DNA of 64,000 bases from Krasilnikoviella flava (GTDB taxonomy: Bacteria; Actinomycetota; Actinomycetes; Actinomycetales; Cellulomonadaceae): assembly GCF_900167525.1 (NCBI RefSeq), contig NZ_FUZQ01000001.1, positions 434,001-498,000 of the forward strand, written 5' to 3'. Below are positions 1 through 64,000 of the stretch, in pieces (the stretch's first letter is position 1; each line of letters opens with the position of its first letter). The translations under genes were made by a program, and so were the position numbers. The notes beneath the pieces are model-generated. The model searched no databases, was not told the DNA's origin, and saw only the letters and a program-made list of their open reading frames with translations.

Positions 1-1443
1 CGCCCCGGCTTCGGCGCGAGGCGTCCGGGCGGGATCGACTGGCGCTCGCTCGAGCTCAGGTACGTCACCGACGACCCCGGGAACGACGACTACGGCTACG
101 CCTTCTCCGCCGACGAGCTGCCCGACGACGGCGAGGCGGACCCCGGCTTCGGCGGCGAGGCCGCGCTCGACCTGTCCTCGGACGCGCTGTTCACCTGGCT
201 CGCGCTGGACCCGAGCCAGTTCTGGGTCAACCTCAACCCCGACACCCCCGAGACCGTCATCGACGAGCAGTTCGCCACCACCGACGCCGGCCGCGTGCTG
301 CTGCAGGCCGACCTCGAGTTCAAGCGCACCATCGCCGACGGCATGAACCCGGAGACGGAGCTCGGCAAGACCTTCTGGGACTCGCTGGAGCGCACCGAGG
401 ACGGCGTCATCTGTTACGACTGGTACCGGTTCTGGGTGGACCCGAAGCCCGCGACCGTCCGCCAGGACGACGGCGAGCTGTACATCCTCGACGCTCCGTT
501 GCGCGCCCAGATCGAGCCGGTCGAGGTGGACTGGGAGATGCCGGGCGAGGACGTGTGCGCCGGCGCCCCCGAGGACGTCGTCGAGCGCAACAACCAGCGG
601 ATCGTCGACACCTACGCGCCGTACCTCGAGGAGGCGGTGAACACCGACCCCGTGTACGCGGACCTGCGCCGTGTGTACACCGCCCGCGTCGCGTCGGAGT
701 GGATCAAGGAGCGCGACGCCGAGCGTCCCGGGGCCTTCCACGACGTCATCGGCACGAGCGACGTCTCCGCCTGGCCCGCGCGCACCCCGTGGGACCCGCA
801 GGAGGTCTACGACCAGTACCTGGAGCGCCTGCAGACGCCGCTGTACCGGTACGAGTACGAGCACGGCGACATGGAGTACTGGCTGGAGATCACGGGCGGC
901 GTCGAGTTCCCCGACGCCCCGCGCGACCCGGTGGACGCCGAGGCCTTCGAGCGGGACCACCCCCGGCTGCCCGGCACGGTGCGCAGCGCCCGGACCGAGG
1001 CGGCCAGCCTGCCCGTCGAGGCGCAGGGCGAGGTCGGCACGCTCGCCGAGGGCGCGGAGAGCACGGCCTGGCTCGGCGGCGGCATCGCCCAGGAGGACGA
1101 GCCCGGTCCCGACCCGACAGACCCGCCCGACCCGGACCCGACCGATCCCCCGGCCCCCCGGCCGACCGACCCGCCCCAGAGCTCCGAGCCGTCCGACCCG
1201 CCGAGCGCCGGGGACGACGACGGGACGGGCGGTTCCCCCGGCCAGGACGACGGCGCCGGGCGCGCGGAGCAGCGGCCCGAGCCGCCGCAGGCGGACCCGC
1301 CGCGGAGCGAGCAGGCCCCGCTGCCCGGCGCGCTCGCCGACACCGGCATCGGCAACGCCTGGCTCCTGCCGGCGGCGGTCGCTCTCGTGCTCCTGGGCCT
1401 CGCCCTGGTGGGCGTGCGACGCCGCTGGTTCCCGCGGTCCTGA
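1..1443 (+). CDS. Cell-wall-anchored surface protein with LAxTG sorting signal (5' partial)
   Basis: The reading frame is open from the first base, so the N-terminus lies upstream; 480 codons are visible. The first ~350 visible residues form an acidic extracellular-looking region rich in Trp, Tyr and Asp that I cannot place in a family. A Pro/Asp/Thr-rich linker of about 90 residues (repeated DPTDPP units) follows. The C-terminus is a textbook sorting signal: LADTG, a hydrophobic segment of about 20 residues, then RRRW. LAxTG is the motif used by class E sortases of high-GC actinobacteria, so the protein is probably exported and linked to peptidoglycan. No sortase gene is visible here. The anchoring call is strong; the function of the ectodomain is unknown. 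Confidence 0.8.
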   Translation, partial: RPGFGARRPGGIDWRSLELRYVTDDPGNDDYGYAFSADELPDDGEADPGFGGEAALDLSSDALFTWLALDPSQFWVNLNPDTPETVIDEQFATTDAGRVLLQADLEFKRTIADGMNPETELGKTFWDSLERTEDGVICYDWYRFWVDPKPATVRQDDGELYILDAPLRAQIEPVEVDWEMPGEDVCAGAPEDVVERNNQRIVDTYAPYLEEAVNTDPVYADLRRVYTARVASEWIKERDAERPGAFHDVIGTSDVSAWPARTPWDPQEVYDQYLERLQTPLYRYEYEHGDMEYWLEITGGVEFPDAPRDPVDAEAFERDHPRLPGTVRSARTEAASLPVEAQGEVGTLAEGAESTAWLGGGIAQEDEPGPDPTDPPDPDPTDPPAPRPTDPPQSSEPSDPPSAGDDDGTGGSPGQDDGAGRAEQRPEPPQADPPRSEQAPLPGALADTGIGNAWLLPAAVALVLLGLALVGVRRRWFPRS

Positions 1444-1460
1444 CCCCGCGGGGCGGCGGC

Positions 1461-1479
1461 GATCTGCCCTGAGCAGATG
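1461..1479. promoter_or_regulatory. PopR-box-like operator upstream of the clpP pair
   Basis: ATCTGC and GCAGAT form a perfect inverted repeat with a 5-bp centre at 1462-1478, 55 bp before the clpP start. It resembles the operator I remember for PopR of Streptomyces lividans (TGTCTGCC, 3-bp gap, GGCAGACA), matching 11 of 16 positions. A further half site, GGCAGAGA, lies at 1486-1493. A site with the same TCTGC/GCAGA core lies upstream of the regulator gene at 3844-3862. The consensus is from memory. Confidence 0.6.
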
Positions 1480-1533
1480 CGCTGGCGGCAGAGAGACCTC
1501 CCGCGACGGCTGCCGCCGGCGGACGGTGAGGTC

Positions 1534-2160
1534 ATGAGCACACCAGCCATGAGCACACCGACACCTACCGGCCCGCCCGCCTTCGACGACCAGCTCACCA
1601 CGCGGCTGCTGCACCAGCGCATCGTGGTGATCGGCACCGAGATCGACGACGCGGTCGCCAACCGCGTCGTCGCCCAGCTCCTGCTCCTGTCGGCGGAGGA
1701 CCCGCGGTCCGACGTCGCCCTCTACATCAACTCCCCCGGCGGCTCCGTCACCGCGGGGCTCGGCATCTACGACACGATGCGGCTGATCCCGAACGACGTC
1801 GTGACGGTCGGGTTCGGCTTCGCGGCCAGCATGGGCCAGTTCCTGCTGGCCACCGGCACCAAGGGCAAGCGGTACGCCCTGCCGCACACCCGCGTGATGA
1901 TGCACCAGCCGTCCGCCGGCATCGGGGGCACCGCGGTCGACATCGCCATCCAGGCCGAGAACCTCGAGCACACCAAGCGCGTCATGCACGAGCTCATCGC
2001 CCAGCACACCGGTCGCACGGTGGAGCAGATCGCCGCCGACAGCGACCGCGACCGCTGGTTCACCGCCGCCGAGGCGGTCGAGTACGGGATGGTCGACCGG
2101 ATCGTCGAGACCGTCGAGGACGTGCGGCCCACGGCCGCCGGCCGGAAGGCGGGGCTGTGA
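1534..2160 (+). CDS. clpP: ATP-dependent Clp protease proteolytic subunit (first of a pair)
   Basis: Serine peptidase subunit that forms the ClpP tetradecamer and degrades substrates fed by a Clp ATPase. Family hallmarks are intact over 208 residues: [12 protein letters not shown] near residue 68, the nucleophile serine in [12 protein letters not shown], the catalytic histidine in MMHQPSAG and the acidic residue in the [16 protein letters not shown] region. I chose ATG 1534; a second in-frame ATG at 1549 is possible because the first ~20 residues are low-complexity. Its TGA overlaps the ATG of the next gene (TGATG), so translation is probably coupled. No clpX or tig is adjacent, so this looks like the accessory clpP3/clpP4-type pair rather than the housekeeping pair. 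Confidence 0.93.
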
Positions 2161-2783
2161 TGGACGAGCGGATGAGCGGCTACACGATCCCGAACGTCGT
2201 CGAGCGGACGCCGCTCGGCGAGCGCTACGCGGACGTCTTCAGCCGGCTGCTGCGGGACCGCATCATCTTTCTCGGCACCGAGATCGACGACGGCGTGGCG
2301 AACGTCGTGATGGCGCAGCTGCTGCACCTGGAGTCGGAGGCGCCCGAGCAGGAGATCGGCCTGTACATCAACTCTCCCGGCGGCTCCGCCACGGCGATGA
2401 CGGCCATCTACGACACCATGCAGTACGTACGCTGCGACGTCGCGACCACCTGCATGGGCCAGGCTGCGTCGGCCGCCGCCGTGCTGCTGGCGGCAGGCAC
2501 ACCCGGCAGGCGGACGGTGCTGGAGCACTCGCGCGTGCTGCTGCACCAGCCGTCCGCCCAGGGGCAGGGCACCGTCTCCGACCTCGCCATCCAGGCGCGC
2601 GAGGTGCTGCGGCTGCGCGCCGAGACCGAGCAGCTGCTCGCGCGCCACACCGGACAGACGGTCGAGCGGCTGCGGGCCGACACCGACCGCGACCTCATCC
2701 TGTCGGCGCACGCAGCCGTGGAGTACGGGGTCGCGGACGCCGTCGTCACGTCGCGCAAGCTGTCGGCCCGCGCCGCGGCCTAG
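2160..2783 (+). CDS. clpP: ATP-dependent Clp protease proteolytic subunit (second of a pair)
   Basis: A second ClpP subunit, 207 residues, that probably builds mixed rings with the upstream product as in other actinobacteria. Visible motifs are [31 protein letters not shown], the nucleophile serine in [14 protein letters not shown], the histidine in LLHQPSA and the [16 protein letters not shown] block. The ATG shares its A with the TGA of the first gene. The stop TAG interleaves with the stop of the convergent YCII gene in a single CTAG. The operon is likely controlled by the PopR-like activator encoded at 3388-3783 through the palindrome at 1461-1479. Confidence 0.93.
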
Positions 2784-3355
2784 GAGCCGGCCGCCGGGCG
2801 CCCGCCGAAGCTCCAGTCGTGGACCTCCACCACCGCGTAGTCGTCCGCGACCAGCACCCGGCGCGCGTCGGCCGCGCCGGCGGCCTCGACCAGCGCGGCG
2901 GCGCCGAGGACGGCGGCGCCGTCGTCGGACAGGAGCGGCCCCATCGCGACGAGGCCCGCGACGAGGCCGTCCTGTCCGGCCGACGGGACGCCCGGCTCGC
3001 CCGCTCCCTGCCAGCCCAGGCCGAGCACCAGGTACCGGGGGTCGCCCTCCGGGCCGCCGGCGTAGTCCCACATGGTGCGCCCGAGAGTGTTGCGCCACCG
3101 GCGCAGCAGCACGTCCCGGTAGGCACCGGCCTGGTAGTTGGGCTCGTCGAACGCGAACGCCCGGGCGGCCTCGGGCCCGGGCAGGTCGAGGACGTGAACG
3201 CTGCCGGTCAGCGTGGCGCCATCGTCCGTCGTCGTCGGGCCGCGCGCGATCATCCCGCTCGCGAACCGGTCCATGTAGGCCAGGTGCTCGTCGTTGAGCG
3301 CCTCGCGCAGCGCGAGCGACCCGGCACGGTCTCGGTGGTAGCAGAAGAACTCCAT
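2780..3355 (-). CDS. YCII-related domain protein
   Basis: A 191-residue protein opening with [20 protein letters not shown], a fit to the YCII superfamily (small ferredoxin-like alpha+beta domains with His/Asp residues, related to muconolactone isomerase-type folds). Two YCII-like halves seem present: one with [19 protein letters not shown] near residues 23-42 and a second near residues 105-185 ending in [11 protein letters not shown]. The start ATG at 3355 gives the natural YCII N-terminus; longer readings add an Arg-rich tail of wrong composition. It lies 32 bp downstream of the PopR-like gene on the same strand and may be co-transcribed with it. The substrate is unknown. Confidence 0.7.
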
Positions 3356-3387
3356 GCCGCCCGACGGTAGCGCGAGCCGTGAGGCGG

Positions 3388-3783
3388 CTAGGCGGCGAGG
3401 GCGACGACGTCCGACGTCGTCGTCGAGCGCACGTGCCGCGCCGAGGACGACGGGCGCTCGCGCACCGAGGTGAGCACCCGCACGCGCTCCTGCTGCTCGA
3501 TGCCGGCGGCCAGGGCGTCGTGGGCCTGCGCGACGAGGTCGACGAGGCGGATGCCGAGCGCCGCGCACACCGCCGCCAGCACCTCGGACGAGGCCTCCTT
3601 GCGGCCGCGCTCGACCTCGGACAGGTAGGCCGTCGACATGCGCGCGGTGCCCGCCACCTCCTGCAGGGTGCGGCCCTGGCGCAGCCGGGTTCGGCGCAGG
3701 ATGCCGCCGACCAGATGGCGCAGCAGCGGCTCGCGCACGTGCTCCGCCTCGACCAACCTGCCGAACCGCATGTCCGCCGTCAT
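3388..3783 (-). CDS. popR: XRE-family Clp gene regulator (PopR/ClgR type) with C-terminal LAA
   Basis: A 131-residue regulator with one helix-turn-helix: RTRLRQGRTLQEVAGTARMS followed by TAYLSEVERGRKEASSEVLA, residues ~30-70, the recognisable core of actinobacterial ClgR/PopR. These proteins activate clp operons and are themselves degraded by ClpP through terminal alanines. This protein ends VVALAA, an ssrA-like degron, so the negative feedback described in Streptomyces may operate here. Its start is 10 bp from the EamA stop, so read-through is possible. A PopR-box-like palindrome sits 62 bp upstream of its start inside the EamA gene, suggesting autoregulation. I call PopR rather than ClgR because the neighbour is a stand-alone clpP pair. 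Confidence 0.75.
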   Translation of the reverse strand: MTADMRFGRLVEAEHVREPLLRHLVGGILRRTRLRQGRTLQEVAGTARMSTAYLSEVERGRKEASSEVLAAVCAALGIRLVDLVAQAHDALAAGIEQQERVRVLTSVRERPSSSARHVRSTTTSDVVALAA

Positions 3784-3793
3784 GCCGCCGACG

Positions 3794-4732
3794 CTACCCG
3801 CGACCCGCGTCCGTCGGCTCCGCGAGCGGCACGGCGGGCGGTCGTTCTGCTGACGGCAGAAGGCGCCGCGTCGCGCGGCTGCTCCCGTACAGCACCCCGC
3901 CGACGACGAGTACCGCGCCGATCCCCTCGCCGGGCGTGACGCGCTCGCCGAGCAGCAGCCAGGCCGCCGACATGCCCACCACCGGCACGAGCATGGAGAA
4001 GGGCGCCACCACGCCCGCCGGGTGGCGGGCCATGAGCCACGTCCACACGCCGGAGCCCAGCACCGTGGCGACCAGCACCGTGTAGACCAGGCCGACGACG
4101 GCGCCCACGGCGCCCGGGTCGTCCCACGACGTGAGCGAGTGCGCGATCTCGCCGGGCCCCTCGACCAGCAGAGACAGGGCGAGCATCGGCAGCGGCGGCA
4201 CCACGGACATCCACAGCGTGAGGCGCAGCGGGCTCTGGGGCTTGGCCTGCCGGTTGCAGATGTTGCCGATCGCCCAGCCGAACGCGCCCGCGAGGGTGAG
4301 CAGGAAGGGCACGACCGTGGCCGTGGCGGCCTGTTGCCACGCCACCAGGGTGAGCCCGCCGACCGCCACGAGGATGCCGAGCACCTGCCGCCCGCTCACC
4401 CGCTCGCGGAGGAAGGTGGCGCCCAGCAGCACGGTGAACGGACCGGACATCTGCAGCACCAGCGACGCCAGCCCGGCGGGCATCCCGGCCGCCATCCCCC
4501 AGTACAGGAAGAGGAACTGCAGCGCGCCGAAGCCGAGCCCGTAGCCGACCACCCAACGCACCGGGACGTCGGGCCACGGCACGAGCAGCACCGTGGGCAC
4601 CGCGATGAGCGCGAACCGCAGCGCCACGAGGAACATCGGCGGGAAGTGCTGCAGCGACGCGTCGATGGCGATGAAGTTCAGGCCCCACAGGAGGGCGACG
4701 AGGACGGCGAGCAACCGGTGGCGTGCGGGCAT
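3794..4732 (-). CDS. EamA/DMT-family exporter
   Basis: A 312-residue integral membrane protein with about ten hydrophobic segments in two EamA repeats, matching drug/metabolite transporters (RhaT/YdcZ-like) that export amino acids, metabolites or drugs. It opens MPARHRLLAVLVALLWGLNF, and WGLNFIAID is typical of the first EamA helix. A longer start at 4783 would place coding sequence across the divergent promoter, so 4732 is preferred. It is divergent from a LysR gene 71 bp away, the usual LysR/exporter arrangement. The last ~70 bp contain the palindrome that may control the downstream popR gene. The substrate cannot be read from sequence. Confidence 0.85.
   Translation of the reverse strand: MPARHRLLAVLVALLWGLNFIAIDASLQHFPPMFLVALRFALIAVPTVLLVPWPDVPVRWVVGYGLGFGALQFLFLYWGMAAGMPAGLASLVLQMSGPFTVLLGATFLRERVSGRQVLGILVAVGGLTLVAWQQAATATVVPFLLTLAGAFGWAIGNICNRQAKPQSPLRLTLWMSVVPPLPMLALSLLVEGPGEIAHSLTSWDDPGAVGAVVGLVYTVLVATVLGSGVWTWLMARHPAGVVAPFSMLVPVVGMSAAWLLLGERVTPGEGIGAVLVVGGVLYGSSRATRRLLPSAERPPAVPLAEPTDAGRG
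3844..3862. promoter_or_regulatory. Second PopR-box-like palindrome, upstream of the regulator gene
   Basis: TTCTGC and GCAGAA form a perfect inverted repeat with a 5-bp centre (3845-3861), inside the 3' end of the EamA gene and 62 bp upstream of the PopR-like start. It shares the TCTGC-N5-GCAGA core and spacing with the palindrome before clpP. Its placement suggests the regulator binds its own promoter; this is inference. Confidence 0.55.
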
Positions 4733-4756
4733 GCGCCCAGCCTCACCCCACCCACC

Positions 4757-4805
4757 ATGAAGGACAAGCGAAAGTTTCTTCATGCTGTCTGTAGGCTGCC
4801 TTCAT
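4757..4805. promoter_or_regulatory. Divergent promoter/operator between the EamA exporter and the LysR gene
   Basis: ATGAAGG at 4757-4763 and CCTTCAT at 4799-4805 are a perfect 7-bp inverted pair, with a further CTTCAT at 4778-4783. The stretch is AT-richer than its surroundings and lies exactly between divergent starts, where LysR proteins normally bind. A -10-like TGTAGGCT lies just before the LysR ATG, so a leaderless LysR mRNA is possible. Confidence 0.4.
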
Positions 4806-5712
4806 GGATGTCCGGCATCTCGAGCTGCTCCGCGAGCTCGCCGACCGGGGCAGCGTCACCGCCGTCGCGCGCGCCACCCACCGCACGCCGTCGGCCGTGT
4901 CCCAGCAGCTGCGCACCGCGCAGCGCGAGCTGCGCACCCCGCTCGTCGAGCCGTCCGGCCGCGGGCTCCGCCTCACCGAGGCCGGTCGCCTGCTCGCCGA
5001 GGGCGGGGCGTCCGTCGCCGCCGCGCTCGAGCAGGTGCAGGCCCGCTGGGACGAGTTCCAGGGCGAGCCCTCGGGCACGGTCACCGTCGCCGCGCTCGCC
5101 AGCGCCGCCACCTTCCTGCTGCCGCGCGTCATGGCCGACCTCGCGGGCACGGCGATCACGCTGCGCTGCGCCGACGTCGACATCGCCGAGGCGGAGTACG
5201 GCCCGCTCACCGCCGACCACGACGTCGTCGTCGCGCACTCCCTGACCAGCGTGCGACCCGCCGGGACCGAGGGCCTCACCGTGGTGCCGCTGGCCCGTGA
5301 GCCCCTCGACATCGCCATGGCCGCCGGGAACCGCCTCGCGCGGCTGCCGGTGGTGCGGCCCCGCGACCTCGTGGACGCCGACTGGATCGGGGTCCCCCTC
5401 GGCTACCCGTTCGACTCCGTGCGCCTCGCCGTCGAGCAGGCCACCGGCGCCGAGCTGCACGTCACCCAGCGGCTGCGCGACAACCGCCTCATCGAGGCGC
5501 TCGTCGCCGCCGGCGACCAGGTCGCCGTCCTCCCCCGCTTCACCACCCCCACCGGCGACCGGCTGGTGCTGCGCGAGCTGGCCGGCATCGCGTCCGCGCG
5601 GCACGTCTCCGCCGTGCTGCGCCCCGACCGCGCCGAGCGGCTCGCCGTGCGGCGTGTGGTCGACGCGTTCCGCCGCGCCGGAGCCGACGTCGCGGCCGAG
5701 ATGATGAGCTGA
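4804..5712 (+). CDS. LysR-family transcriptional regulator
   Basis: A 302-residue LysR-type regulator. The winged helix-turn-helix fills residues 1-60 (MDVRHLELLRELADRGSVTA, then SAVSQQLRTAQRELRTPLVE, where the SQQL recognition helix is typical). The remainder is the periplasmic-binding-protein-like effector domain. It is divergent from the EamA exporter, which it probably regulates in response to the exported compound or a precursor. The start codon follows immediately on the AT-rich promoter. The effector is unknown. A GC-rich hairpin follows the stop. Confidence 0.9.
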   Translation: MDVRHLELLRELADRGSVTAVARATHRTPSAVSQQLRTAQRELRTPLVEPSGRGLRLTEAGRLLAEGGASVAAALEQVQARWDEFQGEPSGTVTVAALASAATFLLPRVMADLAGTAITLRCADVDIAEAEYGPLTADHDVVVAHSLTSVRPAGTEGLTVVPLAREPLDIAMAAGNRLARLPVVRPRDLVDADWIGVPLGYPFDSVRLAVEQATGAELHVTQRLRDNRLIEALVAAGDQVAVLPRFTTPTGDRLVLRELAGIASARHVSAVLRPDRAERLAVRRVVDAFRRAGADVAAEMMS

Positions 5713-5713
5713 C

Positions 5714-5741
5714 GTGACCCGCCCGGGTTCGACCCGGTCAC
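5714..5741 (+). terminator. Possible terminator hairpin after the LysR gene
   Basis: GTGACC (5714-5719) pairs with GGTCAC (5736-5741), with a competing inner hairpin CCGGGT/ACCCGG around a TCG loop. There is no T-tract. From here to the tRNA at 5970 I see no gene, only short frames without coding character. Confidence 0.35.
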
Positions 5742-5969
5742 AGCGGCCCTGAGCGGCGCCGCGGATCGACAGAGTTCGATGGCAACGTCACCCCGGACCT
5801 CAGTGCGGCTCGAAGACAGCGCACTCTGGCTCGCGAACCACTCCCGCCCCGCCTGACCGACATCCGGCAATCGACGGCACCCACGAGGTGTCCGCCGGCA
5901 GCGGTGACCGCGTGTGTACGCAGGACGCGCACGCGATCGATCACGGTCACCGTCGTTGCAGGTCAGGCT

Positions 5970-6046
5970 TGGTGCCCCCGCCCGGGTTCGAACCGGGACT
6001 GGACCGGGTTTAAGCCGGCTGCCTCTACCAGTTGGGCTACGGGGGC
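5970..6046 (-). tRNA. tRNA with UAA anticodon and short (class I) variable loop
   Basis: Read on the minus strand, a 77-nt tRNA including an encoded CCA. The acceptor stem GCCCCCG/CGGGGGC is perfect. The anticodon stem GCCGG/CCGGT closes a 7-nt loop CTTAAAC, giving anticodon TAA (reads UUA, leucine). The variable loop is only 5 nt (CCAGT). The T-arm CCCGG/CCGGG with loop TTCGAAC is perfect. The D-stem is weak (3 bp with a 10-nt loop). Bacterial leucine tRNAs normally have a long variable arm, so a UAA anticodon on a class I body is atypical. UUA is the rarest leucine codon in such a GC-rich genome. That it is a tRNA gene is nearly certain; which amino acid it carries is open. Confidence 0.85.
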
Positions 6047-6051
6047 GTCGT

Positions 6052-6153
6052 GCCGAGATAGAGAGCGTGTCACGACGAGATAGAGAGGGACGCACCGTAG
6101 CCGGCTACGGTGCGTCCCTCTCTATCTCGTCGTGACACGCTCTCTTTCTCGGC
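6052..6153. repeat. Perfect 86-bp palindrome between ndh and the tRNA gene
   Basis: Bases 6060-6145 form a perfect inverted repeat with 43-bp arms and no spacer (centre CC|GG at 6102/6103). It extends to 6052-6153 with one mismatch (6059/6146). Each arm carries two direct copies of GAGATAGAGAG 22 bp apart (6055 and 6077). It starts 6 bp after the ndh stop and ends 5 bp before the 5' end of the tRNA, so it fills the whole intergenic space. It could terminate ndh transcription, or act as a cruciform or mobile repeat. Perfect spacerless palindromes of this size are normally unstable in bacteria. Confidence 0.95.
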
Positions 6154-6159
6154 GTCGCG

Positions 6160-7620
6160 TCAGCCCTTCTCGGCGCGCGCGGCCGACGACTCGGCCTTCT
6201 GCTCCACCTTCTCGCCGGGCTGCTTCGGCGGCACGGACGCCTTGCGGAACTCGTCGCGCGGGTCGTGCAGGGAGCCGAGGGACACGATCTCGCGACCCAT
6301 GAGGAACTGGCCGACCCAGCCGATCAGGATGCGCACCTTGCGGTTGCCGGTCGGCATCGCCATCACGTGGTAGCCGCGGTGCGCGAGCCACGCGAGCGGG
6401 CCGCGCAGCTTGAGGAAGCCGAACAGCTCCGCGACGCCCTTGTACAGACCGAGGGACGCGACGACGCCGACGCTCTTGTGCGCGTAGTCCTCGGGCTGCT
6501 CGCCCTTGAGGACCGCGACCATGTTGTCGGCGAGCTTGGTCGCCTCGCGGATCGCGTGCTGCGCGTTCGGGGGGCAGAACTGACCCGGGTTGAGCACGTC
6601 CGGCACGGCGGCGCAGTCGCCCGCGGCCCAGGCGTCGGGGACGACCTCGCCGTCCTCCGTCGCGACCTGCAGGGTGGGCTTGACGATGACGCGGCCCATC
6701 CGGTCGAACGGCAGGTCCGACTCCTCCTTGATGACCGGGTTCGCCTTGACGCCCGCCGTCCACACGATCGTCTCGGTATCGAACTCGACGCCGGTCGAGG
6801 TCACCACGTGGCCGTCCACGCAGGACGACAGGAACGTGTTGAGGTGGAACTCGATGCCGCGCTTCTTCATCTCGTCGAGCGCCCACAGGCCCATGGGCTC
6901 GGAGACCTCGGGCAGGATGCGGCCCGAGCCCTCGATCATGACGAACCGCAGGTCCTCGGCGTCGATCGTCGGGTAGTTGCGCGTGGCGTACCGCGCCATG
7001 TCCTCGATCTCGGCCAGCGCCTCGATACCGGCGAAGCCGCCGCCCACGAACGTGAACGTGAGCATGCGCCTGCGGGCGTCCGCGTCCCACGTGGACGACG
7101 CGACGTCCATCCGGTTGAGCACGTGGTTGCGGACCGCGATGGCCTCCTCCACGTTCTTGAAGCCGATCGCGTTCTCCGCGAGGCCCGGGATGGGCAGCGT
7201 GCGGGACACCGAGCCGAGGCCGATGACGAGCTGGTCGTAGGAGACCTCGTAGTCCGGCCCCTCCTCGGGGTGGATCGTGATCTTGTGCCCGGCGTGGTCG
7301 ATGTGGTTGACCAGGCCCTGCAGCACGTCGATGCCCTTGAGCGCCTTGCGGTGCGGGGCCACGACGTCGCGGGCGTCGATCGAGCCCGCGCCGGCCTCCG
7401 GCAGGAACGGCGCGTACGTCATGTAGGGCCGGGGGTCGACGACCACGATCGCCGCGTCCTGCTTGCCGAGCTTGCGGCGCAGTCGACGCGCCGCATAGAG
7501 GCCGACGGAACCACCGCCGAGGACGACGATGCGGGGAACCTTGCGGGGCCGCGGCGCCGCTGCGGGCGCGTCCTGGACAGAGGTGTCCGACGACAGAACG
7601 TTCTGAGGCATGATCACCAT
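6160..7620 (-). CDS. ndh: Type II NADH dehydrogenase (NAD(P)/FAD-dependent oxidoreductase)
   Basis: Single-subunit, non-proton-pumping NADH:quinone oxidoreductase at the inner face of the membrane, 486 residues. A Rossmann FAD site VVLGGGSVGLYAARRL lies near residue 34 and a second nucleotide site FTFVGGGFAGIEALAE near residue 175. The AAGDCAAVPD block near residue 330 is the usual FAD-contacting motif. The C-terminus has a hydrophobic/amphipathic stretch (FLKLRGPLAWLAHRGYHV and following) and a charged Lys/Glu tail. ATG 7620 has a GGCGG-like ribosome site; ATG 7611 is an alternative. The gene appears monocistronic, with the large palindrome immediately after its stop. Confidence 0.93.
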   Translation of the reverse strand: MVIMPQNVLSSDTSVQDAPAAAPRPRKVPRIVVLGGGSVGLYAARRLRRKLGKQDAAIVVVDPRPYMTYAPFLPEAGAGSIDARDVVAPHRKALKGIDVLQGLVNHIDHAGHKITIHPEEGPDYEVSYDQLVIGLGSVSRTLPIPGLAENAIGFKNVEEAIAVRNHVLNRMDVASSTWDADARRRMLTFTFVGGGFAGIEALAEIEDMARYATRNYPTIDAEDLRFVMIEGSGRILPEVSEPMGLWALDEMKKRGIEFHLNTFLSSCVDGHVVTSTGVEFDTETIVWTAGVKANPVIKEESDLPFDRMGRVIVKPTLQVATEDGEVVPDAWAAGDCAAVPDVLNPGQFCPPNAQHAIREATKLADNMVAVLKGEQPEDYAHKSVGVVASLGLYKGVAELFGFLKLRGPLAWLAHRGYHVMAMPTGNRKVRILIGWVGQFLMGREIVSLGSLHDPRDEFRKASVPPKQPGEKVEQKAESSAARAEKG

Positions 7621-7688
7621 TCTACGACCGCCCCGGACCCCCGCAGTCGGGCCGTCCAACCTGCGACCCTCCGCCGCGTCGCCGCAGG

Positions 7689-8648
7689 TCAGGCGAGGGA
7701 GAGCGCGATCCCGTCGAGGATGTCGCTCTCGCTGGTCACGACGTCGGCCAGCGTGCCGCCCGCGGCCGCGACGTCGTCGCGCACGCGCGTCACGACCTCC
7801 GCCCACACCAGTGCGCCGGCGCCGATGACGTCGGCACGGCCCGGGTGCATGAAGCCGAGGGCGAGACGCTGCTCGCGGGTGCGGTGCAGCAGGTCGTCGC
7901 AGGCGGCGAGCACCCGGTCGACGCCGAGGACGGCGCCGTGCACCGCCGCGCGACGGTACTCCGGCAGGCCGAGGGCGTGCGCCGTCACCGACGTCACCGA
8001 GCCCGCGAGGCCCACCAGCGTCGTGGTCCGCCCGAACGGGACCGTCTGCGCCGCGTGGTCGAGCGCGGCGCGCACGTCGGCGCGCGCGGCCTCCTCCTCG
8101 GCCGGGGTGGGCGGGTCGGAGTGCAGGTGCCGCTCGGTCATCCGCACCGACCCGACGTCGAGGGACAGCGCGGCCTCGGGCGTCGTCGTGCCGAGGACGA
8201 GTTCGGTCGAGCCGCCGCCGAGGTCGACCACGAGGTACGGCCCGGGGTGCTGGGCGGCTACCCCCGCCGTCGCGCCGCGGAAGGACAGCTCCGCCTCCTC
8301 GCGCCCGGAGGCCACCTCCGGGTCGACGCCGACGGCCGCTCGGACGCCGTCCGCGAAGTCCTGCCGGTTGCGCGCGTCGCGCGTGGCCGACGTCGCCACG
8401 AACCGGACGCGCGTGGCGCCCGTCTCCGCGATCACCGACGCGTACTCGCGCGACGCCTCGAGCGTGCGCTCCAGGGCCTCCGGGGCGAGCTCGCCCGTGC
8501 GGTCCACGCCCTGCCCGAGACGCACGATGCGCAGCCGGCGGTCGACCTCGGTGAGCGTGCCGTCAGGGCCGACGTCGGCGACGAGGAGGCGGATGGAGTT
8601 GGTGCCGCAGTCGATCGCAGCGACGCGCGTGGTGGAGCTCGGGATCAC
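7689..8648 (-). CDS. ppx: Exopolyphosphatase/guanosine pentaphosphatase (Ppx/GppA family)
   Basis: Hydrolyses terminal phosphates of polyphosphate or converts pppGpp to ppGpp. The 319-residue protein has the ASKHA-fold signatures AIDCGTNSIRLLVADV at the N-terminus and VVDLGGGSTELVLG near residue 135, plus the GLAGSVTSVTAHALGL block. It is about the length of the short actinobacterial Ppx1 type, without the C-terminal HD domain of E. coli Ppx. I chose GTG 8648 because an AAGGTAGGG-like site precedes it. It normally follows DUF501 at the end of the eno-divIC-DUF501-ppx cluster, and DUF501 is indeed upstream on the same strand. Confidence 0.9.
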   Translation of the reverse strand: MIPSSTTRVAAIDCGTNSIRLLVADVGPDGTLTEVDRRLRIVRLGQGVDRTGELAPEALERTLEASREYASVIAETGATRVRFVATSATRDARNRQDFADGVRAAVGVDPEVASGREEAELSFRGATAGVAAQHPGPYLVVDLGGGSTELVLGTTTPEAALSLDVGSVRMTERHLHSDPPTPAEEEAARADVRAALDHAAQTVPFGRTTTLVGLAGSVTSVTAHALGLPEYRRAAVHGAVLGVDRVLAACDDLLHRTREQRLALGFMHPGRADVIGAGALVWAEVVTRVRDDVAAAGGTLADVVTSESDILDGIALSLA

Positions 8649-8753
8649 GGGCCCTACCTTCTCACCACCCACCGACTCACCGCTGGTCGAGCCTGTCGGG
8701 ACCCGACCAGGTTCCGACAGGCGCGACCACCGGAGCTCGACCGACGGGAGGTG

Positions 8754-9275
8754 TCAGCAGGAGCAGCGGTCGGGGCGCCACTGGTCGCGGACCAGCGCGA
8801 GGGCCTCGTCGCCGAGCGGGTTGACGCCCGACCCGGCGGCGAGCGCGTGCCCCATGAGCACGTGGATGCACTTGACGCGCGTGGGCATCCCGCCGGCGGA
8901 GATGCCGTCGATCTCCTCGACCTGCCCGAGCTCGGCGCGCCGCGCGAGGTAGTGCTCGTGCGCCCGGCGGTACGCCGCGGCGAGCTCCTCGTCCTCGCCG
9001 AGCCGCTCCGTCATCTCCCTCATCACGCCCTGCGCCTCCAGCCGCGACGCGGCGGCGACGGCGCCCGGGTGGGTGAGGTAGTACGTCGTCGGGAACGGCG
9101 TGCCGTCGGGGAGTCGCGGTGCGGTGCGCACGACGAGCGGGCGGCCGCACACGCACCGCGCGGCGATGCCGACGACGCCGCGCGGCTCGCGCCCGAGCTG
9201 CTCGGCGAGCACCTCGAGGTCACGGTCGGTGAGGACGGTCGGGTCGTCGGTGGGCACGGCGGGCTGGTCGGTCAC
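8754..9275 (-). CDS. DUF501 family protein
   Basis: A 173-residue soluble protein with the DUF501 pattern: DLEVLAEQLGREPRGVVGIA near residue 19, a CVCGRPLVVRTAPRLPDGTP block, PTTYYLTHP, and a C-terminal GGMPTRVKCIHVLMGHALA region with conserved Cys and His residues, ending CSC. The family is nearly universal in actinobacteria and lies between the DivIC-like gene and ppx. The molecular role is not established; the Cys/His residues could bind metal. Here it is separated from divIC by the galactonate genes. Confidence 0.9.
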   Translation of the reverse strand: MTDQPAVPTDDPTVLTDRDLEVLAEQLGREPRGVVGIAARCVCGRPLVVRTAPRLPDGTPFPTTYYLTHPGAVAAASRLEAQGVMREMTERLGEDEELAAAYRRAHEHYLARRAELGQVEEIDGISAGGMPTRVKCIHVLMGHALAAGSGVNPLGDEALALVRDQWRPDRCSC

Positions 9276-9352
9276 GGTGGGTCCTCGAGGCGTTCGCGGG
9301 CGGGGCAGCCCTCATTCTCCCCCGGACACGGGGATGCCGCGGCGGCGACCGG

Positions 9353-10501
9353 TCACCACTCCGCGAACGACCCGTCCGCGTGCCGCCAGACGGGATTGCG
9401 CCACCGGTGCCCGACCGCGGCGCGCTCGCGCACGTAGTCCTCGTCCACCTCGATGCCGAGGCCGGGGCCGCGCGGGATGTCGACCATCCCGTCCGCGTAC
9501 GCGAAGACGGACGGGTCGACCACGTAGTCGAGCAGGTCGTTGCCGGTGTTGTAGTGGATGCCCAGGCTCTGCTCCTGGATCACCGCGTTGTAGGCGACGG
9601 CGTCGAGCTGCAGGCACGCGGCGAGCGCGATCGGCCCCAGCGGGCAGTGCGGGGCGACGGCGACGTCGTAGGCCTCGGCCATCGCGGCGATCTTGCGCAC
9701 CTCGGTGATGCCGCCCGCGTGCGACAGGTCGGGCTGGATCACGTCCACGACGCCGGTCTCGAGGACGTGCCTGAAGTCCCAGCGCGAGTAGAGCCGCTCC
9801 CCCAGCGCGATCGGCGTGCTCGAGGCGCGCAGCACGTCCGCGATCCCGTCGACGTGCTCGGACAGCACCGGCTCCTCGACGAACATCAGGTGGTACGGCT
9901 CGAGCGCGTCGAGCAGCACCCGCGCCATCGGGCGGTGCACGCGGCCGTGGAAGTCGACGCCGATACCGACGTCGGGCCCGACCGCCGCGCGGACCGCCGC
10001 GACGTTGGCGACGACCTTCTCCACCTTGTCGCGCGTGTCCAGGTACTGCAGCTCCTCGGGGCCGTTCATCTTCACGGCGGAGAACCCGCGCGCGACGGCG
10101 TCGCGCGCGGCGGCGGCGGTCTCGGCCGGGCGGTCGCCGCCGATCCACGAGTAGACCTTGATGCGGTCGCGCAGCCGGCCACCGAGCAGCTCGTGCACGG
10201 GGACACCGAGCGCCCGGCCCTTGATGTCCCACAGGGCCTGGTCGATGCCGGCGAGCGCGCTCATGTGGATACCGCCACCCCGGTAGAAGCCGGAGCGGTA
10301 CAGCACGGTCCAGTGGTCCTCGATCCGGCGCGGGTCCTGGCCGACGAGATAGTCGGACAGCTCCTCGACGGCGGCCGCCACGCTGGCGGCCCGCCCCTCC
10401 AGGGCCGGCTCTCCCCAGCCGACGATCCCCTCGTCGGTCTCGATCTTCAGGAACAGCCAGCGGGGCGGGACGACGAACGTCGTCAGCGACGTGATCTTCA
10501 C
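9353..10501 (-). CDS. dgoD: D-galactonate dehydratase
   Basis: Dehydrates D-galactonate to 2-dehydro-3-deoxy-D-galactonate. The 382-residue protein follows the E. coli DgoD pattern from the first residues (MKITSL.., [20 protein letters not shown]) to the last ([16 protein letters not shown]). Enolase-superfamily ligands and catalytic residues are visible: [40 protein letters not shown] and [13 protein letters not shown]. It starts with GTG, 10 bp after dgoA, as the last gene of dgoK-dgoA-dgoD. With those two it completes galactonate to pyruvate plus glyceraldehyde 3-phosphate. No galactose dehydrogenase or galactonate transporter is seen nearby. Confidence 0.95.
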
Positions 10502-10511
10502 GAGGGTCCTC

Positions 10512-11132
10512 TCAGCTACGTGTCACATGGTCGGCCCAGATCCGCGCGAGCGCGGCGGCGCGCGCGCCGACCTCGGCGGCCGCGTCCCCGGGGCGGTAGA
10601 GGGACGTGCCGATGCCGGCGCCGTCCGCCCCGGCGCGCGCCCACTGCCCCAGGGTGGACTCGTCGACGCCGCCGACGGGGACGAGCCGCGCGCCGGCCGG
10701 CAGCACGCTGGCCCAGGCGCGCATCCCGGAGATCCCGACCGTCGTGGCCGGGAAGATCTTGACCGCCGTCGCGCCGGCGTCGAGGGCGGCGAACGCCTCG
10801 GTGGGCGTGGCGGCCCCCGGGTAGCTCTCGAGGCCGAGCCGCACGGCCTCGGCGACCACGTCGGGCCGGGTGTTCGGGGACACGACGAGCGAGGCGCCCG
10901 CATCGGCGGCGCGGCGCACGTCGTCGGGGGTCAGGACGGTGCCGGCGCCCACCCGGGCGCCGGGTCCGGCGGCGGCGCGGACCCGACGCACCGACTCGAA
11001 CGGGTCCGGCGAGTTGAGCGGCACCTCGACGGCGTCGAGGCCGGCGCCGAGCGCCGCCCCCGCGACGGCGGCCGCGTCGTCCGGTGTCACCCCGCGCAGG
11101 ATGGCGACGAGGCCGGTGGTGCGCTGCGTCAT
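10512..11132 (-). CDS. dgoA: 2-dehydro-3-deoxy-6-phosphogalactonate aldolase
   Basis: Class I aldolase cleaving 2-dehydro-3-deoxy-6-phosphogalactonate to pyruvate and D-glyceraldehyde 3-phosphate. At 206 residues it fits the KDPG/KDPGal aldolase family. LVAILRGV opens the barrel, VEVPLNSP carries the general-acid/base glutamate, GAGTVL is the second strand motif and [12 protein letters not shown] carries the Schiff-base lysine. VPVGGV and [10 protein letters not shown] bind the phosphate. The VPLNSP wording favours the galacto over the gluco enzyme. The ATG overlaps the dgoK stop (ATGA) and has a strong GGAGG site, so translation is coupled to the kinase. Confidence 0.93.
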
Positions 11133-12139
11133 GGCTGGTCCTCCAGGATCGGTGTCGGTGCGGACGGCCCGGCGACGAGACCGGCGTCGACGGCGACCCG
11201 CCACAGGCCGCGCGCCGCGACGTCCTCGGGGACCGCGCGCACGGTCCGCCCGCGCCGCTCGAGCGCGAGCCGGTAGCGCGGGGTGGTCGAGCCCGAACCG
11301 CAGACCGCGACCGGGCCGTCGGCCAGGGAGCGCAGCCCGTGCCGCACCTCGGAGCCCACGAGGAGGCCCGAGACGTAGTCGGCCACGTCCTCGGGCCCGA
11401 GCCGGCCGGTCATGACCAGCGTGCGCGCCGTGAAGAGCAGCGCCAGGACGCCGCGCTCGTCGCCGTGCTCGGCGTCGACGTCGAGGCCCCGCACGAAGGC
11501 GTCCGACGGCACCGGCCCCGGCTCGCCACGAGCCAGGCGCGCGAGGATGCTGTCGCGCCGCAGCAGGTCGTAGACCTCGCCGGTCATCACGGTGGCGAAC
11601 CCGGCCACCCCCGCGCCGTCGAGCCGCACCCACTTCGCGTGCGTGCCGGGCAGCACCACCGCGACGGGCCGGTCCTCGCCGTCCTCGAGCGCCCCGAGCA
11701 GCTGCACCTCCTCGCCCCGCATGACGTCGGGCAGCTCGCCCGCGACCCGCAGCCCGGGCACGAGGCGCACGTCGGCGCCGCCGGCGTCGCGTGCCGGCAC
11801 CGCGGTCAGGTGCCGGGCCAGCCCGTCGAGCGGTCCCGGGACGTCGAGGTACCCGGCCTCGGCCCAGCCGTGGTCGGAGCCCGCCATGCCCGCGCACAGC
11901 ACGGGCGCCCCCGGGTGCGCGGCGAGCCAGCCGCCGCACAGCCGCTCGAACGCCCGCCCGAACGCCGCCGCACGCTCGGCCGCGGTCCCGGCCCCCGCCG
12001 AGGTCCGCAACGACCCGTCGCCCGAGCGGACCCCGTCGAGCACGCGCCCGGACCCGTCCAGGAGCCAGCCGCGGAACGCGGAGGTGCCCCAGTCGAGGGC
12101 GACCAGCGCGGCGTCGCGGCGGGGAGCGTCGTCGGCCAT
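11129..12139 (-). CDS. dgoK: 2-dehydro-3-deoxygalactonokinase
   Basis: ATP-dependent kinase that phosphorylates 2-dehydro-3-deoxygalactonate at C6, first gene of the dgo operon. The 336-residue protein shows the DgoK patterns VALDWGTSAFRGWLLD (sugar-kinase phosphate 1 motif), CAGMAGSDHGWAEAGYLDVP, VVLPGTHAKWVRL and VMTGEVYDLL. It is divergent from the IclR regulator, with a small palindrome between. The ATG at 12139 gives the standard short N-terminus. Confidence 0.93.
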   Translation of the reverse strand: MADDAPRRDAALVALDWGTSAFRGWLLDGSGRVLDGVRSGDGSLRTSAGAGTAAERAAAFGRAFERLCGGWLAAHPGAPVLCAGMAGSDHGWAEAGYLDVPGPLDGLARHLTAVPARDAGGADVRLVPGLRVAGELPDVMRGEEVQLLGALEDGEDRPVAVVLPGTHAKWVRLDGAGVAGFATVMTGEVYDLLRRDSILARLARGEPGPVPSDAFVRGLDVDAEHGDERGVLALLFTARTLVMTGRLGPEDVADYVSGLLVGSEVRHGLRSLADGPVAVCGSGSTTPRYRLALERRGRTVRAVPEDVAARGLWRVAVDAGLVAGPSAPTPILEDQP

Positions 12140-12180
12140 GCACGGGACGCTAGGCCCGCTCCGCGGCCGGGGGAACCCCG

Positions 12181-12195
12181 TCCCGACTATCGGGA
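12181..12195. promoter_or_regulatory. Candidate IclR operator between dgoK and its regulator
   Basis: TCCCG and CGGGA flank a 5-bp AT-rich centre (ACTAT), followed by ATATCG, in the 68-bp gap between the divergent dgoK and IclR starts. IclR proteins bind short palindromes at this position. The call rests on symmetry and position only. Confidence 0.45.
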
Positions 12196-12207
12196 TATCG
12201 TGCGGAC

Positions 12208-13029
12208 GTGACCGTCTCGCCCGACCCGACGACGCCCCGCCCCGCGACCCGTGCCGGCTCCGCGCCGGAGGGCACGCAGACGCTCGCGCGCGGCCTCGCC
12301 GTCGTCGACGCCGTGGCCCGCGGGCACGAGCGGCTGCGCGACGTCGTGGCAGCCACGGGTGTCGGCCGCAGCACCACCCACCGGCTGCTGCAGCTGCTGG
12401 TCGGCGCCGGCTACCTGCGCCGGCTCGACGGCGGCCGCCACGCGCTCGGCCCCGCCCTCATCGAGCTGGGCTACCAGGCGCTGCAGGAGAACCCGGTGGC
12501 GGTCGTCGCGGCCGATCCCCTGCAGCGCCTCGCCGCGCGGGTGTCCGACACCGTGCACCTCGCGATCGAGGACCGCGGGCAGGTGCTCTACCTCGACAAG
12601 ATCCCCGGCAGCCGCGGGGCGCCGATGCGGTCGCGGATCGGGCACCGCATGCCCCTGACCCGTACGGGGATCGGCAAGGCGCTGCTGCTCGATCGACCGG
12701 ACCGCTGGCGCGACCAGTTCCTCGCCGAGCGGCGCGTCGGGTCCGGGGACGCGCCCGAGGCCGAGGTGCTCACCGCCGACGAGTTCGTCGCCGTCATGGA
12801 GGCGGCGGCGCTGCGGGGCGCCGCCCTCGACCTCGAGGAGAACGAACCGGGGGTGCTGTGCGTGGCGGCTCCGGTGCGGGACGCGTCGGGCGGGATCGTC
12901 GCGGCCGTCAGCGTCTCAGCGAGGCGCCCGTTCATGCCCCCGGCGCGGGTGGAGGCGCTGGTGCCCGTCGTGCTCGACGCCGCCGCCGTCGTCGCCACCG
13001 GGCTCGGGCACCGCCCTGCCGGGCGCTGA
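12208..13029 (+). CDS. IclR-family regulator of the galactonate operon
   Basis: A 273-residue IclR-type regulator. The N-terminal winged helix (residues ~20-80) contains LRDVVAATGVGRSTTHRLLQ. The C-terminal effector domain runs from ~90 with DTVHLAIEDRGQVLYLDKIP, PLTRTGIGKALL and GVLCVAAPVRDASGGIVAAV. It starts with GTG at 12208, directly divergent from dgoK, so it most probably represses dgoK-dgoA-dgoD and responds to galactonate or a pathway intermediate. DgoR of E. coli belongs to the GntR family, so this is a non-orthologous regulator. Confidence 0.88.
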   Translation: MTVSPDPTTPRPATRAGSAPEGTQTLARGLAVVDAVARGHERLRDVVAATGVGRSTTHRLLQLLVGAGYLRRLDGGRHALGPALIELGYQALQENPVAVVAADPLQRLAARVSDTVHLAIEDRGQVLYLDKIPGSRGAPMRSRIGHRMPLTRTGIGKALLLDRPDRWRDQFLAERRVGSGDAPEAEVLTADEFVAVMEAAALRGAALDLEENEPGVLCVAAPVRDASGGIVAAVSVSARRPFMPPARVEALVPVVLDAAAVVATGLGHRPAGR

Positions 13030-13044
13030 CCGGCCCGGTCGCGG

Positions 13045-13818
13045 TCAGCCGTTCCCCGACGACGGGCTCGGCGAGCTGCCGGGGTCGGGGACGTCGTCGG
13101 TGGCCGCAGCGGGGCCGTCGGCGACCTGCACCGACTCCCAGACCGACTGATACCAGGGCACGCTCGGCCCGGTCGACGTGCCCACCGGCCCGGAGTCGAC
13201 CGCCTCGCCCGTCACGGGGTCGACGTCGTCGTCCCCCGCCGCGTCCGGGTCGACCACCCGCCACACCTTGTCGGACGGCATGACGAAGCTGAGACGCGAC
13301 CGCGCCTGCTCCTCGACGTACGAGCGGTCCTCCCAGCGGCCGAGCTCCACCTCGAGGCGGTCTCTCTCGGTCTGGTTCTGCGCCAGCTCCGTGCGCAGCC
13401 GGTCCAGCTCGTGGGACTGCTGCACCGCGCCCCGCACCGTGGGCAGCAGCAGCACCACCGCCAGCAGCACCACCACCGACAGCACGACGAGCCGGACGGT
13501 GAGCACCTCCGGCAGCACCAGGCCGTAACGGCTGCGGCGCCGGTCCTCCCGCGCCGGGCCGGCGGGACGGCGCGAACCCCGGCGCGTGCTCCCGGACCCG
13601 TTGCCCGCACCCTTCGCCGCACTCGTCCCGGTGCCCTTCGTCGCACCCTTCGCCGAGCCCGTGGTGCCGCCCTTGCCGGTGCCCTTCGCAGGGGCCTTGG
13701 GCCTGGTGCCCACCGACCCGTTCGCCGTCGTCGTCGGCCGCGCGGACCCGCCGCGCGCGCCCTGTGGCCGCGACGCCGGACGGCGGGCGGCGGGCGAGGT
13801 CGGGCGACGGGCAGGCAC
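13045..13818 (-). CDS. divIC: Septum formation initiator family protein (DivIC/FtsB)
   Basis: Bitopic division protein that links FtsL and FtsQ in the divisome. Of 257 residues, the first ~95 are a basic, low-complexity Lys/Gly/Thr/Ser/Pro cytoplasmic tail. One transmembrane segment follows (VVLSVVVLLAVVLLLPTVR, residues ~108-130). A coiled coil comes next (LDRLRTELAQNQTERDRLEV) with the family ending RSYVEEQARSRLSFVMPSDK. The last ~70 residues are acidic and Pro/Ser-rich. Its usual place is directly after eno, and eno does lie upstream on the same strand, separated here by a 20-bp repeat array. The galactonate genes lie downstream. Confidence 0.9.
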   Translation of the reverse strand: MPARRPTSPAARRPASRPQGARGGSARPTTTANGSVGTRPKAPAKGTGKGGTTGSAKGATKGTGTSAAKGAGNGSGSTRRGSRRPAGPAREDRRRSRYGLVLPEVLTVRLVVLSVVVLLAVVLLLPTVRGAVQQSHELDRLRTELAQNQTERDRLEVELGRWEDRSYVEEQARSRLSFVMPSDKVWRVVDPDAAGDDDVDPVTGEAVDSGPVGTSTGPSVPWYQSVWESVQVADGPAAATDDVPDPGSSPSPSSGNG

Positions 13819-13890
13819 GCCCCGATTCTGCCGAGCCGCACCGCCCTGGCCGGGGACCGTCGTCGGCGCGCCCGCGAGGACGCCCCTCCC

Positions 13891-14058
13891 CGAGGTCGTT
13901 CGAACCGCGCCGAGGTAGTGGTCCGGTCCACTACCTCGCGGAGACTCGGACTACCTCGGCGGCTCGGGAACTACCTCGGCAGGGTTCGGACTACCTCGGC
14001 ACGGTTCGGACTACCTCGGCAGGGTTCGGACTACCTCGGCACGGTTCGGACTACCTCG
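13891..14058. repeat. 20-bp periodic array of ACTACCTCG half-sites (locus 1)
   Basis: Nine half-sites occur at exact 20-bp period. Two are inverted (CGAGGTCGT at 13891, CGAGGTAGT at 13911) and seven are direct ACTACCTCG copies starting at 13930, 13950, 13970, 13990, 14010, 14030 and 14050. The two orientations meet in a perfect palindrome, CGAGGTAGTGG / CCACTACCTCG with a 6-nt loop (13911-13938). Central units alternate between spacers GGCAGGGTTCGG and GGCACGGTTCGG. The array fills most of the 307-bp gap between the eno stop and the divIC start, which otherwise shows no gene. A second array of the same design is at 31145-31290. Function unknown. Confidence 0.97.
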
Positions 14059-14125
14059 CGGGACGACGACGGCCGGCCGCCCCCCGGGGGGAGCGACCGG
14101 CCGTTGACGAGCAGCGTCCCGGGTG

Positions 14126-16348
<2,223 letters not shown>

Positions 16349-17019
16349 TCAGGGCTCGGCCGGCAGCTTCTGCCGCGCCGCGCGCCGCAGCGGGACGGCG
16401 AGGGCGTCGCCCATCCGGTCGAGGAAGACGCGCACCACCGCCGGGTCCGCGCCGCCGGCGTGCTTGAGGGCGATGCCGACGGGCTTGCGGACCACCGGGC
16501 GGGATCGGTGTGCAGCAGCTCGACGAGGCGCAGCAGGTCGGCGATCCCCGCAGGGTGGGGCGGGCGGGTGTACGCCAGCGACGCCGTCAGCGCCGTGCGA
16601 CGGCGCAGCGGGTCGTCGGAGCGGGCGAGCTCGAACAACGGCTCGCGCGAACGGTCGCGCAGGTACACCCCCACGACGCGCGGCGCGGCCCGGTCCACCA
16701 TGTCCCAGGTGTCGATGCGGTCGTGCCGGTCGAGGTAGGCGCGGTACCGCGCCTCCCGCTCCGCGTCGGTGACCCGCGGCGCGCGCACCGCGAAGTCGAG
16801 CACGCAGAACGCGGCGAGCCGGGGCTCGTAGGCGGGCTCGTCGAGCAGGCGGTGCACCTCGTCCAGCGGCATCGCGGTGTACCGCTTCGCGACGTCGAAC
16901 AGCGTGCCCATCCGTACCCCGAGCACCTCGCCCGACCCGGCGTAGTGCCGGTTCGGGTGCGCCGCCGGGTCGGCGACCGCACGCAGGTCGGCGACGACGG
17001 CGTCCGCGGTGAGGTCCAC
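16349..17019 (-). pseudogene. AlkD-like DNA alkylation repair protein, frameshifted
   Basis: The N-terminal ~170 codons from GTG 17019 read as a HEAT-repeat DNA alkylation repair protein (HYAGSGEVLGVRMGTLFDVA, TDAEREARYRAYLDRHDRID, WDMVDRAAPRVVGVYL). The frame is then lost near 16495-16503, just after LLHTDPA. In the next frame it continues sensibly as VVRKPVGIALKHAGGADPAV to a normal end KLPAEP and TGA at 16349. The total of 671 bp is one base short of a multiple of three, so one C appears to be missing from a CCCGG run. It is either a real single-base deletion or a sequencing error. If repaired it encodes ~223 residues. Confidence 0.75.
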
Positions 17020-17142
17020 GTCGTCACCGTACGCGGTCGCGCCGACGAGCCCAGGCGGTGGGGCACCCGCCGGAGGAGATCCGGCGGGTGATTGACGCTC
17101 GTGCCCGTTGTCCCCGCCCCCGCCCGTTCCTAGAGTCGGAGG

Positions 17143-19392
17143 GTGAGCCACGAGCCGGGCACGGCACGGGCGTCCGCGGAGCTCGACCGCCTGCTCCTCG
17201 AGGCCCGGTCGACCGCGCCCCGATGGCGCGCCTCGGTGAGCCGGGCGGGCCTCATCGACGCCGCCCGGGCGAGCGGCCGGCGGGTCGTCGGCGTCACGGC
17301 GCCCGCCGGGTACGGCAAGTCGACGCTGCTGGCCGAGTGGGCGTCGCGCGACGACCGGGCGGTGGCGTGGGTGTCGCTCGACCGGCTCGACGACGAGCCG
17401 CTCTCGTTGCTCGTCGTCCTCGCCTCCGCGCTCTCGCGGATCCTCCCGGGCCACCCCGACCTGGCGGCGGAGATGGTCGGGCCGGACGTGTCGGTGCTCG
17501 GGCGGGCGGCCCCCCGGCTGGCGTCGGCCCTGCACGAGAGCCCCGACCCGTTCCTCCTCGTCCTCGACGACCTGCACGAGGTGCGCTCGCCCGCCTGCCA
17601 CGACGTGCTCGGTGTCGTCGTCGCCGGGATCCCCGACGGGTCGCAGGTCGTCGCCGCGAGCCGGGCCGAGCAGCCGCACGTCCCGCGCCTGCGCGCGTCG
17701 GGCGACGTCGTCGAGATCGTCACGGCCGACCTGGCCCTGGGCGTCCCCGAGACGGAGCGGGTGTTCGAGGCCTCGCGCGTGCCGGTCTCGCACGAGGTCG
17801 CCGCCACGGTGACGGAGCGCACCGAGGGATGGCCGGCGGGCGTCTACCTCGCCTCCCTCGTCGCCCGGCACGGCGACCCGCGCGCCGTGACGATCACCGG
17901 GGCCGACCCGTACATCGCCGACTACCTGCAGCGCGAGACGTTCCGGCGCCTGTCCTCGACCACCCGGCGGTTCCTGCGCCGGACCGCCGTGCTGGACGTG
18001 CTGTCCGCACCGCTCTGCGACGCCGTCCTCGGCGAGCAGTCGTCGCACCGCCTGCTGCGCCGGCTCGAGGCGTCGAGCATGTTCCTCGTCCCCCTCGACC
18101 GGCGGCGCGAGCTCTTCCGCTACCACGCCCTCTTCCGGGAGTTCCTGCTCGCCGAGCTCGTGGACGCCGAACCCGGACTCGCCGACGCCCTGCGGGTGCG
18201 CGCCGCGGACTGGTTCGAGGCCCATGGCTCGCCGGAGCGGGCCGTCGAGCAGCTGCTCGCCACGCCCGAGCGCGACCGGTGCGTCGGGCTGGTCACGCGG
18301 ATCGTCATGGGGAACTTCCGGGCCGGGCGCATCGCGACCGTCGAACGGTGGCTGCGCACCCTCGGCGAGGACGCCGTCGCGGCCCACCCGCCGCTCGCGG
18401 TGCTCGCGGGGTACGTGGCGGTGTACGAGGGGCACGCCCTGGAGGCGGAGCGCTGGGGCGCCGTCGCCGACGCCGCGTCGTTCGCGGGCCCGACCGTCGA
18501 CGGGACCGCCTCGTTCGCCTCGGCACGCGCCATGTTCCGGGCGCTGCGCTGTCCCGGCGGGCCCCAGCAGATGGTCGACGACGCCGACCTCGCCCTGGCC
18601 GAGGAACCGGGCTGGAGCGCGTGGCGCGACACGGCGCTCGTCCTGGCCGGCGACGCCCTCCTGCTCGCCGGGGACACCGTGGGAGCCGTCCGACGCCTGG
18701 AGCAGGCCGTCGAGGCGGCGTCCGCCCTCGGGAACGCGGACACCCTGGTGCTCGGCGCGGCGCTGCTCGCCCAGCTCGACATGGACCGCGACCGCTGGGA
18801 CGAGGCCGCGGAGCGCGTCGGGATCGCCCTGGGCGCGATCGGGCGGCACCGGACGGACGACTACGCGACCAGCGCCCTCGGCTACGCCGCCGGGGCGCGC
18901 CTCGCGCTGCACCGTGGCGACGTAGCCGCGGCCCGGAGGCGGCTGACGCAAGGTATGCGGGCCCGGGCGCTGTGCACCTACGCCTTCCCCACGGTCGCCG
19001 TCCGGGTCCGCCTCCACCTCGCCCGCGCGAGCTGGTCGACGGGTGACGTCGCCGCCGTCCGCCACCTGCTCCGCGAGGTCGACGACGTCCTGCTGCACCG
19101 GCCCGCCCTGGGGGTGCTGGTCGACGAGGCCGCCGACCTGCGCAAGGCGCTCGGCACCGGCGGCCACCCCCTCCCACCGGGCAGCCCCGGGCGGCCACCG
19201 CTCACGCCCGCGGAGCTGCGGCTCCTGCCGTACCTGCAGACGCACCTGTCGATCCGGGAGATCGGGGGGCGGCTCTTCGTGACCCGCAACACCGTCAGCT
19301 CCCAGGTGGGCTCGATCTACCGCAAGCTGGGGGTCTCCTCGCGCGGCGAGGCCGTCGCCCGGGCCACCGCGATGGGGTTGCTCGGCTCCTGA
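17143..19392 (+). CDS. LuxR-family ATP-binding regulator (MalT/LAL-like)
   Basis: A large 749-residue signal-transduction ATPase regulator. Walker A GVTAPAGYGKST lies near residue 50 and Walker B FLLVLDDLHEV near 136. TEGWPAGVYLASL and YHALFREFLLAEL are typical of MalT-type proteins. Residues ~400-660 look like a TPR-type helical sensor. The C-terminal LuxR helix-turn-helix is LTPAELRLLPYLQTHLSIRE followed by TRNTVSSQVGSIYRKLGVSS. GTG 17143 follows TAGAGT at a leaderless-like distance. The inducer is unknown. The CMD gene converges on it from downstream. Confidence 0.88.
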   Translation: MSHEPGTARASAELDRLLLEARSTAPRWRASVSRAGLIDAARASGRRVVGVTAPAGYGKSTLLAEWASRDDRAVAWVSLDRLDDEPLSLLVVLASALSRILPGHPDLAAEMVGPDVSVLGRAAPRLASALHESPDPFLLVLDDLHEVRSPACHDVLGVVVAGIPDGSQVVAASRAEQPHVPRLRASGDVVEIVTADLALGVPETERVFEASRVPVSHEVAATVTERTEGWPAGVYLASLVARHGDPRAVTITGADPYIADYLQRETFRRLSSTTRRFLRRTAVLDVLSAPLCDAVLGEQSSHRLLRRLEASSMFLVPLDRRRELFRYHALFREFLLAELVDAEPGLADALRVRAADWFEAHGSPERAVEQLLATPERDRCVGLVTRIVMGNFRAGRIATVERWLRTLGEDAVAAHPPLAVLAGYVAVYEGHALEAERWGAVADAASFAGPTVDGTASFASARAMFRALRCPGGPQQMVDDADLALAEEPGWSAWRDTALVLAGDALLLAGDTVGAVRRLEQAVEAASALGNADTLVLGAALLAQLDMDRDRWDEAAERVGIALGAIGRHRTDDYATSALGYAAGARLALHRGDVAAARRRLTQGMRARALCTYAFPTVAVRVRLHLARASWSTGDVAAVRHLLREVDDVLLHRPALGVLVDEAADLRKALGTGGHPLPPGSPGRPPLTPAELRLLPYLQTHLSIREIGGRLFVTRNTVSSQVGSIYRKLGVSSRGEAVARATAMGLLGS

Positions 19393-19405
19393 CCCGTCCG
19401 TCCGG

Positions 19406-19726
19406 TCAGCCTGCCCCGTCCGTCCCGAACAGGTCGTGCCCGAGCGCCAGCGCGAGCTTCGGGGCCGCCGCGACGGCTCCGGGCAGGCCCACGATCGGGA
19501 CGACGGCGGCGAGCACGTCGACGATCTCGGCCGACCTCGCGCCCGCCGTGACCGCCTCGTCCACGAGGCTGCCGTAAGTGGGCTCGGCCCCGCCGACGGC
19601 GACGAGCGCGGCCAGGCGGGCCAGCGCGACGTCCCTCGGGTCGAGCTGCGTCGGCTCGAGCTCCAGGTCGCCGTCGAGGCGCGGGTCGTTCACGGCGAAC
19701 CTCCGCAGTCGGTCGATGTAGTCCAC
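19406..19726 (-). CDS. Carboxymuconolactone decarboxylase family protein
   Basis: A 106-residue helical protein matching the CMD/AhpD-like fold: ALARLAALVAVGGAEPTYGS, VDEAVTAGARSAEIVDVLAA and VVPIVGLPGAVAAAPKLALA follow the family pattern, where members act as decarboxylases or peroxidase-like proteins. No CxxC is present, so an AhpD-type thiol peroxidase role is unlikely. It starts with GTG and ends 13 bp from the convergent LuxR gene. The physiological reaction is unknown. Confidence 0.75.
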   Translation of the reverse strand: MDYIDRLRRFAVNDPRLDGDLELEPTQLDPRDVALARLAALVAVGGAEPTYGSLVDEAVTAGARSAEIVDVLAAVVPIVGLPGAVAAAPKLALALGHDLFGTDGAG

Positions 19727-19925
19727 GGGGTCCGCCTCTCCGGCATCGGGTCGACCTGCTCCTCCATTGACGCGCTCGGGCCGGACTGCGGCATCACCCC
19801 GATCACATGAACCTGGCCGGCCGGGACGTCGTGACCACGGACTTCATGCACTCTGCGTGACGACGCGCGGGCTCCTCCCGGCGCACGCTGCGGACATCCG
19901 CCCCGACGGCAAGGAGGGCAGTCCC

Positions 19926-20306
19926 GTGGACAGCTTCATGGACTGGTTCTGGCTCATGCTCTGGTGGTTCGCGTTCGTCATGTACCTCATGGTGCTGTTC
20001 CACATCATCGGCGACCTGTTCCGCGACCATGAGCTGAACGGCTGGTGGAAGGCCCTGTGGCTCATCGCGCTGCTCGTCGTGCCGTTCGTCTCGGCCCTGG
20101 TCTACCTGATCGCCCGCGGCCGCGGGATGGCCGAGCGCCAGTCGGCACGGGTGAGCACGGCCCGCGCCGAGACCGACGCGTACATCCGCGCCACCGCCGG
20201 GGGCCCCACCGCCGCCTCGCAGATCACCGAGGCCAAGGCTCTGTACGACGCCGGGGCGATCAACGACGAGGAGTTCGCCGCCCTCAAGACGAGGGCTATG
20301 GGCTGA
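19926..20306 (+). CDS. PLDc_N/SHOCT domain membrane protein
   Basis: A 126-residue protein with two transmembrane segments near the N-terminus (DWFWLMLWWFAFVMYLMVLF and WKALWLIALLVVPFVSALVY), the arrangement of the phospholipase D-nuclease N-terminal domain. A charged linker follows, and then a C-terminal SHOCT motif (ITEAKALYDAGAINDEEFAA). SHOCT motifs are thought to mediate oligomerisation. GTG 19926 has a perfect AAGGAGG site, which decides the start against longer in-frame readings. DUF2254 follows after 28 bp on the same strand, so the two may be co-transcribed. Confidence 0.85.
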   Translation: MDSFMDWFWLMLWWFAFVMYLMVLFHIIGDLFRDHELNGWWKALWLIALLVVPFVSALVYLIARGRGMAERQSARVSTARAETDAYIRATAGGPTAASQITEAKALYDAGAINDEEFAALKTRAMG

Positions 20307-20334
20307 CCGCTCCGGTGCCGGGGCCGGAGCGGCC

Positions 20335-21594
20335 ATGAGGCTCCCCCGTCGCCCGCCCGACCGAGCACCGCTCCAGGCGCGCCGCCGGCTGCGGTCGGGC
20401 GTCGTCCAGCTGCTCTGCGCGGCCGGGGGCGTCGTCGCGGGGCTCGCGCTGCCCTCCTCCGGCGTCGGCCCGTTCGTGGACGGCGGCCGCCTGACCGAGC
20501 CCCTGGTCACCCTGGGGGTCGGGGTGGTCGGCGTGGTCAGCATCGTCTACTCGCTCCTCTTCGGCGTGGTCCAGTGGTCGGCCGGCACCTTCTCCCCGCG
20601 GCTGGCACTCTTCCGCGACGACCCGATGGTGTGGCGGACCTTCGCCTTCGCGATCGGGGTCTTCGTGTACTGCACGGTCGCCGCGGTGGCCGGCGCCGAC
20701 CAGCACCGGGTGTCCGTCCTCGTGCCGGGCGCGGCGATCCTCGGGGTGCTGGTGGCCGTCGGGCTGATCCGCCGGCTGCAGCTGCGCGCGTTCGCCTCGA
20801 TCCAGCTGGCCTACGTCCTCAAGGCGATCGGGGCCCAGGGCAGGCGTGTCATCGACCACCTGTACCCGCCGCGCTCCGGCGCTGTCACCGGCGCACCTTC
20901 GCGAGACGCTCCCGCGGGACGCCCTCACGGCGAAGGCACTCCGGGGCCCACGCCGGCGGACCACGCGGTGGTCTGGACGGGTCGGTCCGGGGTCGTGCAA
21001 CAGCTCGACCTGCCCCGCCTGGTGGTCGCCGCCTCACAGGCCGACGCCGTCGTGTCCATGACGGTCGCGGTCGGCGACACGGTGCACGAGGGAGCGCCGC
21101 TCGCGACGGTCGACGGCAGCGGCCCCCCGGACGACGTCGTGCGTCGCGCCGTGGTCCGCGGCACAGAACGGTCGTTCGACCAGGACCCGCTGCTCGCCTT
21201 CCGCCTCCTGGCAGACATCGCCCTGCGGGCACTGTCCCCGGCGGTCAACGACCCGGCGTCCGCCGTCGACGCGCTCGACGCCACCGACGGGCTCCTGCGG
21301 CACCTCATCACCCGGGACCTCGACGTCGCCGAGGTCCGCGACGACCGCGGCGTGGTGCGGGTCCGGCTGGTCGTGCCGACGTGGGAGGACGTCGTCCGCA
21401 CCGGGGTCGCCGACCTGCTGCCGGTGGCCGCTGCGTCCCCGATGGTGCTGCGACGGATGGTGCGGCTGCTCGACCATCTGCTCGGGGTGGCTCCGCCCGC
21501 CGCCCGGGACGCGCTGGTACCGATCCGCGACGACGTGCGGTCGGAACTCGCCGAGCCGTCCCGGCGGGGAGCGGGATGGACGCGTCGGCACTGA
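20335..21594 (+). CDS. DUF2254 family membrane protein
   Basis: A 419-residue predicted membrane protein with four hydrophobic segments in the first ~150 residues (VVQLLCAAGGVVAGLALP, VVSIVYSLLFGVVQWSAGTF, FAFAIGVFVYCTVAAVAG, ILGVLVAVGLIRRL). A soluble domain contains ERSFDQDPLLAFRLLADIAL and ALSPAVNDPASAVDALDAT, the hallmark of DUF2254. The biochemical role of the family is unknown. The 3' end overlaps the start of a decayed antiporter gene (ATG 21576), so this was probably once a two- or three-gene operon. Confidence 0.85.
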   Translation: MRLPRRPPDRAPLQARRRLRSGVVQLLCAAGGVVAGLALPSSGVGPFVDGGRLTEPLVTLGVGVVGVVSIVYSLLFGVVQWSAGTFSPRLALFRDDPMVWRTFAFAIGVFVYCTVAAVAGADQHRVSVLVPGAAILGVLVAVGLIRRLQLRAFASIQLAYVLKAIGAQGRRVIDHLYPPRSGAVTGAPSRDAPAGRPHGEGTPGPTPADHAVVWTGRSGVVQQLDLPRLVVAASQADAVVSMTVAVGDTVHEGAPLATVDGSGPPDDVVRRAVVRGTERSFDQDPLLAFRLLADIALRALSPAVNDPASAVDALDATDGLLRHLITRDLDVAEVRDDRGVVRVRLVVPTWEDVVRTGVADLLPVAAASPMVLRRMVRLLDHLLGVAPPAARDALVPIRDDVRSELAEPSRRGAGWTRRH

Positions 21595-21711
21595 CGGCGG
21601 TGCTCGCCACGATCTTCGCCTGGTGCGTCCGGGCCGACCGGCTCGGCCGTCCAGGCCTCACGGCGCCGCACGCTCAATGTCGAGAGCGGCCTCAACGACG
21701 GCATCGCCACG
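21576..21711 (+). pseudogene. Remnant of a CPA1-type Na+/H+ antiporter
   Basis: ATG 21576, inside the 3' end of the DUF2254 gene and behind a GGGGAGCGGG site, opens a frame reading as an antiporter N-terminus (first helix with ATIFAWCVRADRL, then GLTAP). At about 21667 the sequence jumps, in another frame, to RTLNVESGLNDGIAT, a conserved internal motif of CPA1/NhaP exchangers normally more than 100 residues further on. The 3' remainder is gone. The gene therefore looks internally deleted and truncated, with the convergent sulfatase ending 34 bp beyond. The motif is clear; the identity of the parent gene is inferred. Confidence 0.65.
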
Positions 21712-21744
21712 CGGCATGTCCTCCGCCGCCCGCACGTTCGGCCG

Positions 21745-24111
21745 CTATTGCCTGGCCATCGCGACACGGAGGCGCTCCTCGGGGCTGACGAAGTGGTCGG
21801 CGTCCTCCGTGCCGACATCGAGCTGGACCCAGTGGAGCCGGCCGGTGAACCGGCTGTCGCGGGCCGAATAGTCCGGGGAGACGGTGGTGCCGGACTCGTA
21901 GCCGACGTCCGTCGTCTCGTCGGCGGAGAAGATCAGCGGCTGCGTGGCCTCGACCCGGCCCGACCCGACGAGCGTGCCGTCCTGGTAGAGCGTCACGTCC
22001 CCGCCCTTGCCGAACCCGCCGCCGTCGTACGCGAGCTCCGCCCGCAGCTGGTGGGTACCGTCGGGGACGGGCTCGTCGGACGTCACCCGGTACAGGTGGA
22101 TGCCGAGCACGTTGTACGTGAAGCTCAGCCGCCCGTCGTGGACGTACATGCTCCACCCGCCGAACCGGCCACCCTGAGCGATGAGGACGCCCCGCGCCTC
22201 GGGACCGGTCACGTCAACCTCCGCCGTCACGGCGAACGACCGGTTCTTCACGCTCACCACGCTGTTCTCCGAGAGTCTCCCCATGCCCGGGTAGAACAGC
22301 TGGGACGTGCCGTGCACGAGCGTCGGCCGGCCGGCGAGGGCAGGGTCGATGCGCTCGGCAACACGGTCGTCCAGCGGCAGCACCTGGTACTTGGTCGCCT
22401 CGACGAGCCACAGCCGCTGCAGCCGCGCGAGGACGTCCGGGTGGGCCGCAGCCAGGTCGTGTGCCTGGCTGAAGTCCGCCACCCCGTCGTAGAGCTCCCA
22501 CACGTCGTCGTCGAACGCCGGCACCGCGCCGCCGACCATGACCCACGGCGTGCGGTGCTTCGTCACGGCGCTCCAGCCGCGGTGGTAGACGCCGCGGTTG
22601 CCGAACATCTCGAAGTACTGCAGGTCGTGTCGCTCGGAGGCTTCGGCGTCCGAGAACGCGTACAGCATCGACGTGCCCTCCATGGGCGACTGCAGCACGC
22701 CGTTGACGGTGGTCGGCTCCGGCAGTCCTGCCGCCTCGAGCACCGTGGGCGCGACGTCGACGACGTGCGCGAACTGCGAGCGCAACCCGCCGCGCTCGGC
22801 GATCCCTCCGGGCCAGTGCACGATCGTGCCGTTCCGCGTGCCGCCCCAGTGCGAGGCGACCTGCTTGGTCCACTGGTACGGGGTGTCCATGGCCCACGCC
22901 CACCCCACGGCGTAATGGCCGTAGGAGCTCGGCGAGCCGAACTCGTCCAGCTTGCTGCGCATGAACTCCGGCGTCTCGAGCGCGGCCATGCCGTTGAAGT
23001 TCGCCATCTCGTTGAACGCACCCTGGAGGGTGCCCTCGGCGGACGCACCGTTGTCGCCGATGATGTAGATCACGAGCGTGTCGTCGAGGACCTCCAGGTC
23101 CTCGAGCGTGTCGACGAGCCGGCCCACCTGGACATCGGTGTGCTCGAGGAAGCCCGCGTAGGTTTCCATCTCGCGCGCCAGCACGGGCTTGAGGTCGTCG
23201 GGCATCTCGTCCCAGGCGGGGATCTCGTCGTGCCGGGTGGTGAGCTCGGCCTCGGCCGGCACGACGCCGAGCTCCTGCTGCCGGGCGAAGATCCGTTCGC
23301 GCTGGACGTCCCAGCCGTCGTCGAACATGCCCCGGTACTTCTCGATCCACTCCGGGGCCACGTGGTGCGGCGCGTGGGTCGCCCCGGGCGCGAGATAGAC
23401 GAAGAACGGCCGGTCGGGCATGAGCGCCTTCTGCTGGCGCACCCAGGCGCACGCGTGGTCGACGAGATCCTCGGTGAGGTGGTAGCCCTCCTCGGCCGTG
23501 GCGGGCGGCTCCACGGGCGTGGTGCCGTCGTACAGGGCCGGGTCCCACTGGTTGTTCTCGCCCCCGATGAACCCGTAGAACGTCTCGAACCCGCCGCCGC
23601 CCGTCGGCCACGCGTCGAACGGGCCCATCGGCGACGTCTGCCACACCGGCACCTCGTGACACTTGCCGAACTGCGCCGTCGAGTAGCCGTTGAGCCTGAG
23701 CGTCAGCGGCAGCGGAGCCTTCGTGTTGGGGCGCAGCGAGCTGTTGCCGGGCGCCGACGTCGCCGTCTCGGTGATGCTGCCCATCCCCACCGAGTGGTGG
23801 TTGCGGCCGGTGAGCAGCGCCTGCCGCGTCGGGGCGCACAGCGCGGTGGTGTGGAACCGGTTGAACCGCAGCCCGCCCCCCGCGAGGCGCTCCGCCGTCG
23901 GTGTCCGGCACGGGCCCCCGAACGCGCTCGACGCACCGAACCCGACGTCGTCCAGCAGCACCACGAGCACGTTCGGGGCGCCCTCGGGCGGCAGCAGCGG
24001 CTCGATCGGGGGGAAGGAGGTGTCCGGGTCCTTGGCGTCGTAGGTCGTGAGGCCGGGCGCCGGCCGGTCGGGGATGGGCAGCATGGTGCGGGCGTGCGCG
24101 TCGGGGGGCAT
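21745..24111 (-). CDS. Arylsulfatase (type I sulfatase)
   Basis: A 788-residue sulfatase hydrolysing sulfate esters. NVLVVLLDDVGFGASSAFGG (residue ~48) carries metal-binding aspartates. LCAPTRQALLTGRNHH (residue ~90) contains the C-x-P-x-R motif whose cysteine is converted to formylglycine. IYIIGDNGASAEG supplies the second metal-ligand cluster. The last ~200 residues form a jelly-roll-like extension (FGGWSMYVHDGRLSFTYNVL). There is no signal peptide, so it is probably cytosolic. No formylglycine-generating enzyme gene is adjacent. Length and C-terminal extension resemble the large actinobacterial/proteobacterial arylsulfatase A group. The natural substrate is unknown. Confidence 0.92.
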   Translation of the reverse strand: MPPDAHARTMLPIPDRPAPGLTTYDAKDPDTSFPPIEPLLPPEGAPNVLVVLLDDVGFGASSAFGGPCRTPTAERLAGGGLRFNRFHTTALCAPTRQALLTGRNHHSVGMGSITETATSAPGNSSLRPNTKAPLPLTLRLNGYSTAQFGKCHEVPVWQTSPMGPFDAWPTGGGGFETFYGFIGGENNQWDPALYDGTTPVEPPATAEEGYHLTEDLVDHACAWVRQQKALMPDRPFFVYLAPGATHAPHHVAPEWIEKYRGMFDDGWDVQRERIFARQQELGVVPAEAELTTRHDEIPAWDEMPDDLKPVLAREMETYAGFLEHTDVQVGRLVDTLEDLEVLDDTLVIYIIGDNGASAEGTLQGAFNEMANFNGMAALETPEFMRSKLDEFGSPSSYGHYAVGWAWAMDTPYQWTKQVASHWGGTRNGTIVHWPGGIAERGGLRSQFAHVVDVAPTVLEAAGLPEPTTVNGVLQSPMEGTSMLYAFSDAEASERHDLQYFEMFGNRGVYHRGWSAVTKHRTPWVMVGGAVPAFDDDVWELYDGVADFSQAHDLAAAHPDVLARLQRLWLVEATKYQVLPLDDRVAERIDPALAGRPTLVHGTSQLFYPGMGRLSENSVVSVKNRSFAVTAEVDVTGPEARGVLIAQGGRFGGWSMYVHDGRLSFTYNVLGIHLYRVTSDEPVPDGTHQLRAELAYDGGGFGKGGDVTLYQDGTLVGSGRVEATQPLIFSADETTDVGYESGTTVSPDYSARDSRFTGRLHWVQLDVGTEDADHFVSPEERLRVAMARQ

Positions 24112-24234
24112 GGTTCCACCGCCTGTCGGGCTCGGATACGGGCACCGTTGACGCTAGGACGCCGCCCCGGCCGGCACATCACCCAGACAAGGTGAACGAC
24201 GCTGCGGCAGCACCCTCGGGGTCGGCCCCGCGGG

Positions 24235-25158
24235 TCAGGGCAGCGTCGCGGTGAGGCGGGCAAGCGCCGCGCGGGCGGGCGGGCCCCACGAGGACTTGCC
24301 GCCCGGACGCCCGTGGTCTCCGGCCTCGCCGACGAGGAGGCCGCCCAGCGCCGTGCCGGCAGCCCACCCGCGGGCGCGGCGGCGGGTCGCCTCGTCCGCG
24401 ACCCGCCCGTCCGGGCCGCGGTAGGCCGCGTGGAAGGGGTCGACGGCGCCGTCGGGCAGCAGCCGCCACGCGCCGGCGAGGTCGTAGGCCGGGTCGCCCG
24501 CGCACAGGTCGCCGAAGTCGATGACGCCGCACAGGCCGCCGTCCGCGGTGAGCACGTTGGCGGGGTGCAGGTCGGCGTGCAGCCAGACCCGCGGGCCGTC
24601 CCACGCGGGGGCGGCGAGGGCGTCGCGCCAGACGGCGAGGACCCCCTCGGGGTCAGGGACGAGCCCTCGCCCGGCGGCCTCGGCGAGCCCTTGCTCGAAC
24701 CCCGCCGAGTGGTCCTCCAGCGGGCCGCCCCGGCCTCGGCCCGTGGGGGCGTCGTCGGGGGCCGGCCGGTGGAGCGCGGTCAGGAAGCCGGCAAGGGTGT
24801 CGGCCGCCTCGGGCCGGGTGACGGGGGCGCGGTCAGAGGGCTCCCCGGGCACCCAGGTGGTGACGATCCACGGCCGGCCGAACAGCGCACCCGGCTCGCC
24901 GAGCCGCTGCGGCACGGGCACCGGCAGCGGGAGGTGCGGCGCGAGACCGGGCAGCCACGCGTGCTCTTTGCGCAGCAGGGCGTCCGCGCCGTCCGTGGCC
25001 CACGGCAGCCGGACGGCGAACTCGTCCCCCAGCCGCCACAGCTGGTTGTCCCAGCCGCGGGCGCCGAGGCGCACCGGCAGGTGGGCGAGGTCGGGGTGCT
25101 GCTCGCGCAGCAGCTCCTGGACGAGGTCGGCGGTGATCTCGACGTCGGTGGTGGTCAC
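24235..25158 (-). CDS. Aminoglycoside phosphotransferase (APH) family protein
   Basis: A 307-residue kinase-fold protein. WLHADLHPANVLT is the Brenner catalytic loop, GVIDFGDLCAGDPAYDLA carries the Mg-binding aspartate, and RGWDNQLWRLGDEFAVRLPW holds the nucleotide-site residues. The family includes antibiotic phosphotransferases as well as kinases of sugars, choline and thiamine, so resistance should not be assumed. It starts with GTG 25158. It lies alone between the sulfatase and a membrane protein on the same strand. Confidence 0.88.
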   Translation of the reverse strand: MTTTDVEITADLVQELLREQHPDLAHLPVRLGARGWDNQLWRLGDEFAVRLPWATDGADALLRKEHAWLPGLAPHLPLPVPVPQRLGEPGALFGRPWIVTTWVPGEPSDRAPVTRPEAADTLAGFLTALHRPAPDDAPTGRGRGGPLEDHSAGFEQGLAEAAGRGLVPDPEGVLAVWRDALAAPAWDGPRVWLHADLHPANVLTADGGLCGVIDFGDLCAGDPAYDLAGAWRLLPDGAVDPFHAAYRGPDGRVADEATRRRARGWAAGTALGGLLVGEAGDHGRPGGKSSWGPPARAALARLTATLP

Positions 25159-25222
25159 GCCGCGTCACGCTAGCGGTGCGCACCGCCGGACCGGCGCCGC
25201 GCCACGACCGCTCACCGAACCG

Positions 25223-26653
25223 TCACGACGTCGGCACCGACGCGTCGACGGCCTCGTCGGCGTCGGCGTCGGTGTCGGCGCCGGGCCGGGGCGGCCTCGC
25301 TACCACCTCCAGCAGCACGATCACGACGCCCGCCACCAGCGCGGTGCCGATGACGAGCCCCGCCGTCGGGCTGCCCGCCAGCAGCAGCACCAGGGCGGCG
25401 ACGGCGATCACCGCCACCCGGACGAGCGTGCGGTACCGGCCGAGCCACTCGCCGACGGGGCCGGTCGAGACGCCGCGCCGGTCGCCGTACTCGCGCAGCC
25501 GGGTGAACCCGCGACCCGCGCCCGCGCGCAGGGACCGCGCGGACGCGCTGCCCCCGCCCAGGTACGCGACGAGCGCGACCACCAGCCCGAGCACGCCGAC
25601 CGTCCGCAGCGTGACCCGCAGGAAGGAGACGGTCTGGTCGAACAGCACCTCGGCCGCGTCGAGGCGGAGCACCACGTCCTTGAGCGCGTCGAGGTAGACG
25701 CCGCGCCCGATCGCCAGCCCCACGGCGAGCACCACCATCCCGGCCGCGAGCGCCAGCCCCGCCACGACGAGCGCGCGCGACCGATGCCGCGCCACCAGCA
25801 CCCCGGCGGCGAGCAGGCCGAGCGAGATCCACGGGAGCCACGTCCCCAGCGCCACGACCTGCGCGTACCGGTTCTGCACCTGCACCAGCTGCGACGTCTG
25901 CATGAGGGTGAACGTGGCGTTCACCTCCGGGATCTGCGCCGCGACCCCGAGGCCCCGGTCGACGAGCCGCTGCTTGAGCAGGTCGATCATGCCCGAGAGC
26001 TGGATGGTGAGCTGGCCGTCCTGGCCGATCTGCAACAGCTCGCCGCCCTCGCCCCGCATCGTCGCGACGAGCTGCTCGTGCGCCACCCGGTTGGCCTGCA
26101 CCCACGCGTCCTCGAACGCGCTGCTGCTGACCACGTTGTCCGCGGCGCGGCGCACGAACGACTCGACGCCGCTGGTCAGCGGACCGGAGAGCTGCGTCAG
26201 CGCGTCGGTGGCGCGCGGCCCGACGCCCCGCTGCTCCAGCCCGTCGACGACGGTGCCGAGGACGGCGTCGACGTCGATCTGCTCCATCACCACGTCGGTG
26301 AGGCGGCCGGCGACGGCGCCCTGGACCGCGGGGTCGGAGGCGAGCGGCCCGACGGTCGCGACGTACCGGTCCGTGTCGGTGAGCGTGCGCTCCGCCCAGG
26401 CCGCGACCGCGGCGACGGGTGCGAGCAGCGCGCCCAGGACGACGAGCACGACGGCGGCCGCGGCCCGGCCGCGGTGCCGCCGCTCCCGGGGTGCGGCGGG
26501 CGCCGGCGCCGCGGCCACGACGACGGGTTGGCCGCCGCCGGCTGCGAGCCGCGCGCGCAGCTCGGCGTTCTCCCGCTCCAGCGCGGCCAGGCGCGCCGCC
26601 GCGTCCGAGGGCAGCGCGGCACCCTTGCCAGCGCCGTCGGTCGTCCCGCTCAT
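25223..26653 (-). CDS. Multi-spanning membrane protein, unknown function
   Basis: A 476-residue protein. It opens with a short coiled-coil stretch (AARLAALERENAELRARLAA), followed by a transmembrane helix at ~60-82 (AAAVVLVVLGALLAPVAAVA). A large extracytoplasmic domain (residues ~85-300) includes ERTLTDTDRYVATVGPLASD, a pattern I have seen in actinobacterial integral membrane proteins. Three or four further membrane helices (LPWISLGLLAAGVLVARHRS and later) precede an acidic Asp/Ala tail. No enzymatic motif is visible. It is divergent from the PPOX gene. Confidence 0.75.
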   Translation of the reverse strand: MSGTTDGAGKGAALPSDAAARLAALERENAELRARLAAGGGQPVVVAAAPAPAAPRERRHRGRAAAAVVLVVLGALLAPVAAVAAWAERTLTDTDRYVATVGPLASDPAVQGAVAGRLTDVVMEQIDVDAVLGTVVDGLEQRGVGPRATDALTQLSGPLTSGVESFVRRAADNVVSSSAFEDAWVQANRVAHEQLVATMRGEGGELLQIGQDGQLTIQLSGMIDLLKQRLVDRGLGVAAQIPEVNATFTLMQTSQLVQVQNRYAQVVALGTWLPWISLGLLAAGVLVARHRSRALVVAGLALAAGMVVLAVGLAIGRGVYLDALKDVVLRLDAAEVLFDQTVSFLRVTLRTVGVLGLVVALVAYLGGGSASARSLRAGAGRGFTRLREYGDRRGVSTGPVGEWLGRYRTLVRVAVIAVAALVLLLAGSPTAGLVIGTALVAGVVIVLLEVVARPPRPGADTDADADEAVDASVPTS

Positions 26654-26825
26654 CCTGGTCTCCGTCCGTCGCCCGTCGCCCGGGACCCCACGCCACGGAC
26701 GGCGCGGGCGTGCCGCACGGCGCCCCCTCCGGATCATGCTAGGGACGCGCGCCCGTTCCCACCTGCCGAAACGAGGTGAAAGCGCCCGGCGATCAGTTCC
26801 ATGGAGTACGCCGGTCGTCCCTGGC

Positions 26826-27260
26826 ATGACGACCGCACCGACCGACGGCCGGGCTCCGCTGCCCGGCCCCGCACACCTGCCCGACCTGGCCCGCACCCTC
26901 GTCGCCGAACCGCACGTCGCGCACCTCGCGACGCTGCTGCCGGACGGCTCGCCGCACAGCGTGCCGCTGTGGGTGGCGTGGGAGGGCGCCCGGCTCGCGT
27001 TCCTCACCGGCCCACGCTCGCAGAAGGCGCGCAACGTCGACCGCGACCCGCGCGTCGCGATCTCGGTGGCGCACACCGAGCGCCCGTGGGAGATGGCGAT
27101 GCTGCGCGGCCGCGTGGACCGCGTGCTCCTCGGTGACACCGGCTGGGCCGTCGTCGACCGGATCTCCCACGGGTACACCGGCGCCGACTACCCGCGCGGC
27201 GAGGACCGCATCGCGTTCCTCGTCGACGTCGAGCACGCGATCGCGCAGTCGTTCCGCTGA
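26826..27260 (+). CDS. PPOX-class F420- or FMN-dependent protein
   Basis: A 144-residue split-barrel protein of the pyridoxamine 5'-phosphate oxidase-like class. VAHLATLLPDGSPHSVPLWV is the characteristic opening, FLTGPRSQKARNVDRDPRVA the cofactor-contacting block, and MAMLRGRVDRVL the barrel strand. Single-domain actinobacterial members usually use F420 or FMN; which one cannot be decided here. ATG 26826 is clearly set off from upstream sequence by the divergent promoter region. It converges on mfd with 18 bp between. Confidence 0.85.
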   Translation: MTTAPTDGRAPLPGPAHLPDLARTLVAEPHVAHLATLLPDGSPHSVPLWVAWEGARLAFLTGPRSQKARNVDRDPRVAISVAHTERPWEMAMLRGRVDRVLLGDTGWAVVDRISHGYTGADYPRGEDRIAFLVDVEHAIAQSFR

Positions 27261-27278
27261 CGGCCCGCCGGGCGGCGG

Positions 27279-30200
27279 TCAGCGACCGCCCGTGCCGACG
27301 CTCGCCGCCGCGGACACCTCCCCCAGCACGACCGCGTCGATGAGCTGCCGCGCCCAGGTGAGCACCTCGGCGCCGCGCAGGGGACGTCCACCGATGCGCG
27401 CCGTCGTCGGGAACGGCACGAGGAACGCGCGGATCGCGGGCTTGAGGATCGTGCCCGGGTACAACCGCTTGAGGCGCAGCTGTGCCGACTCCGCCAGGTC
27501 CACCGGCGCGAACCGGACGAACTTGCCCTGTGCGGTGACGTCGGCGAGCCCGGCCCGGCGTGCGTGGTTGCGGAAGTCCGCCACCTCGAACAGTGCGGAG
27601 GCGACGTCGGGCAGCGTGCCGTAGCGGTCGACCAGCTCGGCCCGCACCTCAGCGAGGTCGGCCGCGTCCTGCGCCGCGGCGATCTTCTTGTACGCCTCGA
27701 GCCGCAGCCGCTCGGTCGCGATGTACGACTCGGGCAGGTGCGCGTCCACGGGCAGCTCGATGGTGACCTCGGGCTGCTCCTCCTCGCGCTCCCCGCGGAA
27801 CGCGGCCACGGCCTCGCCGACCATGCGCACGTACAGGTCGAAGCCGACGCCCGCGATGTGGCCCGACTGCTCGCCGCCCAGCAGGTTGCCGGCGCCGCGG
27901 ATCTCCAGGTCCTTCATCGCGATCTGCATGCCCGCGCCCAGGTCGGTGTGCGCGGCCATCGTCGCCAGGCGGTCGTGCGCCGTGTCGGTGAGCGGCCGCT
28001 CCGGCGGGTACAGGAAGTAGGCGTACGCGCGCTCCCGCCCGCGGCCCACGCGGCCGCGCAGCTGGTGCAGCTGCGACAGGCCGAGCACGTCCGCGCGCTC
28101 CAGGATCAGGGTGTTGGCGTTGGAGATGTCCAGGCCGGTCTCGATGATCGTCGTGCAGACCAGCACGTCCAGCTCCTTCTCCCAGAAGGCGCGGATCACC
28201 TGGTCCAGCTGGTGCTCGCTCATCTTGCCGTGCGCCACGCCGATGCGGGCCTCGGGGACGAGCTCCGCCAGCCGCGACGCCGTCTTCTGGATGGTCTCCA
28301 CCTTGTTGTGCACGTAGAAGACCTGGCCCTCGCGCAGCAGCTCGCGGCGCAGCGCCGCGCCGATCTGCTTCTCCTCGTACGCGCCGACGTACGTGAGCAC
28401 GGGGTGGCGCTCCTCCGGCGGGGTGGCGAGGGTCGACATCTCGCGGATGCCGGTCACCGCCATCTCCAGCGTGCGCGGGATCGGGGTGGCCGACATGGCC
28501 AGCACGTCCACGTTGGTGCGCAGCTGCTTGAGCGTCTCCTTGTGCTCGACGCCGAACCGCTGCTCCTCGTCCACGATGACCAGGCCCAGGTCCTTGAACC
28601 GCACCGACCCGGTGAGCAGGCGGTGGGTACCGATGACGATGTCGACCGTGCCCTTGCCGAGCCCCTCGACCGTCTCGGCCGACTCCTTGTCGGTCTGGAA
28701 CCGCGACAGCGCGCGGACCGTGACGGGGAAGCCGGCGTACCGCTCGGAGAACGTGTCGAAGTGCTGCTGCACCAGCAGCGTGGTGGGCACCAGGATGGCC
28801 ACCTGCTTGCCGTCCTGCACCGCCTTGAACGCGGCGCGGATCGCGATCTCCGTCTTGCCGTAGCCGACGTCGCCGCACACCAGGCGGTCCATCGGCACCG
28901 CCTTCTCCATGTCGGCCTTGACCTCGTCGATCGTGACGAGCTGGTCGGGTGTCTCGACGTACGCGAACGCGTCCTCCAGCTCGCGCTGCCAGGGCGTGTC
29001 CGGCCCGAAGGCGTGCCCCTGCGTGGCCATGCGCGCCGAGTAGAGGCGGATCAGCTCGCCCGCGATCTCCTTGACGTGCTTGCGGGCGCGCGCCTTGGTG
29101 TTCTTCCAGTCCGCGCCGCCCATCTTCGACAGCGACGGCGACTCGCCGCCCGTGTACTTCGTGACCTGGTCGAGCTGGTCCGTCGGCACGAAGAGCCGGT
29201 CGCCGGGCTGGCCCCGCTTGGACGACGCGTACTCGATGACCAGGTACTCGCGCGTCGCCGCGTTCGCGCCCGCGCCGAGCGTGCGTTGCACCATCTCGAC
29301 GAACCGGCCCACGCCGTGCTGCTCGTGCACCACGTAGTCGCCGCCGCGCAGCTGCAGCGGGTCGACGACGTTGCGCCGGCGGCTCGGCATCTTGCGCATG
29401 TCGCGGGTCGTGGAGCCCTGGCGCCCGGTGAGGTCCGACTCGCTGAACACCGCGAGCTGCAGGTCCGTGGCGACAAAGCCCTTGCCCACCAGCGCGGGGG
29501 CGACGAGGACGACGCCGCCCTCGGGCTCCTCCCCCAGCTCGGCGACCAGCCGGGCCGCCGTGTCCACGGCCGAGAGCTGCTCGACCATGCGCTTGGCCGG
29601 GCCGTGCCCCTCCGTGGTGAGCACGAGGCGCCAGCCGGCCTTCTGCAGCGTCTGCACGTCGTCCAGCGCACGCTGCAGGTCGCCGCGGTACGACTCGACG
29701 TCGCGCGCGCCCACCGTGAAGGTCGTGACGCCGTCCACCTCGGACGTCGGCGCGACGGCGGTGCCCGCGGCCCCGTCGTCGGACCCGTCCGCGGTGGGCG
29801 CGTCGAGGCCGAACGACGACAGCGTCCACCAGCCCAGCCCGCGGCGTGCGGCGACGTCACGCACCTCGGCGAACGTCTCGAACGACGCCGCGGACAGGTC
29901 GATCGGGGCCGCGCCGCCCGCCACGGCGCCCGTCCACGCGGCGGCGAGGAACTCCTCGGTGGTGGCGACGAGGTCGTGCGCACGACGACGGACCCGCTCG
30001 GGCTCGTCGATGACGAGCAGCGCGTCGTCGGGCACGAGCTCCAGCACCGGCACCATCCGGTCCACGAGCGCGGGCGCCAGGGACTCCATGCCCTCGACGG
30101 CGACGCCGGCCGCGAGCTTGTCGAGCATCTCGATCGCGCCCGGCAGCCGCTCGATCAGGCCCGCGGCACGCTTCCGCACCGCGTCGGTGAGCAGGATCTC

Positions 30201-30908
30201 GCGGCACGGCGGCGCCCACAGCCCGTGCTCCGCGATCTCCAGCGAGCGCTGGTCGGCGACGGCGAACCACCGGATCTCCGTGACCTCGTCGCCCCAGAAC
30301 TCGATGCGCAGCGGGTGGTCCTCGGTGGGCGGGAAGACGTCGAGGATGCCGCCGCGGACGGCGAACTCGCCGCGCCGCTCCACCATGTCCACCCGCGTGT
30401 ACGCGGCGGCGACCAGACGGTCGCCCACCTCGGTGAGGTCCGCCGTCGTGCCGGTGTGCAGCTCGACGGGCACCAGCTCGCCCAGGCCCTCGACCACCGG
30501 CTGCAGCAGCGCGCGGGCCGGCATGACGAGCAGCCGGATCGGGCCCGTCTGGCCGGGCTCGGGGTCCGGGTGCGCCAGCCGGCGGAACACGGCGAGCCGC
30601 TTGGCGACCGTGTCGGCGCGCGGCGAGAGCCGCTCGTGCGGCAGCGTCTCCCACGAGGGCAGGACGGCGACGTCGTCCGCCCGGTCGTCGGGCAGGTACG
30701 CGCGCACGGACGCGGCGAGCTCGTCGGCCTCCCGCCCGGTCGCGGTGACGACGACCAGCGGGCGACGCTCGGCCGCGGCGGCCAGCAGCGGTGCGCGTAC
30801 GCCGACCGGCCCGACGACGTCGGCGAACCCCCGCGCCGGCACGTGCTCGAGCGCGGCGGCGGCTCCGGGGTCGGCGAGGAGGGCGGGGACGATGCCGGTG
30901 AGGTTCAT
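27279..30908 (-). CDS. mfd: Transcription-repair coupling factor
   Basis: A 1209-residue ATP-dependent translocase that removes stalled RNA polymerase and recruits UvrA. The N-terminal UvrB-like module runs to ~350 (FPPTEDHPLRIEFWGDEVTE). The RNA-polymerase-interacting domain includes YVVHEQHGVGRFVEM. The RecG-like motor carries Walker A CGDVGYGKTEIAIRAAF and Walker B DEEQRFGVEHKE. Motifs SATPIPRTLEMAVTGIR and LHQLRGRVGRGRERAYAYF follow, then the C-terminal TRCF domain. ATG 30908 gives the usual N-terminus; longer readings run back into the repeat array and are not credible. Its length is normal for actinobacteria. Confidence 0.97.
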   Translation of the reverse strand: MNLTGIVPALLADPGAAAALEHVPARGFADVVGPVGVRAPLLAAAAERRPLVVVTATGREADELAASVRAYLPDDRADDVAVLPSWETLPHERLSPRADTVAKRLAVFRRLAHPDPEPGQTGPIRLLVMPARALLQPVVEGLGELVPVELHTGTTADLTEVGDRLVAAAYTRVDMVERRGEFAVRGGILDVFPPTEDHPLRIEFWGDEVTEIRWFAVADQRSLEIAEHGLWAPPCREILLTDAVRKRAAGLIERLPGAIEMLDKLAAGVAVEGMESLAPALVDRMVPVLELVPDDALLVIDEPERVRRRAHDLVATTEEFLAAAWTGAVAGGAAPIDLSAASFETFAEVRDVAARRGLGWWTLSSFGLDAPTADGSDDGAAGTAVAPTSEVDGVTTFTVGARDVESYRGDLQRALDDVQTLQKAGWRLVLTTEGHGPAKRMVEQLSAVDTAARLVAELGEEPEGGVVLVAPALVGKGFVATDLQLAVFSESDLTGRQGSTTRDMRKMPSRRRNVVDPLQLRGGDYVVHEQHGVGRFVEMVQRTLGAGANAATREYLVIEYASSKRGQPGDRLFVPTDQLDQVTKYTGGESPSLSKMGGADWKNTKARARKHVKEIAGELIRLYSARMATQGHAFGPDTPWQRELEDAFAYVETPDQLVTIDEVKADMEKAVPMDRLVCGDVGYGKTEIAIRAAFKAVQDGKQVAILVPTTLLVQQHFDTFSERYAGFPVTVRALSRFQTDKESAETVEGLGKGTVDIVIGTHRLLTGSVRFKDLGLVIVDEEQRFGVEHKETLKQLRTNVDVLAMSATPIPRTLEMAVTGIREMSTLATPPEERHPVLTYVGAYEEKQIGAALRRELLREGQVFYVHNKVETIQKTASRLAELVPEARIGVAHGKMSEHQLDQVIRAFWEKELDVLVCTTIIETGLDISNANTLILERADVLGLSQLHQLRGRVGRGRERAYAYFLYPPERPLTDTAHDRLATMAAHTDLGAGMQIAMKDLEIRGAGNLLGGEQSGHIAGVGFDLYVRMVGEAVAAFRGEREEEQPEVTIELPVDAHLPESYIATERLRLEAYKKIAAAQDAADLAEVRAELVDRYGTLPDVASALFEVADFRNHARRAGLADVTAQGKFVRFAPVDLAESAQLRLKRLYPGTILKPAIRAFLVPFPTTARIGGRPLRGAEVLTWARQLIDAVVLGEVSAAASVGTGGR

Positions 30909-31144
30909 AGGGTCCTTCGGGCGGGGTCTGCGGCACGGTGCGGTCGGGACGGGGCCCGGTGTGCGGGCACGACGACAGGCCCAGCTCTCCCCGGGACGCA
31001 CAGGGCTCCGGGGGCCGTGGACGCCGGGCGACGCGCCGCTGTGGAGCGGCGTCCTCGACCGTGCGTCGTGGCGGGGAACCGTGCGACCGGCGAGTTGCCG
31101 GGCGTGCCGCACCAGACTACGCCGACCGTCCGACGCCGCCCCGC
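30909..31144. other. Gene-free leader region upstream of mfd
   Basis: About 236 bp between the mfd start and the repeat array. Short frames exist but look like GC-driven noise. It should contain the mfd promoter; I cannot pick a convincing -35/-10 pair. GTAGTCTGGT-like sequence on the minus strand at 31113-31122 is the only AT-richer spot. Confidence 0.4.
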
Positions 31145-31290
31145 GAGGTAGTTCCCCCCTCGTCGAGGTAGTTCGGACCCCCGTGAGGTAGTCCAGATCC
31201 CCGTGAGGTAGTCCAGGTCGCGCCGAGGTAGTGGACTGGACCACTACCTCGGCGAGGGGGGAACTACCTCGCGGGGATCTGGACTACCTC
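31145..31290. repeat. 20-bp periodic array of ACTACCTCG half-sites (locus 2)
   Basis: Eight half-sites occur at exact 20-bp period: five inverted GAGGTAGT copies starting at 31145, 31165, 31185, 31205 and 31225, then three direct ACTACCTC copies at 31243, 31263 and 31283. The two sets meet in a perfect palindrome, CGCCGAGGTAGTGG / CCACTACCTCGGCG with a 6-nt loop (31221-31254). Copies are symmetric about the centre, so a transcript could fold into a long interrupted hairpin. The array abuts the stop of the upstream DUF4190 gene (31296). Same design as 13891-14058. Confidence 0.97.
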
Positions 31291-31295
31291 GGCGG

Positions 31296-32294
31296 TCAGC
31301 TGCCCGACGGGAGCTGGCCGCGCAGGTCCTCGGGGAGCTGGTCGCGGATACCGTCGGGCAGGCGGCTCAGGAGGTCCTCGCAGGACGTCGGGTCGCCGGC
31401 CTGGCACTGGCCGCCGAGCTCCTGGAGCTGGTCCGCGTCGCCGAGCGTGCCGGCGAGGTCCTGCAGGTCGCCGAAGGAGAGGTCTCCGGTGAGGCCGCCG
31501 AGCAGCAGGTCGGGGACGGACAGGTCCGTCTGCGTGAGCTGCTCGGCCTCGTCCAGCGCCTGCTGGATGTCGTCGCCGTAGGCGTTCCAGAGCCAGAGCC
31601 CGGCGATCACCACGATCGCGGTGAACACCACCTGGATCGACCCGAACGCGATGCCGGTCTTCGCCATGCCGCGGCCGCCCGTGCGCCGGCGGCGGGTCCG
31701 GTCCAGGCCGATCCCGCCCAGGATGATCGCGAGGACCCCCAGCAGGGGCACGACGAACCCGACGATGCCGGTGAGCAGTGCCGCCACCGCCGTGGGCTCC
31801 GTGCCGCGGCCGGCGGGCTCCGGCGCGGCCCGGCCCGGACCGGCCGGCGCGCCTTGAGCGGGCGCCGCGCCCCACGGCGACGGGGCCGCGGCGCGCTGCG
31901 CGGGCGGCTGCGCGGTGTGCTGCGGGGCCGGCGCCGCGACGGGGGACGGCGCCGCCGTGCGGGCGGCCGGCGCGTGCGGGGCGGGCGTCGTGGCAGCCTG
32001 TCCCGGCGCCGACAGCGATGCGACCGGCCGCGAGGTGGTGCGCCGCGGCGGCGCCGCGTTCGGCAGCACCGCCGTGCCGTCGTCGTACCCGCCGTACGCC
32101 TGCGCCGCCGGCAGCACCGCCGTGCCGTCGTCGTACCCGGTGTATCCCTGCGCGGCCGGCAGCACCGTCGTGCTCTCGCCGGACCCTGGCGGGATCGCCT
32201 GGGTCGGGGGCAGCACGGTGGTGCCGTCCTCCTGCGGCGTGAACACCTGGGTGGGCGGTGCGTCGTGGGGGTCGTACCCGCGCGGGTGACTCAT
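31296..32294 (-). CDS. DUF4190-type membrane protein with long Ala/Pro repeat region
   Basis: A 332-residue protein. Residues ~1-165 are low complexity, with near-repeats such as YDDGTAVLPAAQ (three related copies) and an Ala/Pro/Gln-rich stretch. Two membrane helices follow (AVAALLTGIVGFVVPLLGVL and FGSIQVVFTAIVVIAGLWLW) around the family signature ILGGIGLDRTRRRRTGGRGM. The C-terminal ~90 residues are an acidic extracytoplasmic tail with two cysteines (CQAGDPTSC). First of three tandem paralogues on this strand. The function of the family is unknown. Confidence 0.82.
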   Translation of the reverse strand: MSHPRGYDPHDAPPTQVFTPQEDGTTVLPPTQAIPPGSGESTTVLPAAQGYTGYDDGTAVLPAAQAYGGYDDGTAVLPNAAPPRRTTSRPVASLSAPGQAATTPAPHAPAARTAAPSPVAAPAPQHTAQPPAQRAAAPSPWGAAPAQGAPAGPGRAAPEPAGRGTEPTAVAALLTGIVGFVVPLLGVLAIILGGIGLDRTRRRRTGGRGMAKTGIAFGSIQVVFTAIVVIAGLWLWNAYGDDIQQALDEAEQLTQTDLSVPDLLLGGLTGDLSFGDLQDLAGTLGDADQLQELGGQCQAGDPTSCEDLLSRLPDGIRDQLPEDLRGQLPSGS

Positions 32295-32481
32295 GGTCCT
32301 CCTGGTCGGCTCGTCGTCGGCCTCGGCGTCCCGGACGGTCCGGCGTGCCGTCCGAGCCGCGATGCTACCCACCCCCGCGGCCGTGGCCGACCCCGTGGCC
32401 GGCGTCTTCGCCGGACCCCCACACGACCGTCGGCCGGCACCCTCACCTGTGCGGGTGGAGCGCCGGCCGACGAACCGTCGC

Positions 32482-33108
32482 CTACTGCGAGAGCAGGAGG
32501 GCCATCGACGTGTCGAACGACTCGAAGTCGCTCGGATCGAGCTGGCTGACCAGCACGACCGTGAAGATGATGACCAGGACCCACACGACGACGCCCACTC
32601 CGCCCAGCACGATGCCGGCGATCGCCATGCCCTTGCCCTGCTGCCCCGTGCGGTTGATCCGCGAGAGGCTGATGATCCCCAGCACGATCGGCACGACCGC
32701 CAGGCCGAGGATGCCGGTCACCAGCGCCGCGATCGCCCAGCCGTCCGTGCCCGCCGACGGCGCATAGGGCTGGGCGTAGGGCTGCTGCGGGGAGGACTGG
32801 GGATACGGCTGCTGCGGGTATCCCTGCTGCGCGTACTGCTGGCCCGGGTCGCCGGCCTGCGGCGCGGGCTGCGGGTATCCGGGCTGCGGGTATCCGGGCT
32901 GCTCGGACGGGCCCGGTTGCGGCACGGCACCCGGCTGCGGCGTGGGCTCGGGGGGCGTGGGCTCGGAAGGCGTGGGCTGCCGGTACGGGTCCGGCGACGC
33001 CGGCGGCTCCGAGCCGCCGGACGGCCCGTCCGCCCTGGGGGTGTCGGGCCCGGGGGCGTCGGGTCGCGGCTCGTACGGGTTCGGCTGCGTGCCGTCGTCC
33101 TGGCTCAT
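32482..33108 (-). CDS. DUF4190-type membrane protein with Tyr/Pro/Gln-rich head
   Basis: A 208-residue paralogue of its neighbours. The first ~120 residues are Pro/Gln/Tyr/Gly-rich, with GYPQPGYPQP repeats. Two transmembrane segments (WAIAALVTGILGLAVVPIVL and IAGIVLGGVGVVVWVLVIIF) surround SLSRINRTGQQGKGMAIAG, the DUF4190 core. The C-terminal tail is short and acidic. ATG 33108 has a GGAGGAACGG-like ribosome site. Proline/tyrosine-rich heads of this kind are common in actinobacterial envelope proteins; the role is unknown. Confidence 0.85.
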   Translation of the reverse strand: MSQDDGTQPNPYEPRPDAPGPDTPRADGPSGGSEPPASPDPYRQPTPSEPTPPEPTPQPGAVPQPGPSEQPGYPQPGYPQPAPQAGDPGQQYAQQGYPQQPYPQSSPQQPYAQPYAPSAGTDGWAIAALVTGILGLAVVPIVLGIISLSRINRTGQQGKGMAIAGIVLGGVGVVVWVLVIIFTVVLVSQLDPSDFESFDTSMALLLSQ

Positions 33109-33203
33109 GGCCGTTCCTCCTCGTCGGCGCGACGGCCGGACCCGGCCGCCCCGTTCCTCCCACTATGCCGGAGGACGCCGCCGCAGGGGCGGGGACGGCC
33201 GAC

Positions 33204-33872
33204 CTACTCCTCGCCGATCACGACGAGGCACCGGTCCTCGCGCCCGCCGCAGCTCAGGGCGAACTCCTCGTACGCCGTGCCTGCGCCCGACTCCCAGTAC
33301 AGGTCGTCGCACGCGGTGTCGTCGCCCCCCGCGCAGTCGTCGTAGAGGCCGTCCAGGTACGGGTCGTCGCCGTACTCCGTCGCCGTCGCGCGGGACAGGC
33401 CGGTGCCCAGGTCGTCGAGCACGCCCTCATCCTCGAGCACGTCCACCGCGACCCCGAGGAGGACGACGCCCACCACCCAGCCCACGGTCGAGAGCGCGCC
33501 CAGCACGATGCCCGCCACCGCCAGCCCCGCCCCTGGCCGTCCGCTGCGCCGCACGCGTGCGAGCCCCACGATGCCGAGCACCAACGGCACCACGCCCAGG
33601 AACAGCACCCCCGTGACCAGGGCCGCGATCGATACGCCGTCCGTCCCGCCGGCCGGCGCCTGCGGAACGGACGCGTACGGCGTCGAGGCGTACGGCGTCG
33701 AGGCATACGAGGTCGAGGCGTACGGCGTCGAGGCGTCAGGCGACGAGGCATACGGCATCGCGGCGTCGGGAGTCGACGCAGGGGCGGATGCGCCGGAGGC
33801 CGGAGACGCGTGGGGCGGGGCGAACGGGTCCGGCGCCGCCTGCTGCCGCGTGCCGCCGTCGTCGTGGGCCAT
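33204..33872 (-). CDS. DUF4190-type membrane protein with YASTP pentapeptide repeats
   Basis: A 222-residue third paralogue. Residues ~38-75 carry imperfect five-residue repeats of the type YASTP. Two membrane segments (VSIAALVTGVLFLGVVPLVL and VAGIVLGALSTVGWVVGVVL) flank GLARVRRSGRPGAGLAVAGI. The acidic C-terminal tail contains four or more cysteines (DDCAGG, ACDDLYW, LSCGGREDRC), suggesting extracytoplasmic disulfides. ATG 33872 is chosen because further upstream codons are not DUF4190-like. Confidence 0.82.
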   Translation of the reverse strand: MAHDDGGTRQQAAPDPFAPPHASPASGASAPASTPDAAMPYASSPDASTPYASTSYASTPYASTPYASVPQAPAGGTDGVSIAALVTGVLFLGVVPLVLGIVGLARVRRSGRPGAGLAVAGIVLGALSTVGWVVGVVLLGVAVDVLEDEGVLDDLGTGLSRATATEYGDDPYLDGLYDDCAGGDDTACDDLYWESGAGTAYEEFALSCGGREDRCLVVIGEE

Positions 33873-33969
33873 CGCCACCGTCCTCCCGGTCCGCGCACGG
33901 CCCGGGCCGGCCGCGTCGACGCCGAAGATTCGCACCGCCGGGCTGCCCGGGGCAAGCAGCGCACGGAAC

Positions 33970-34030
33970 TTCACCCGGTCCGGGGCGACACGCGGGGCGC
34001 GGGGCGCTTCTCACCCGGTCGTTCACCCCG
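33970..34030. promoter_or_regulatory. TTCACCCGG motif cluster before lhgO
   Basis: TTCACCCGG at 33970-33978, CTCACCCGG at about 34010 and TTCACCCCG at 34022-34030 lie in the divergent region between the third DUF4190 gene and lhgO. The same motif recurs upstream of lasso, GDP-mannose and exopolysaccharide genes. It looks like an activator or repressor site; no known regulator is assigned. Confidence 0.4.
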
Positions 34031-34123
34031 CCCGATGTTCCACGACGGGCCCGTGGTGCGGCATCGTGAAGGGCGGCGGACCGGGCCAGGGACCTGGTCC
34101 GCCACCGGACCCGGGGAGGGATC

Positions 34124-35335
34124 GTGCGCGTCGTCGTGGTGGGGGGCGGCATCATCGGGCTCGCGACCGCGGCGCGCCTCGCGCGCCGCGGTGACGACGT
34201 CGTCGTGCTGGAGAAGGAGCCGGAGCTCGCCTGTCACCAGACGGGCCGCAACTCCGGCGTCATCCACTCCGGCCTGTACTACGCGCCCGGCAGCCTCAAG
34301 GCCCGGCTCGGCACCGCGGGGGCCGCCTCCATGACGCAGTTCGCCGCCGAGCACGGTGTGCCCGTCGCCACCACCGGAAAGCTCGTGGTGGCCACCGACG
34401 CCGGCGAACGCGACCGGCTGCGCACGCTCGCCGAGCGCGGCACCGCCAACGGCGTGCCGGTGCGCGAGCTCGACCCGGTCGAGGCCCGGGAGCACGAGCC
34501 GGACATCGCCTGCGTGGGCGCGCTGCGCGTCGAGACCACGGGCGTCGTCGACTACCGCGCCGTGTGCGCGGTCCTCGCCCGGCAGGTCGGCGACGCCGGC
34601 GGCACGGTGCTGCTCGGCCGCGCGCTGCGCGGCGCCCGGGTGGTCGGCACGCAGGTCCGGGTCGACGTCGAGGAGGTCGGCACCGGCACGGTGCACGAGC
34701 TCGTCGCCGACGCCCTCGTGGTGTGTGGCGGGCTGCACGCCGACCGGCTGGCGCTGGCGTGCGGCGTCGACCCCGGCGCGCGCATCGTGCCGTTCCGGGG
34801 CGAGTACTTCGACCTCGCGCCCCGCGCCGCCGACCGCGTGCGCGGCCTCGTGTACCCGGTGCCCGACCCGCGCTTCCCGTTCCTGGGCGTGCACCTCACG
34901 CGCGGCGTGCACGGCGAGGTGCACGCCGGGCCCAACGCCGTCCTCGCTCTCGCCCGCGAGGGCTACCGGCGGCGCGACGTCGCGTGGCGCGACGTCGTCG
35001 ACGCCGCCGCGTGGCCCGGCCTGTGGCGGCTGGCCGGGCGCCACCTCGTCCCGGGCGCCGCGGAGGTGGCCCGGTCGGTGTCGCGCACCCTGTTCGCCGC
35101 GTCCGTGGCGCGGCTCCTGCCCGGCACGACCGCGGACGACCTGCACCCCGCCCCCGCCGGCGTGCGCGCGCAGGCGCTGCACCGCGACGGCTCGCTGGTC
35201 GACGACTTCCTCGTCCGCACCGCGCCCCGCCAGGTGCACGTCGTCAACGCGCCGTCGCCCGCCGCCACCGCGTCGCTGGAGATCGCGCGGCACGTCGAGG
35301 CCGAGCTGGACCGCACGATGGCGGCCACCGGGTGA
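34124..35335 (+). CDS. lhgO: L-2-hydroxyglutarate oxidase
   Basis: FAD-dependent oxidase/dehydrogenase converting L-2-hydroxyglutarate to 2-oxoglutarate. The 403-residue protein has the N-terminal FAD fold VVVVGGGIIGLATAARLARR and the family's distinctive CHQTGRNSGVIHSGLYYAPG block. RIVPFRGEYFDL, YPVPDPRFPFLGVHLTR and HAGPNAVLALAREGY follow, as in LhgO. It starts at GTG 34124 and is followed after 22 bp by a PAP2-like gene on the same strand. Multiple TTCACC motifs lie in its upstream region. Confidence 0.92.
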   Translation: MRVVVVGGGIIGLATAARLARRGDDVVVLEKEPELACHQTGRNSGVIHSGLYYAPGSLKARLGTAGAASMTQFAAEHGVPVATTGKLVVATDAGERDRLRTLAERGTANGVPVRELDPVEAREHEPDIACVGALRVETTGVVDYRAVCAVLARQVGDAGGTVLLGRALRGARVVGTQVRVDVEEVGTGTVHELVADALVVCGGLHADRLALACGVDPGARIVPFRGEYFDLAPRAADRVRGLVYPVPDPRFPFLGVHLTRGVHGEVHAGPNAVLALAREGYRRRDVAWRDVVDAAAWPGLWRLAGRHLVPGAAEVARSVSRTLFAASVARLLPGTTADDLHPAPAGVRAQALHRDGSLVDDFLVRTAPRQVHVVNAPSPAATASLEIARHVEAELDRTMAATG

Positions 35336-35357
35336 CGCCCCCGGGGCGGCGGGCCGG

Positions 35358-35999
35358 ATGACCGAAAGGCGACGCCGCGGCCCGGTCGTGCTCGCCGTGT
35401 CCGCCGCGTCGGCCGGCCTGTTCGTCGCCCTCTTCGCGCTGGCGGTGCTGACCGAGCCGGGTCAGCGCGCGGACGTCGCGGGCCTCGCGCTCCTGACCGC
35501 CCCCGAGCCGCTCCTCGCCGGGACCGCGCGCCTCGTGCGCGCGCTGCTGCCCGTCGCCGCGGCGGGCGTCCTCGTGGCGGCCCTCGTCGCGGCGGTGCGG
35601 CGGCGCGCGGGCGGGCGCGCCCTGGTCGTCGCCGGCCTCCCGCTCGTCGTCCTGGGCCTCGCGACCGTGCTGCGGGACATCGTCCTGCCCCGGCCCTTCC
35701 TGGGAGCCCACGGCTACCTCCACAACACCTTCCCGAGCGCCCACACGGCGACGCTCGCGGCCACGTGCGTCGCCGTGGTGCTCCTGCTCGGCCGCCGCCC
35801 GGGCGGGTGGGCGACGGCGGCGCTCGCGACCTCCGTGCTCCTGGCCGCCTGGGCCAACGTCGCGACCCAGGCCCACCGGCCGAGCGACGTCGTGGGGGCG
35901 CTGCTCCTGGTGGGGATCGTCGCGCCCTGGGCGGTCCCCGCGAGCCGACCGGGCTCCCGGGACGGTCAGCCGACGCCCGAGTCGACGAACCGGAGGTAG
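35358..35999 (+). CDS. PAP2-superfamily membrane protein, atypical active site
   Basis: A 213-residue protein with about six transmembrane helices. PAP2 motifs are partly present: RDIVLPRPF resembles motif 1 (KX6RP), NTFPSAHTATLA is motif 2 (PSGH with Ala for Gly), and AHRPSDVVG supplies the HxxxD of motif 3. The Ser-Arg normally six to seven residues before that histidine reads Ala-Asn. PAP2 enzymes dephosphorylate lipids such as undecaprenyl pyrophosphate or phosphatidic acid; loss of the Arg may weaken activity. A paralogue with the same change is at 44591-45262. The 3' end overlaps the convergent nucleotidyltransferase gene by 34 bp. Confidence 0.75.
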   Translation: MTERRRRGPVVLAVSAASAGLFVALFALAVLTEPGQRADVAGLALLTAPEPLLAGTARLVRALLPVAAAGVLVAALVAAVRRRAGGRALVVAGLPLVVLGLATVLRDIVLPRPFLGAHGYLHNTFPSAHTATLAATCVAVVLLLGRRPGGWATAALATSVLLAAWANVATQAHRPSDVVGALLLVGIVAPWAVPASRPGSRDGQPTPESTNRR

Positions 36000-37141
36000 C
36001 CCTCCCGGGCCCGCTCGTCCGGGACGTCGAGGCGCAGCGCCTTCTCCCCGGCGTCGGGCAGCCCGCGCCGGAGCGCACGGTCGATCCGGCGCTGCGCGAC
36101 GGCGTGCCCCACCAGCGCCGTCGTCGTCCCCCACGCCCGCGGCCGGGCACCGGCGTAGAGCCGGCCGCCGCGGTGCGGGTCGCCGGGCAGGTCGGGGAAG
36201 CCGCGGCGGCGGTCCAGCGCGGCGGCGGCGCCCCGCAGCACGGTCGGCACCCGCAGCCCCGTGCCGCCGAGCGACTCCTCGCCGTGGCCGCCGAGCACCC
36301 GCGCGGCGCGGTCGACGACGAGCGCCACCGGCGCCTCGATCCGCATGGCTCGGGCACGCGGGCCGATCTCCTGCCGCGCCCCGTCGCACGCCGCGACGGC
36401 GGCGGCGACGTCCACGAGCCACAGGAGCCGCCCGGCGCCCGCCTGCGCGGCGTGGAACGCCAGCACGAGCACCGAGTCGACCGGGTCGAACGTCGGGACG
36501 ACCCGTCCGCCACCCAGCGCCACCGTGCGGCGCCTGGCGATCATCGCCTCGGGGTCGGTGCGGAAGCTGCGCCGCAGCGCGTGCGGCACGGCGAAGTCCC
36601 AGTGCAGGTCGAGGTGGACGCCGAGGGGCCCGCGCATCGCGTACTCCGCGCGCCGCTCGCGCACCATGAGGGGCCAGTTGCGGTCGACGCCCGTGCAGCC
36701 TGCCGCATCCAGCGCCTCGACCGCCGCCCGGAAGCCGGCCCGCGGCACGTACAGGTCGAGGTCGTAGTACTCCCGCATGTCCGGCGCGGGCCAGAGCGCG
36801 GCGGCCGTCGGCCCCTTGGCGACCACCCACGGCACGCCGGCGCGGTCGAGCGCCGCGCCCAGGACGGCGAGCTCGGCGAGCGCGCCCAGGTGGCGCACCA
36901 CCTGCTCGTCGCGCGCGCGGCGCAGCGGCGCTCGCCACCGCTCCGGGCAGTCCGGGCGGCCCGCGACGTGCTTCGCCACGGCGGGCAGGACGCGGTGGTC
37001 CTGGGCGGCGTCGGCCAGGTGCTCGAGCCGGATGCCGTCGAGCGATCCGGACGACGACCCGGTCGACGCACGGCCCGCGGGCGCGACGGAGTCGAGCAGG
37101 ATCTGCGCCAGCGGGCGGCGCACCGTCGGTCGTGCCCCCAT
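35966..37141 (-). CDS. Nucleotidyltransferase-fold protein (NTP_transf_5 type) of the lasso cluster
   Basis: A 391-residue protein. WVVAKGPTAAALWPAPDMREYYDLDLYVPR (described in two parts: VAKGPTAAALWP near residue 107 and DMREYYDLDLYV near 121) matches the uncharacterised nucleotidyltransferase family PF14907, where the DxD-like acidic pair would bind metal. GVHLDLHWDFAVPHALRRSF is a second family block. Members often sit in RiPP, especially lasso-peptide, and polysaccharide loci. The neighbours here are an ABC exporter and an HprK-like kinase, so it may nucleotidylate the peptide or serve the exopolysaccharide genes. The role is inferred from context. Confidence 0.75.
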   Translation of the reverse strand: MGARPTVRRPLAQILLDSVAPAGRASTGSSSGSLDGIRLEHLADAAQDHRVLPAVAKHVAGRPDCPERWRAPLRRARDEQVVRHLGALAELAVLGAALDRAGVPWVVAKGPTAAALWPAPDMREYYDLDLYVPRAGFRAAVEALDAAGCTGVDRNWPLMVRERRAEYAMRGPLGVHLDLHWDFAVPHALRRSFRTDPEAMIARRRTVALGGGRVVPTFDPVDSVLVLAFHAAQAGAGRLLWLVDVAAAVAACDGARQEIGPRARAMRIEAPVALVVDRAARVLGGHGEESLGGTGLRVPTVLRGAAAALDRRRGFPDLPGDPHRGGRLYAGARPRAWGTTTALVGHAVAQRRIDRALRRGLPDAGEKALRLDVPDERAREGYLRFVDSGVG

Positions 37142-37279
37142 CCCGGCAGGATAGGGAGCGCCGGGCAACCGTGGGGCGTCGGCAGCGGGCGAATTCTCGG
37201 CCGGACCGTCCTCCGGCCGCCCCTGCGCGGCTAGCGTGTGTGAGGCCGGGCCGAGCCCCGGCACAGGACGGAGCGGTCA

Positions 37280-39169
37280 GTGGCAGACAGCGCGGCGGGT
37301 GGCACGCCCGAGAGCGACGGGCGGCGGGGGCGCCGCCTGCTGCGGCTGCTCGGCGGGTCGCTGCGGGTGTCCTGGCAGGCGAGCCGGCCCTTGTTCCTCA
37401 CGATGCTGGCGCTCCAGGTGCTCGTCGCGGGGGCGCTGGCCGGCCAGGTGCTGGTCGTCTCCGCGCTGCTCGACGTGCTGCTCGGGCTGGCCGAGGGGTC
37501 GGGCGGGCTCGCGTCGGTCACCGGGCCGGTCCTCGCCCTCGCCGCGCTGACCGGCCTGGCCACGGTCGCGGGCGGCCTCCAGGCGTCGGCGCGCCGGGTG
37601 CTCGGCGAGCACGTCGCGCGGCTGATGGCCGAGGAGGTGCAGGAGGTCGCGACGAGCGTGCCGCTCGAGCACTTCGAGTCGGCCACGTTCTACGACCGGC
37701 TGCAGCGGGTCCGCGTCAACGCGCTCTCGCGTCCCTTCCAGGTGACGCAGGGGATGTTCGACCTGCTGGGGTCGTCGATCGCCACGGTCGGCGTGGGCGC
37801 GGCGCTGGTCGCGCTGCACCCCGTGCTGCTCCCCCTGCTCGCGCTCGGCGGCCTGCCGCTGCTGGTCACGGGCCGGCGCGAGGGCAGGCTGGAGTTCGCG
37901 TTCAGGGTGGCGCAGACGACCAACGAGCGCGAGCGCATCTACACCAACTACGTGCAGAGCAGCCGGGACGAGGCCAAGGAGATCCGCGCCTTCCAGTCGG
38001 CCCCGTGGCTGCAGGCGCGCTACCGCGAGCTGTACGGCACCTACCTGGCCGACCTGGCCCGCCACGTGCGGCGCCGGGCGCTGACGAACGGCGTGGGCAA
38101 CCTCGCCGCGGCCGTGGTGCTCGCGGGCGTGCTGCTGGTGCTGGCCTGGCTCATCACGCGCGGCGAGGTGACGTTCTCCGAGGCGGGGGCCGCCGTCGTC
38201 GCGGTCCGGATGCTCCAGGGGCAGATCCAGGGCATCTTCGGCGGCGTCCAGCAGATCTTCGAGTCGGGGCTGTTCCTGGACGACGTGCACGCGTTCCTCA
38301 CCGACGGGCGGGCTGCGGCGCGCGCCGCCGACGGGAGCGAGGAGCCGCCGGCCGCGTTCCCCGGCGTCTTCGCCCATGGCGTCTCCTTCACCTATCCGGG
38401 CTCCCGGCGCCCGGCGCTGCGCGACGTGGACCTCGCGCTGCGCCCCGGCGAGGTCGTCGCCCTCGTGGGCGCCAACGGCTCCGGCAAGACCACCCTCGCC
38501 AAGCTCCTCGCCGGCCTGTACGAGCCGACGTCGGGCACCGTCCTGTGGGGCGACCGGCCGCTGGCCGGGATGCGCGGCGCGGCCGTGCGGTCCCAGGTGG
38601 CGGTGATCTTCCAGGACTTCGTCCACTACGCCTACACGGCCACGTGGAACATCGCCCTCGGCCGGACCGACGTCCCGGTCGACCACAAGCGGGTGCGGCG
38701 CTCGGCCCGGGTCTCGGGGGTGGACGACGCCCTCGCCGGCCTTCCCGACGGGTACGAGTCACGGCTGTCGCGCATGTTCCCCGGCGGCACCGAGCTCTCC
38801 GGCGGCCAGTGGCAGCGCGTCGCGATCGCCCGCGCGTTCTACCGGGACGCGGCGCTCGTCATCCTCGACGAGCCGACCGCCGCCATGGACCCGCTGGCGG
38901 AGCACGACCTGTTCTCGTCGCTGCGGGCCACGCTCGACGGGCGGACGGCGCTCTTCGTGTCGCACCGCTTCTCGACCGTGCGGTCGGCGGACCGCATCGT
39001 GGTGCTCGACGACGGCGCCGTGGTGGAGCAGGGCTCCCACGACGAGCTGATGGCGCTCGACGGCGCCTACGCGGAGATGTTCACGGTCCAGGCCCGGTCC
39101 TACCTGGACGGCGCGTCGGCACCGACCAACGGGCGCGCCGAGGCCTCGGCCACCGACCGGACGACCTGA
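37280..39169 (+). CDS. ABC exporter, fused permease and ATPase (lasso peptide export)
   Basis: A 629-residue half-transporter. Residues ~15-330 form a six-helix exporter domain (FLTMLALQVLVAGALAGQVL, VVLAGVLLVLALLI-like helices). The ATPase domain has Walker A LVGANGSGKTTLAKLLAGLY (~395), the signature LSGGQWQRVAIARAF (~505) and Walker B LVILDEPTAAMDPLAEHD (~526), with the H-loop in FVSHRFSTVRSADRI. There is no C39 peptidase domain. It starts with GTG. The position beside lasso biosynthesis genes suggests export of the mature peptide and self-immunity. The 3' end overlaps the convergent kinase gene by 70 bp. Confidence 0.85.
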   Translation: MADSAAGGTPESDGRRGRRLLRLLGGSLRVSWQASRPLFLTMLALQVLVAGALAGQVLVVSALLDVLLGLAEGSGGLASVTGPVLALAALTGLATVAGGLQASARRVLGEHVARLMAEEVQEVATSVPLEHFESATFYDRLQRVRVNALSRPFQVTQGMFDLLGSSIATVGVGAALVALHPVLLPLLALGGLPLLVTGRREGRLEFAFRVAQTTNERERIYTNYVQSSRDEAKEIRAFQSAPWLQARYRELYGTYLADLARHVRRRALTNGVGNLAAAVVLAGVLLVLAWLITRGEVTFSEAGAAVVAVRMLQGQIQGIFGGVQQIFESGLFLDDVHAFLTDGRAAARAADGSEEPPAAFPGVFAHGVSFTYPGSRRPALRDVDLALRPGEVVALVGANGSGKTTLAKLLAGLYEPTSGTVLWGDRPLAGMRGAAVRSQVAVIFQDFVHYAYTATWNIALGRTDVPVDHKRVRRSARVSGVDDALAGLPDGYESRLSRMFPGGTELSGGQWQRVAIARAFYRDAALVILDEPTAAMDPLAEHDLFSSLRATLDGRTALFVSHRFSTVRSADRIVVLDDGAVVEQGSHDELMALDGAYAEMFTVQARSYLDGASAPTNGRAEASATDRTT

Positions 39170-40086
39170 GCGCCCAGCCCCGGCGCGAACGGCGGCCCCC
39201 ACGGGACGTCCGCCACCAGCACGGGGACGGCGCGGGCGACGTCGGCGAGGTGGCGCAGGTGGACGCTCTGCACGCGCTCGTCCAGCCAGCCGTGCAGCCG
39301 GGGGTAGTGCAGCAGCTCGAGGAGCGCCGCCGTGCCGGTCCGCCGGCGCACGACGAGCTCCCCGCCGTCCCTGTCGGGCTGCGGCACGACGATCGCGCGC
39401 AGCGGGCGGCGGTCGCGCGCGCCCGCGCCGAGCTGCAGCACGTGCCGGGCGTCGGCGCTCACGCGGTGCCCGGGGGCCCGCCCGGCGAACCGCCCGGCCA
39501 GCGTGTCGGCGCCCTTGCGCAGCCGCACCTCCGTGGCCCCCAGCCGGGCCGCGAAGCCGTCGTCGGTGCGGTCCAGGCGCAGCACGTCGTCGGTGACGAG
39601 GGCGGCCCCCTCCGCGCACAGCAGCGTCGCCATCGTCGACTTGCCCATGCCCGAGTAGCCGACGAACGCGACCACACCGTCGTCGTCCTCGACCGCGCTC
39701 GCGTGCAGCACGGCCTCGCCCCGCAGGTACAGTTGGAAGGCGAGCATGCCGCCGGTGGTGAGCACCCGGCTCAGGCCCGGGTCGACACCGCCGGCCTCCC
39801 GCAGCACGACGTCCCGCAGGTCGGCCGACACCTCGAAGTCGCACGCGTCGTGGAAGCGCAGCAGATAGCCGTCGGCGCCCAGGTCCCAGGCGCTGTACCA
39901 GGGGTCCCCGGCCAGCTCGTGGTGCAGGACCGGCCTCCCGCCGGGAGTCGTGCGCTGGTCCGTGCCAGGCCCGGCGGCGACCACGACGTCGGCCCGGGCA
40001 GCGCCCGCGTCCGCCCGGTCCTGGTGCAGGTCGAAGGGCGCCTCGACCACGAGGCCGTAGAGCTGTTGGCGGTCCGTCACGGTCAC
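39100..40086 (-). CDS. HprK-like peptide kinase of the lasso cluster
   Basis: A 328-residue protein with an HPr-kinase-like fold. HASAVEDDDGVVAFVGYSGM leads into Walker A GYSGMGKST (residues ~143-151), and ALVTDDVLRLD (~163-172) carries the paired aspartates. In the paeninodin-type lasso pathway a homologue phosphorylates the side chain of the precursor's C-terminal serine. The precursor here also ends in serine, so the same reaction is likely. The GTG start overlaps the B2 stop (GTGA), tying it to the biosynthetic operon C-B2-K. The N-terminal ~120 residues may be the peptide-recognition part. Confidence 0.82.
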   Translation of the reverse strand: MTVTDRQQLYGLVVEAPFDLHQDRADAGAARADVVVAAGPGTDQRTTPGGRPVLHHELAGDPWYSAWDLGADGYLLRFHDACDFEVSADLRDVVLREAGGVDPGLSRVLTTGGMLAFQLYLRGEAVLHASAVEDDDGVVAFVGYSGMGKSTMATLLCAEGAALVTDDVLRLDRTDDGFAARLGATEVRLRKGADTLAGRFAGRAPGHRVSADARHVLQLGAGARDRRPLRAIVVPQPDRDGGELVVRRRTGTAALLELLHYPRLHGWLDERVQSVHLRHLADVARAVPVLVADVPWGPPFAPGLGAQVVRSVAEASARPLVGADAPSR

Positions 40087-40523
40087 GCTCCTGGGGTCGG
40101 GACCACGAGCGGCCGGAAGCCGGTGCCGCGGTCCAGGTCGAGGTCCCGGCCGTCGACGCGCAGCCAGGCGTGCGCCCGCACGACGCCGCCGGCCTTGGCG
40201 ACGCCCAGCACGAGGGCGGGACGACGGTCGCGCAGCACGCGGCCGGCCAGGATCGCCGAGCGCAGGCACGTGCCGTTCACGCCGGGCAGGCGCAGCACGC
40301 GCCGCAGGACGCGCAGCTCCCGCGTCTCGGCGTCGTCCAGCGTGCCCGGGTCGAGGTCGCCCGCAGCGGGCTCGGGCGACGCCAGCAGGGCGAGGTCGTA
40401 GCGCCGGGCGACCCGCGCCACGTCCCAGCGCCGCAGGCGCGTCTCGAGCAGCAGCAGGGCCCCGAGGAACCGCAGCGCCAGCGGGACGGCGCGCAACCGG
40501 CGGAGCGCCGCGGGCGCGGTCAC
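40083..40523 (-). CDS. Lasso peptide biosynthesis B2 protein (leader peptidase)
   Basis: A 146-residue transglutaminase-like cysteine protease that removes the leader from the precursor together with the RRE protein. The predicted triad is visible: Cys86 in NGTCLRSAIL, His118 in RAHAWLRVDG and Asp124 in the same block. ALRFLGALLLLETRLRRWDV near the N-terminus matches the usual hydrophobic/basic start of B2 proteins. GTG 40523 overlaps the cyclase stop (GTGA) and its own stop overlaps the kinase start, so cyclase, protease and kinase are translationally coupled. Confidence 0.9.
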   Translation of the reverse strand: MTAPAALRRLRAVPLALRFLGALLLLETRLRRWDVARVARRYDLALLASPEPAAGDLDPGTLDDAETRELRVLRRVLRLPGVNGTCLRSAILAGRVLRDRRPALVLGVAKAGGVVRAHAWLRVDGRDLDLDRGTGFRPLVVPTPGA

Positions 40524-41701
40524 CGCGCCGCCTCCGCCCCGACGGACGCCAGCCACGCCTGCTGCAGCAGCAGGCTCGTCGGCCCGGGCGGGAAGCCCGA
40601 CAGCCAGGCGGCGCGGAGCCCGCCGACGTCGACCAGGGCGGGGTCGACGCCGTCCCCGCCCCACCGGACGGCGAAGTCGCGGGTCGCGGCCCCCAGGTAG
40701 GCGCGGTTGAACGACGCCTTGCTCGACCGCGCGCACACCGCGTCCGGGAGCAGGGTGCCGAAGACGGCGCGCATGCCCGCGGTGCGGTCCGCGAACCCCC
40801 ACGGGTGGCGCGCGCCCAGCGCACCGAGGAAGCCGTCGTCCAGCAGCGGGTGGGCGAGCGCGACGTCGTGCTCGGCGGCCACCTGCCCGAACGTGTCCAG
40901 GAAGACGCGGCTCGCGCGCCGGCGTCGCAGCCAGCGCAGCCCGCGGGCGTACGACAGCGGCTCGGCGGCGGCGTCGCGGGCGATCTCGTCGGCGAGCCGC
41001 GCGGTCGTGCCGCGCGTCAGCCACGTGAGGGCCGCCGTGCTGCGCGCCGTGGCGGCGTGCTCCCGCCACCGGCGCCCGGGGCCGGGCAGCAGCGAGGCCA
41101 GCGCCGCCCGCCGGGGGGTGCCCACCCGCCCCTGCCCGCGCGCGACCCGCAGCAGCGCCCGGGACCGGCGGTCGCCGAACACCTCGTCGCCGCCCTCGCC
41201 CGTGAGCACGGCGTGCCCCCGGAGCTCGCGCAGCATCGCGTCCTTGACGTGCATGGTCGCCGGGAACAGCAGCCCGCGGCGCAGCAGGCTCTCCCGCGCC
41301 CCCTCGCCGAGCAGGTCGTTCTCGCCGCCGCCGACGACGATCCGCCGCCACGTCGCGAGCCCGAGGTGCCGGACGACCGACTCCTGCCAGGCCGACTCGT
41401 CCGCCTCCGCGACGCCGGGGTAGCGGAAGGTCACGGGGACCGGGTCGGGGGCGCCGTCCTCGCGGGCGACGGCGGTCGCGACGGCGAGCACGGCGGACGA
41501 GTCCCGCCCGCCGGAGAAGGTGACGGCCACGGGCCGCCCTGCGGCCGCGCGGCGCACGGCACCCTTGATCGCCTCCAGCGGCTCCCCGGTCCTCCGGAGC
41601 GTCGTCCGGCGCGTCGCCGCGGGCGCCGGGTCGGCGGGGACCAGTCCGGGCAGCCAGCACGCGGCGACCTCGAAGGCCGTCGGGCGGTAGGAGGACGTCA
41701 T
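40520..41701 (-). CDS. Lasso cyclase, asparagine-synthetase-like, lacking the glutaminase domain
   Basis: A 393-residue ATP-dependent macrolactam synthetase. The PP-loop AVTFSGGRDSSAVLAVATAV lies at ~60-78. GHAVLTGEGGDEVFGDRRSR and HPLLDDGFLGALGARHPWGF are asparagine-synthetase landmarks, and KASFNRAYLGA the C-terminal block. Lasso cyclases usually have ~550-620 residues with an N-terminal glutamine amidotransferase-like domain; here that domain is absent. The start at ATG 41701 is forced because upstream sequence encodes the precursor in another frame. It would adenylate the Asp side chain of the core and close the ring. Confidence 0.9.
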   Translation of the reverse strand: MTSSYRPTAFEVAACWLPGLVPADPAPAATRRTTLRRTGEPLEAIKGAVRRAAAGRPVAVTFSGGRDSSAVLAVATAVAREDGAPDPVPVTFRYPGVAEADESAWQESVVRHLGLATWRRIVVGGGENDLLGEGARESLLRRGLLFPATMHVKDAMLRELRGHAVLTGEGGDEVFGDRRSRALLRVARGQGRVGTPRRAALASLLPGPGRRWREHAATARSTAALTWLTRGTTARLADEIARDAAAEPLSYARGLRWLRRRRASRVFLDTFGQVAAEHDVALAHPLLDDGFLGALGARHPWGFADRTAGMRAVFGTLLPDAVCARSSKASFNRAYLGAATRDFAVRWGGDGVDPALVDVGGLRAAWLSGFPPGPTSLLLQQAWLASVGAEAAR

Positions 41702-41771
41702 CGTCGGTCCAGGGTCGCTCGGTGCAGAGTTGTCACGTGCAGGGTTGCTCGGACCGGAGATGCTCGGTCGA

Positions 41772-41795
41772 GGAGCCGGCGGTACCGGCCGCTCC
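41772..41795 (-). promoter_or_regulatory. Imperfect hairpin between lasso precursor and cyclase genes
   Basis: GGAGC and GCTCC bracket a GGTACC-centred imperfect inverted repeat in the 131-bp gap between the precursor stop and the cyclase start. RiPP precursor genes often have a partial terminator here so that more precursor than enzyme is made. The call rests on position and weak pairing. Confidence 0.3.
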
Positions 41796-41832
41796 GACGT
41801 CGGAACGACCGGCACCGTGTCCCGGGTGGGGT

Positions 41833-41946
41833 TCAGGACGCCTTGCCCTTGTGGAACAGGTCGCCGTCGTAGTCGAAGGCGAACTGCTGCTCCAGCGTGA
41901 CGTCCTTGACCGAGCCCACCTCGGTGATGCGCGGTGCTTCGTACAT
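41833..41946 (-). CDS. Lasso peptide precursor
   Basis: A 37-residue precursor. The leader MYEAPRITEVGSVKDVTL has the YxxPxhxxxG spacing recognised by RRE proteins and a threonine at the -2 position. The predicted core is EQQFAFDYDGDLFHKGKAS (19 residues). Ring closure from Glu1 to Asp9 (nine-residue ring) or Asp7 is possible, leaving a GDLFHKGKAS tail where Phe, His and Lys could act as plugs. The last residue is serine, the expected target of the neighbouring HprK-like kinase. A strong AGGGGAG site precedes ATG 41946. The core boundary is inferred from the conserved Thr; Glu at position 1 is unusual. Confidence 0.85.
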   Translation of the reverse strand: MYEAPRITEVGSVKDVTLEQQFAFDYDGDLFHKGKAS

Positions 41947-42051
41947 CGGAGTACTCCCCTCTCCTCGTTGGTGCAGGACGCGCCCAACGTCGCGCCGCGA
42001 GCAACGAGGGGTCAAGCACTTCCGGCCGAAGTCACCCCGCGCCCCGAGGCC

Positions 42052-42073
42052 TTTCACCCGACGCCGGGTGAAA
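42052..42073. promoter_or_regulatory. Palindromic TTTCACCCG operator in the divergent lasso promoter
   Basis: TTTCACCCG and CGGGTGAAA form a perfect 9-bp inverted repeat with a 4-bp spacer, midway between the divergent precursor (start 41946) and PqqD-like (start 42158) genes. A -10-like CCTATCCT lies at about 42109-42116 on the plus strand. The half-site is the motif seen at 33970, 44475, 44495 and 59542. It probably binds a dimeric regulator controlling both lasso transcripts. Confidence 0.55.
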
Positions 42074-42157
42074 CCTTCGTCCCACCCCCGCCCGGGGCTC
42101 CGGATCGGCCTATCCTCGGGGCGGCACGACCCGAGAACCGCGACGAGAGGCACGGCG

Positions 42158-42415
42158 ATGAGGCTGCGCGAGGACGGCGTCACCTGGCAGGAGATCGACG
42201 GCGAGCTGGTCATCCTCGACCTCGCGTCGTCCACGTACCTCACGACCAACGGCTCCGGCGCCTTCGCGGCGAAGCTGCTGCAGGAGGACCGCACGACCGA
42301 CGACCTCGCGGACGCGCTCGTCGCCGAGTACGGCATCCCCGCCGACGTCGCGCAGCAGGACGCCGGGGCCTTCGTCGACGCGCTGCGCGACCGTGGCCTC
42401 CTGGTCGAGGACTGA
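42158..42415 (+). CDS. PqqD-family RiPP recognition element (lasso B1)
   Basis: An 85-residue stand-alone RRE with the PqqD pattern: REDGVTWQEIDGELVILDLA, STYLTTNGSGAFAAKLLQ and DLADALVAEYGIPADVAQQD, ending DALRDRGLLVED. RRE proteins bind the precursor leader and present it to the B2 protease. It is transcribed divergently from the precursor rather than in line with B2, a split arrangement. ATG 42158 follows a plausible CGACGAGAGG ribosome site. It ends 6 bp from the stop of the convergent GDP-mannose dehydratase paralogue. Confidence 0.9.
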   Translation: MRLREDGVTWQEIDGELVILDLASSTYLTTNGSGAFAAKLLQEDRTTDDLADALVAEYGIPADVAQQDAGAFVDALRDRGLLVED

Positions 42416-42421
42416 CCGCGC

Positions 42422-43374
42422 TCAGACCGTGAGCAGGGCCAGGTCGTGCCGCACCATGCGGCCGACGATCTCGTCGAACGCGATCGTGCCGCCCCAGCCG
42501 AGCTCCTCGCGAGCCCGCCGCGGGTCCCCGACCTGCTCCGCGGGGTCGGCGGGGCGCACGAACCGGGGGTCGACGGTGACGTGCCGGGACCAGTCGTCGA
42601 CGCCCGCCGCGGCGAACGCCGCCGCCACGAAGTCGGCCACCGAGCGGGTCGCCCCCGACGCGACCACGAAGTCGTCCGCGACCGGGTGCCGGACCGCCCG
42701 CACCATCGCGTCGACGTAGTCGGGCGCCCACCCCCAGTCGCGGCGGGCGTCGAGGTTGCCCAGCGCGAGCGTGCCCGAGCCCTCGCGCGCGATCCGCGCG
42801 GCGGCGGCGGTGATCTTGCGGGTCACGAACGTCTCCGGGCGGCGCGGCGACTCGTGGTTGTAGAGCACGCACGCCGAGACGCCGAGCCCGCGCGCCCGGT
42901 ACACCGCGGCCATCTGGTGGGCGTACGCCTTGGCGGCGCCGTAAGGAGACGACGGCCGGACCGTCGTGCCCTCGTCCTGCGGCGTGCGGTCGGGCGTGCC
43001 GAAGATCTCCGCGCTGGAGGCCTGCAGCACCCGGACCGTGCGGCCCGAGTCCTCCTGCAGGCGCCACGCGGCGTCGTAGAGGGCCACGGCGCCGAGCCCT
43101 GACACCGCGCCCGTCTCGACGGGGTGCTGCCACGAGTACGCGACCGAGCTGATCCCGCCCAGGTTGTAGATCTCGTCCGGCCTCGTGCGTCGTACGAGGT
43201 CCGCCAGCCCCTCGGCGTCGCCGAGGTCGCCCACGCAGAGGCCGACCTCGCGGGGCAGGCCCTCCGGGTGCTCGCCCTCGCGGACCAGCCCGTGCACCTC
43301 GGCGCCCTCGGCGACGAGCCGCTCGGCCAGGTAGGACCCGTCCTGCCCGGCGACTCCCGTGACGAGGGCGACCG

Positions 43375-43378
<4 letters not shown>
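42422..43378 (-). CDS. GDP-mannose 4,6-dehydratase paralogue
   Basis: A 318-residue extended SDR. The NAD(P) site is [15 protein letters not shown] at the N-terminus. [11 protein letters not shown] carries the catalytic Ser and [18 protein letters not shown] the YxxxK pair. [19 protein letters not shown] and [19 protein letters not shown] are specific to GDP-mannose 4,6-dehydratases. All key residues are kept, yet it is a second copy next to the canonical gene and clearly diverged from it. The GTG start overlaps the stop of the upstream gene (GTGA). It may act on a related nucleotide sugar or form a heteromer. Confidence 0.85.
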
Positions 43379-44367
<989 letters not shown>

Positions 44368-44474
44368 GTCGGCAACCGTTCTGTGAGCGCTGAGTCAGCG
44401 CCGTCCCCCGGCGGCACTCCCTTTCTGGGACGCCACCACGCTAATCAGGAAGAGGCGCCCGCTGGCCGTCCGTA

Positions 44475-44504
44475 CCGGGTGAACAGGTGCCGGACCAGGG
44501 TGAA
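44475..44504 (-). promoter_or_regulatory. Two TTCACCC motifs in the gmd promoter
   Basis: On the minus strand TTCACCCGG (44475-44483) and TTCACCCTGG (44495-44504) are directly repeated 20 bp apart. The nearer copy starts 38-39 nt before a GATTAGCGT -10-like element that precedes gmd. A related TTCATCCGG lies on the plus strand at 44537-44545 before the divergent PAP2-like gene. Confidence 0.45.
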
Positions 44505-44590
44505 TCTGCGTCGACGGCGCCCCCGGTCGCCGGAACTTCATCCGGTCGCGGCCTCGACCGGGCGACCCGCGGACGAGAACCATCGAAGGC

Positions 44591-45262
44591 ATGTCACGCC
44601 CGGAGACGAGTCGTCGCCACCACGCCGTGCGGGCCGCCGCCCTGGCCGTGGGCTTCGTCGTGCTCTACGTCGCCGGGGTCGTCGCCCCGTGGGGGCAGCG
44701 GGTCGACGAGCTGGCGTTCAACGTGCTGACGGGCGCGGGCGCGCCGCTGCGCCACGTCGCGGGCGTCGCGCGGGAGGTCCTGGTGCTCGGGCTGGGCGTC
44801 GTCGTCGCGGTGCTCGCCGTCCGCGCGCTCCGCGACCGCCGGTGGCCGGCGCTGGCGGCCAGCCTCGCCCTCGCCGCGGCGGCGGCCCTGGCCTTCGTGC
44901 TGCGCGGCGCCGTCCTGCCCCGTCCGGTGCACGACGTGCTGCTCGGCTACCCGTACAACACGTTCCCGAGCACTCACGTCGCGGCGACGGCGGCCCTCGC
45001 GCTCGTGCTCGTCGCCCTCTGGCCCTCTCGCGGCTCGGTCGGGCCGGTCGTCGTGCGCGAGGCGGCCCTCGCCGCGGTCGTCCTCGCCTGCGTGGTCAAC
45101 GTGGTCACGTTCGCCCACCGGCCGTTCGACGTGCTCGGCTCGCTGCTGCTCGTCGGGGCGGTGGCGTCGGCGGTCGCCGCCGTGTCCCCGGGCGCCCTTT
45201 CACCTGCCGTCGACGGCAAGTTCACCCCGGTCGCGGCCCTGCGGCCGCGGCGTCCGGCATAG
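44591..45262 (+). CDS. PAP2-superfamily membrane protein, atypical active site (paralogue)
   Basis: A 223-residue protein with about six membrane helices, paralogous to 35358-35999. RGAVLPRPV corresponds to PAP2 motif 1, YNTFPSTHVAATAAL to motif 2 (Thr for Gly) and FAHRPFDVLG to the HxxxD of motif 3. The Ser-Arg expected before that histidine reads Val-Asn, the same loss as in the other copy. It is divergent from gmd and followed after 9 bp by the secreted triplicated-domain protein. A role in recycling or transferring undecaprenyl-linked sugars would fit the context but the altered site makes this uncertain. Confidence 0.75.
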   Translation: MSRPETSRRHHAVRAAALAVGFVVLYVAGVVAPWGQRVDELAFNVLTGAGAPLRHVAGVAREVLVLGLGVVVAVLAVRALRDRRWPALAASLALAAAAALAFVLRGAVLPRPVHDVLLGYPYNTFPSTHVAATAALALVLVALWPSRGSVGPVVVREAALAAVVLACVVNVVTFAHRPFDVLGSLLLVGAVASAVAAVSPGALSPAVDGKFTPVAALRPRRPA

Positions 45263-45265
45263 CGT
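45198..45265 (+). promoter_or_regulatory. TTCACC motifs and CATAGCGT -10 before the secreted protein gene
   Basis: TTTCACCTG (45198-45206) and TTCACCCCGG (45221-45230) are followed 37 nt after the second by CATAGCGT (45258-45265), seven bases before ATG 45272. The layout matches the promoters at 59542 and of gmd. It lies within the 3' end of the PAP2-like gene. Confidence 0.4.
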
Positions 45266-45271
45266 CGCCGT

Positions 45272-46624
45272 ATGACCACGCGACGCCGCCGGGCGGCACG
45301 GTTCCTGGCCCCGGCCCTCGCCCTGGCGGCCGGCTCGATCTCCCCGGCCACGGCCGAGGACGGCGAGGAGCGGGCGCGCACGGCCTCCCGGGCCATCACC
45401 TGGACCTGCACCGGCTCGCCGTGCCCCTGGGGCGGGTCCACCTCCGGCAACGCCGCCGTGTGGCCCGAGGGCTCCGGCGCGGTCTCGTCCCGGTACGGCT
45501 ACACCACGTCGGCGGCGGTCTACCTGCCCGACGACGCGGCCGAGGGCGCCACGATCACCGTCCTCGAGGGATCGGCGGGCGTGTGGGCGGGCCCGCTCGA
45601 CAGCCCGCACCGTTCCCTCGCCGGGCTGTCCGCCGGCGACGCGTTCACGGTCGGGGACCTCGCCGCGGGCGAGGTGGTGTCCCTGCAGAACGACGGGGCG
45701 GCGTTCGCGTACGCGTTCACCCCGGCCGGCGAGACACCGCCCGAACCGGAGCCGACGCCCACGCCGGAACCGACGCCGACCCCCACCCCGACCCCCGGGC
45801 CGGGCGGGGCGTCCCGGCCCGTCACCTGGAGCTGCACGGGCGACCCGTGCCCCTGGGGCTCGAGGACGTCGGGCAACGCCGTCTCCTGGCCCGAGACGTC
45901 CGGCGCGATCACCTCGCGCCACGGGTACACGACGTCGGAGGCCGTCTACCTCCCCGCCCCCGCGGCCGACGGCGACACCGTCGCCGTCGTCACCGGCTCG
46001 GCGACCCTGTACGCCGGGACGCCCACCGGGCCGCACCGCAGCGTCGCGCGCCTGTCCGCCGGCGAGCAGCACACGATCACAGGCCTGCCCTCCGACCAGG
46101 TGCTGTCCGTGCAGAACGACGACGCGCCGTTCACCTACGTGCACACCCCCGGTGAAGGGACCCCGGACCCGGGACCGACTCCGACTCCGACCGTCCCGGC
46201 CGGCGCCGTCGTGATGACCTCGACGCTCGCGCAATGGCACTGCGACGCCTACGCCACGTGCGCGGACGACGGCTGGGCGCCGTGGGTGGGCGGCGCCGTC
46301 GCCTGGCCCGAGTCCGCGGCCTACTCCACGAACGTGCGCGAGGGCTCGAACTCCCGCACCGTGCGCGACCTCGACGGCGAGGTCATCCACCCCTACATGG
46401 GGTCGTGGGCGGACGGCTGCCGGATCCACGTCCTCGAGGGCGAGGTGCTCGTCATCGAGTGGCAGCGCGGCACGGACACGTGGCGGCCCACGTTCCTGTC
46501 CCCCGGCGACGTCCACACGATCGAGCTGGTCGGCGACGAGGACGGCGCGATGATCGAGACGCCGGACACGCCCACCACGTTCAAGGTCGCGCTGACCGAC
46601 TGCACGCCGCAGCCCGTGCCTTGA
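45272..46624 (+). CDS. Secreted protein with three repeats of an uncharacterised domain
   Basis: A 450-residue exported protein with an N-terminal signal peptide (TTRRRRAARFLAPALALAAG, then SPATAE). Three related domains follow at residues ~41-150, ~183-292 and ~317-445. The first two share CTGxPCPWG, TSGNA, WPE and a GYTTSxAVYLP block; the third keeps WHC...C, GGAVAWPE and the overall order but is longer. Each of the first two has two N-terminal cysteines. Pro/Thr/Glu linkers join the domains. I recognise no catalytic motif; a carbohydrate- or wall-binding role is plausible next to polysaccharide genes. Confidence 0.8.
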   Translation: MTTRRRRAARFLAPALALAAGSISPATAEDGEERARTASRAITWTCTGSPCPWGGSTSGNAAVWPEGSGAVSSRYGYTTSAAVYLPDDAAEGATITVLEGSAGVWAGPLDSPHRSLAGLSAGDAFTVGDLAAGEVVSLQNDGAAFAYAFTPAGETPPEPEPTPTPEPTPTPTPTPGPGGASRPVTWSCTGDPCPWGSRTSGNAVSWPETSGAITSRHGYTTSEAVYLPAPAADGDTVAVVTGSATLYAGTPTGPHRSVARLSAGEQHTITGLPSDQVLSVQNDDAPFTYVHTPGEGTPDPGPTPTPTVPAGAVVMTSTLAQWHCDAYATCADDGWAPWVGGAVAWPESAAYSTNVREGSNSRTVRDLDGEVIHPYMGSWADGCRIHVLEGEVLVIEWQRGTDTWRPTFLSPGDVHTIELVGDEDGAMIETPDTPTTFKVALTDCTPQPVP

Positions 46625-46694
46625 TGTCGAGAGACAACTTCGGTCGACGAGCTCGCGTCCACGTCACATGACGCGCGCCCGACCCCGGCGGTGC

Positions 46695-46715
46695 GGCGCG
46701 CCGTGCGGGCGCGCC
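46695..46715. terminator. GC-rich hairpin, candidate terminator
   Basis: GGCGCGCC is repeated around a 5-nt loop (46695-46702 and 46708-46715); the octamer is its own reverse complement, so the copies pair perfectly. It lies in the 193-bp gap between two convergent genes and could terminate either. No T-tract. Confidence 0.45.
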
Positions 46716-46817
46716 GTCGCCTCGACCTGACGATCGGGTCTGGGCACGGGACGCAACCTTCCAGCAGTGCCTCACGGCACCACAGGTCAGGTGTCACCTA
46801 TCCGTGCAGCAGTCCCT

Positions 46818-48143
46818 CTAGAGCGCGCTGCCGTCGTCTGGCGTCGTGCGGGTCGATGAAATCCATCCGGTCGGCGAGCTCGAGTTGGCCCATTCATCCT
46901 TGGCCGTCGGCACGGCATCTACGAAGACCGAGTCGAGCTCACCGGTGGTGGCGTCCACGGTGGCTGTCTTCGGTTCGCCCGACTGAAGGAACGCGATGAG
47001 TTCCGGCTCCGTTCTCACGGGAGCGTCGGTCAGGACACCAGCGACCCAATGAGGGCCGAGGTCGTTCCCGGTCCAGCTGGGCGCGAGCAGGGCACCGGCG
47101 AGAACGGCCACCGTCGCCGTGAGCCCTGCCGCGGTGCTGCTTAGCCGGATACGCGCGGAACTGAGCTCGTCCATCCGGTTGATCACCCAGCGCACGCCGG
47201 CCATAGCGACGATGGAGACCGCGAAGAGACCGATGACGTTGCCGAAGTCGACGACGTCCAACGGCCTGAAGCGAGAGCCGAAGATCCCGGTGCGCCCAAC
47301 GGTCACGGCTGTCGCGATTCCCGCGAGGACCGGGATCGACTGGCGGGTACGTCTGGAGCAAAGCAGCACCACCAACGCAAGCCCTAGCAGGAGAAGGACT
47401 CCGTTCGTGCCCAGCGCATATCTGAACCCGGGCCGATAACCCCACGGCCCCGTCCCGTACGAGAGGCCTTGCACAATCCAGGCGGTCGGGAGCGCGACGA
47501 CGCCCGCAACGGCCAGGACCGTGACCCGCTTCCACACGGGGCTTTGCAGCGTCCGACTCCATGCCACGCGCTCAGCGACGACCATGGCGCACGCGGTCTG
47601 CCCGAGCACCCAGCCAGCGACGATGAACGCCTCCTGCATCTCACCGCGGCCGCCCAAGACGATCAGCGTGCCCCACGACACCGCCGCGGCGACCGTCAGG
47701 AACGCTCTCGCGGTGCGGAGAAACCCCAGCGCGAGGACGACGAACCCGACCAACCACAGGAGCCACGCTGGGGCAAGAGGTGTTCCCTCGACCGCGTGAC
47801 GAAGGCTGCCGTCAAACTGCAGTGTCGCGACGATGCTGCCGAGCGCGGCAGCTGCCGGGAGGAACAGCAGTATGGGGAGGAAGATCAACAGGCTGCTGGT
47901 GCCATGCCTGCGCTGCAGGGCCGTGGACCCGACCGGGGCCAGAAGCCACTCTCGCCCGGCCGCGCGCAGCAGATCGAAACGCTCGCCAGACGAAACGCGG
48001 CTCTGTTCGGGCTCGGACGCCTCGACGAGGTGTCCGAGCAACTCTGCCTGGTGATCACGCCGGTAGGAGTAGGGAAACAGGGACAACAGACGCTGATAGT
48101 CCCTCACCAGGACCGGATGCACGCGCACCTTCTCGTCGTTCAC
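46818..48143 (-). CDS. PadR-linked multi-pass membrane protein
   Basis: A 441-residue protein. The soluble head (residues ~1-75, VLVRDYQRLLSLFPYSYRRD, HQAELLGHLVEASEPEQS) resembles the cytoplasmic prefix domains of proteins paired with PadR regulators. Roughly eight membrane helices follow (LLIFLPILLFLPAAAALGSI, WLLWLVGFVVLALGFLRTAR and others), and then a C-terminal region of ~80 residues that may be extracytoplasmic. The GTG start overlaps the padR stop (GTGA), so the two are co-translated and this gene is the likely PadR target. Codon and base use are less GC-extreme than in flanking blocks. Confidence 0.72.
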   Translation of the reverse strand: MNDEKVRVHPVLVRDYQRLLSLFPYSYRRDHQAELLGHLVEASEPEQSRVSSGERFDLLRAAGREWLLAPVGSTALQRRHGTSSLLIFLPILLFLPAAAALGSIVATLQFDGSLRHAVEGTPLAPAWLLWLVGFVVLALGFLRTARAFLTVAAAVSWGTLIVLGGRGEMQEAFIVAGWVLGQTACAMVVAERVAWSRTLQSPVWKRVTVLAVAGVVALPTAWIVQGLSYGTGPWGYRPGFRYALGTNGVLLLLGLALVVLLCSRRTRQSIPVLAGIATAVTVGRTGIFGSRFRPLDVVDFGNVIGLFAVSIVAMAGVRWVINRMDELSSARIRLSSTAAGLTATVAVLAGALLAPSWTGNDLGPHWVAGVLTDAPVRTEPELIAFLQSGEPKTATVDATTGELDSVFVDAVPTAKDEWANSSSPTGWISSTRTTPDDGSAL

Positions 48144-48517
48144 GCCGTCGCCCCGTCCAGGCGCGAGCCCGCGCCACCCGGCGTCCCTACAACCCAACCC
48201 CGGGCGTTAAGGCGGGCCAATGCACTTCGTGCCTGGGCCTCGGCGCGGTGGGCCTCGGCCGCTAGCCGGTTCCCGCCCTCGGGGGTGAGCCGGTAGTAGC
48301 GCCGCAGTCGCGAGTCCACCACCTCTTCGTGATCGATCTCGACCAAGCCCGCCGCGACAAGTCGATCGATCGCGCCGTACAAGGTGCCAGCACGCAACGT
48401 GATCCGCCCCTCGGAGCTCAATTCGACGTCCTTGACGATGCCGTACCCGTGCGCCGGCCCCTGGGCCAGCGCCGACAGGATCAAGAACGCGGGTTCCTGC
48501 AACGGTCTCGATGTCAT
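48140..48517 (-). CDS. PadR-family transcriptional regulator
   Basis: A 125-residue winged-helix regulator of the short PadR type: AFLILSALAQGPAHGYGIVK, then LRAGTLYGAIDRLVAAGLVE (recognition helix) and RRYYRLTPEGGNRLAAEAHR. It probably represses its own operon with the membrane protein downstream. ATG 48517 is chosen; ATG 48529 adds four residues. A copy of the dispersed hairpin repeat lies 70 bp upstream. Confidence 0.9.
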   Translation of the reverse strand: MTSRPLQEPAFLILSALAQGPAHGYGIVKDVELSSEGRITLRAGTLYGAIDRLVAAGLVEIDHEEVVDSRLRRYYRLTPEGGNRLAAEAHRAEAQARSALARLNARGWVVGTPGGAGSRLDGATA

Positions 48518-48586
48518 GGCCGAGAACATACGCTCGCCACGAAGGCATGCCACCGGTGACACGCCGGTCGCGACTCAACGCCGGGT

Positions 48587-48645
48587 GTCAGAACCGACCG
48601 ATTCTGAGGCACGCCAGAATCGGGTTCTGGAGGTTTCGACACCTG
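48587..48645. repeat. Dispersed hairpin repeat, copy 1
   Basis: Starts GTCAGAACCGACCGATTCTG, then an 8-nt loop and CAGAATCGGGTTCTGG, giving a 9-bp stem CCGATTCTG/CAGAATCGG extended by AGAAC/GTTCT. It is followed by GTTTCGACACC (one mismatch from the 10-bp palindrome GTTTCGAAAC found in copies 2 and 3). It lies between a histidine phosphatase gene and padR. Confidence 0.9.
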
Positions 48646-48714
48646 TTGGCCCTGCTCGCCGCACCGAAGGGGCGTGCCAAACCTAGGCTCGGGGCGGGTT
48701 CGGGCAGGCCGGAC

Positions 48715-49404
48715 TTAAGAATCCAGATGGCGGATGTCGCCGATGGTGACGACGGCACGATTGTGGAAGCGACTGTCCTCTCGCAGCGTCGTGATGCTGC
48801 CTGACGGCACCGGGAACGCGACGTGCCCGGCCGCCTCGATCGGCATGCCGATCCAGGCGGCGACAACCAGTCCTGCGGTGTAGCCGTGCGTCACGATGAC
48901 AAGCTCGTCGACCTCGAGCGTGAGCAGGTCCATCATCGCTTCGTAGATGCGTCGTGCCACGTCCAGCCGGGTCTCCGAGCCTGCCGGGCCGTCATGATGA
49001 CGGAGGCGGTCGCCGACCGCCGGCGGCGGCACGAACCGCGCGTCGAGCCACGACTGCGGGCGTCCGCCGGCTTCTCCGTACGACTTCTCACGGAGCCTCG
49101 GGTCAAGCGCGGGTACGACGGTCAGGGTCTGTCCGATGATCTCTGCCGTCCGCCGGGTACGCCTCAGATCGGACGCTGCGATCGCGACCCGGGCCGATTC
49201 GTCGATGCGATCGTGCAGAGCGGCGGCGATCGCTTCAGCATGTCGTTCTCCGCGTGGCGTCAGAACCGAGTCGAACTGCCCGCCGACCACGTGCTCGACA
49301 TGGTGGGTCGCCTCCGGGTGTGTGACCACGCTGACCCGGCGTTCGTGCGCGGGGACGCGGCCGGGGACCGGTGCGAGCGGAGAGGTCTCGTCGGGTGCCG
49401 TCAC
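48715..49404 (-). CDS. Histidine phosphatase superfamily protein
   Basis: A 229-residue phosphoglycerate-mutase-like phosphatase. The active-site opening reads VVTHPEATHHVEHVVGGQFD, a known variant in which the RHG motif is THPEATHH, followed by LTPRGERHAEAIAAAL. The second histidine block is ELVIVTHGYTAGLVVAAW. It starts at GTG 49404; a GTG at 49422 adds six residues. It ends with TAA, unlike the TGA of most genes here. The substrate is unknown. It lies inside the less GC-rich segment with dispersed repeats. Confidence 0.85.
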   Translation of the reverse strand: MTAPDETSPLAPVPGRVPAHERRVSVVTHPEATHHVEHVVGGQFDSVLTPRGERHAEAIAAALHDRIDESARVAIAASDLRRTRRTAEIIGQTLTVVPALDPRLREKSYGEAGGRPQSWLDARFVPPPAVGDRLRHHDGPAGSETRLDVARRIYEAMMDLLTLEVDELVIVTHGYTAGLVVAAWIGMPIEAAGHVAFPVPSGSITTLREDSRFHNRAVVTIGDIRHLDS

Positions 49405-49586
49405 CCGGCCACTTTCACACACGGACCGGTGGTCGACGCCCGCGCCGTCCCAGGAACTCGCACCTCACGGGCATGCACCTCTACCAGTCAGAGAGTGCGA
49501 ACTGCGTTGGATGCTGCCGGCATCCGCTCGGTCCGCTCCGGCGCCTGATGGCGGATCGCTTCACGTCAGCGCGCGTCGACCCGCAT

Positions 49587-49898
49587 TCAGGTGAGGTCCG
49601 CCCAACGTGGATGCTCGCGCACGTACTCGTCGACGGTCTGCCGGATCACCCACTCGCCCTCGGTCATGTCGGCGGTTGTCCAGGCGACGGTGCCTGGCTC
49701 GAAGTCGTCGATGAGCCTCGCTTCGGATGCTGTCGCAATGCGGTAGGACTTCCCGCTGAGACCGACGTCCCGCAGGAACCTCCGGGCACTGCTGAGACTG
49801 TCCGCGCGGACGACAGCACGCGAGGGCAGCAGGTATTGAGTCGACGAGCGACCCAGGACGCCATGGCTCTTGAGTTCATGGAAGTAAAAAGTCTTCAT
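49587..49898 (-). CDS. Hypothetical protein
   Basis: A 103-residue protein I do not recognise. It opens MKTFYFHELKSHGVLGRSST and has a mixed alpha/beta look with many aromatic and charged residues (VDEYVREHPRWADL at the end); no membrane segment, signal peptide or cysteines. Base use is markedly less GC-rich than in the rest of the window, including an A-run near the start, which suggests recent acquisition. It is preceded by a strong hairpin at 49935-49958. A small cytoplasmic or phage-derived protein is possible. Confidence 0.55.
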   Translation of the reverse strand: MKTFYFHELKSHGVLGRSSTQYLLPSRAVVRADSLSSARRFLRDVGLSGKSYRIATASEARLIDDFEPGTVAWTTADMTEGEWVIRQTVDEYVREHPRWADLT

Positions 49899-49934
49899 CG
49901 GGTGAATCCCACCCTTGCGCTGGCCACGACGACA

Positions 49935-49958
49935 CCTTGCCGGTCGGAACCGGCAAGG
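49935..49958. terminator. Strong hairpin, candidate terminator
   Basis: CCTTGCCGGT (49935-49944) and ACCGGCAAGG (49949-49958) form a perfect 10-bp stem with a 4-nt loop, downstream of the F420-reductase-like gene. A second inverted repeat, GGTGATC/GATCACC with a 2-nt spacer (49980-49995), lies beside it. Confidence 0.6.
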
Positions 49959-50029
49959 GTCCAGATCGTCTGACGCCGAGGTGATCCTGATCACCACCTC
50001 AGCTGTCGGCTGCACCCGCCTGGTCTCGA

Positions 50030-50737
50030 TCAGAATTGCCGTGCAGCGACGTCCGGGCGGTGTGACGAAGCGAGCAACTCGCGGAGGCGAGCTGCGGAGA
50101 CGGGGGCGCCCGGGTCGTCGAGGTAGTTCTTCGCAAAGCCGTCGACGTCGGCGGCGTAGATCGGGGTGTAGGCCCCCGACTCGGGCTCGAAGCGCCACGA
50201 CTCGGCGAGCGTCCCGGCGTCGACGGTGTCGAAACCGAGCGTCCTCACGATCTGGGAGACGCGTGCCTTCGCCTCGCTGTCGTCACCGGCGACGGGCAGT
50301 GCAGTCCGCGGGTGGGAGTGAGCGAGGTGGGGGATGTGGTGGGAGACGATGCTGTTGAAGGCCTTGACGACGATGGAGTCAGGCAGGAGTGCCTGCTCGT
50401 ACTCGGCCGTCGTGCTCTGAAGCGTGTCGAGCGGCTCGATGCGGCCGTCACGGTGGGGGTAGTAGTTGCCGGTCGAGAGGATCGTCTTTCCGGACAGGGC
50501 GTCGATGGGCAGGTTCGGGTAGGCGCCCAGAGGCACGGCCAGTACCGGGATGTCGCCGAAGTCCGCAGCCGCTCGAGCATCGCCGGCCCGTGCGAGGGGA
50601 CCGAGTTCGTCGATCAGGGCGGTGAGGGACTCCGGTCCTCGTGAGTTCGCGATGAGGACTTCGTAGTCGGTCGCGACGGCCAGGCGGGCGACCGCGCTTC
50701 CGATGGCTCCGCTACCGATGATGCCGATGCGATTCAT
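50030..50737 (-). CDS. NADPH-dependent F420 reductase-like oxidoreductase
   Basis: A 235-residue Rossmann protein: IGIIGSGAIGSAVARLAVAT at the N-terminus, then ANSRGPESL, which fits NADP binding. VKAFNSIVSHHIPHL and TALPVAGDDSEAKARVSQIV match the NADPH:F420 oxidoreductase/NADP-binding family. Unlike true Fno enzymes it may act on another substrate, as many actinobacterial paralogues do. The ATG at 50737 lies 68 bp downstream of the TetR gene on the same strand, so it is likely the TetR target. Confidence 0.85.
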   Translation of the reverse strand: MNRIGIIGSGAIGSAVARLAVATDYEVLIANSRGPESLTALIDELGPLARAGDARAAADFGDIPVLAVPLGAYPNLPIDALSGKTILSTGNYYPHRDGRIEPLDTLQSTTAEYEQALLPDSIVVKAFNSIVSHHIPHLAHSHPRTALPVAGDDSEAKARVSQIVRTLGFDTVDAGTLAESWRFEPESGAYTPIYAADVDGFAKNYLDDPGAPVSAARLRELLASSHRPDVAARQF

Positions 50738-50805
50738 GGTCTCTCCTGATGTTCGTCCGGGTGTTCGTCGTGGTGGTCGGAGTCGGTCGGGTGGTGTCGT
50801 CGGCG

Positions 50806-51417
50806 CTAGCGGTCGTCGACGGCGCGAGCGGGTCTCGTCGTCGCCCACCCGTTCCTGGTCAGTTCGGCCAGAGCGGCGGCAGACGCGTCATCGGCCAGGG
50901 CTGCACCGCGTACCCAGCTGGTGGCCAGTGCGGCAAGGAACAGATCGCGGGCCCGGACGTCGCGGCGCGCGCTCCCGTCGTCCTGCGCGGCTTGCAGGAA
51001 CTCCTCGGTGGTCGTGATGAACCCCTGGCAGGTCACAGACAGCGGGGATGAGCTGGTCGTCGTCGCGGCCCGCAGAGGCTCAGGCAGGCCGGCGAATGCT
51101 CCCGCCCACGCGGTGATCGCGTCGAGCCAACCGTCCAGTGCATCGGCCGCGTTCACCGATCCGCCCCGGAGGTGATCACGCCGAGCCACGAGCGCGTCGT
51201 CGCGAGCGGTGAGCAACGCGGCAAGCAACGTCTCCCGATTCGGGAAGTGCCGGTAGAGGGTCCCTGCGCCGATCCCAGCCTGCTTGGCGATCGCATCGAG
51301 CGAGCCGGAGACTCCATGCTCGGAGAAGTACTGCTCCGCCGTGTCGAGGATCCGGTCCCTGTTGCGCTGGGCATCGGCCCGCAGAGCGCGAGTCTTATCC
51401 GTCGTCATTCCCTGCAT
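50806..51417 (-). CDS. TetR-family transcriptional regulator
   Basis: A 203-residue repressor. The helix-turn-helix is NRDRILDTAEQYFSEHGVSG, then LDAIAKQAGIGAGTLYRHFP, residues ~15-65. The remainder is the ligand-binding domain. ATG 51417 (MQGMTTDK) has an AGAGGGGCG-like site; ATG 51408 is an alternative. A 15-bp perfect palindrome lies 24 bp upstream and is the likely operator. Together with the downstream oxidoreductase it forms a small self-regulated operon. Confidence 0.9.
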   Translation of the reverse strand: MQGMTTDKTRALRADAQRNRDRILDTAEQYFSEHGVSGSLDAIAKQAGIGAGTLYRHFPNRETLLAALLTARDDALVARRDHLRGGSVNAADALDGWLDAITAWAGAFAGLPEPLRAATTTSSSPLSVTCQGFITTTEEFLQAAQDDGSARRDVRARDLFLAALATSWVRGAALADDASAAALAELTRNGWATTRPARAVDDR

Positions 51418-51441
51418 CACAACGCCCCTCTGCCGATCTAA

Positions 51442-51456
51442 CGGAGAGGCTCTCCG
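51442..51456. promoter_or_regulatory. TetR operator palindrome
   Basis: CGGAGAG and CTCTCCG surround a single central G, a perfect 15-bp inverted repeat 25 bp upstream of the TetR start codon. GCGGAGA/TCCGC-like half-sites continue to about 51485. Size and place are typical of TetR operators. Confidence 0.65.
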
Positions 51457-51508
51457 CATCGACGCAAGCGGAGACTATGTCCGCTAAGCGCACGAGTCAA
51501 ACATGCCG

Positions 51509-51566
51509 GTCAGAACCGACCGATTCTGAGGCGCGTCAGAATCGGGTTCTGAGAGTTTCGAAACCT
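51509..51566. repeat. Dispersed hairpin repeat, copy 2
   Basis: GTCAGAACCGACCGATTCTG, an 8-nt loop, CAGAATCGGGTTCTGA, then the perfect palindrome GTTTCGAAAC. It lies between the LOG gene and the TetR gene, downstream of one and upstream of the other. Confidence 0.92.
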
Positions 51567-51622
51567 GTGCGGCCCCGCGGGCATCGCGCCGGCTCGGCAA
51601 CGTCCTTCACGGACAGGAAACG

Positions 51623-52231
51623 TCAGCGGCTCCACTTAGCGGCGGGCGCCCGCCACGTCCCGAGCACGTCGAGGAGGCCCTGCGGAGAGTCGGCGACGAC
51701 GAGTGATTCACGATAGGTCGCAGCGAGGAAGCCTTCGGAGACCATGTGGTCGACCATCCTCAGCAGCGGCTGCCAGAACCCGTCCACGTCGTACAGCGCT
51801 ACGGGCTTGGCGTGGATGCCGAGCTGTTGCCAGGTCCACACCTCGAACAGCTCCTCCAGGGTGCCGGCGCCACCCGGCAGGGCGACGAACCCGTCGCCGA
51901 GCTCGCTCATGCGCAGCTTGCGCTCGTGCATGTCGGCCACCACCTCCAGGCGGGTAAGGCCCGGGTGCGCGATCTCGCCGTCAACCAGGGCCTGCGGCAT
52001 GACGCCCAGCACGTCCCCGCCGCTCGCCAGCGCGGCGTCGGCGACCTCGCCCATCAGCCCTACCTTGCCGCCGCCGTAGACGACGCCGACTCCGCGGTCG
52101 GCCAGGGTGCTGGCCAGGTCGCGCGCGGCCGCGGCATAACGCGGGTCGCGCCCCGCCGAGGAGCCGGTGAAGAGTGTGAGGTGGCGCAGCGCGCCTGGCG
52201 TGGACGACGTCAGAGTCTGGGGCTCGAGCAC
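51623..52231 (-). CDS. LOG family protein (cytokinin riboside 5'-monophosphate phosphoribohydrolase type)
   Basis: A 202-residue Rossmann-fold protein of the LOG/TIGR00730 family. FTGSSAGRDPRYAAAARDLA and VVYGGGKVGLMGEVADAALA bind nucleotide, HERKLRMSELGDGFVALPGG and the PGGAGTLEELFEVWTW signature carry the catalytic Arg/Glu. Such enzymes release free base from nucleoside monophosphates; the old name lysine decarboxylase is misleading. GTG 52231 is chosen because it sits ~17 residues before the first beta strand; upstream codons run into repeat copy 3. Confidence 0.88.
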   Translation of the reverse strand: MLEPQTLTSSTPGALRHLTLFTGSSAGRDPRYAAAARDLASTLADRGVGVVYGGGKVGLMGEVADAALASGGDVLGVMPQALVDGEIAHPGLTRLEVVADMHERKLRMSELGDGFVALPGGAGTLEELFEVWTWQQLGIHAKPVALYDVDGFWQPLLRMVDHMVSEGFLAATYRESLVVADSPQGLLDVLGTWRAPAAKWSR

Positions 52232-52295
52232 CCGGACATCGTAGGAGCCCACGACTTCCAGCGGGTTGTCGGCACTCCACAACCGTGCTGGCCGC

Positions 52296-52352
52296 GTCAG
52301 AACTGACCGATTCTGGAGCGCACCAGAATCGGGTTCTGGAGGTTTCGAAACC
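52296..52352. repeat. Dispersed hairpin repeat, copy 3
   Basis: GTCAGAACTGACCGATTCTG, a short loop, CAGAATCGGGTTCTGG and the palindrome GTTTCGAAAC. It lies in the divergent promoter region between the LOG gene and the inositol monophosphatase gene. Confidence 0.92.
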
Positions 52353-52433
52353 ACCCTCGCGACGATGAGGTCGGCGGTATGGCGGCTCGCTGGCTCGGTG
52401 TATCGGCGTCGATGTCCGGGTGCGGAGGATCAT

Positions 52434-53279
52434 GTGGCCATGCGATCCGACGACCTCGACCTGGCACTGCGAGCGGCACTCTCCGGCGGAGCGCTCGGCC
52501 TGAAGTACTTCGCGCACGTGCAGGACCTCGCGCGCGAGCACAAGTTCGACGGATCCGTGGTGACCCGCGCCGACCTCGCGGTCGAGGAAGAGGTGCGGCG
52601 CGTCCTGCTCGCCGAGCGGCCTGACGACGCGTTCCTCGGCGAGGAGACGGGCGAGTTCGGCGCCGGGCGGCGCCGGTGGATCCTCGACGGCATCGACGGC
52701 ACGCTCGTCTTCGTCGAGGGCGACGACCGGTGGCAGACCCTGATCGCGCTAGAGGAGGACGGCGTGGTGAGTGTCGGCGTCGCGATCGTGCCGGCGCAGC
52801 ATGAGGTCTGGTACGCGGTGCGGGGCCAAGGGGCCTTCGTCGCGGACGTCGTCGACGGGACGGTGACGAGGGAGCGGGCCCTGCGCGTCGGCGGGCCGCC
52901 GGCGTCTCTCGGGTCGTCCCGGACGGCGGTGCTGCCGCCGGTCACGATGGTGCCCCAGCAGCACCGGTCCGAGGTGGACCGGCTCGTGACCGCCGTCGAG
53001 CCGTCGGTCGACCCGTCCGGATGGCGGGTGCATGGAGCCTTGCTCGTCGCTGCCGGCGTGCTCGACCTCGCGGTCCAGGTGGGCGGCAAGGCATGGGACT
53101 ACGCGCCGCTGTCGCTGATCGTCACCGAGGCGGGCGGCAGCTTCGGCGGCGACCAGGGGCAGCGGCACCCGGTCACCGGGACCGGCGTGTTCGCGTGCGA
53201 CGACGCGACGGCCGCGGCAGCGCGCGGCGTCCTCGAGATTCCCGAGCGGCCGTCGGCGGCCGCATCGCCGCGCGAGTAA
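52434..53279 (+). CDS. Inositol monophosphatase family protein
   Basis: A 281-residue Mg-dependent phosphatase of the IMPase/FBPase/HisN superfamily. AFLGEETGEFG supplies metal-binding glutamates, WILDGIDGTLVFVEG is motif DxDGT, and GGKAWDYAPLSLIVTEAGGS is the WDxAP motif. Substrates could be inositol-1-phosphate, histidinol phosphate or a sugar phosphate; it cannot be fixed here. GTG 52434 has GGAGG at the right distance; ATG 52440 is possible. Transcription ends at a good hairpin (53376-53413). Confidence 0.9.
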   Translation: MAMRSDDLDLALRAALSGGALGLKYFAHVQDLAREHKFDGSVVTRADLAVEEEVRRVLLAERPDDAFLGEETGEFGAGRRRWILDGIDGTLVFVEGDDRWQTLIALEEDGVVSVGVAIVPAQHEVWYAVRGQGAFVADVVDGTVTRERALRVGGPPASLGSSRTAVLPPVTMVPQQHRSEVDRLVTAVEPSVDPSGWRVHGALLVAAGVLDLAVQVGGKAWDYAPLSLIVTEAGGSFGGDQGQRHPVTGTGVFACDDATAAAARGVLEIPERPSAAASPRE

Positions 53280-53298
53280 TGCCGCGAAGAGCCGACCC

Positions 53299-53320
53299 GT
53301 CAGAACCGACCGTTTCTGAC
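53299..53320. repeat. Dispersed hairpin repeat, partial copy 4
   Basis: GTCAGAACCGACCG matches the start of copies 1 and 2, then TTTCTGAC closes a short 7-bp inverted repeat with the opening GTCAGAA. The CAGAATCGGGTTCTGG and GTTTCGAAAC parts are missing. It lies 20 bp after the inositol monophosphatase stop. Confidence 0.75.
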
Positions 53321-53375
53321 ACACCGAAGCGTCAGGCTCGACACACCGTCGACACGCCGCTCAAAAACGTCGTTC

Positions 53376-53413
53376 AAAACCCCCGTCGGCCCAGAACCTC
53401 CGGCGGGGGTTTT
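53376..53413. terminator. Bidirectional intrinsic terminator
   Basis: AAAACCCCCG (53376-53385) pairs perfectly with CGGGGGTTTT (53404-53413), with additional CGG/CCG pairing inside. Runs of A on one side and T on the other make it a classic rho-independent terminator in both directions, between the convergent IMPase gene and the polysaccharide operon. Confidence 0.88.
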
Positions 53414-53599
53414 CGCTACGGTGGCGGCCAGCTCGGCGATCACGTGCCGTACGCCCGTTCAGCGTCCTCGGCCTCCGGGCCGCCGACCCTGGGGAGGCAA
53501 CCCCCGTCGCACGCCACTCACGACTTGCTCGGTTCGTGCGAGGTCGAGCGACATGTCCGTGCACTCTGCGCCGCGTGTCGACACCTGACGGGACGCGGG
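53414..53599. other. Gene-free tail between terminator and polysaccharide operon
   Basis: About 186 bp with no credible gene on either strand. It contains small inverted motifs (ACATGT, GTGTCGACAC) but nothing that I can assign. With 53280-53375 it makes a gene-free stretch of about 320 bp. Confidence 0.5.
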
Positions 53600-54652
53600 T
53601 CAGGCGTCGCCGCGGTAGAGCGCCTCGTACCGGTCGACGACGCGCTCGAGCGTGAACTTCTGGACGCGCTCGAGCGCGGCCTCCGCGAGCGCCTCCCGCC
53701 GGGCGTCGTCGGCGAGGAGCTCGGCGAGCGCCGTGCCGATGCCGTCCAGCGGCGTGACCACGGCGGTGCGGCCGCCGTCGGTCACGTACAGGGCGCCGGG
53801 GTTGGGGGTCGCGACGACGGGCAGGCCGGACGCCATCGCCTCGACGTACGGGATGCCGAAGCCCTCGTAGTCGCTCGGCAGGCAGAACGCCCACGCCTGC
53901 TGGAAGGCGAGCGCCAGCTCGTCGTCGGACAGCCGCCCCAGCGCATGGATCCCGGGGCCCGCGTCGTCCGGGACGTCTTGACTGACCATCCACAGCTCCG
54001 CGTCGGGGTGCTTCGGCAGCACCGTCTCCTGGAACTGCCGGGCCAGCTCCGCGCCTCGCTTGCGCCCGTGCCAGTACCCGACGAACAGCACCACGGGGCT
54101 GGCCGACCGCTGTCCGGCGTCGGACCGGAAGCGTCGCACGTCCGTGCCGCAGGGCACGACGTCGCGCACCCACGGGTACCAGCGGCGCGTCTCGGGCGAG
54201 ATGACGACGGTGTGGTCGGCGACGAGCGACGCGAGCACCTCCGACAGCCCGAGGAGCACCATCCGCGCCTTCTCCTTGACGCCCTTGATCGTGCGAGCCT
54301 CCTCGAAACACGACCCGGCGAGCGTGCGCACGTGCCGCGGCACGCGCCGGCGCCACAGCCAGTAGTCGTCGCCCCAGGCGTGCAGCACGTCGAAGGACGA
54401 GAGGTCCACGCGACGCAGCGCGAGCGCGAACCGGAACGTGCGCAGCGAGCCCGTCATCCGCACGTGCCGGTGCCCGTACACGGCACCCTCCACCGGCGGG
54501 CAGTCGCTCAGGACGGTGACGTCGTGCCCGCGGCGCGCGAGCTCGGTCGCGAGCTCGTGCACCTGGTAGCCGATCCCCTGCTTGCTGGTGCTGGGCAGGT
54601 AGTAGGAGACGATCGCGATCCGCAGCGGCCTCGCGCCGGCGGCGGTCGTCAT
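53600..54652 (-). CDS. Glycosyltransferase family 4
   Basis: A 350-residue GT-B glycosyltransferase. The N-terminal domain starts IAIVSYYLPSTSKQGIGYQV with HELATELARRGHDVTVLSD. The C-terminal nucleotide-sugar domain has VLFVGYWHGRKRGAELARQF and the family motif FCLPSDYEGFGIPYVEAMAS with GLPVVATPNPGAL. This is the last gene of the minus-strand exopolysaccharide operon. The ATG overlaps the upstream WbsX-like stop (ATGA). It adds a sugar to the lipid-linked repeat unit; donor and acceptor unknown. Confidence 0.92.
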   Translation of the reverse strand: MTTAAGARPLRIAIVSYYLPSTSKQGIGYQVHELATELARRGHDVTVLSDCPPVEGAVYGHRHVRMTGSLRTFRFALALRRVDLSSFDVLHAWGDDYWLWRRRVPRHVRTLAGSCFEEARTIKGVKEKARMVLLGLSEVLASLVADHTVVISPETRRWYPWVRDVVPCGTDVRRFRSDAGQRSASPVVLFVGYWHGRKRGAELARQFQETVLPKHPDAELWMVSQDVPDDAGPGIHALGRLSDDELALAFQQAWAFCLPSDYEGFGIPYVEAMASGLPVVATPNPGALYVTDGGRTAVVTPLDGIGTALAELLADDARREALAEAALERVQKFTLERVVDRYEALYRGDA

Positions 54653-55725
54653 CGCAGGCCGTCCCGGAGCGCCTCGAGCCAGCCGCGGCCGTGCCGGAGG
54701 TCGGGCTCGAGGTGGTTGCCCTCCGCCCACTCGTTCCACGACTTGACCCACAGCAGCCGCTCGTCGGCGGGGCGGTGGGCGATCGACGCCACCGCCTGGC
54801 GCACGTTGGCGCCGAACTTTGCCGGGGTGGCGCCGTGCAGCACGACGCCGCCGCGGCCGGAGCGCGGCGTGTTGTCCCAGTTGGGGTAGACGCACGGCTG
54901 GACCAGGTCGCCGGTGCGGTTCTGCCCGGTCCAGTCGGTCGAGTAGGGGAAGATCTCCGGCCCGCCGGCGAGCTTGCGGAAGGCGCGCATCCGCGCCGTC
55001 TCCGCGCGGGACGTCCCGGCCGGCATCCGCATGTACACGCCGGCGTCGAAGCCGTCCTCCTTGACCCGGTCGTACCGCGGGCCGCCGCCCAGCAGGTCGC
55101 TCATCTCGGCCACGAGGTACAGGCCCTCGAGTCCCGCCCTCCGGGCCAGCGACTGCCAGAGGTCGACGAAGTCCCCGGCGTCGGGCAGCTCCTCGGGCCG
55201 GAAGACGTAGAAGACGGGCCGACCGCCCACGCGCAGGTAGCGGGCGTCGCGGAAGGCGGGAAGCACGGCTTCGAAGTGGGCGGTGTAGTCCTCCACGCCT
55301 GGGTAGTGCTGCTGCACCAGGACGCGGTCGGCCTCGCCGTGCCAGATGCCGCTCCACGTCTGGTTCGCCCACGCCAGGCAGAACGACACGTCGGGCGCGC
55401 CGGAGGCCAGCACCTCGGAGAACGGGCGCTCCAGGATGCGCCGCCCGTTGCCGAACCAGTAGTGCCAGTACGCGAACGCCTCCACCCCGTACTGCGCGGC
55501 CAGCTCCGACTGCGCGGCCCGTGCCTCGGGCAGCCGCAGGTCGTAGAAGCCAAGGTCGGCGGGCACCAGCGGCTGCCGGTGCCCTGGGTAGAGACGGCGC
55601 GCCCGCGCCACGTTGGTCCACTCCGTGAACCCCGGCCCCCACCACGCGTCGTTCTCGGGGATGGGATGGAACTGCGGCAGGTAGAACGCGACCGCCCTGG
55701 CTTCCACCGTCGGGACCTCCTTCAC
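54649..55725 (-). CDS. WbsX-like glycoside hydrolase/transferase (GT99-associated type)
   Basis: A 358-residue protein matching the WbsX family (PF14307), found in O-antigen and exopolysaccharide clusters. It opens with VAFYLPQFHPIPENDAWWG and GFTEWTNVARARRLYPGHRQ, typical of the family. FAYWHYWFGNGRRILERPF, FCLAWANQTWSGIWHGE and LLWVKSWNEWAEGNHLEPD are further hallmarks. Related to GH99-like hydrolases, so it may cleave or transfer mannose-type linkages. GTG 55725 overlaps the upstream stop (GTGA). Whether it is a hydrolase or a transferase is not settled. Confidence 0.88.
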   Translation of the reverse strand: MKEVPTVEARAVAFYLPQFHPIPENDAWWGPGFTEWTNVARARRLYPGHRQPLVPADLGFYDLRLPEARAAQSELAAQYGVEAFAYWHYWFGNGRRILERPFSEVLASGAPDVSFCLAWANQTWSGIWHGEADRVLVQQHYPGVEDYTAHFEAVLPAFRDARYLRVGGRPVFYVFRPEELPDAGDFVDLWQSLARRAGLEGLYLVAEMSDLLGGGPRYDRVKEDGFDAGVYMRMPAGTSRAETARMRAFRKLAGGPEIFPYSTDWTGQNRTGDLVQPCVYPNWDNTPRSGRGGVVLHGATPAKFGANVRQAVASIAHRPADERLLWVKSWNEWAEGNHLEPDLRHGRGWLEALRDGLR

Positions 55726-56657
55726 CGGCCGACCACCGGCCCGCGGGCGCCCCGCCGCCACGGGAGCAGCCCGAGGTCGGAGGGCAGCCGGACGACGTCG
55801 CCCGCGATCGTGCGGACGCCTGGGACGGTCCACCACCGCAGGACGACGGCCGCGCTCCGCAGCTTCTCGCGCAGCGTCAGGGGCGACCGCGCGACGATGC
55901 CGAGCAGCATCGGCGTGGACCGCGAGTACGGGAACGCCGTCCGTGGCCGGGACGGGTCCACCCAGGCCATCTCGGACTCCCGGGAGCCCCCGTGCCTGTC
56001 CGCGTGCGACCGGATCGACAGGAGAGGCTCGCCGGGCACCAGCACCAGCCTCCCGCGCAGCGCGAGCGCCGCCGGGAAGAGCATCTCGCCGGCCGGCGAG
56101 ACGACCACGCCGCCGGCCGCCCGCGCGACGGCCGTGTCCATGATCCCGAACTGCGTCTGCGTCACGACGCGCGCGAGCAGGACCCGCAGGCGCTCGTCCG
56201 GCGCAGGCCCGTCCATCCGCAGGTCCGCGTCCGCGTGCTGCCCGAACACCGCCCCGTCCGCGTCGACGAGGCGGACGCGAGGGTAAGCCAGCACCGACCC
56301 CGGCGGGGCGTCGTCGAGGACGGCGAACGAGCGCTCCACGAGCCGGGGGTCGCACAGGTCGTCGTGGTACGCCCACTTGAACCACGGGCTCCGGCACCGG
56401 CCCAGGAGGACGTTGGAGTTCACCGCCCCGCCGATGTTCGTCTCGTGCCGGTGGTAGGCGAACCGGGCGTCCCGCGCCACCCACTCCCGCGCGATCTCCT
56501 CGGTCGCGTCCGTCGACGCGTTGTCGGCGACGTCCACCTCGAAGTCGCCGTCGGTCTGCTCCGCGACGGACCGCAGGGCGTGGTCGAGGTAGGGCTCCCC
56601 GTTGTACACCGGGACCCCGATCGTCAGCCGCGGCGCGGCGCCGGATCTGCCTGACAT
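55722..56657 (-). CDS. Glycosyltransferase family 2
   Basis: A 311-residue GT-A enzyme. LTIGVPVYNGEPYLDHALRS, the nucleotide-binding VADNASTDATEEIA and FKWAYHDDLCDPRLVERSF (D-D metal site region) define GT2. It resembles the GT2 at 62041-62952 over the whole length, including the C-terminal basic region, suggesting duplication within the locus. ATG 56657 overlaps the end of the pyruvyl transferase gene by 34 bp. It is part of the tightly packed minus-strand operon. Confidence 0.92.
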   Translation of the reverse strand: MSGRSGAAPRLTIGVPVYNGEPYLDHALRSVAEQTDGDFEVDVADNASTDATEEIAREWVARDARFAYHRHETNIGGAVNSNVLLGRCRSPWFKWAYHDDLCDPRLVERSFAVLDDAPPGSVLAYPRVRLVDADGAVFGQHADADLRMDGPAPDERLRVLLARVVTQTQFGIMDTAVARAAGGVVVSPAGEMLFPAALALRGRLVLVPGEPLLSIRSHADRHGGSRESEMAWVDPSRPRTAFPYSRSTPMLLGIVARSPLTLREKLRSAAVVLRWWTVPGVRTIAGDVVRLPSDLGLLPWRRGARGPVVGR

Positions 56658-57865
56658 GCGAACACCCCCATCTCATCGAGCCTGGTGAGGACCTCGTCGT
56701 ACCCGGACCGGGTCCGCCGGCGCGCGTCGACCGCCCAGGCGTCCAGGTCGAGCGCCAGGGCCTCGCGCTTGTCGAGCAGGGCGTCGAGCGACTCGAGGAG
56801 CTCGTCGGCCCGGAACGCATATGCGTCGACCCGGTAGGCGCCGACCCTGGCGTCGTCCGACAGCATCCTGACCTTGTCCGCGTGCTCGACCGTCACGAAC
56901 GGGACCCTGCTGAGAGCCGAGGCGACGAGGACGTGGAACCTGCTGCCGACCACGGCGCGGACCCCGGCGACGTCGTCCGACAGCTCGTCGAAGTCGTGCG
57001 GGACGCGCACCTCGGGCCTCGGCCCCGGACGGTCCCTCGCGACCGCGTCGACGATGCGGCGCGCCACGGGGACGTCCGCCGCGTCGGAGACGACGACCCG
57101 CACCGGCGTCCCCCGGTCGAGCAGGGCGCCGACGACGAGGGACATCTCGTCGTGGTACCGCTGCCGCTCGGCCGCCGTCGCTTGCGCCTCGCCGGTGGCG
57201 GACGGCACGTCGAGGACGCTCACCACGACGGTGTCCCGGACGGCCTCCGACCCGCCGTCCGCCGCAGCCCGCGGGGTGTCGGTCCGCGCCGTCACGATGT
57301 CGTCCATGAGCACGTCGCGCGAGGTGTCGGTCCCGCACGAGCGGACCGCCTCGAGCGTCGCGGGGTCACGGTAGGACCGCACCGTCGCGGTCGCGGCGGT
57401 GGCGCGGACCGCCGCCCTGGTGAGCCGGCGCGAGTACCGGCTCCCGCCGACCGCCACCCACACGAACGGCGTCCTCCTCAGCCGGCACGCCGCGCCGGTG
57501 AGCAGGAGCGAGAGGATCTGCCCTCCCGGGGGCCCTCCCCTGCCCACTTCGAGGGCCCCGGTGCCGGGGACGACGACGACGTCGAAGCGGCCGACGAGCC
57601 GCACGAGGTGGGCCACGTCCAGGAACGTACGAAGGCCCTTGGCCAGGACGGAGGCGTGCAGCGGGCCCCGATATCCCCAGGGTGCTCGCGAGCTCAGTGC
57701 CGGGCGGCCGAGCGCCGCCTCCGCCCCGCCCGGTTCCCGGCCCACCAGCGTCACCTCGACGTCGTGGTCCGACTCCTCGAGCAGCCGGATCACCTGGGCC
57801 ACCGACGCGTCGTTGCCGACGTTGGCGATGCCTGCCTCGCCCAGGAGCGCGATCCGCGCGGTCAC
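56624..57865 (-). CDS. Polysaccharide pyruvyl transferase family protein
   Basis: A 413-residue protein of the pyruvyl transferase family (PF04230), which transfers pyruvate from phosphoenolpyruvate to sugar hydroxyls as a ketal. IALLGEAGIANVGNDASVAQ opens it. FDVVVVPGTGALEVGRGGPP, FVWVAVGGSRYSRRLTRAAV and GVRAVVGSRFHVLVASALS (with the conserved RFH) are diagnostic. GTG 57865 overlaps the flippase stop (GTGA). A second member is cut by the window end at 63581. Confidence 0.9.
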   Translation of the reverse strand: MTARIALLGEAGIANVGNDASVAQVIRLLEESDHDVEVTLVGREPGGAEAALGRPALSSRAPWGYRGPLHASVLAKGLRTFLDVAHLVRLVGRFDVVVVPGTGALEVGRGGPPGGQILSLLLTGAACRLRRTPFVWVAVGGSRYSRRLTRAAVRATAATATVRSYRDPATLEAVRSCGTDTSRDVLMDDIVTARTDTPRAAADGGSEAVRDTVVVSVLDVPSATGEAQATAAERQRYHDEMSLVVGALLDRGTPVRVVVSDAADVPVARRIVDAVARDRPGPRPEVRVPHDFDELSDDVAGVRAVVGSRFHVLVASALSRVPFVTVEHADKVRMLSDDARVGAYRVDAYAFRADELLESLDALLDKREALALDLDAWAVDARRRTRSGYDEVLTRLDEMGVFACQADPAPRRG

Positions 57866-59478
57866 GGTGCCCCCACCCCGGGGACGGCGTCGACCGGCGT
57901 CGTCCCGCGCTTCCGGCTCCGCTCCTCGTCGTCGCGGGCGGTCGTCATGAGCCGGAGCGGCCCTCGGAGAACCCGTCGCACCCGCCCAGGCAGCGACCGC
58001 TGCACGGCCTCGGCGTCCTGCGGGGTCAGACCGCGGCGCGTCAGCCGCATCGCCCCCACCACGAGGCCGAGGCCGACGACGCCCGCCAGGACGGCCGACG
58101 GCACGGAGGGCAGGCCGAACCGTCCCGTGCCCCACCACGCGACGAGGCAGGCGAGCACGCCGAGGAAGTACGGCGCGATGTCCCCCAGGGCCCGCCAGGT
58201 CCCGGTGCCCACCGCCCGCACCTCGGTGACGATCAGGAGCGTGACGAGGACGAGCGCCGAGGAGAGGTTGCTGATCACCGCGCCCCAGACGCCGAGGGGC
58301 GGGATGAGGAGCACCATGAGTCCCACGCTCACGACCAGGGTGGTGAGGTTCAGCCAGAGCAGCCACATGCCCTTGAGCCGGGCCGCCACGAACGCCTTGA
58401 TCGGTTCCGCGATCACCAGGAGCCCGCCCGCGATCCCGAGGGCGAGCAGCACCTCGGGCACGTCGGAGAACTCCTCGCCGTAGATCAACGGGACCAGGAG
58501 TGCGAAGGCCGGCATCGCCGCGGCGACGATCGCCGCCATGACCGTGGACGACGCCCGCAGCGTCCTGCCGAGCGCGCGCCCGACGGCGTCCACGTCCACC
58601 TCCCGCAGCCCGGAGATCGCCGGCACCAGCGGGCCGACGAGCGACTGCGCGGGGGCGAAGAGGTGGGACGCCAGCCCGATGGCCAGCGCGAACACCCCGG
58701 CCGCGTGGACCTCGGACATCCAGGTGAGCACCAGGACCTCGCTCCGGGACAGCACGAACGCCGCCACCATGCTGGCGGCCCCGGCCGGGAGCGCGAACTT
58801 CCAGAAGCCCCGTGGGAACCCGCGGAGCCGAGGACGCAGCATGGCGCGCCGGTACGTCCGGGAGACGAAGACGAGGAAGAGCAGGGTGCCCAGCCCGCCG
58901 GCCACGAGACGGACCACCCAGATCGAGTCGGCCGTGCCCACCGTGGTCGCGGCGATCACCACCAGCACCTGGGCGACGAGGTTGACGATCATCGAGGCCT
59001 GCGCGTCCCTCGCGGTCTTGCTCTCGATGGCCAGCGCCTCGCCGGCCCCGCCGAGCAGGCACGGGAGGACGACCCCGAACGCGATGGCGACGGCCATCAG
59101 CCCCGGGTCGACGTCGACGAGCACGAGCACGGTCACCGCGATCAGGGGCATCCCGACGACCGTCCGGTACCCCTTGGACGCGCTGAGGAGACGCGTGACC
59201 TCCGCGGTCCGCCCCGCGGCGTGGGCCTTGGCGCCGAACTGGACCACGCCGCTCACCACGCCGAGGTCGACGACCGTGCCGACCAGCACCATCACGGTGC
59301 CCAGGTAGGCGAGCCGGCCGTAGTCGACCACGCCCAGCGTGCGGGCGATGACGATGTTGACCGCGAAGGCGAGCGGCAAGGACACGGCGACGTGGACGAG
59401 GGTCCAGAGCGCACCCTGGATCGCCTTGTCCTGAAGCTCGCCGCGCGACAGCCCGTCGGTGTTCGTCACAGTCGACAT
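57862..59478 (-). CDS. Oligosaccharide flippase (Wzx/MATE-like)
   Basis: A 538-residue protein with about 12-14 membrane helices, matching polysaccharide-repeat flippases (MOP superfamily). VIARTLGVVDYGRLAYLGTV near the N-terminus, VLVLTWMSEVHAAGVFALAI and GVWGAVISNLSSALVLVTL are typical. It translocates undecaprenyl-linked repeat units across the membrane. It is the first gene of the minus-strand operon that continues with pyruvyl transferase, GT2, WbsX-like and GT4. It is divergent from the GT2 at 59635, with a TTTCACCCGG motif between them. No Wzy-type polymerase is visible in the window. Confidence 0.9.
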   Translation of the reverse strand: MSTVTNTDGLSRGELQDKAIQGALWTLVHVAVSLPLAFAVNIVIARTLGVVDYGRLAYLGTVMVLVGTVVDLGVVSGVVQFGAKAHAAGRTAEVTRLLSASKGYRTVVGMPLIAVTVLVLVDVDPGLMAVAIAFGVVLPCLLGGAGEALAIESKTARDAQASMIVNLVAQVLVVIAATTVGTADSIWVVRLVAGGLGTLLFLVFVSRTYRRAMLRPRLRGFPRGFWKFALPAGAASMVAAFVLSRSEVLVLTWMSEVHAAGVFALAIGLASHLFAPAQSLVGPLVPAISGLREVDVDAVGRALGRTLRASSTVMAAIVAAAMPAFALLVPLIYGEEFSDVPEVLLALGIAGGLLVIAEPIKAFVAARLKGMWLLWLNLTTLVVSVGLMVLLIPPLGVWGAVISNLSSALVLVTLLIVTEVRAVGTGTWRALGDIAPYFLGVLACLVAWWGTGRFGLPSVPSAVLAGVVGLGLVVGAMRLTRRGLTPQDAEAVQRSLPGRVRRVLRGPLRLMTTARDDEERSRKRGTTPVDAVPGVGAP

Positions 59479-59541
59479 CGTTCACGCCCGACGGCCTCGT
59501 TCCGAGGGGTCTGGGCAGTTTTCAGCCGCGGCGGCGCGGGT

Positions 59542-59588
59542 TTCACCCGGGCCCACCCGGACGCTGCCGCCACGCCCGTGCATAGCCT
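59542..59588 (+). promoter_or_regulatory. TTCACCCGG motif and CATAGCCT -10 before the plus-strand glycosyltransferase
   Basis: TTCACCCGG (59542-59550) followed by CACCCGG (59554-59560), then CATAGCCT (59581-59588) 39 nt after the first motif. The same order and distance occur before 45272 and before gmd on the other strand. It lies between the divergent flippase and glycosyltransferase genes. Confidence 0.45.
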
Positions 59589-59634
59589 GGCGGGCAGCAC
59601 CGCACCCGGGACCCCACGGACAGGAGGGCGCGCC

Positions 59635-60813
59635 GTGCTCGACAGGGACGACGATCTCGGTAGGGACCGACTCGGCAGGGACGACCTCAGCAAGGACGAA
59701 ACGACCGTGCACGCCGTGGTGATCTGCAGCGTGCGACGGCCGGAGGTGCTCGCGGCCACGGTCGAGGCGCTGTCGCGACAGACGGCGCCCGCGGACGTGG
59801 TGGTGGTCAGCGTGGTCGCGGACACCGACCTCCCGCCGGACGCCGACTGGGGCCCGTCGGTGCGCGTCGTCCGGTCCCCGCGGGGGTCGTCGGTGCAGCG
59901 GAACGTGGGGGTGCGCAGTCTCGTGCCGGAGCCCGGGTTCGCCCCCGGGCTCGTGACGTTCGTCGACGACGACGCCGAGCTCGCGCCCGACTACTTCGCC
60001 CGCATGCGGGCGTTCATGGCCGACCATCCCGACGTCGCGCTCATGACCGGCCTGGTCGCGGCCGACGGCGCTGCCTCCCGCGGCGAGATCCCCCGCGAAC
60101 GCGCCCGCTCGATCCTGGCCTCCGCCCGGGGGACGTCGTTCGTGCGCGACGTGCGGGCCGCGTACGGGTGCAACATGACCGTGCGGGGCGACGTCGCCCT
60201 CGCGGTGCCCTTCGACGAGCGGCTGCGCGAGTACGCGTGGCAGGAGGACACCGACTTCTCCGTGCGCTGCGGCCGGCACGGACGGGTAGTGCACTACCAC
60301 GGCTGCGTGGCCGTGCACCTGGCCGTGGGCAGCGGGCGGGTCGACGGCCGCACGTTCGGGTTCGTCCAGGTCGTGAACCCGTTCTACCTGTGGCGCAAGG
60401 GCACGACGACCGGCCGCGAGCTGCTGCACGACTGGACGCACTCCCTGGGCGCGAACGTGCTGCACCTGGCCGACCGCGGGCGGCCCGACCGCGCGGGGCG
60501 CCTGCGCGGCAACCTCCTCGGCCTGGCCGAGGTCGTCCTGCACGGCGGGCAGCCCGAGGCCGTGACGCGAGTCGCCGCCCGCTCCGTGGGACGTGCTCAG
60601 AAGGGCAGGTCCGTGCCCAGCACGAGCAGCCAGTCGCCCGCGCCCGCCGCGTTGTCCCCCGGCGTGGGCACCTCTCCCGACGGCGTGACCGACAGCTCCG
60701 ACACCGGCCCGACGGCCGTCGCCGCGCCCGTCGACGGGTCGACCCACGCGGCCTCCGCCCCCGGGGCGAGGAGCGACAGGTCCAGGGAGACCGCGCGCTC
60801 GGACGGCACGTAG
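59635..60813 (+). CDS. Glycosyltransferase family 2 with antisense-derived C-terminal extension
   Basis: A 392-residue protein with a GT2 domain: HAVVICSVRRPEVLAATVEA, SSVQRNVGVRSLVPEPGF, VTFVDDDAELAPDYFARMRA (metal-binding DDD) and FDERLREYAWQEDTDFSVRC. GT2 character stops near residue 320. The frame then runs ~70 codons across the 3' end of the convergent DUF4038 gene before reaching a stop at 60813, so the two genes overlap by 217 bp. The tail is Ser/Pro/Ala-rich, as expected from reading the other strand. GTG 59635 has a good GGAGGG site. Confidence 0.85.
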   Translation: MLDRDDDLGRDRLGRDDLSKDETTVHAVVICSVRRPEVLAATVEALSRQTAPADVVVVSVVADTDLPPDADWGPSVRVVRSPRGSSVQRNVGVRSLVPEPGFAPGLVTFVDDDAELAPDYFARMRAFMADHPDVALMTGLVAADGAASRGEIPRERARSILASARGTSFVRDVRAAYGCNMTVRGDVALAVPFDERLREYAWQEDTDFSVRCGRHGRVVHYHGCVAVHLAVGSGRVDGRTFGFVQVVNPFYLWRKGTTTGRELLHDWTHSLGANVLHLADRGRPDRAGRLRGNLLGLAEVVLHGGQPEAVTRVAARSVGRAQKGRSVPSTSSQSPAPAALSPGVGTSPDGVTDSSDTGPTAVAAPVDGSTHAASAPGARSDRSRETARSDGT

Positions 60814-62057
60814 ACGAGCGCGAGGCTGCCGTCCGGGGCGACCGCCGCCGTCGCGAGGTCGGCGTCGAGCACGTCCTGGGCCGCCTCCGCCTCCCCGCCG
60901 GCCCCGCCGGTGAGGAACGACTCCTGGGGCCGGAGCGTCCACCACGCCAGGGACGCGACCACGTCCCGGATCCGGGAGACCTGCTCGGCGCCCTCGGACT
61001 CCAGGCGCGCCTCCCAGCCGTCGTGGAACTCCCAGTCGTCCGTCCCGAACACGTCCCCGGGAGAGCCGGAGGTGATCGCCCAGAGCACCTGGCGGCGCAA
61101 CGTCTCCGGGGTCGTCGTCGGCCCGCCCGTGTTGTTCTCGCCCTCGTAGTTCGCCTCGCCCAGCAGCGCCGGCCGGGCGGGGGTCGCGGCGTACGCCTCG
61201 CCGACCGCGAGCGGGGTCGGCCCGTACGTGTACACGAAGCTCCAGTCGACGCGGTCGCGCCAGTGGTCGTCGGCGGCCGCGGACGACACGTCCCGCAGCT
61301 GGGCGGTGAAGGGCCGGTCGTCCCCCGTGGACCGGATGCCCTCGAGCATCGCCTCGAGGCACGCGTCTCGCTCCGCGGAGCGCGAGTAGTCGCCACCGGT
61401 CATCCACAGGACGGGCAGGTCGGCGGCCCAGCGGGCCGCCATCTCCCCGAAGGCGCGGCACGTCTGCGGCGACGCTCCGGCGAAGGTGTGGTCCAGCGTC
61501 CACGAGTCGATCGGGTACAGCATCGCCGTGATCCCCAGCTCGCCCGCCCGCCGCACCGTCTCGTGGGCCCGGTCGAAGTACTCCTCCTCCCACCGCAGCA
61601 CGTCGCCGTCCACGAACGGCAGCAGCCCGTCGACCGTCGCCCCGTCGTCGGACGGCGCGCCGTTCGCGACCGCACCGACCAGCGAGACGAGCATCGCGTT
61701 GAACCCCTGCGCGGACCGGGTCGCCAGGTAGGTCTCGGCCTCGTCGGGGTGCAGGTCGGTCAGCAGCGACCAGGGCGCGTCGCCGCGCACGAGGACCGGG
61801 TCGCCGCCCTGGTCGACGAACGTGCGGCCGTCGGAGGAGATCCCCGTGATCCACTGGGGCTCGCCGCCGGTGGCGACGGCGCCCCGGGTTGCCGTGAGCT
61901 CGCGAAGCGGGGCGTCCGCGGCGGGGGGCTCCTCGTCCCACGGCGCGGCGCCCGTCATGCTCAGCACCGCCCACGCGGCCAGGACGACCACCACCACCGT
62001 GCCGGCCCCCACCAGCACGCGAGCTCGCCGAGGCGACCGCTCATGCGGGTGTCGCAT
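60597..62057 (-). CDS. Membrane-anchored DUF4038 glycoside hydrolase-like protein
   Basis: A 486-residue exported protein with one N-terminal transmembrane/signal segment (VLVGAGTVVVVVLAAWAVLS). The catalytic-looking (beta/alpha)8 domain of DUF4038 (apiosidase-like GH140 relatives) follows: LVRGDAPWSLLTDLHPDEAE, FNAMLVSLVGAV, PVLWMTGGDYSRSAERDACL and RPALLGEANYEGENNTGGPT, whose Glu is a candidate catalytic residue. A C-terminal beta-domain (LVYVPSERAVSLDLSLLAPG) resembles the putative collagen-binding part of the family. It probably trims or modifies the exopolysaccharide outside the cell. The 3' end overlaps the convergent GT2 gene. Confidence 0.85.
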   Translation of the reverse strand: MRHPHERSPRRARVLVGAGTVVVVVLAAWAVLSMTGAAPWDEEPPAADAPLRELTATRGAVATGGEPQWITGISSDGRTFVDQGGDPVLVRGDAPWSLLTDLHPDEAETYLATRSAQGFNAMLVSLVGAVANGAPSDDGATVDGLLPFVDGDVLRWEEEYFDRAHETVRRAGELGITAMLYPIDSWTLDHTFAGASPQTCRAFGEMAARWAADLPVLWMTGGDYSRSAERDACLEAMLEGIRSTGDDRPFTAQLRDVSSAAADDHWRDRVDWSFVYTYGPTPLAVGEAYAATPARPALLGEANYEGENNTGGPTTTPETLRRQVLWAITSGSPGDVFGTDDWEFHDGWEARLESEGAEQVSRIRDVVASLAWWTLRPQESFLTGGAGGEAEAAQDVLDADLATAAVAPDGSLALVYVPSERAVSLDLSLLAPGAEAAWVDPSTGAATAVGPVSELSVTPSGEVPTPGDNAAGAGDWLLVLGTDLPF

Positions 62058-62952
62058 CCCGGAGCCCCCCTCGCGCCACCCTGATCAGGCTCCGCTTCAC
62101 GTCGCTGCCGAGGGACCGCGCGTCGGGCACCGTCCAGTGCCGGACGACCGCGAGGGCGGCTCGGGCACGCTCGGCCGCCGGCGCCGGGGCGCGGGCCGCC
62201 TCCGCCAGCATCCGGGCGTTCATGTACCACTGAGGGAAGGCGACCGGGCGGCGGAAGCCCGGCCGGTAGGCCCGTGTCTGCTGCACCGGGTCGCGGGCCT
62301 GCAGGTTCGTCATCTGCCCCGGGTGCCGGCGCGCGAGGTACCCGATCTCGGGCACCTGGACCCACGGCGCCCGCATCGCCATCGCGACCCCGAGCCCGAA
62401 GTCGCCGCCCCAGTAGTCGGGCAGCCCGCCGCGCTCCCGCAGCGCCGCCGTGCGGAAGACCCCGCCCCAGCCGACCGCCTGCCACACCCCGCGGCCGAGG
62501 AACAGGCCGACGCGGTCCGCGGGCCCGAGCGGGAGGAAGTCGAGGCCCTCGTCGTTCATCGCGTCCACCACGTGGTCGTCCGGGTCGCACCACTGGACGC
62601 GGGAGAACGCGATCGTCGCCCGGGGGCAGCTCTCGAGCGCGTCGACGCAGGCCGTCAGGTGCCGGGGGCGGACCATGTCGTCGGCGGCGTTCCACATGAA
62701 GTACGGCGCGCGGGCGCGGGCGAGCGTCCGGTTCCAGTTCCAGGGGATGCCGCCGTTCGCCTCGGCGGGCAGGTAGGTGAACCGCGGGTCCTCCTCGGCC
62801 ACCGCCTCGGCGACCTTCCGGGTGCCGTCGGTGGACGCGTTGTCCGCGACGATCACCTCGATGTCCGCCAGGTCCTGCTCCTGAAGGGCGCGCAGCGTGC
62901 GCTCGAGGAACTCCTCCCCGTTGCGCACCGGCACCCCCACGGTCACCGTCAC
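62041..62952 (-). CDS. Glycosyltransferase family 2
   Basis: A 303-residue GT-A enzyme. VTVGVPVRNGEEFLERTLRA, VIVADNASTDGTRKVAEAVA and YFMWNAADDMVRPRHLTACV are GT2 motifs. The sequence closely follows the GT2 at 55722-56657, with the same C-terminal RHWTVPDARSLGSDVKR pattern. GTG 62952 overlaps the deacetylase stop (GTGA) and its end overlaps the DUF4038 start by 17 bp, so this is part of a second tightly coupled block entering from beyond the window. Confidence 0.92.
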   Translation of the reverse strand: MTVTVGVPVRNGEEFLERTLRALQEQDLADIEVIVADNASTDGTRKVAEAVAEEDPRFTYLPAEANGGIPWNWNRTLARARAPYFMWNAADDMVRPRHLTACVDALESCPRATIAFSRVQWCDPDDHVVDAMNDEGLDFLPLGPADRVGLFLGRGVWQAVGWGGVFRTAALRERGGLPDYWGGDFGLGVAMAMRAPWVQVPEIGYLARRHPGQMTNLQARDPVQQTRAYRPGFRRPVAFPQWYMNARMLAEAARAPAPAAERARAALAVVRHWTVPDARSLGSDVKRSLIRVARGGLRDATPA

Positions 62953-63584
62953 CACCGGACCACGGCCTTTCGCACCGTGTACGCCTCCGCGTACCGCTCC
63001 CGGCACTCCATGCCCCGCAGCCGCATCAGGCCGAGGAACACCTCTGGGTCCCACCAGTCGTGGCCGCGCTGGGACGGGTAGCTCCGGTCGAGCAGCTCGA
63101 CCTTGCGCCGCGCCAGCTCCTCCCGCACGGGCACGTAGGCGGCGGGGCGTCCCATGTCGCCGTCCCACTTCGGGATCTCGTAGTGCAGCACGAGGGCGTC
63201 CCGCCACACGGTGGCGGCCAGCTCCCCCACCAGCCGGTGGTCCTGGTGGGCGTCGTCGGGACGCGGGGCCAGCACCACGTGCGGCGCGGGGTGGCGCTCG
63301 GCGTGCTCGTGGAGCGCACGCTTCGTCGCGCCCCAGTGCTCGGGAAGACGCCCGTCGGGCAGCCCCGCGAACACCGACGACGCGGCCGGGACGAACGCCT
63401 TCGCGGCGTCGGCCGCCTCGGCCTCGCGCAGGGGGTCGCCGGTGAGCGTGAGGAAGTCGGCCGTGGCGCCCGGCCGCTCCGCCAGCGCGAGGAGCGTGCC
63501 GCCGCAGGCGATCTCGACGTCGTCCGGGTGGGCCGCGAGGCACACGACCCGCAGCTCGGCGGAGTCCAGGCGCAGCGGGATCAT
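62949..63584 (-). CDS. PIG-L/LmbE family deacetylase
   Basis: A 211-residue zinc-dependent N-deacetylase. VVCLAAHPDDVEIACGGTLL carries the AHPDD metal motif and VVLAPRPDDAHQDHRLVGEL the HxxH motif. FLTLTGDPLREAEAADAAKA is characteristic of the family. In this locus it probably removes an N-acetyl group from an amino sugar of the polysaccharide or its precursor. ATG 63584 overlaps the upstream pyruvyl transferase stop (ATGA). Confidence 0.92.
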   Translation of the reverse strand: MIPLRLDSAELRVVCLAAHPDDVEIACGGTLLALAERPGATADFLTLTGDPLREAEAADAAKAFVPAASSVFAGLPDGRLPEHWGATKRALHEHAERHPAPHVVLAPRPDDAHQDHRLVGELAATVWRDALVLHYEIPKWDGDMGRPAAYVPVREELARRKVELLDRSYPSQRGHDWWDPEVFLGLMRLRGMECRERYAEAYTVRKAVVRW

Positions 63585-64000
63585 TCCGTCACCTCCGCGA
63601 GCGGGGCCGCCCCCACGTCCAGGTCCTCCGCGTCCAGGACCTCCGCGTCCAGGGCGGGCGCGACCGGCCCGGCGAGCCCCAGCAGCGCGGCCACCCGGCG
63701 CTCCTGGACGGCCAGCGTGGCCTGCGCCGCCGCCAGCGCCCGTGCGGTGCGCACCCCGTCGGCGTCGGCGTCCGCGACGGCGGCCAGCACCTGGCGGGCC
63801 ACGACCTGCGGGTCGAACCGGCGGACGTCGTGCGCCCGCCCCGGGTCGCCGAAGCGTTCCAGCAGCCACCGCTGCTTGGGGCCGTACCCGAGCGAGACGA
63901 CCGGGACGCGGGTGCGGATCGCGCCCACCAGGTTGTGGTAGCGGACGGCGACCATCGCGCGGCAGCCGACGAGACGACGTTCGAGCTCGGCGACCGAGCC
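63581..64000 (-). CDS. Polysaccharide pyruvyl transferase family protein (5' partial)
   Basis: The C-terminal ~139 residues of a protein whose start lies beyond the window end. ELERRLVGCRAMVAVRYHNL keeps the RYHNL version of the pyruvyl transferase RFH motif, followed by VPVVSLGYGPKQRWLLERFG, the usual end of the catalytic domain, and a ~60-residue Ala/Asp/Leu-rich tail. It is the second pyruvyl-transferase-like gene of the locus. The frame is open to the last base. Truncation is due only to the window. Confidence 0.8.
   Translation of the reverse strand, partial: GSVAELERRLVGCRAMVAVRYHNLVGAIRTRVPVVSLGYGPKQRWLLERFGDPGRAHDVRRFDPQVVARQVLAAVADADADGVRTARALAAAQATLAVQERRVAALLGLAGPVAPALDAEVLDAEDLDVGAAPLAEVTE

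Follow-up and report, generated by a model that had tools for sequence, protein, structure and literature searches.

The genes at positions 35966–42415 of a 64,000-nucleotide stretch of the Krasilnikoviella flava genome (hereafter, the window) are predicted, with a probability of about 0.83, to form a complete pathway for a lasso peptide whose C-terminus is tailored with phosphate. This region holds a complete set of the genes A, B1, C, B2, K, D and N, and all gene elements that a first-pass annotation of this DNA had named were recovered at the positions it had given. The prediction draws on the gene order, the translational coupling, the intact catalytic residues, and a correlation across Actinobacteria between the kinase and a terminal Ser in the precursor, each of which was observed directly.

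The precursor gene A, encoding 37 amino acids (41833–41946, minus strand), is followed on the same strand by C, a lasso cyclase of 393 amino acids (40520–41701; PF00733 above cut-off), B2, a transglutaminase-like leader protease (40083–40523; NF033537 and PF13471 above cut-off), and K, an HprK/PEPCK-fold kinase assigned from profile matches below cut-off, fold and conserved residues, whose predicted target is the C-terminal Ser (39100–40086). The gene for B1, a discrete PqqD-like RRE (PF05402, 62.9 bits), is located at 42158–42415 on the plus strand, divergent from A, an arrangement likewise seen in the related loci L020, L021, L022, L025, L027, L030, L031, L034 and L035. An MsbA-like ABC exporter, D, was identified by profile matches at 37280–39169 on the plus strand, and N, a PF14907 nucleotidyltransferase-fold protein predicted to modify phospho-Ser, at 35966–37141 on the minus strand (136 bits against a cut-off of 31). 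The RRE, the B2 protease and the Asn-synthetase-like cyclase characteristic of the lasso class are thus all present. The stop codon of C and the GTG start of B2 share a GTGA (40520–40523), as do the stop codon of B2 and the GTG start of K (40083–40086), which bears out the coupling of K to B2 proposed earlier; the 3′-end of D and the K gene overlap convergently by 70 bases. The gene set is not a chance assembly, because it recurs in relatives, with 43–94% kinase identity within the family. Collecting loci through the kinase gave 47 distinct ones that span 13 kb or more, the window included; by ad hoc thresholds applied to the fetched stretch only, B1, B2 and C were each found in 45 and D and N each in 38. 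Some relatives lack individual genes of the set within the part of the locus covered.

The product of A, MYEAPRITEVGSVKDVTLEQQFAFDYDGDLFHKGKAS, matches the NF033521 lasso_leader_L3 profile at 27.8 bits (cut-off, 19) and consists of a leader, MYEAPRITEVGSVKDVTL, containing the YxxP motif and the Thr at position −2 typical of lasso precursors, and a core, EQQFAFDYDGDLFHKGKAS, in which Asp7 and Asp9 both lie within positions 7–9, where the ring acceptor Asp or Glu is expected, and the terminal Ser19 is the sole Ser or Thr. Glu is uncommon as the first core residue (6/67 precursors of kinase-bearing loci), and the core start at Glu1 that had been proposed is backed by the leader Thr and by relatives sharing an [E/Q]1...D9 pattern. 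Position 9 of the core is Asp or Glu in 50 of these 67 precursors, and 10 have neither residue anywhere at positions 7–9. Asp7 could serve as the ring acceptor in the window itself, yet where relatives share its core pattern D9 is retained and D7 is lost (N7 in L031, S7 in L083); because Asp9 is conserved and Asp7 is not, a Glu1–Asp9 ring appears to be the likeliest macrolactam. The precursor protein is identical in L020, with one synonymous difference in its gene, and differs by three residues in L021. The predicted monoisotopic mass is 2183.99 Da for the lasso form, 2263.96 Da with one phosphate, and 2426.01 Da with phosphate and hexose.

The cyclase comprises the synthetase domain only, aligning solely to positions 241–517 of TIGR01536, and has no N-terminal glutaminase-like domain; its FSGGRDSS motif is invariant in 38 aligned sequences. 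The score of 16.6 bits against the NCBIfam lasso cyclase model NF033535, far under the cut-off of 525, is taken as reflecting divergence and the absent N-terminal domain. A search of the plasmid collection with C gave zero matches.

The AlphaFold model of K (pLDDT 94.9) has a PEPCK/HprK fold; PEPCK structures head the Foldseek list and HprK/P structures appear from rank 44, with TM-scores of at most 0.56. H128, G146, G148, K149, D166 and D167 are invariant across 47 kinase sequences, G143 is present in 46, and position 150 is Ser in 42 and Thr in five. The spacing of these eight residues is exactly that of the H148-G163-G166-G168-K169-S170-D186-D187 catalytic set published for BsfK, an HprK-like lasso kinase of Bradymonas sediminis, and for other lasso kinases (PMC10368454). 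The window cluster therefore contains an HprK-like kinase with the H-K-D-D catalytic set found in paeninodin pathways, and its best curated matches (HprK_rel_B/A, Hpr_kinase_C and others) all fall below their cut-offs. Searched by sequence against the PDB, K returned weak matches only, and a search of the plasmid collection returned five partial matches, none covering 80%, and no full-length lasso relative.

This type of kinase locus is spread over 19 named actinobacterial genera, so that the placement of such a pathway in an actinobacterium by the first-pass annotation was correct and understated. To define the precursors, a leader motif including Thr was used, and the leader Thr is therefore recovered partly by construction; identical peptides and same-genome duplicates were merged before counting. 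In the kinase-bearing loci, 67 distinct precursors (57 locus entries) end in Ser (58), Ser-Arg (8) or Ser-Phe (1). Homologous precursors without a terminal Ser had been named in advance as evidence against C-terminal phosphorylation; nine of the 67 are of this kind, and in all nine Ser is penultimate. No precursor was recognised in L029, L033, L075 and L090, kinase-bearing loci on short or truncated contigs, nor in L091 and L124, which also carry the kinase. As controls, 57 B2-centred loci, hand-picked from B2 matches, were fetched; 16 carry a kinase above 100 bits, a further one (L143) has its kinase just outside the stretch, and five with kinase-like matches of 26–77 bits (L105, L106, L144, L146, L147) were assigned to neither set. 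Among these five, the L105 precursor ends in Gly and the L106 precursor in Ser, with none seen in the other three. The remaining 35 loci, among them L116 with a 14-bit match, were entered as kinase-less; precursors were recognised in 17 of them, other pattern-fitting small ORFs being dropped by eye (e.g., L095, L096, L101, L104, L122, L129), and 0/19 of these precursors end in Ser. The two Ser-ending precursors of L143 appeared to be a kinase-less exception, which was rejected once the kinase was located at G284:C5:312005-312931. Kinase-less status was assigned first from the fetched stretch, and the 17 control genomes were afterwards searched whole with the kinase profile: matches occurred in two only, each on a contig other than that of the control locus, namely in G331 (61.6 bits, contig C2, near the second B2 of that genome; control locus L117 on C1) and G504 (31.3 bits). 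Fisher's test for the association of kinase and terminal Ser gives p = 1e-12, a value that overstates the evidence because the loci are related.

This co-occurrence of the kinase with a conserved C-terminal Ser, as in the paeninodin kind, and with Ser-Arg-ending precursors, together with the intact kinase motif, backs the C-terminal phosphorylation proposed at first pass, and phosphorylation of the terminal Ser of the window precursor is a well-supported prediction. It is highly unlikely that K acts on another target, such as a ring residue, a regulator or a cellular protein (e.g., HPr), with the terminal Ser being incidental. The fold of K is common to PEPCK and HprK, and BsfK, of the same fold kind, modifies Ser3 of its core (PMC10368454); the precursor of that locus, as described, ends in Asp and has Ile at position −2, unlike the Thr and terminal Ser of the window, whose core offers no other Ser or Thr, and a terminal or penultimate Ser accompanies the kinase in all 67 precursors against a terminal Ser in none of 19 without it. 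K was also considered as the HPr kinase of the genome and rejected; the only other PF07475 match there, at 10.9 bits, is noise, and no second credible match exists.

Actinobacterial clusters are often silent, and a promoter scan of 41700–42300 found no sigma-70-type promoter. A decayed or silent locus yielding no product is nevertheless highly unlikely, given the open frames, the intact catalytic residues and the identical precursor protein in L020. K, B2, C and N are under purifying selection, with dN/dS of approximately 0.18–0.40 relative to L020 and L021. In addition, operator-like repeats are kept upstream of A in near relatives: a perfect inverted repeat, TTTCACCC-N6-GGGTGAAA, lies at 42052–42073 in the divergent A/B1 intergenic region as a candidate operator, with a second GGGTGA 22 bases beyond it, and the palindrome is also present in L020, L021 and L034 (4 of the 27 upstream regions viewed). 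A GGTGA direct repeat occurs in 9/16 own-family regions against a mean of 0.02/16 in mononucleotide shuffles, with pattern and subset both picked post hoc.

The PF14907-type N gene is a feature that the window cluster shares with the pseudomycoidin type, and PsmN of that system is presumably itself a PF14907 member. K109, G110, D127 and D129 of N, the K-G and D-x-D positions, are invariant in 14 aligned sequences. The first-pass annotation had suggested that the peptide might also be nucleotidylated; N is indeed present, but nucleotidylation is the weaker reading of its role because PsmN, according to the published knock-outs, is linked to the addition of one or two hexoses to the phosphate of phospho-Ser (PMC9266682, PMC8498205). 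In LPP, an lppN deletion is described as causing no detectable change in its host (PMC13381572). For PsmN, a review leaves open nucleotidylation followed by the action of a glycosyltransferase of the host (PMC9266682); it is unlikely, on balance, that N is a true nucleotidyltransferase that caps phospho-Ser with a nucleotide instead of a sugar. Sugar genes of the GDP-mannose 4,6-dehydratase type adjoin B1 in the window; they say little on N, since only L020 among 55 loci shares them.

On the model of characterised homologues, which supply the reaction steps, the sequence in which they run and the chemistry assigned to N, B1 would bind and present the YxxP leader of A, and K would use ATP to place at least one phosphate on the Ser19 hydroxyl of the still linear precursor. 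B2 would then cleave after Leu(−1), beside the leader Thr, and C would activate Asp9 and join it to the amine of Glu1, so that a ring of nine residues encircles the tail. N would then decorate the phosphate, a sugar being the likeliest addition, in the manner of PsmN, and D would export the finished product.

Phospho-lasso peptides have been described from Firmicutes, Proteobacteria and Bradymonas (PMC9266682, PMC10368454, PMC8498205), and PMC8498205 agrees with the earlier remark that Firmicutes and proteobacteria were the main sources of those known. The psm locus of Bacillus pseudomycoides (pseudomycoidin) resembles the window in combining lasso genes, a kinase and a nucleotidyltransferase-family gene with a terminal Ser target (PMC9266682, PMC8498205); compared by description, it belongs to another phylum, and the window differs in its divergent B1, in A-C-B2-K running one way and in D running opposite. 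In the paeninodin system (pade, Paenibacillus dendritiformis), as for ThcoK, an HprK-like kinase with the H-K-D-D motif acts on the linear precursor at its C-terminal Ser (PMC9266682), as predicted here; the pade order, C A K B1 B2 D, is unlike that of the window (PMC5067487), and paeninodin RREs are described as preferring Trp leaders, whereas the window leader has Tyr. SyanK of Sphingobium yanoikuyae is likewise a terminal-Ser kinase outside the Firmicutes, for which polyphosphorylation was shown (PMC9266682); a proteobacterial kinase cluster, in an account that does not name Sphingobium, has the order A B1 B2 C K D, unlike the window (PMC5067487). Phosphorylation by BsfK is sped up by B1 (PMC10368454). 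The LPP family of Bacillota, as described, shares the RRE, HprK-like kinase, NTP transferase and MsbA-like exporter with the window, but in its core set a signal-peptidase-like protease replaces B2 and the cyclase, both of which the window has, placing it outside that family. Paeninodins have been called restricted to Bacillota (PMC13381572).

The pathway logic is already known from Bacillota and Proteobacteria as described, and what appears to be new, against the literature consulted, is the breadth of its genes in Actinobacteria, together with two side branches, the Ser-Arg tails found in Georgenia and Luteimicrobium and the loci of Actinotalea soli and Actinotalea sp. C106. In the latter, the B2 gene directly follows the precursor gene, and no lasso cyclase was found in either genome; the neighbouring 660-amino-acid protein, considered as the missing cyclase, proved to be a complete glutamine-hydrolysing asparagine synthase (446 bits; cut-off, 267). 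Their cores, HGRGKGKGKGPKPGHGGGIS and a version with two extra GK units, contain no Asp or Glu to close a ring and keep the terminal Ser. This branch resembles the Bacillota LPP family in the form described but uses B2. It is conceivable, at somewhat less than even odds, that the lasting core of the actinobacterial loci is the phospho-tail module (RRE, B2, K, N and exporter) rather than the lasso ring, and that the Actinotalea loci, derived from lasso loci, would yield phosphopeptides that are linear, rich in Gly and Lys and processed by a lasso protease, in parallel to LPP. The role of the phosphate and of the N gene is described in a review as still to be unravelled (PMC9266682). Named strains of Isoptericola, Georgenia, Jiangella and Nocardioides exist in collections, and the broad actinobacterial branch, in which precursor variants are many, cyclases are short with a single domain and some tails end in Ser-Arg, represents a natural variant set for studying that role.

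All seven genes that the first-pass annotation had assigned to the lasso-peptide locus were found at their given positions (35966–42415), and the locus is a real, intact and conserved pathway. The lasso precursor A, MYEAPRITEVGSVKDVTLEQQFAFDYDGDLFHKGKAS (41833–41946, − strand), passes the NCBIfam lasso-leader model, and Pfam cut-offs are passed by the RRE protein B1, the leader protease B2, the cyclase C, the ATPase domain of the ABC exporter D (37280–39169, +) and the PF14907 protein N (35966–37141, −). The genes for the cyclase, B2 and the HprK-like kinase K (39100–40086, −) share a GTGA overlap at each junction; therefore, the translational coupling proposed previously is real. The convergent genes for K and D share 70 bases (39100–39169), and two related loci (L020 and L021) show a similar overlap. 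The region upstream of the precursor gene (42032–42073) contains a palindrome, TTTCACCC-N6-GGGTGAAA, which is also found in L020, L021 and L034, and GGTGA direct repeats approximately 20–22 bases apart, which are also found in L027, L028, L030, L031 and L032; these elements represent a candidate regulator site.

The window kinase scores under the curated HprK cut-offs; therefore, two further tests were performed, using a structure model and the spacing of the catalytic residues. The AlphaFold model, generated from a 47-sequence input, had a pLDDT of 94.9, and among the best 50 of its 308 PDB matches PEPCK was at the top, HprK/P appeared from rank 44, and TM-scores were at most 0.56. The spacing of H128, G143, G146, G148, K149, S150, D166 and D167 is identical to that of the catalytic set published for BsfK of Bradymonas sediminis and other lasso kinases (PMC10368454). 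Six of these residues (H128, G146, G148, K149, D166 and D167) do not vary across 47 kinase sequences; G143 is retained by 46 of them, and position 150 is occupied by Ser in 42 and by Thr in the other 5.

A kinase that acts on the terminal Ser should be accompanied by Ser-ending precursors, which should not occur elsewhere. Precursors were recognized by the leader motif, without use of the tail; 57 kinase-bearing locus entries yielded 67 distinct precursors with tails of Ser (58), Ser-Arg (8) or Ser-Phe (1), whereas none of the 19 precursors at 17 kinase-less actinobacterial lasso loci ended in Ser. Kinship among the loci inflates the statistics of this association, and the pattern covers many families according to the labels on the kinase tree. 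A whole-genome kinase search of the 17 control genomes gave weak matches in two, neither at the control locus. One supposed kinase-less, Ser-ending exception (L143) was rejected, because its kinase sits just past the end of the stretch first examined. The window core contains no Ser or Thr besides its last residue, Ser19, which is thus the only ordinary target within the core. The correlation between Ser tail and kinase, taken with the catalytic residues, indicates that the C-terminal phosphorylation proposed by the first-pass annotation is right as far as sequence can tell.

The eight distinct Ser-Arg precursors are distributed over seven loci (L035:10747–10872, L036:6121–6270, L052, L057, L058, L067 and L078) in Luteimicrobium, Cellulosimicrobium marinum, Georgenia, Oceanitalea and Microbacterium ulmi. 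Five of the eight lack Asp/Glu at core positions 7–9, carrying Asp at position 10 instead, and six of the seven loci fall into two sets on the kinase tree (four rows, 87/0; two rows, 87/79), neither of which is well supported.

In all 67 precursors, Thr lies 15 residues past the leader Tyr (the search pattern included a Thr without fixing its exact position); thus, the core begins two residues after this Thr. Core residue 1 is Ala in 26, Gly in 26, Glu in six, Gln in three and another residue in six precursors; Asp/Glu is present at position 9 in 50 of the 67, and ten have none at positions 7–9. The window-like cores EQQFAFDYDG, EGQFALDYDG, EAQFDIDYDG, EGQLALNYDG and QDSFALSFDG have D9 in common and vary at position 7 (D, D, D, N and S, respectively); hence, a nine-residue Glu1–Asp9 ring is predicted for the window product. 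Long two-Cys precursors with a terminal Ser (QNCKYGHGADN, QACKYGYGADN and QACKLGFGSDN; conserved CKxGxG[AS]DN) were observed upstream of a cyclase at L026:4459–4641, L028:1793–1972 and L032:2727–2912; they lack Asp/Glu at core positions 7–9, and, were the leader to end after QN/QA, the Cys-to-Asp span would be eight residues.

The window cyclase (393 residues) matches the asparagine synthase model at positions 241–517 only, and the precursor gene leaves limited room upstream of it. When length is counted from the start codon or the match nearest the profile, cyclases at kinase-bearing loci have approximately 370–420 residues, one of them (L141) being split in frame. Among kinase-less loci whose cyclase was detected by the profile, to which this comparison is confined, nine have open frames of 599–666 residues, most with some 205–265 residues ahead of the synthetase part, and at a tenth (L125) the frame has 443 residues and matches from 233. 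The FSGGRDSS motif is invariant in 38 cyclase sequences.

A side branch was observed in Actinotalea. In A. soli (L024:8274–11596), the precursor, B2 and K are consecutive and the locus also contains N, B1 and an exporter; a single-sequence search detected no lasso cyclase, and a 38-row profile gave just a 20.6-bit match. The A. soli core, HGRGKGKGKGPKPGHGGGIS, is without Asp/Glu and keeps the terminal Ser. In Actinotalea sp. C106 (L152), the same precursor is longer by two GK units and is followed by a B2 start, and neither search matched a cyclase; a linear phosphopeptide is a possible product in both strains. A. fermentans has the kinase and one 32-bit cyclase profile match, and searches for a precursor and, by single sequence, for a cyclase found neither.

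The genome containing the window is 4.85 Mb in size, and its nearest titled relatives are Isoptericola sp. QY 916 (94% kinase identity) and I. cucumis (81%). In the GTDB family (221 genomes), the kinase is present in 18 genomes and a lasso B2 over the cut-off in 31. A kinase-pattern scan of named genomes identified 55 loci; the named actinobacterial genera among their hosts number 19 and include Isoptericola, Actinotalea, Cellulosimicrobium, Pengzhenrongella, Propionicicella, Jiangella, Phytoactinopolyspora, Georgenia, Occultella, Nocardioides, Tessaracoccus, Terrabacter, Microbacterium, Actinophytocola and Luteimicrobium. The scan also picked up several MAGs from actinobacteria and a single distant one from Acidobacteriota. 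The first-pass annotation was too cautious on this breadth. Among the 47 distinct loci that are 13 kb or longer, B1, B2 and C are each present in 45, and D and N each in 38; because these loci were gathered via the kinase, its own presence in all 47 carries no meaning. At seven Jiangellaceae loci (L045, L051, L053, L054, L066, L134 and L139), two different Ser-ending precursors are adjacent, and the kinase and the short cyclase are each present once. Distant kinase-like proteins (26–77 bits) adjoin lasso genes in other actinobacteria (L105, L106, L144, L146 and L147), with precursor tails of Ser-Ser in L106 and Pro-Gly in L105, and another (61.6 bits; genome G331, contig C2, 761246–761806) lies approximately 3 kb from a second B2.

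Kinases of paeninodin-type pathways phosphorylate the terminal Ser of the linear precursor (PMC9266682, PMC8498205), and B1 accelerates phosphorylation in the BsfK system (PMC10368454). The genes, gene order, catalytic residues and tail correlation are directly observed, and the reaction steps at the window locus would be those expected by homology. In the pseudomycoidin system, PsmN was linked to the attachment of one or two hexoses to phospho-Ser (PMC9266682); on this basis, hexose addition ranks above nucleotidylation as the predicted role of N. Deletion of lppN in the LPP system of Bacillota gave no visible effect (PMC13381572); thus, N might require a substrate absent from common hosts. 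Two GDP-mannose 4,6-dehydratase/epimerase-family genes lie directly beyond B1 (42422–44367, −) and were matched only in L020 among the 55 loci compared; sugar supply by these genes is possible, an unrelated role more likely.

No actinobacterial source of a phosphorylated lasso peptide was described in the text consulted among the open-licence PMC papers listed; a published table, for instance from the 2017 RODEO survey or a supplement, may already include such loci. Firmicutes and Proteobacteria are named as phospho-lasso sources in PMC8498205, paeninodins are termed restricted to Bacillota in PMC13381572, and the accessible text of PMC10425560 notes the lasso cluster of Isoptericola sp. AK164 (L027/L048 here) without mention of the kinase. 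The locus represents a known pathway type, now in a phylum where the literature found had not placed phospho-lasso loci.
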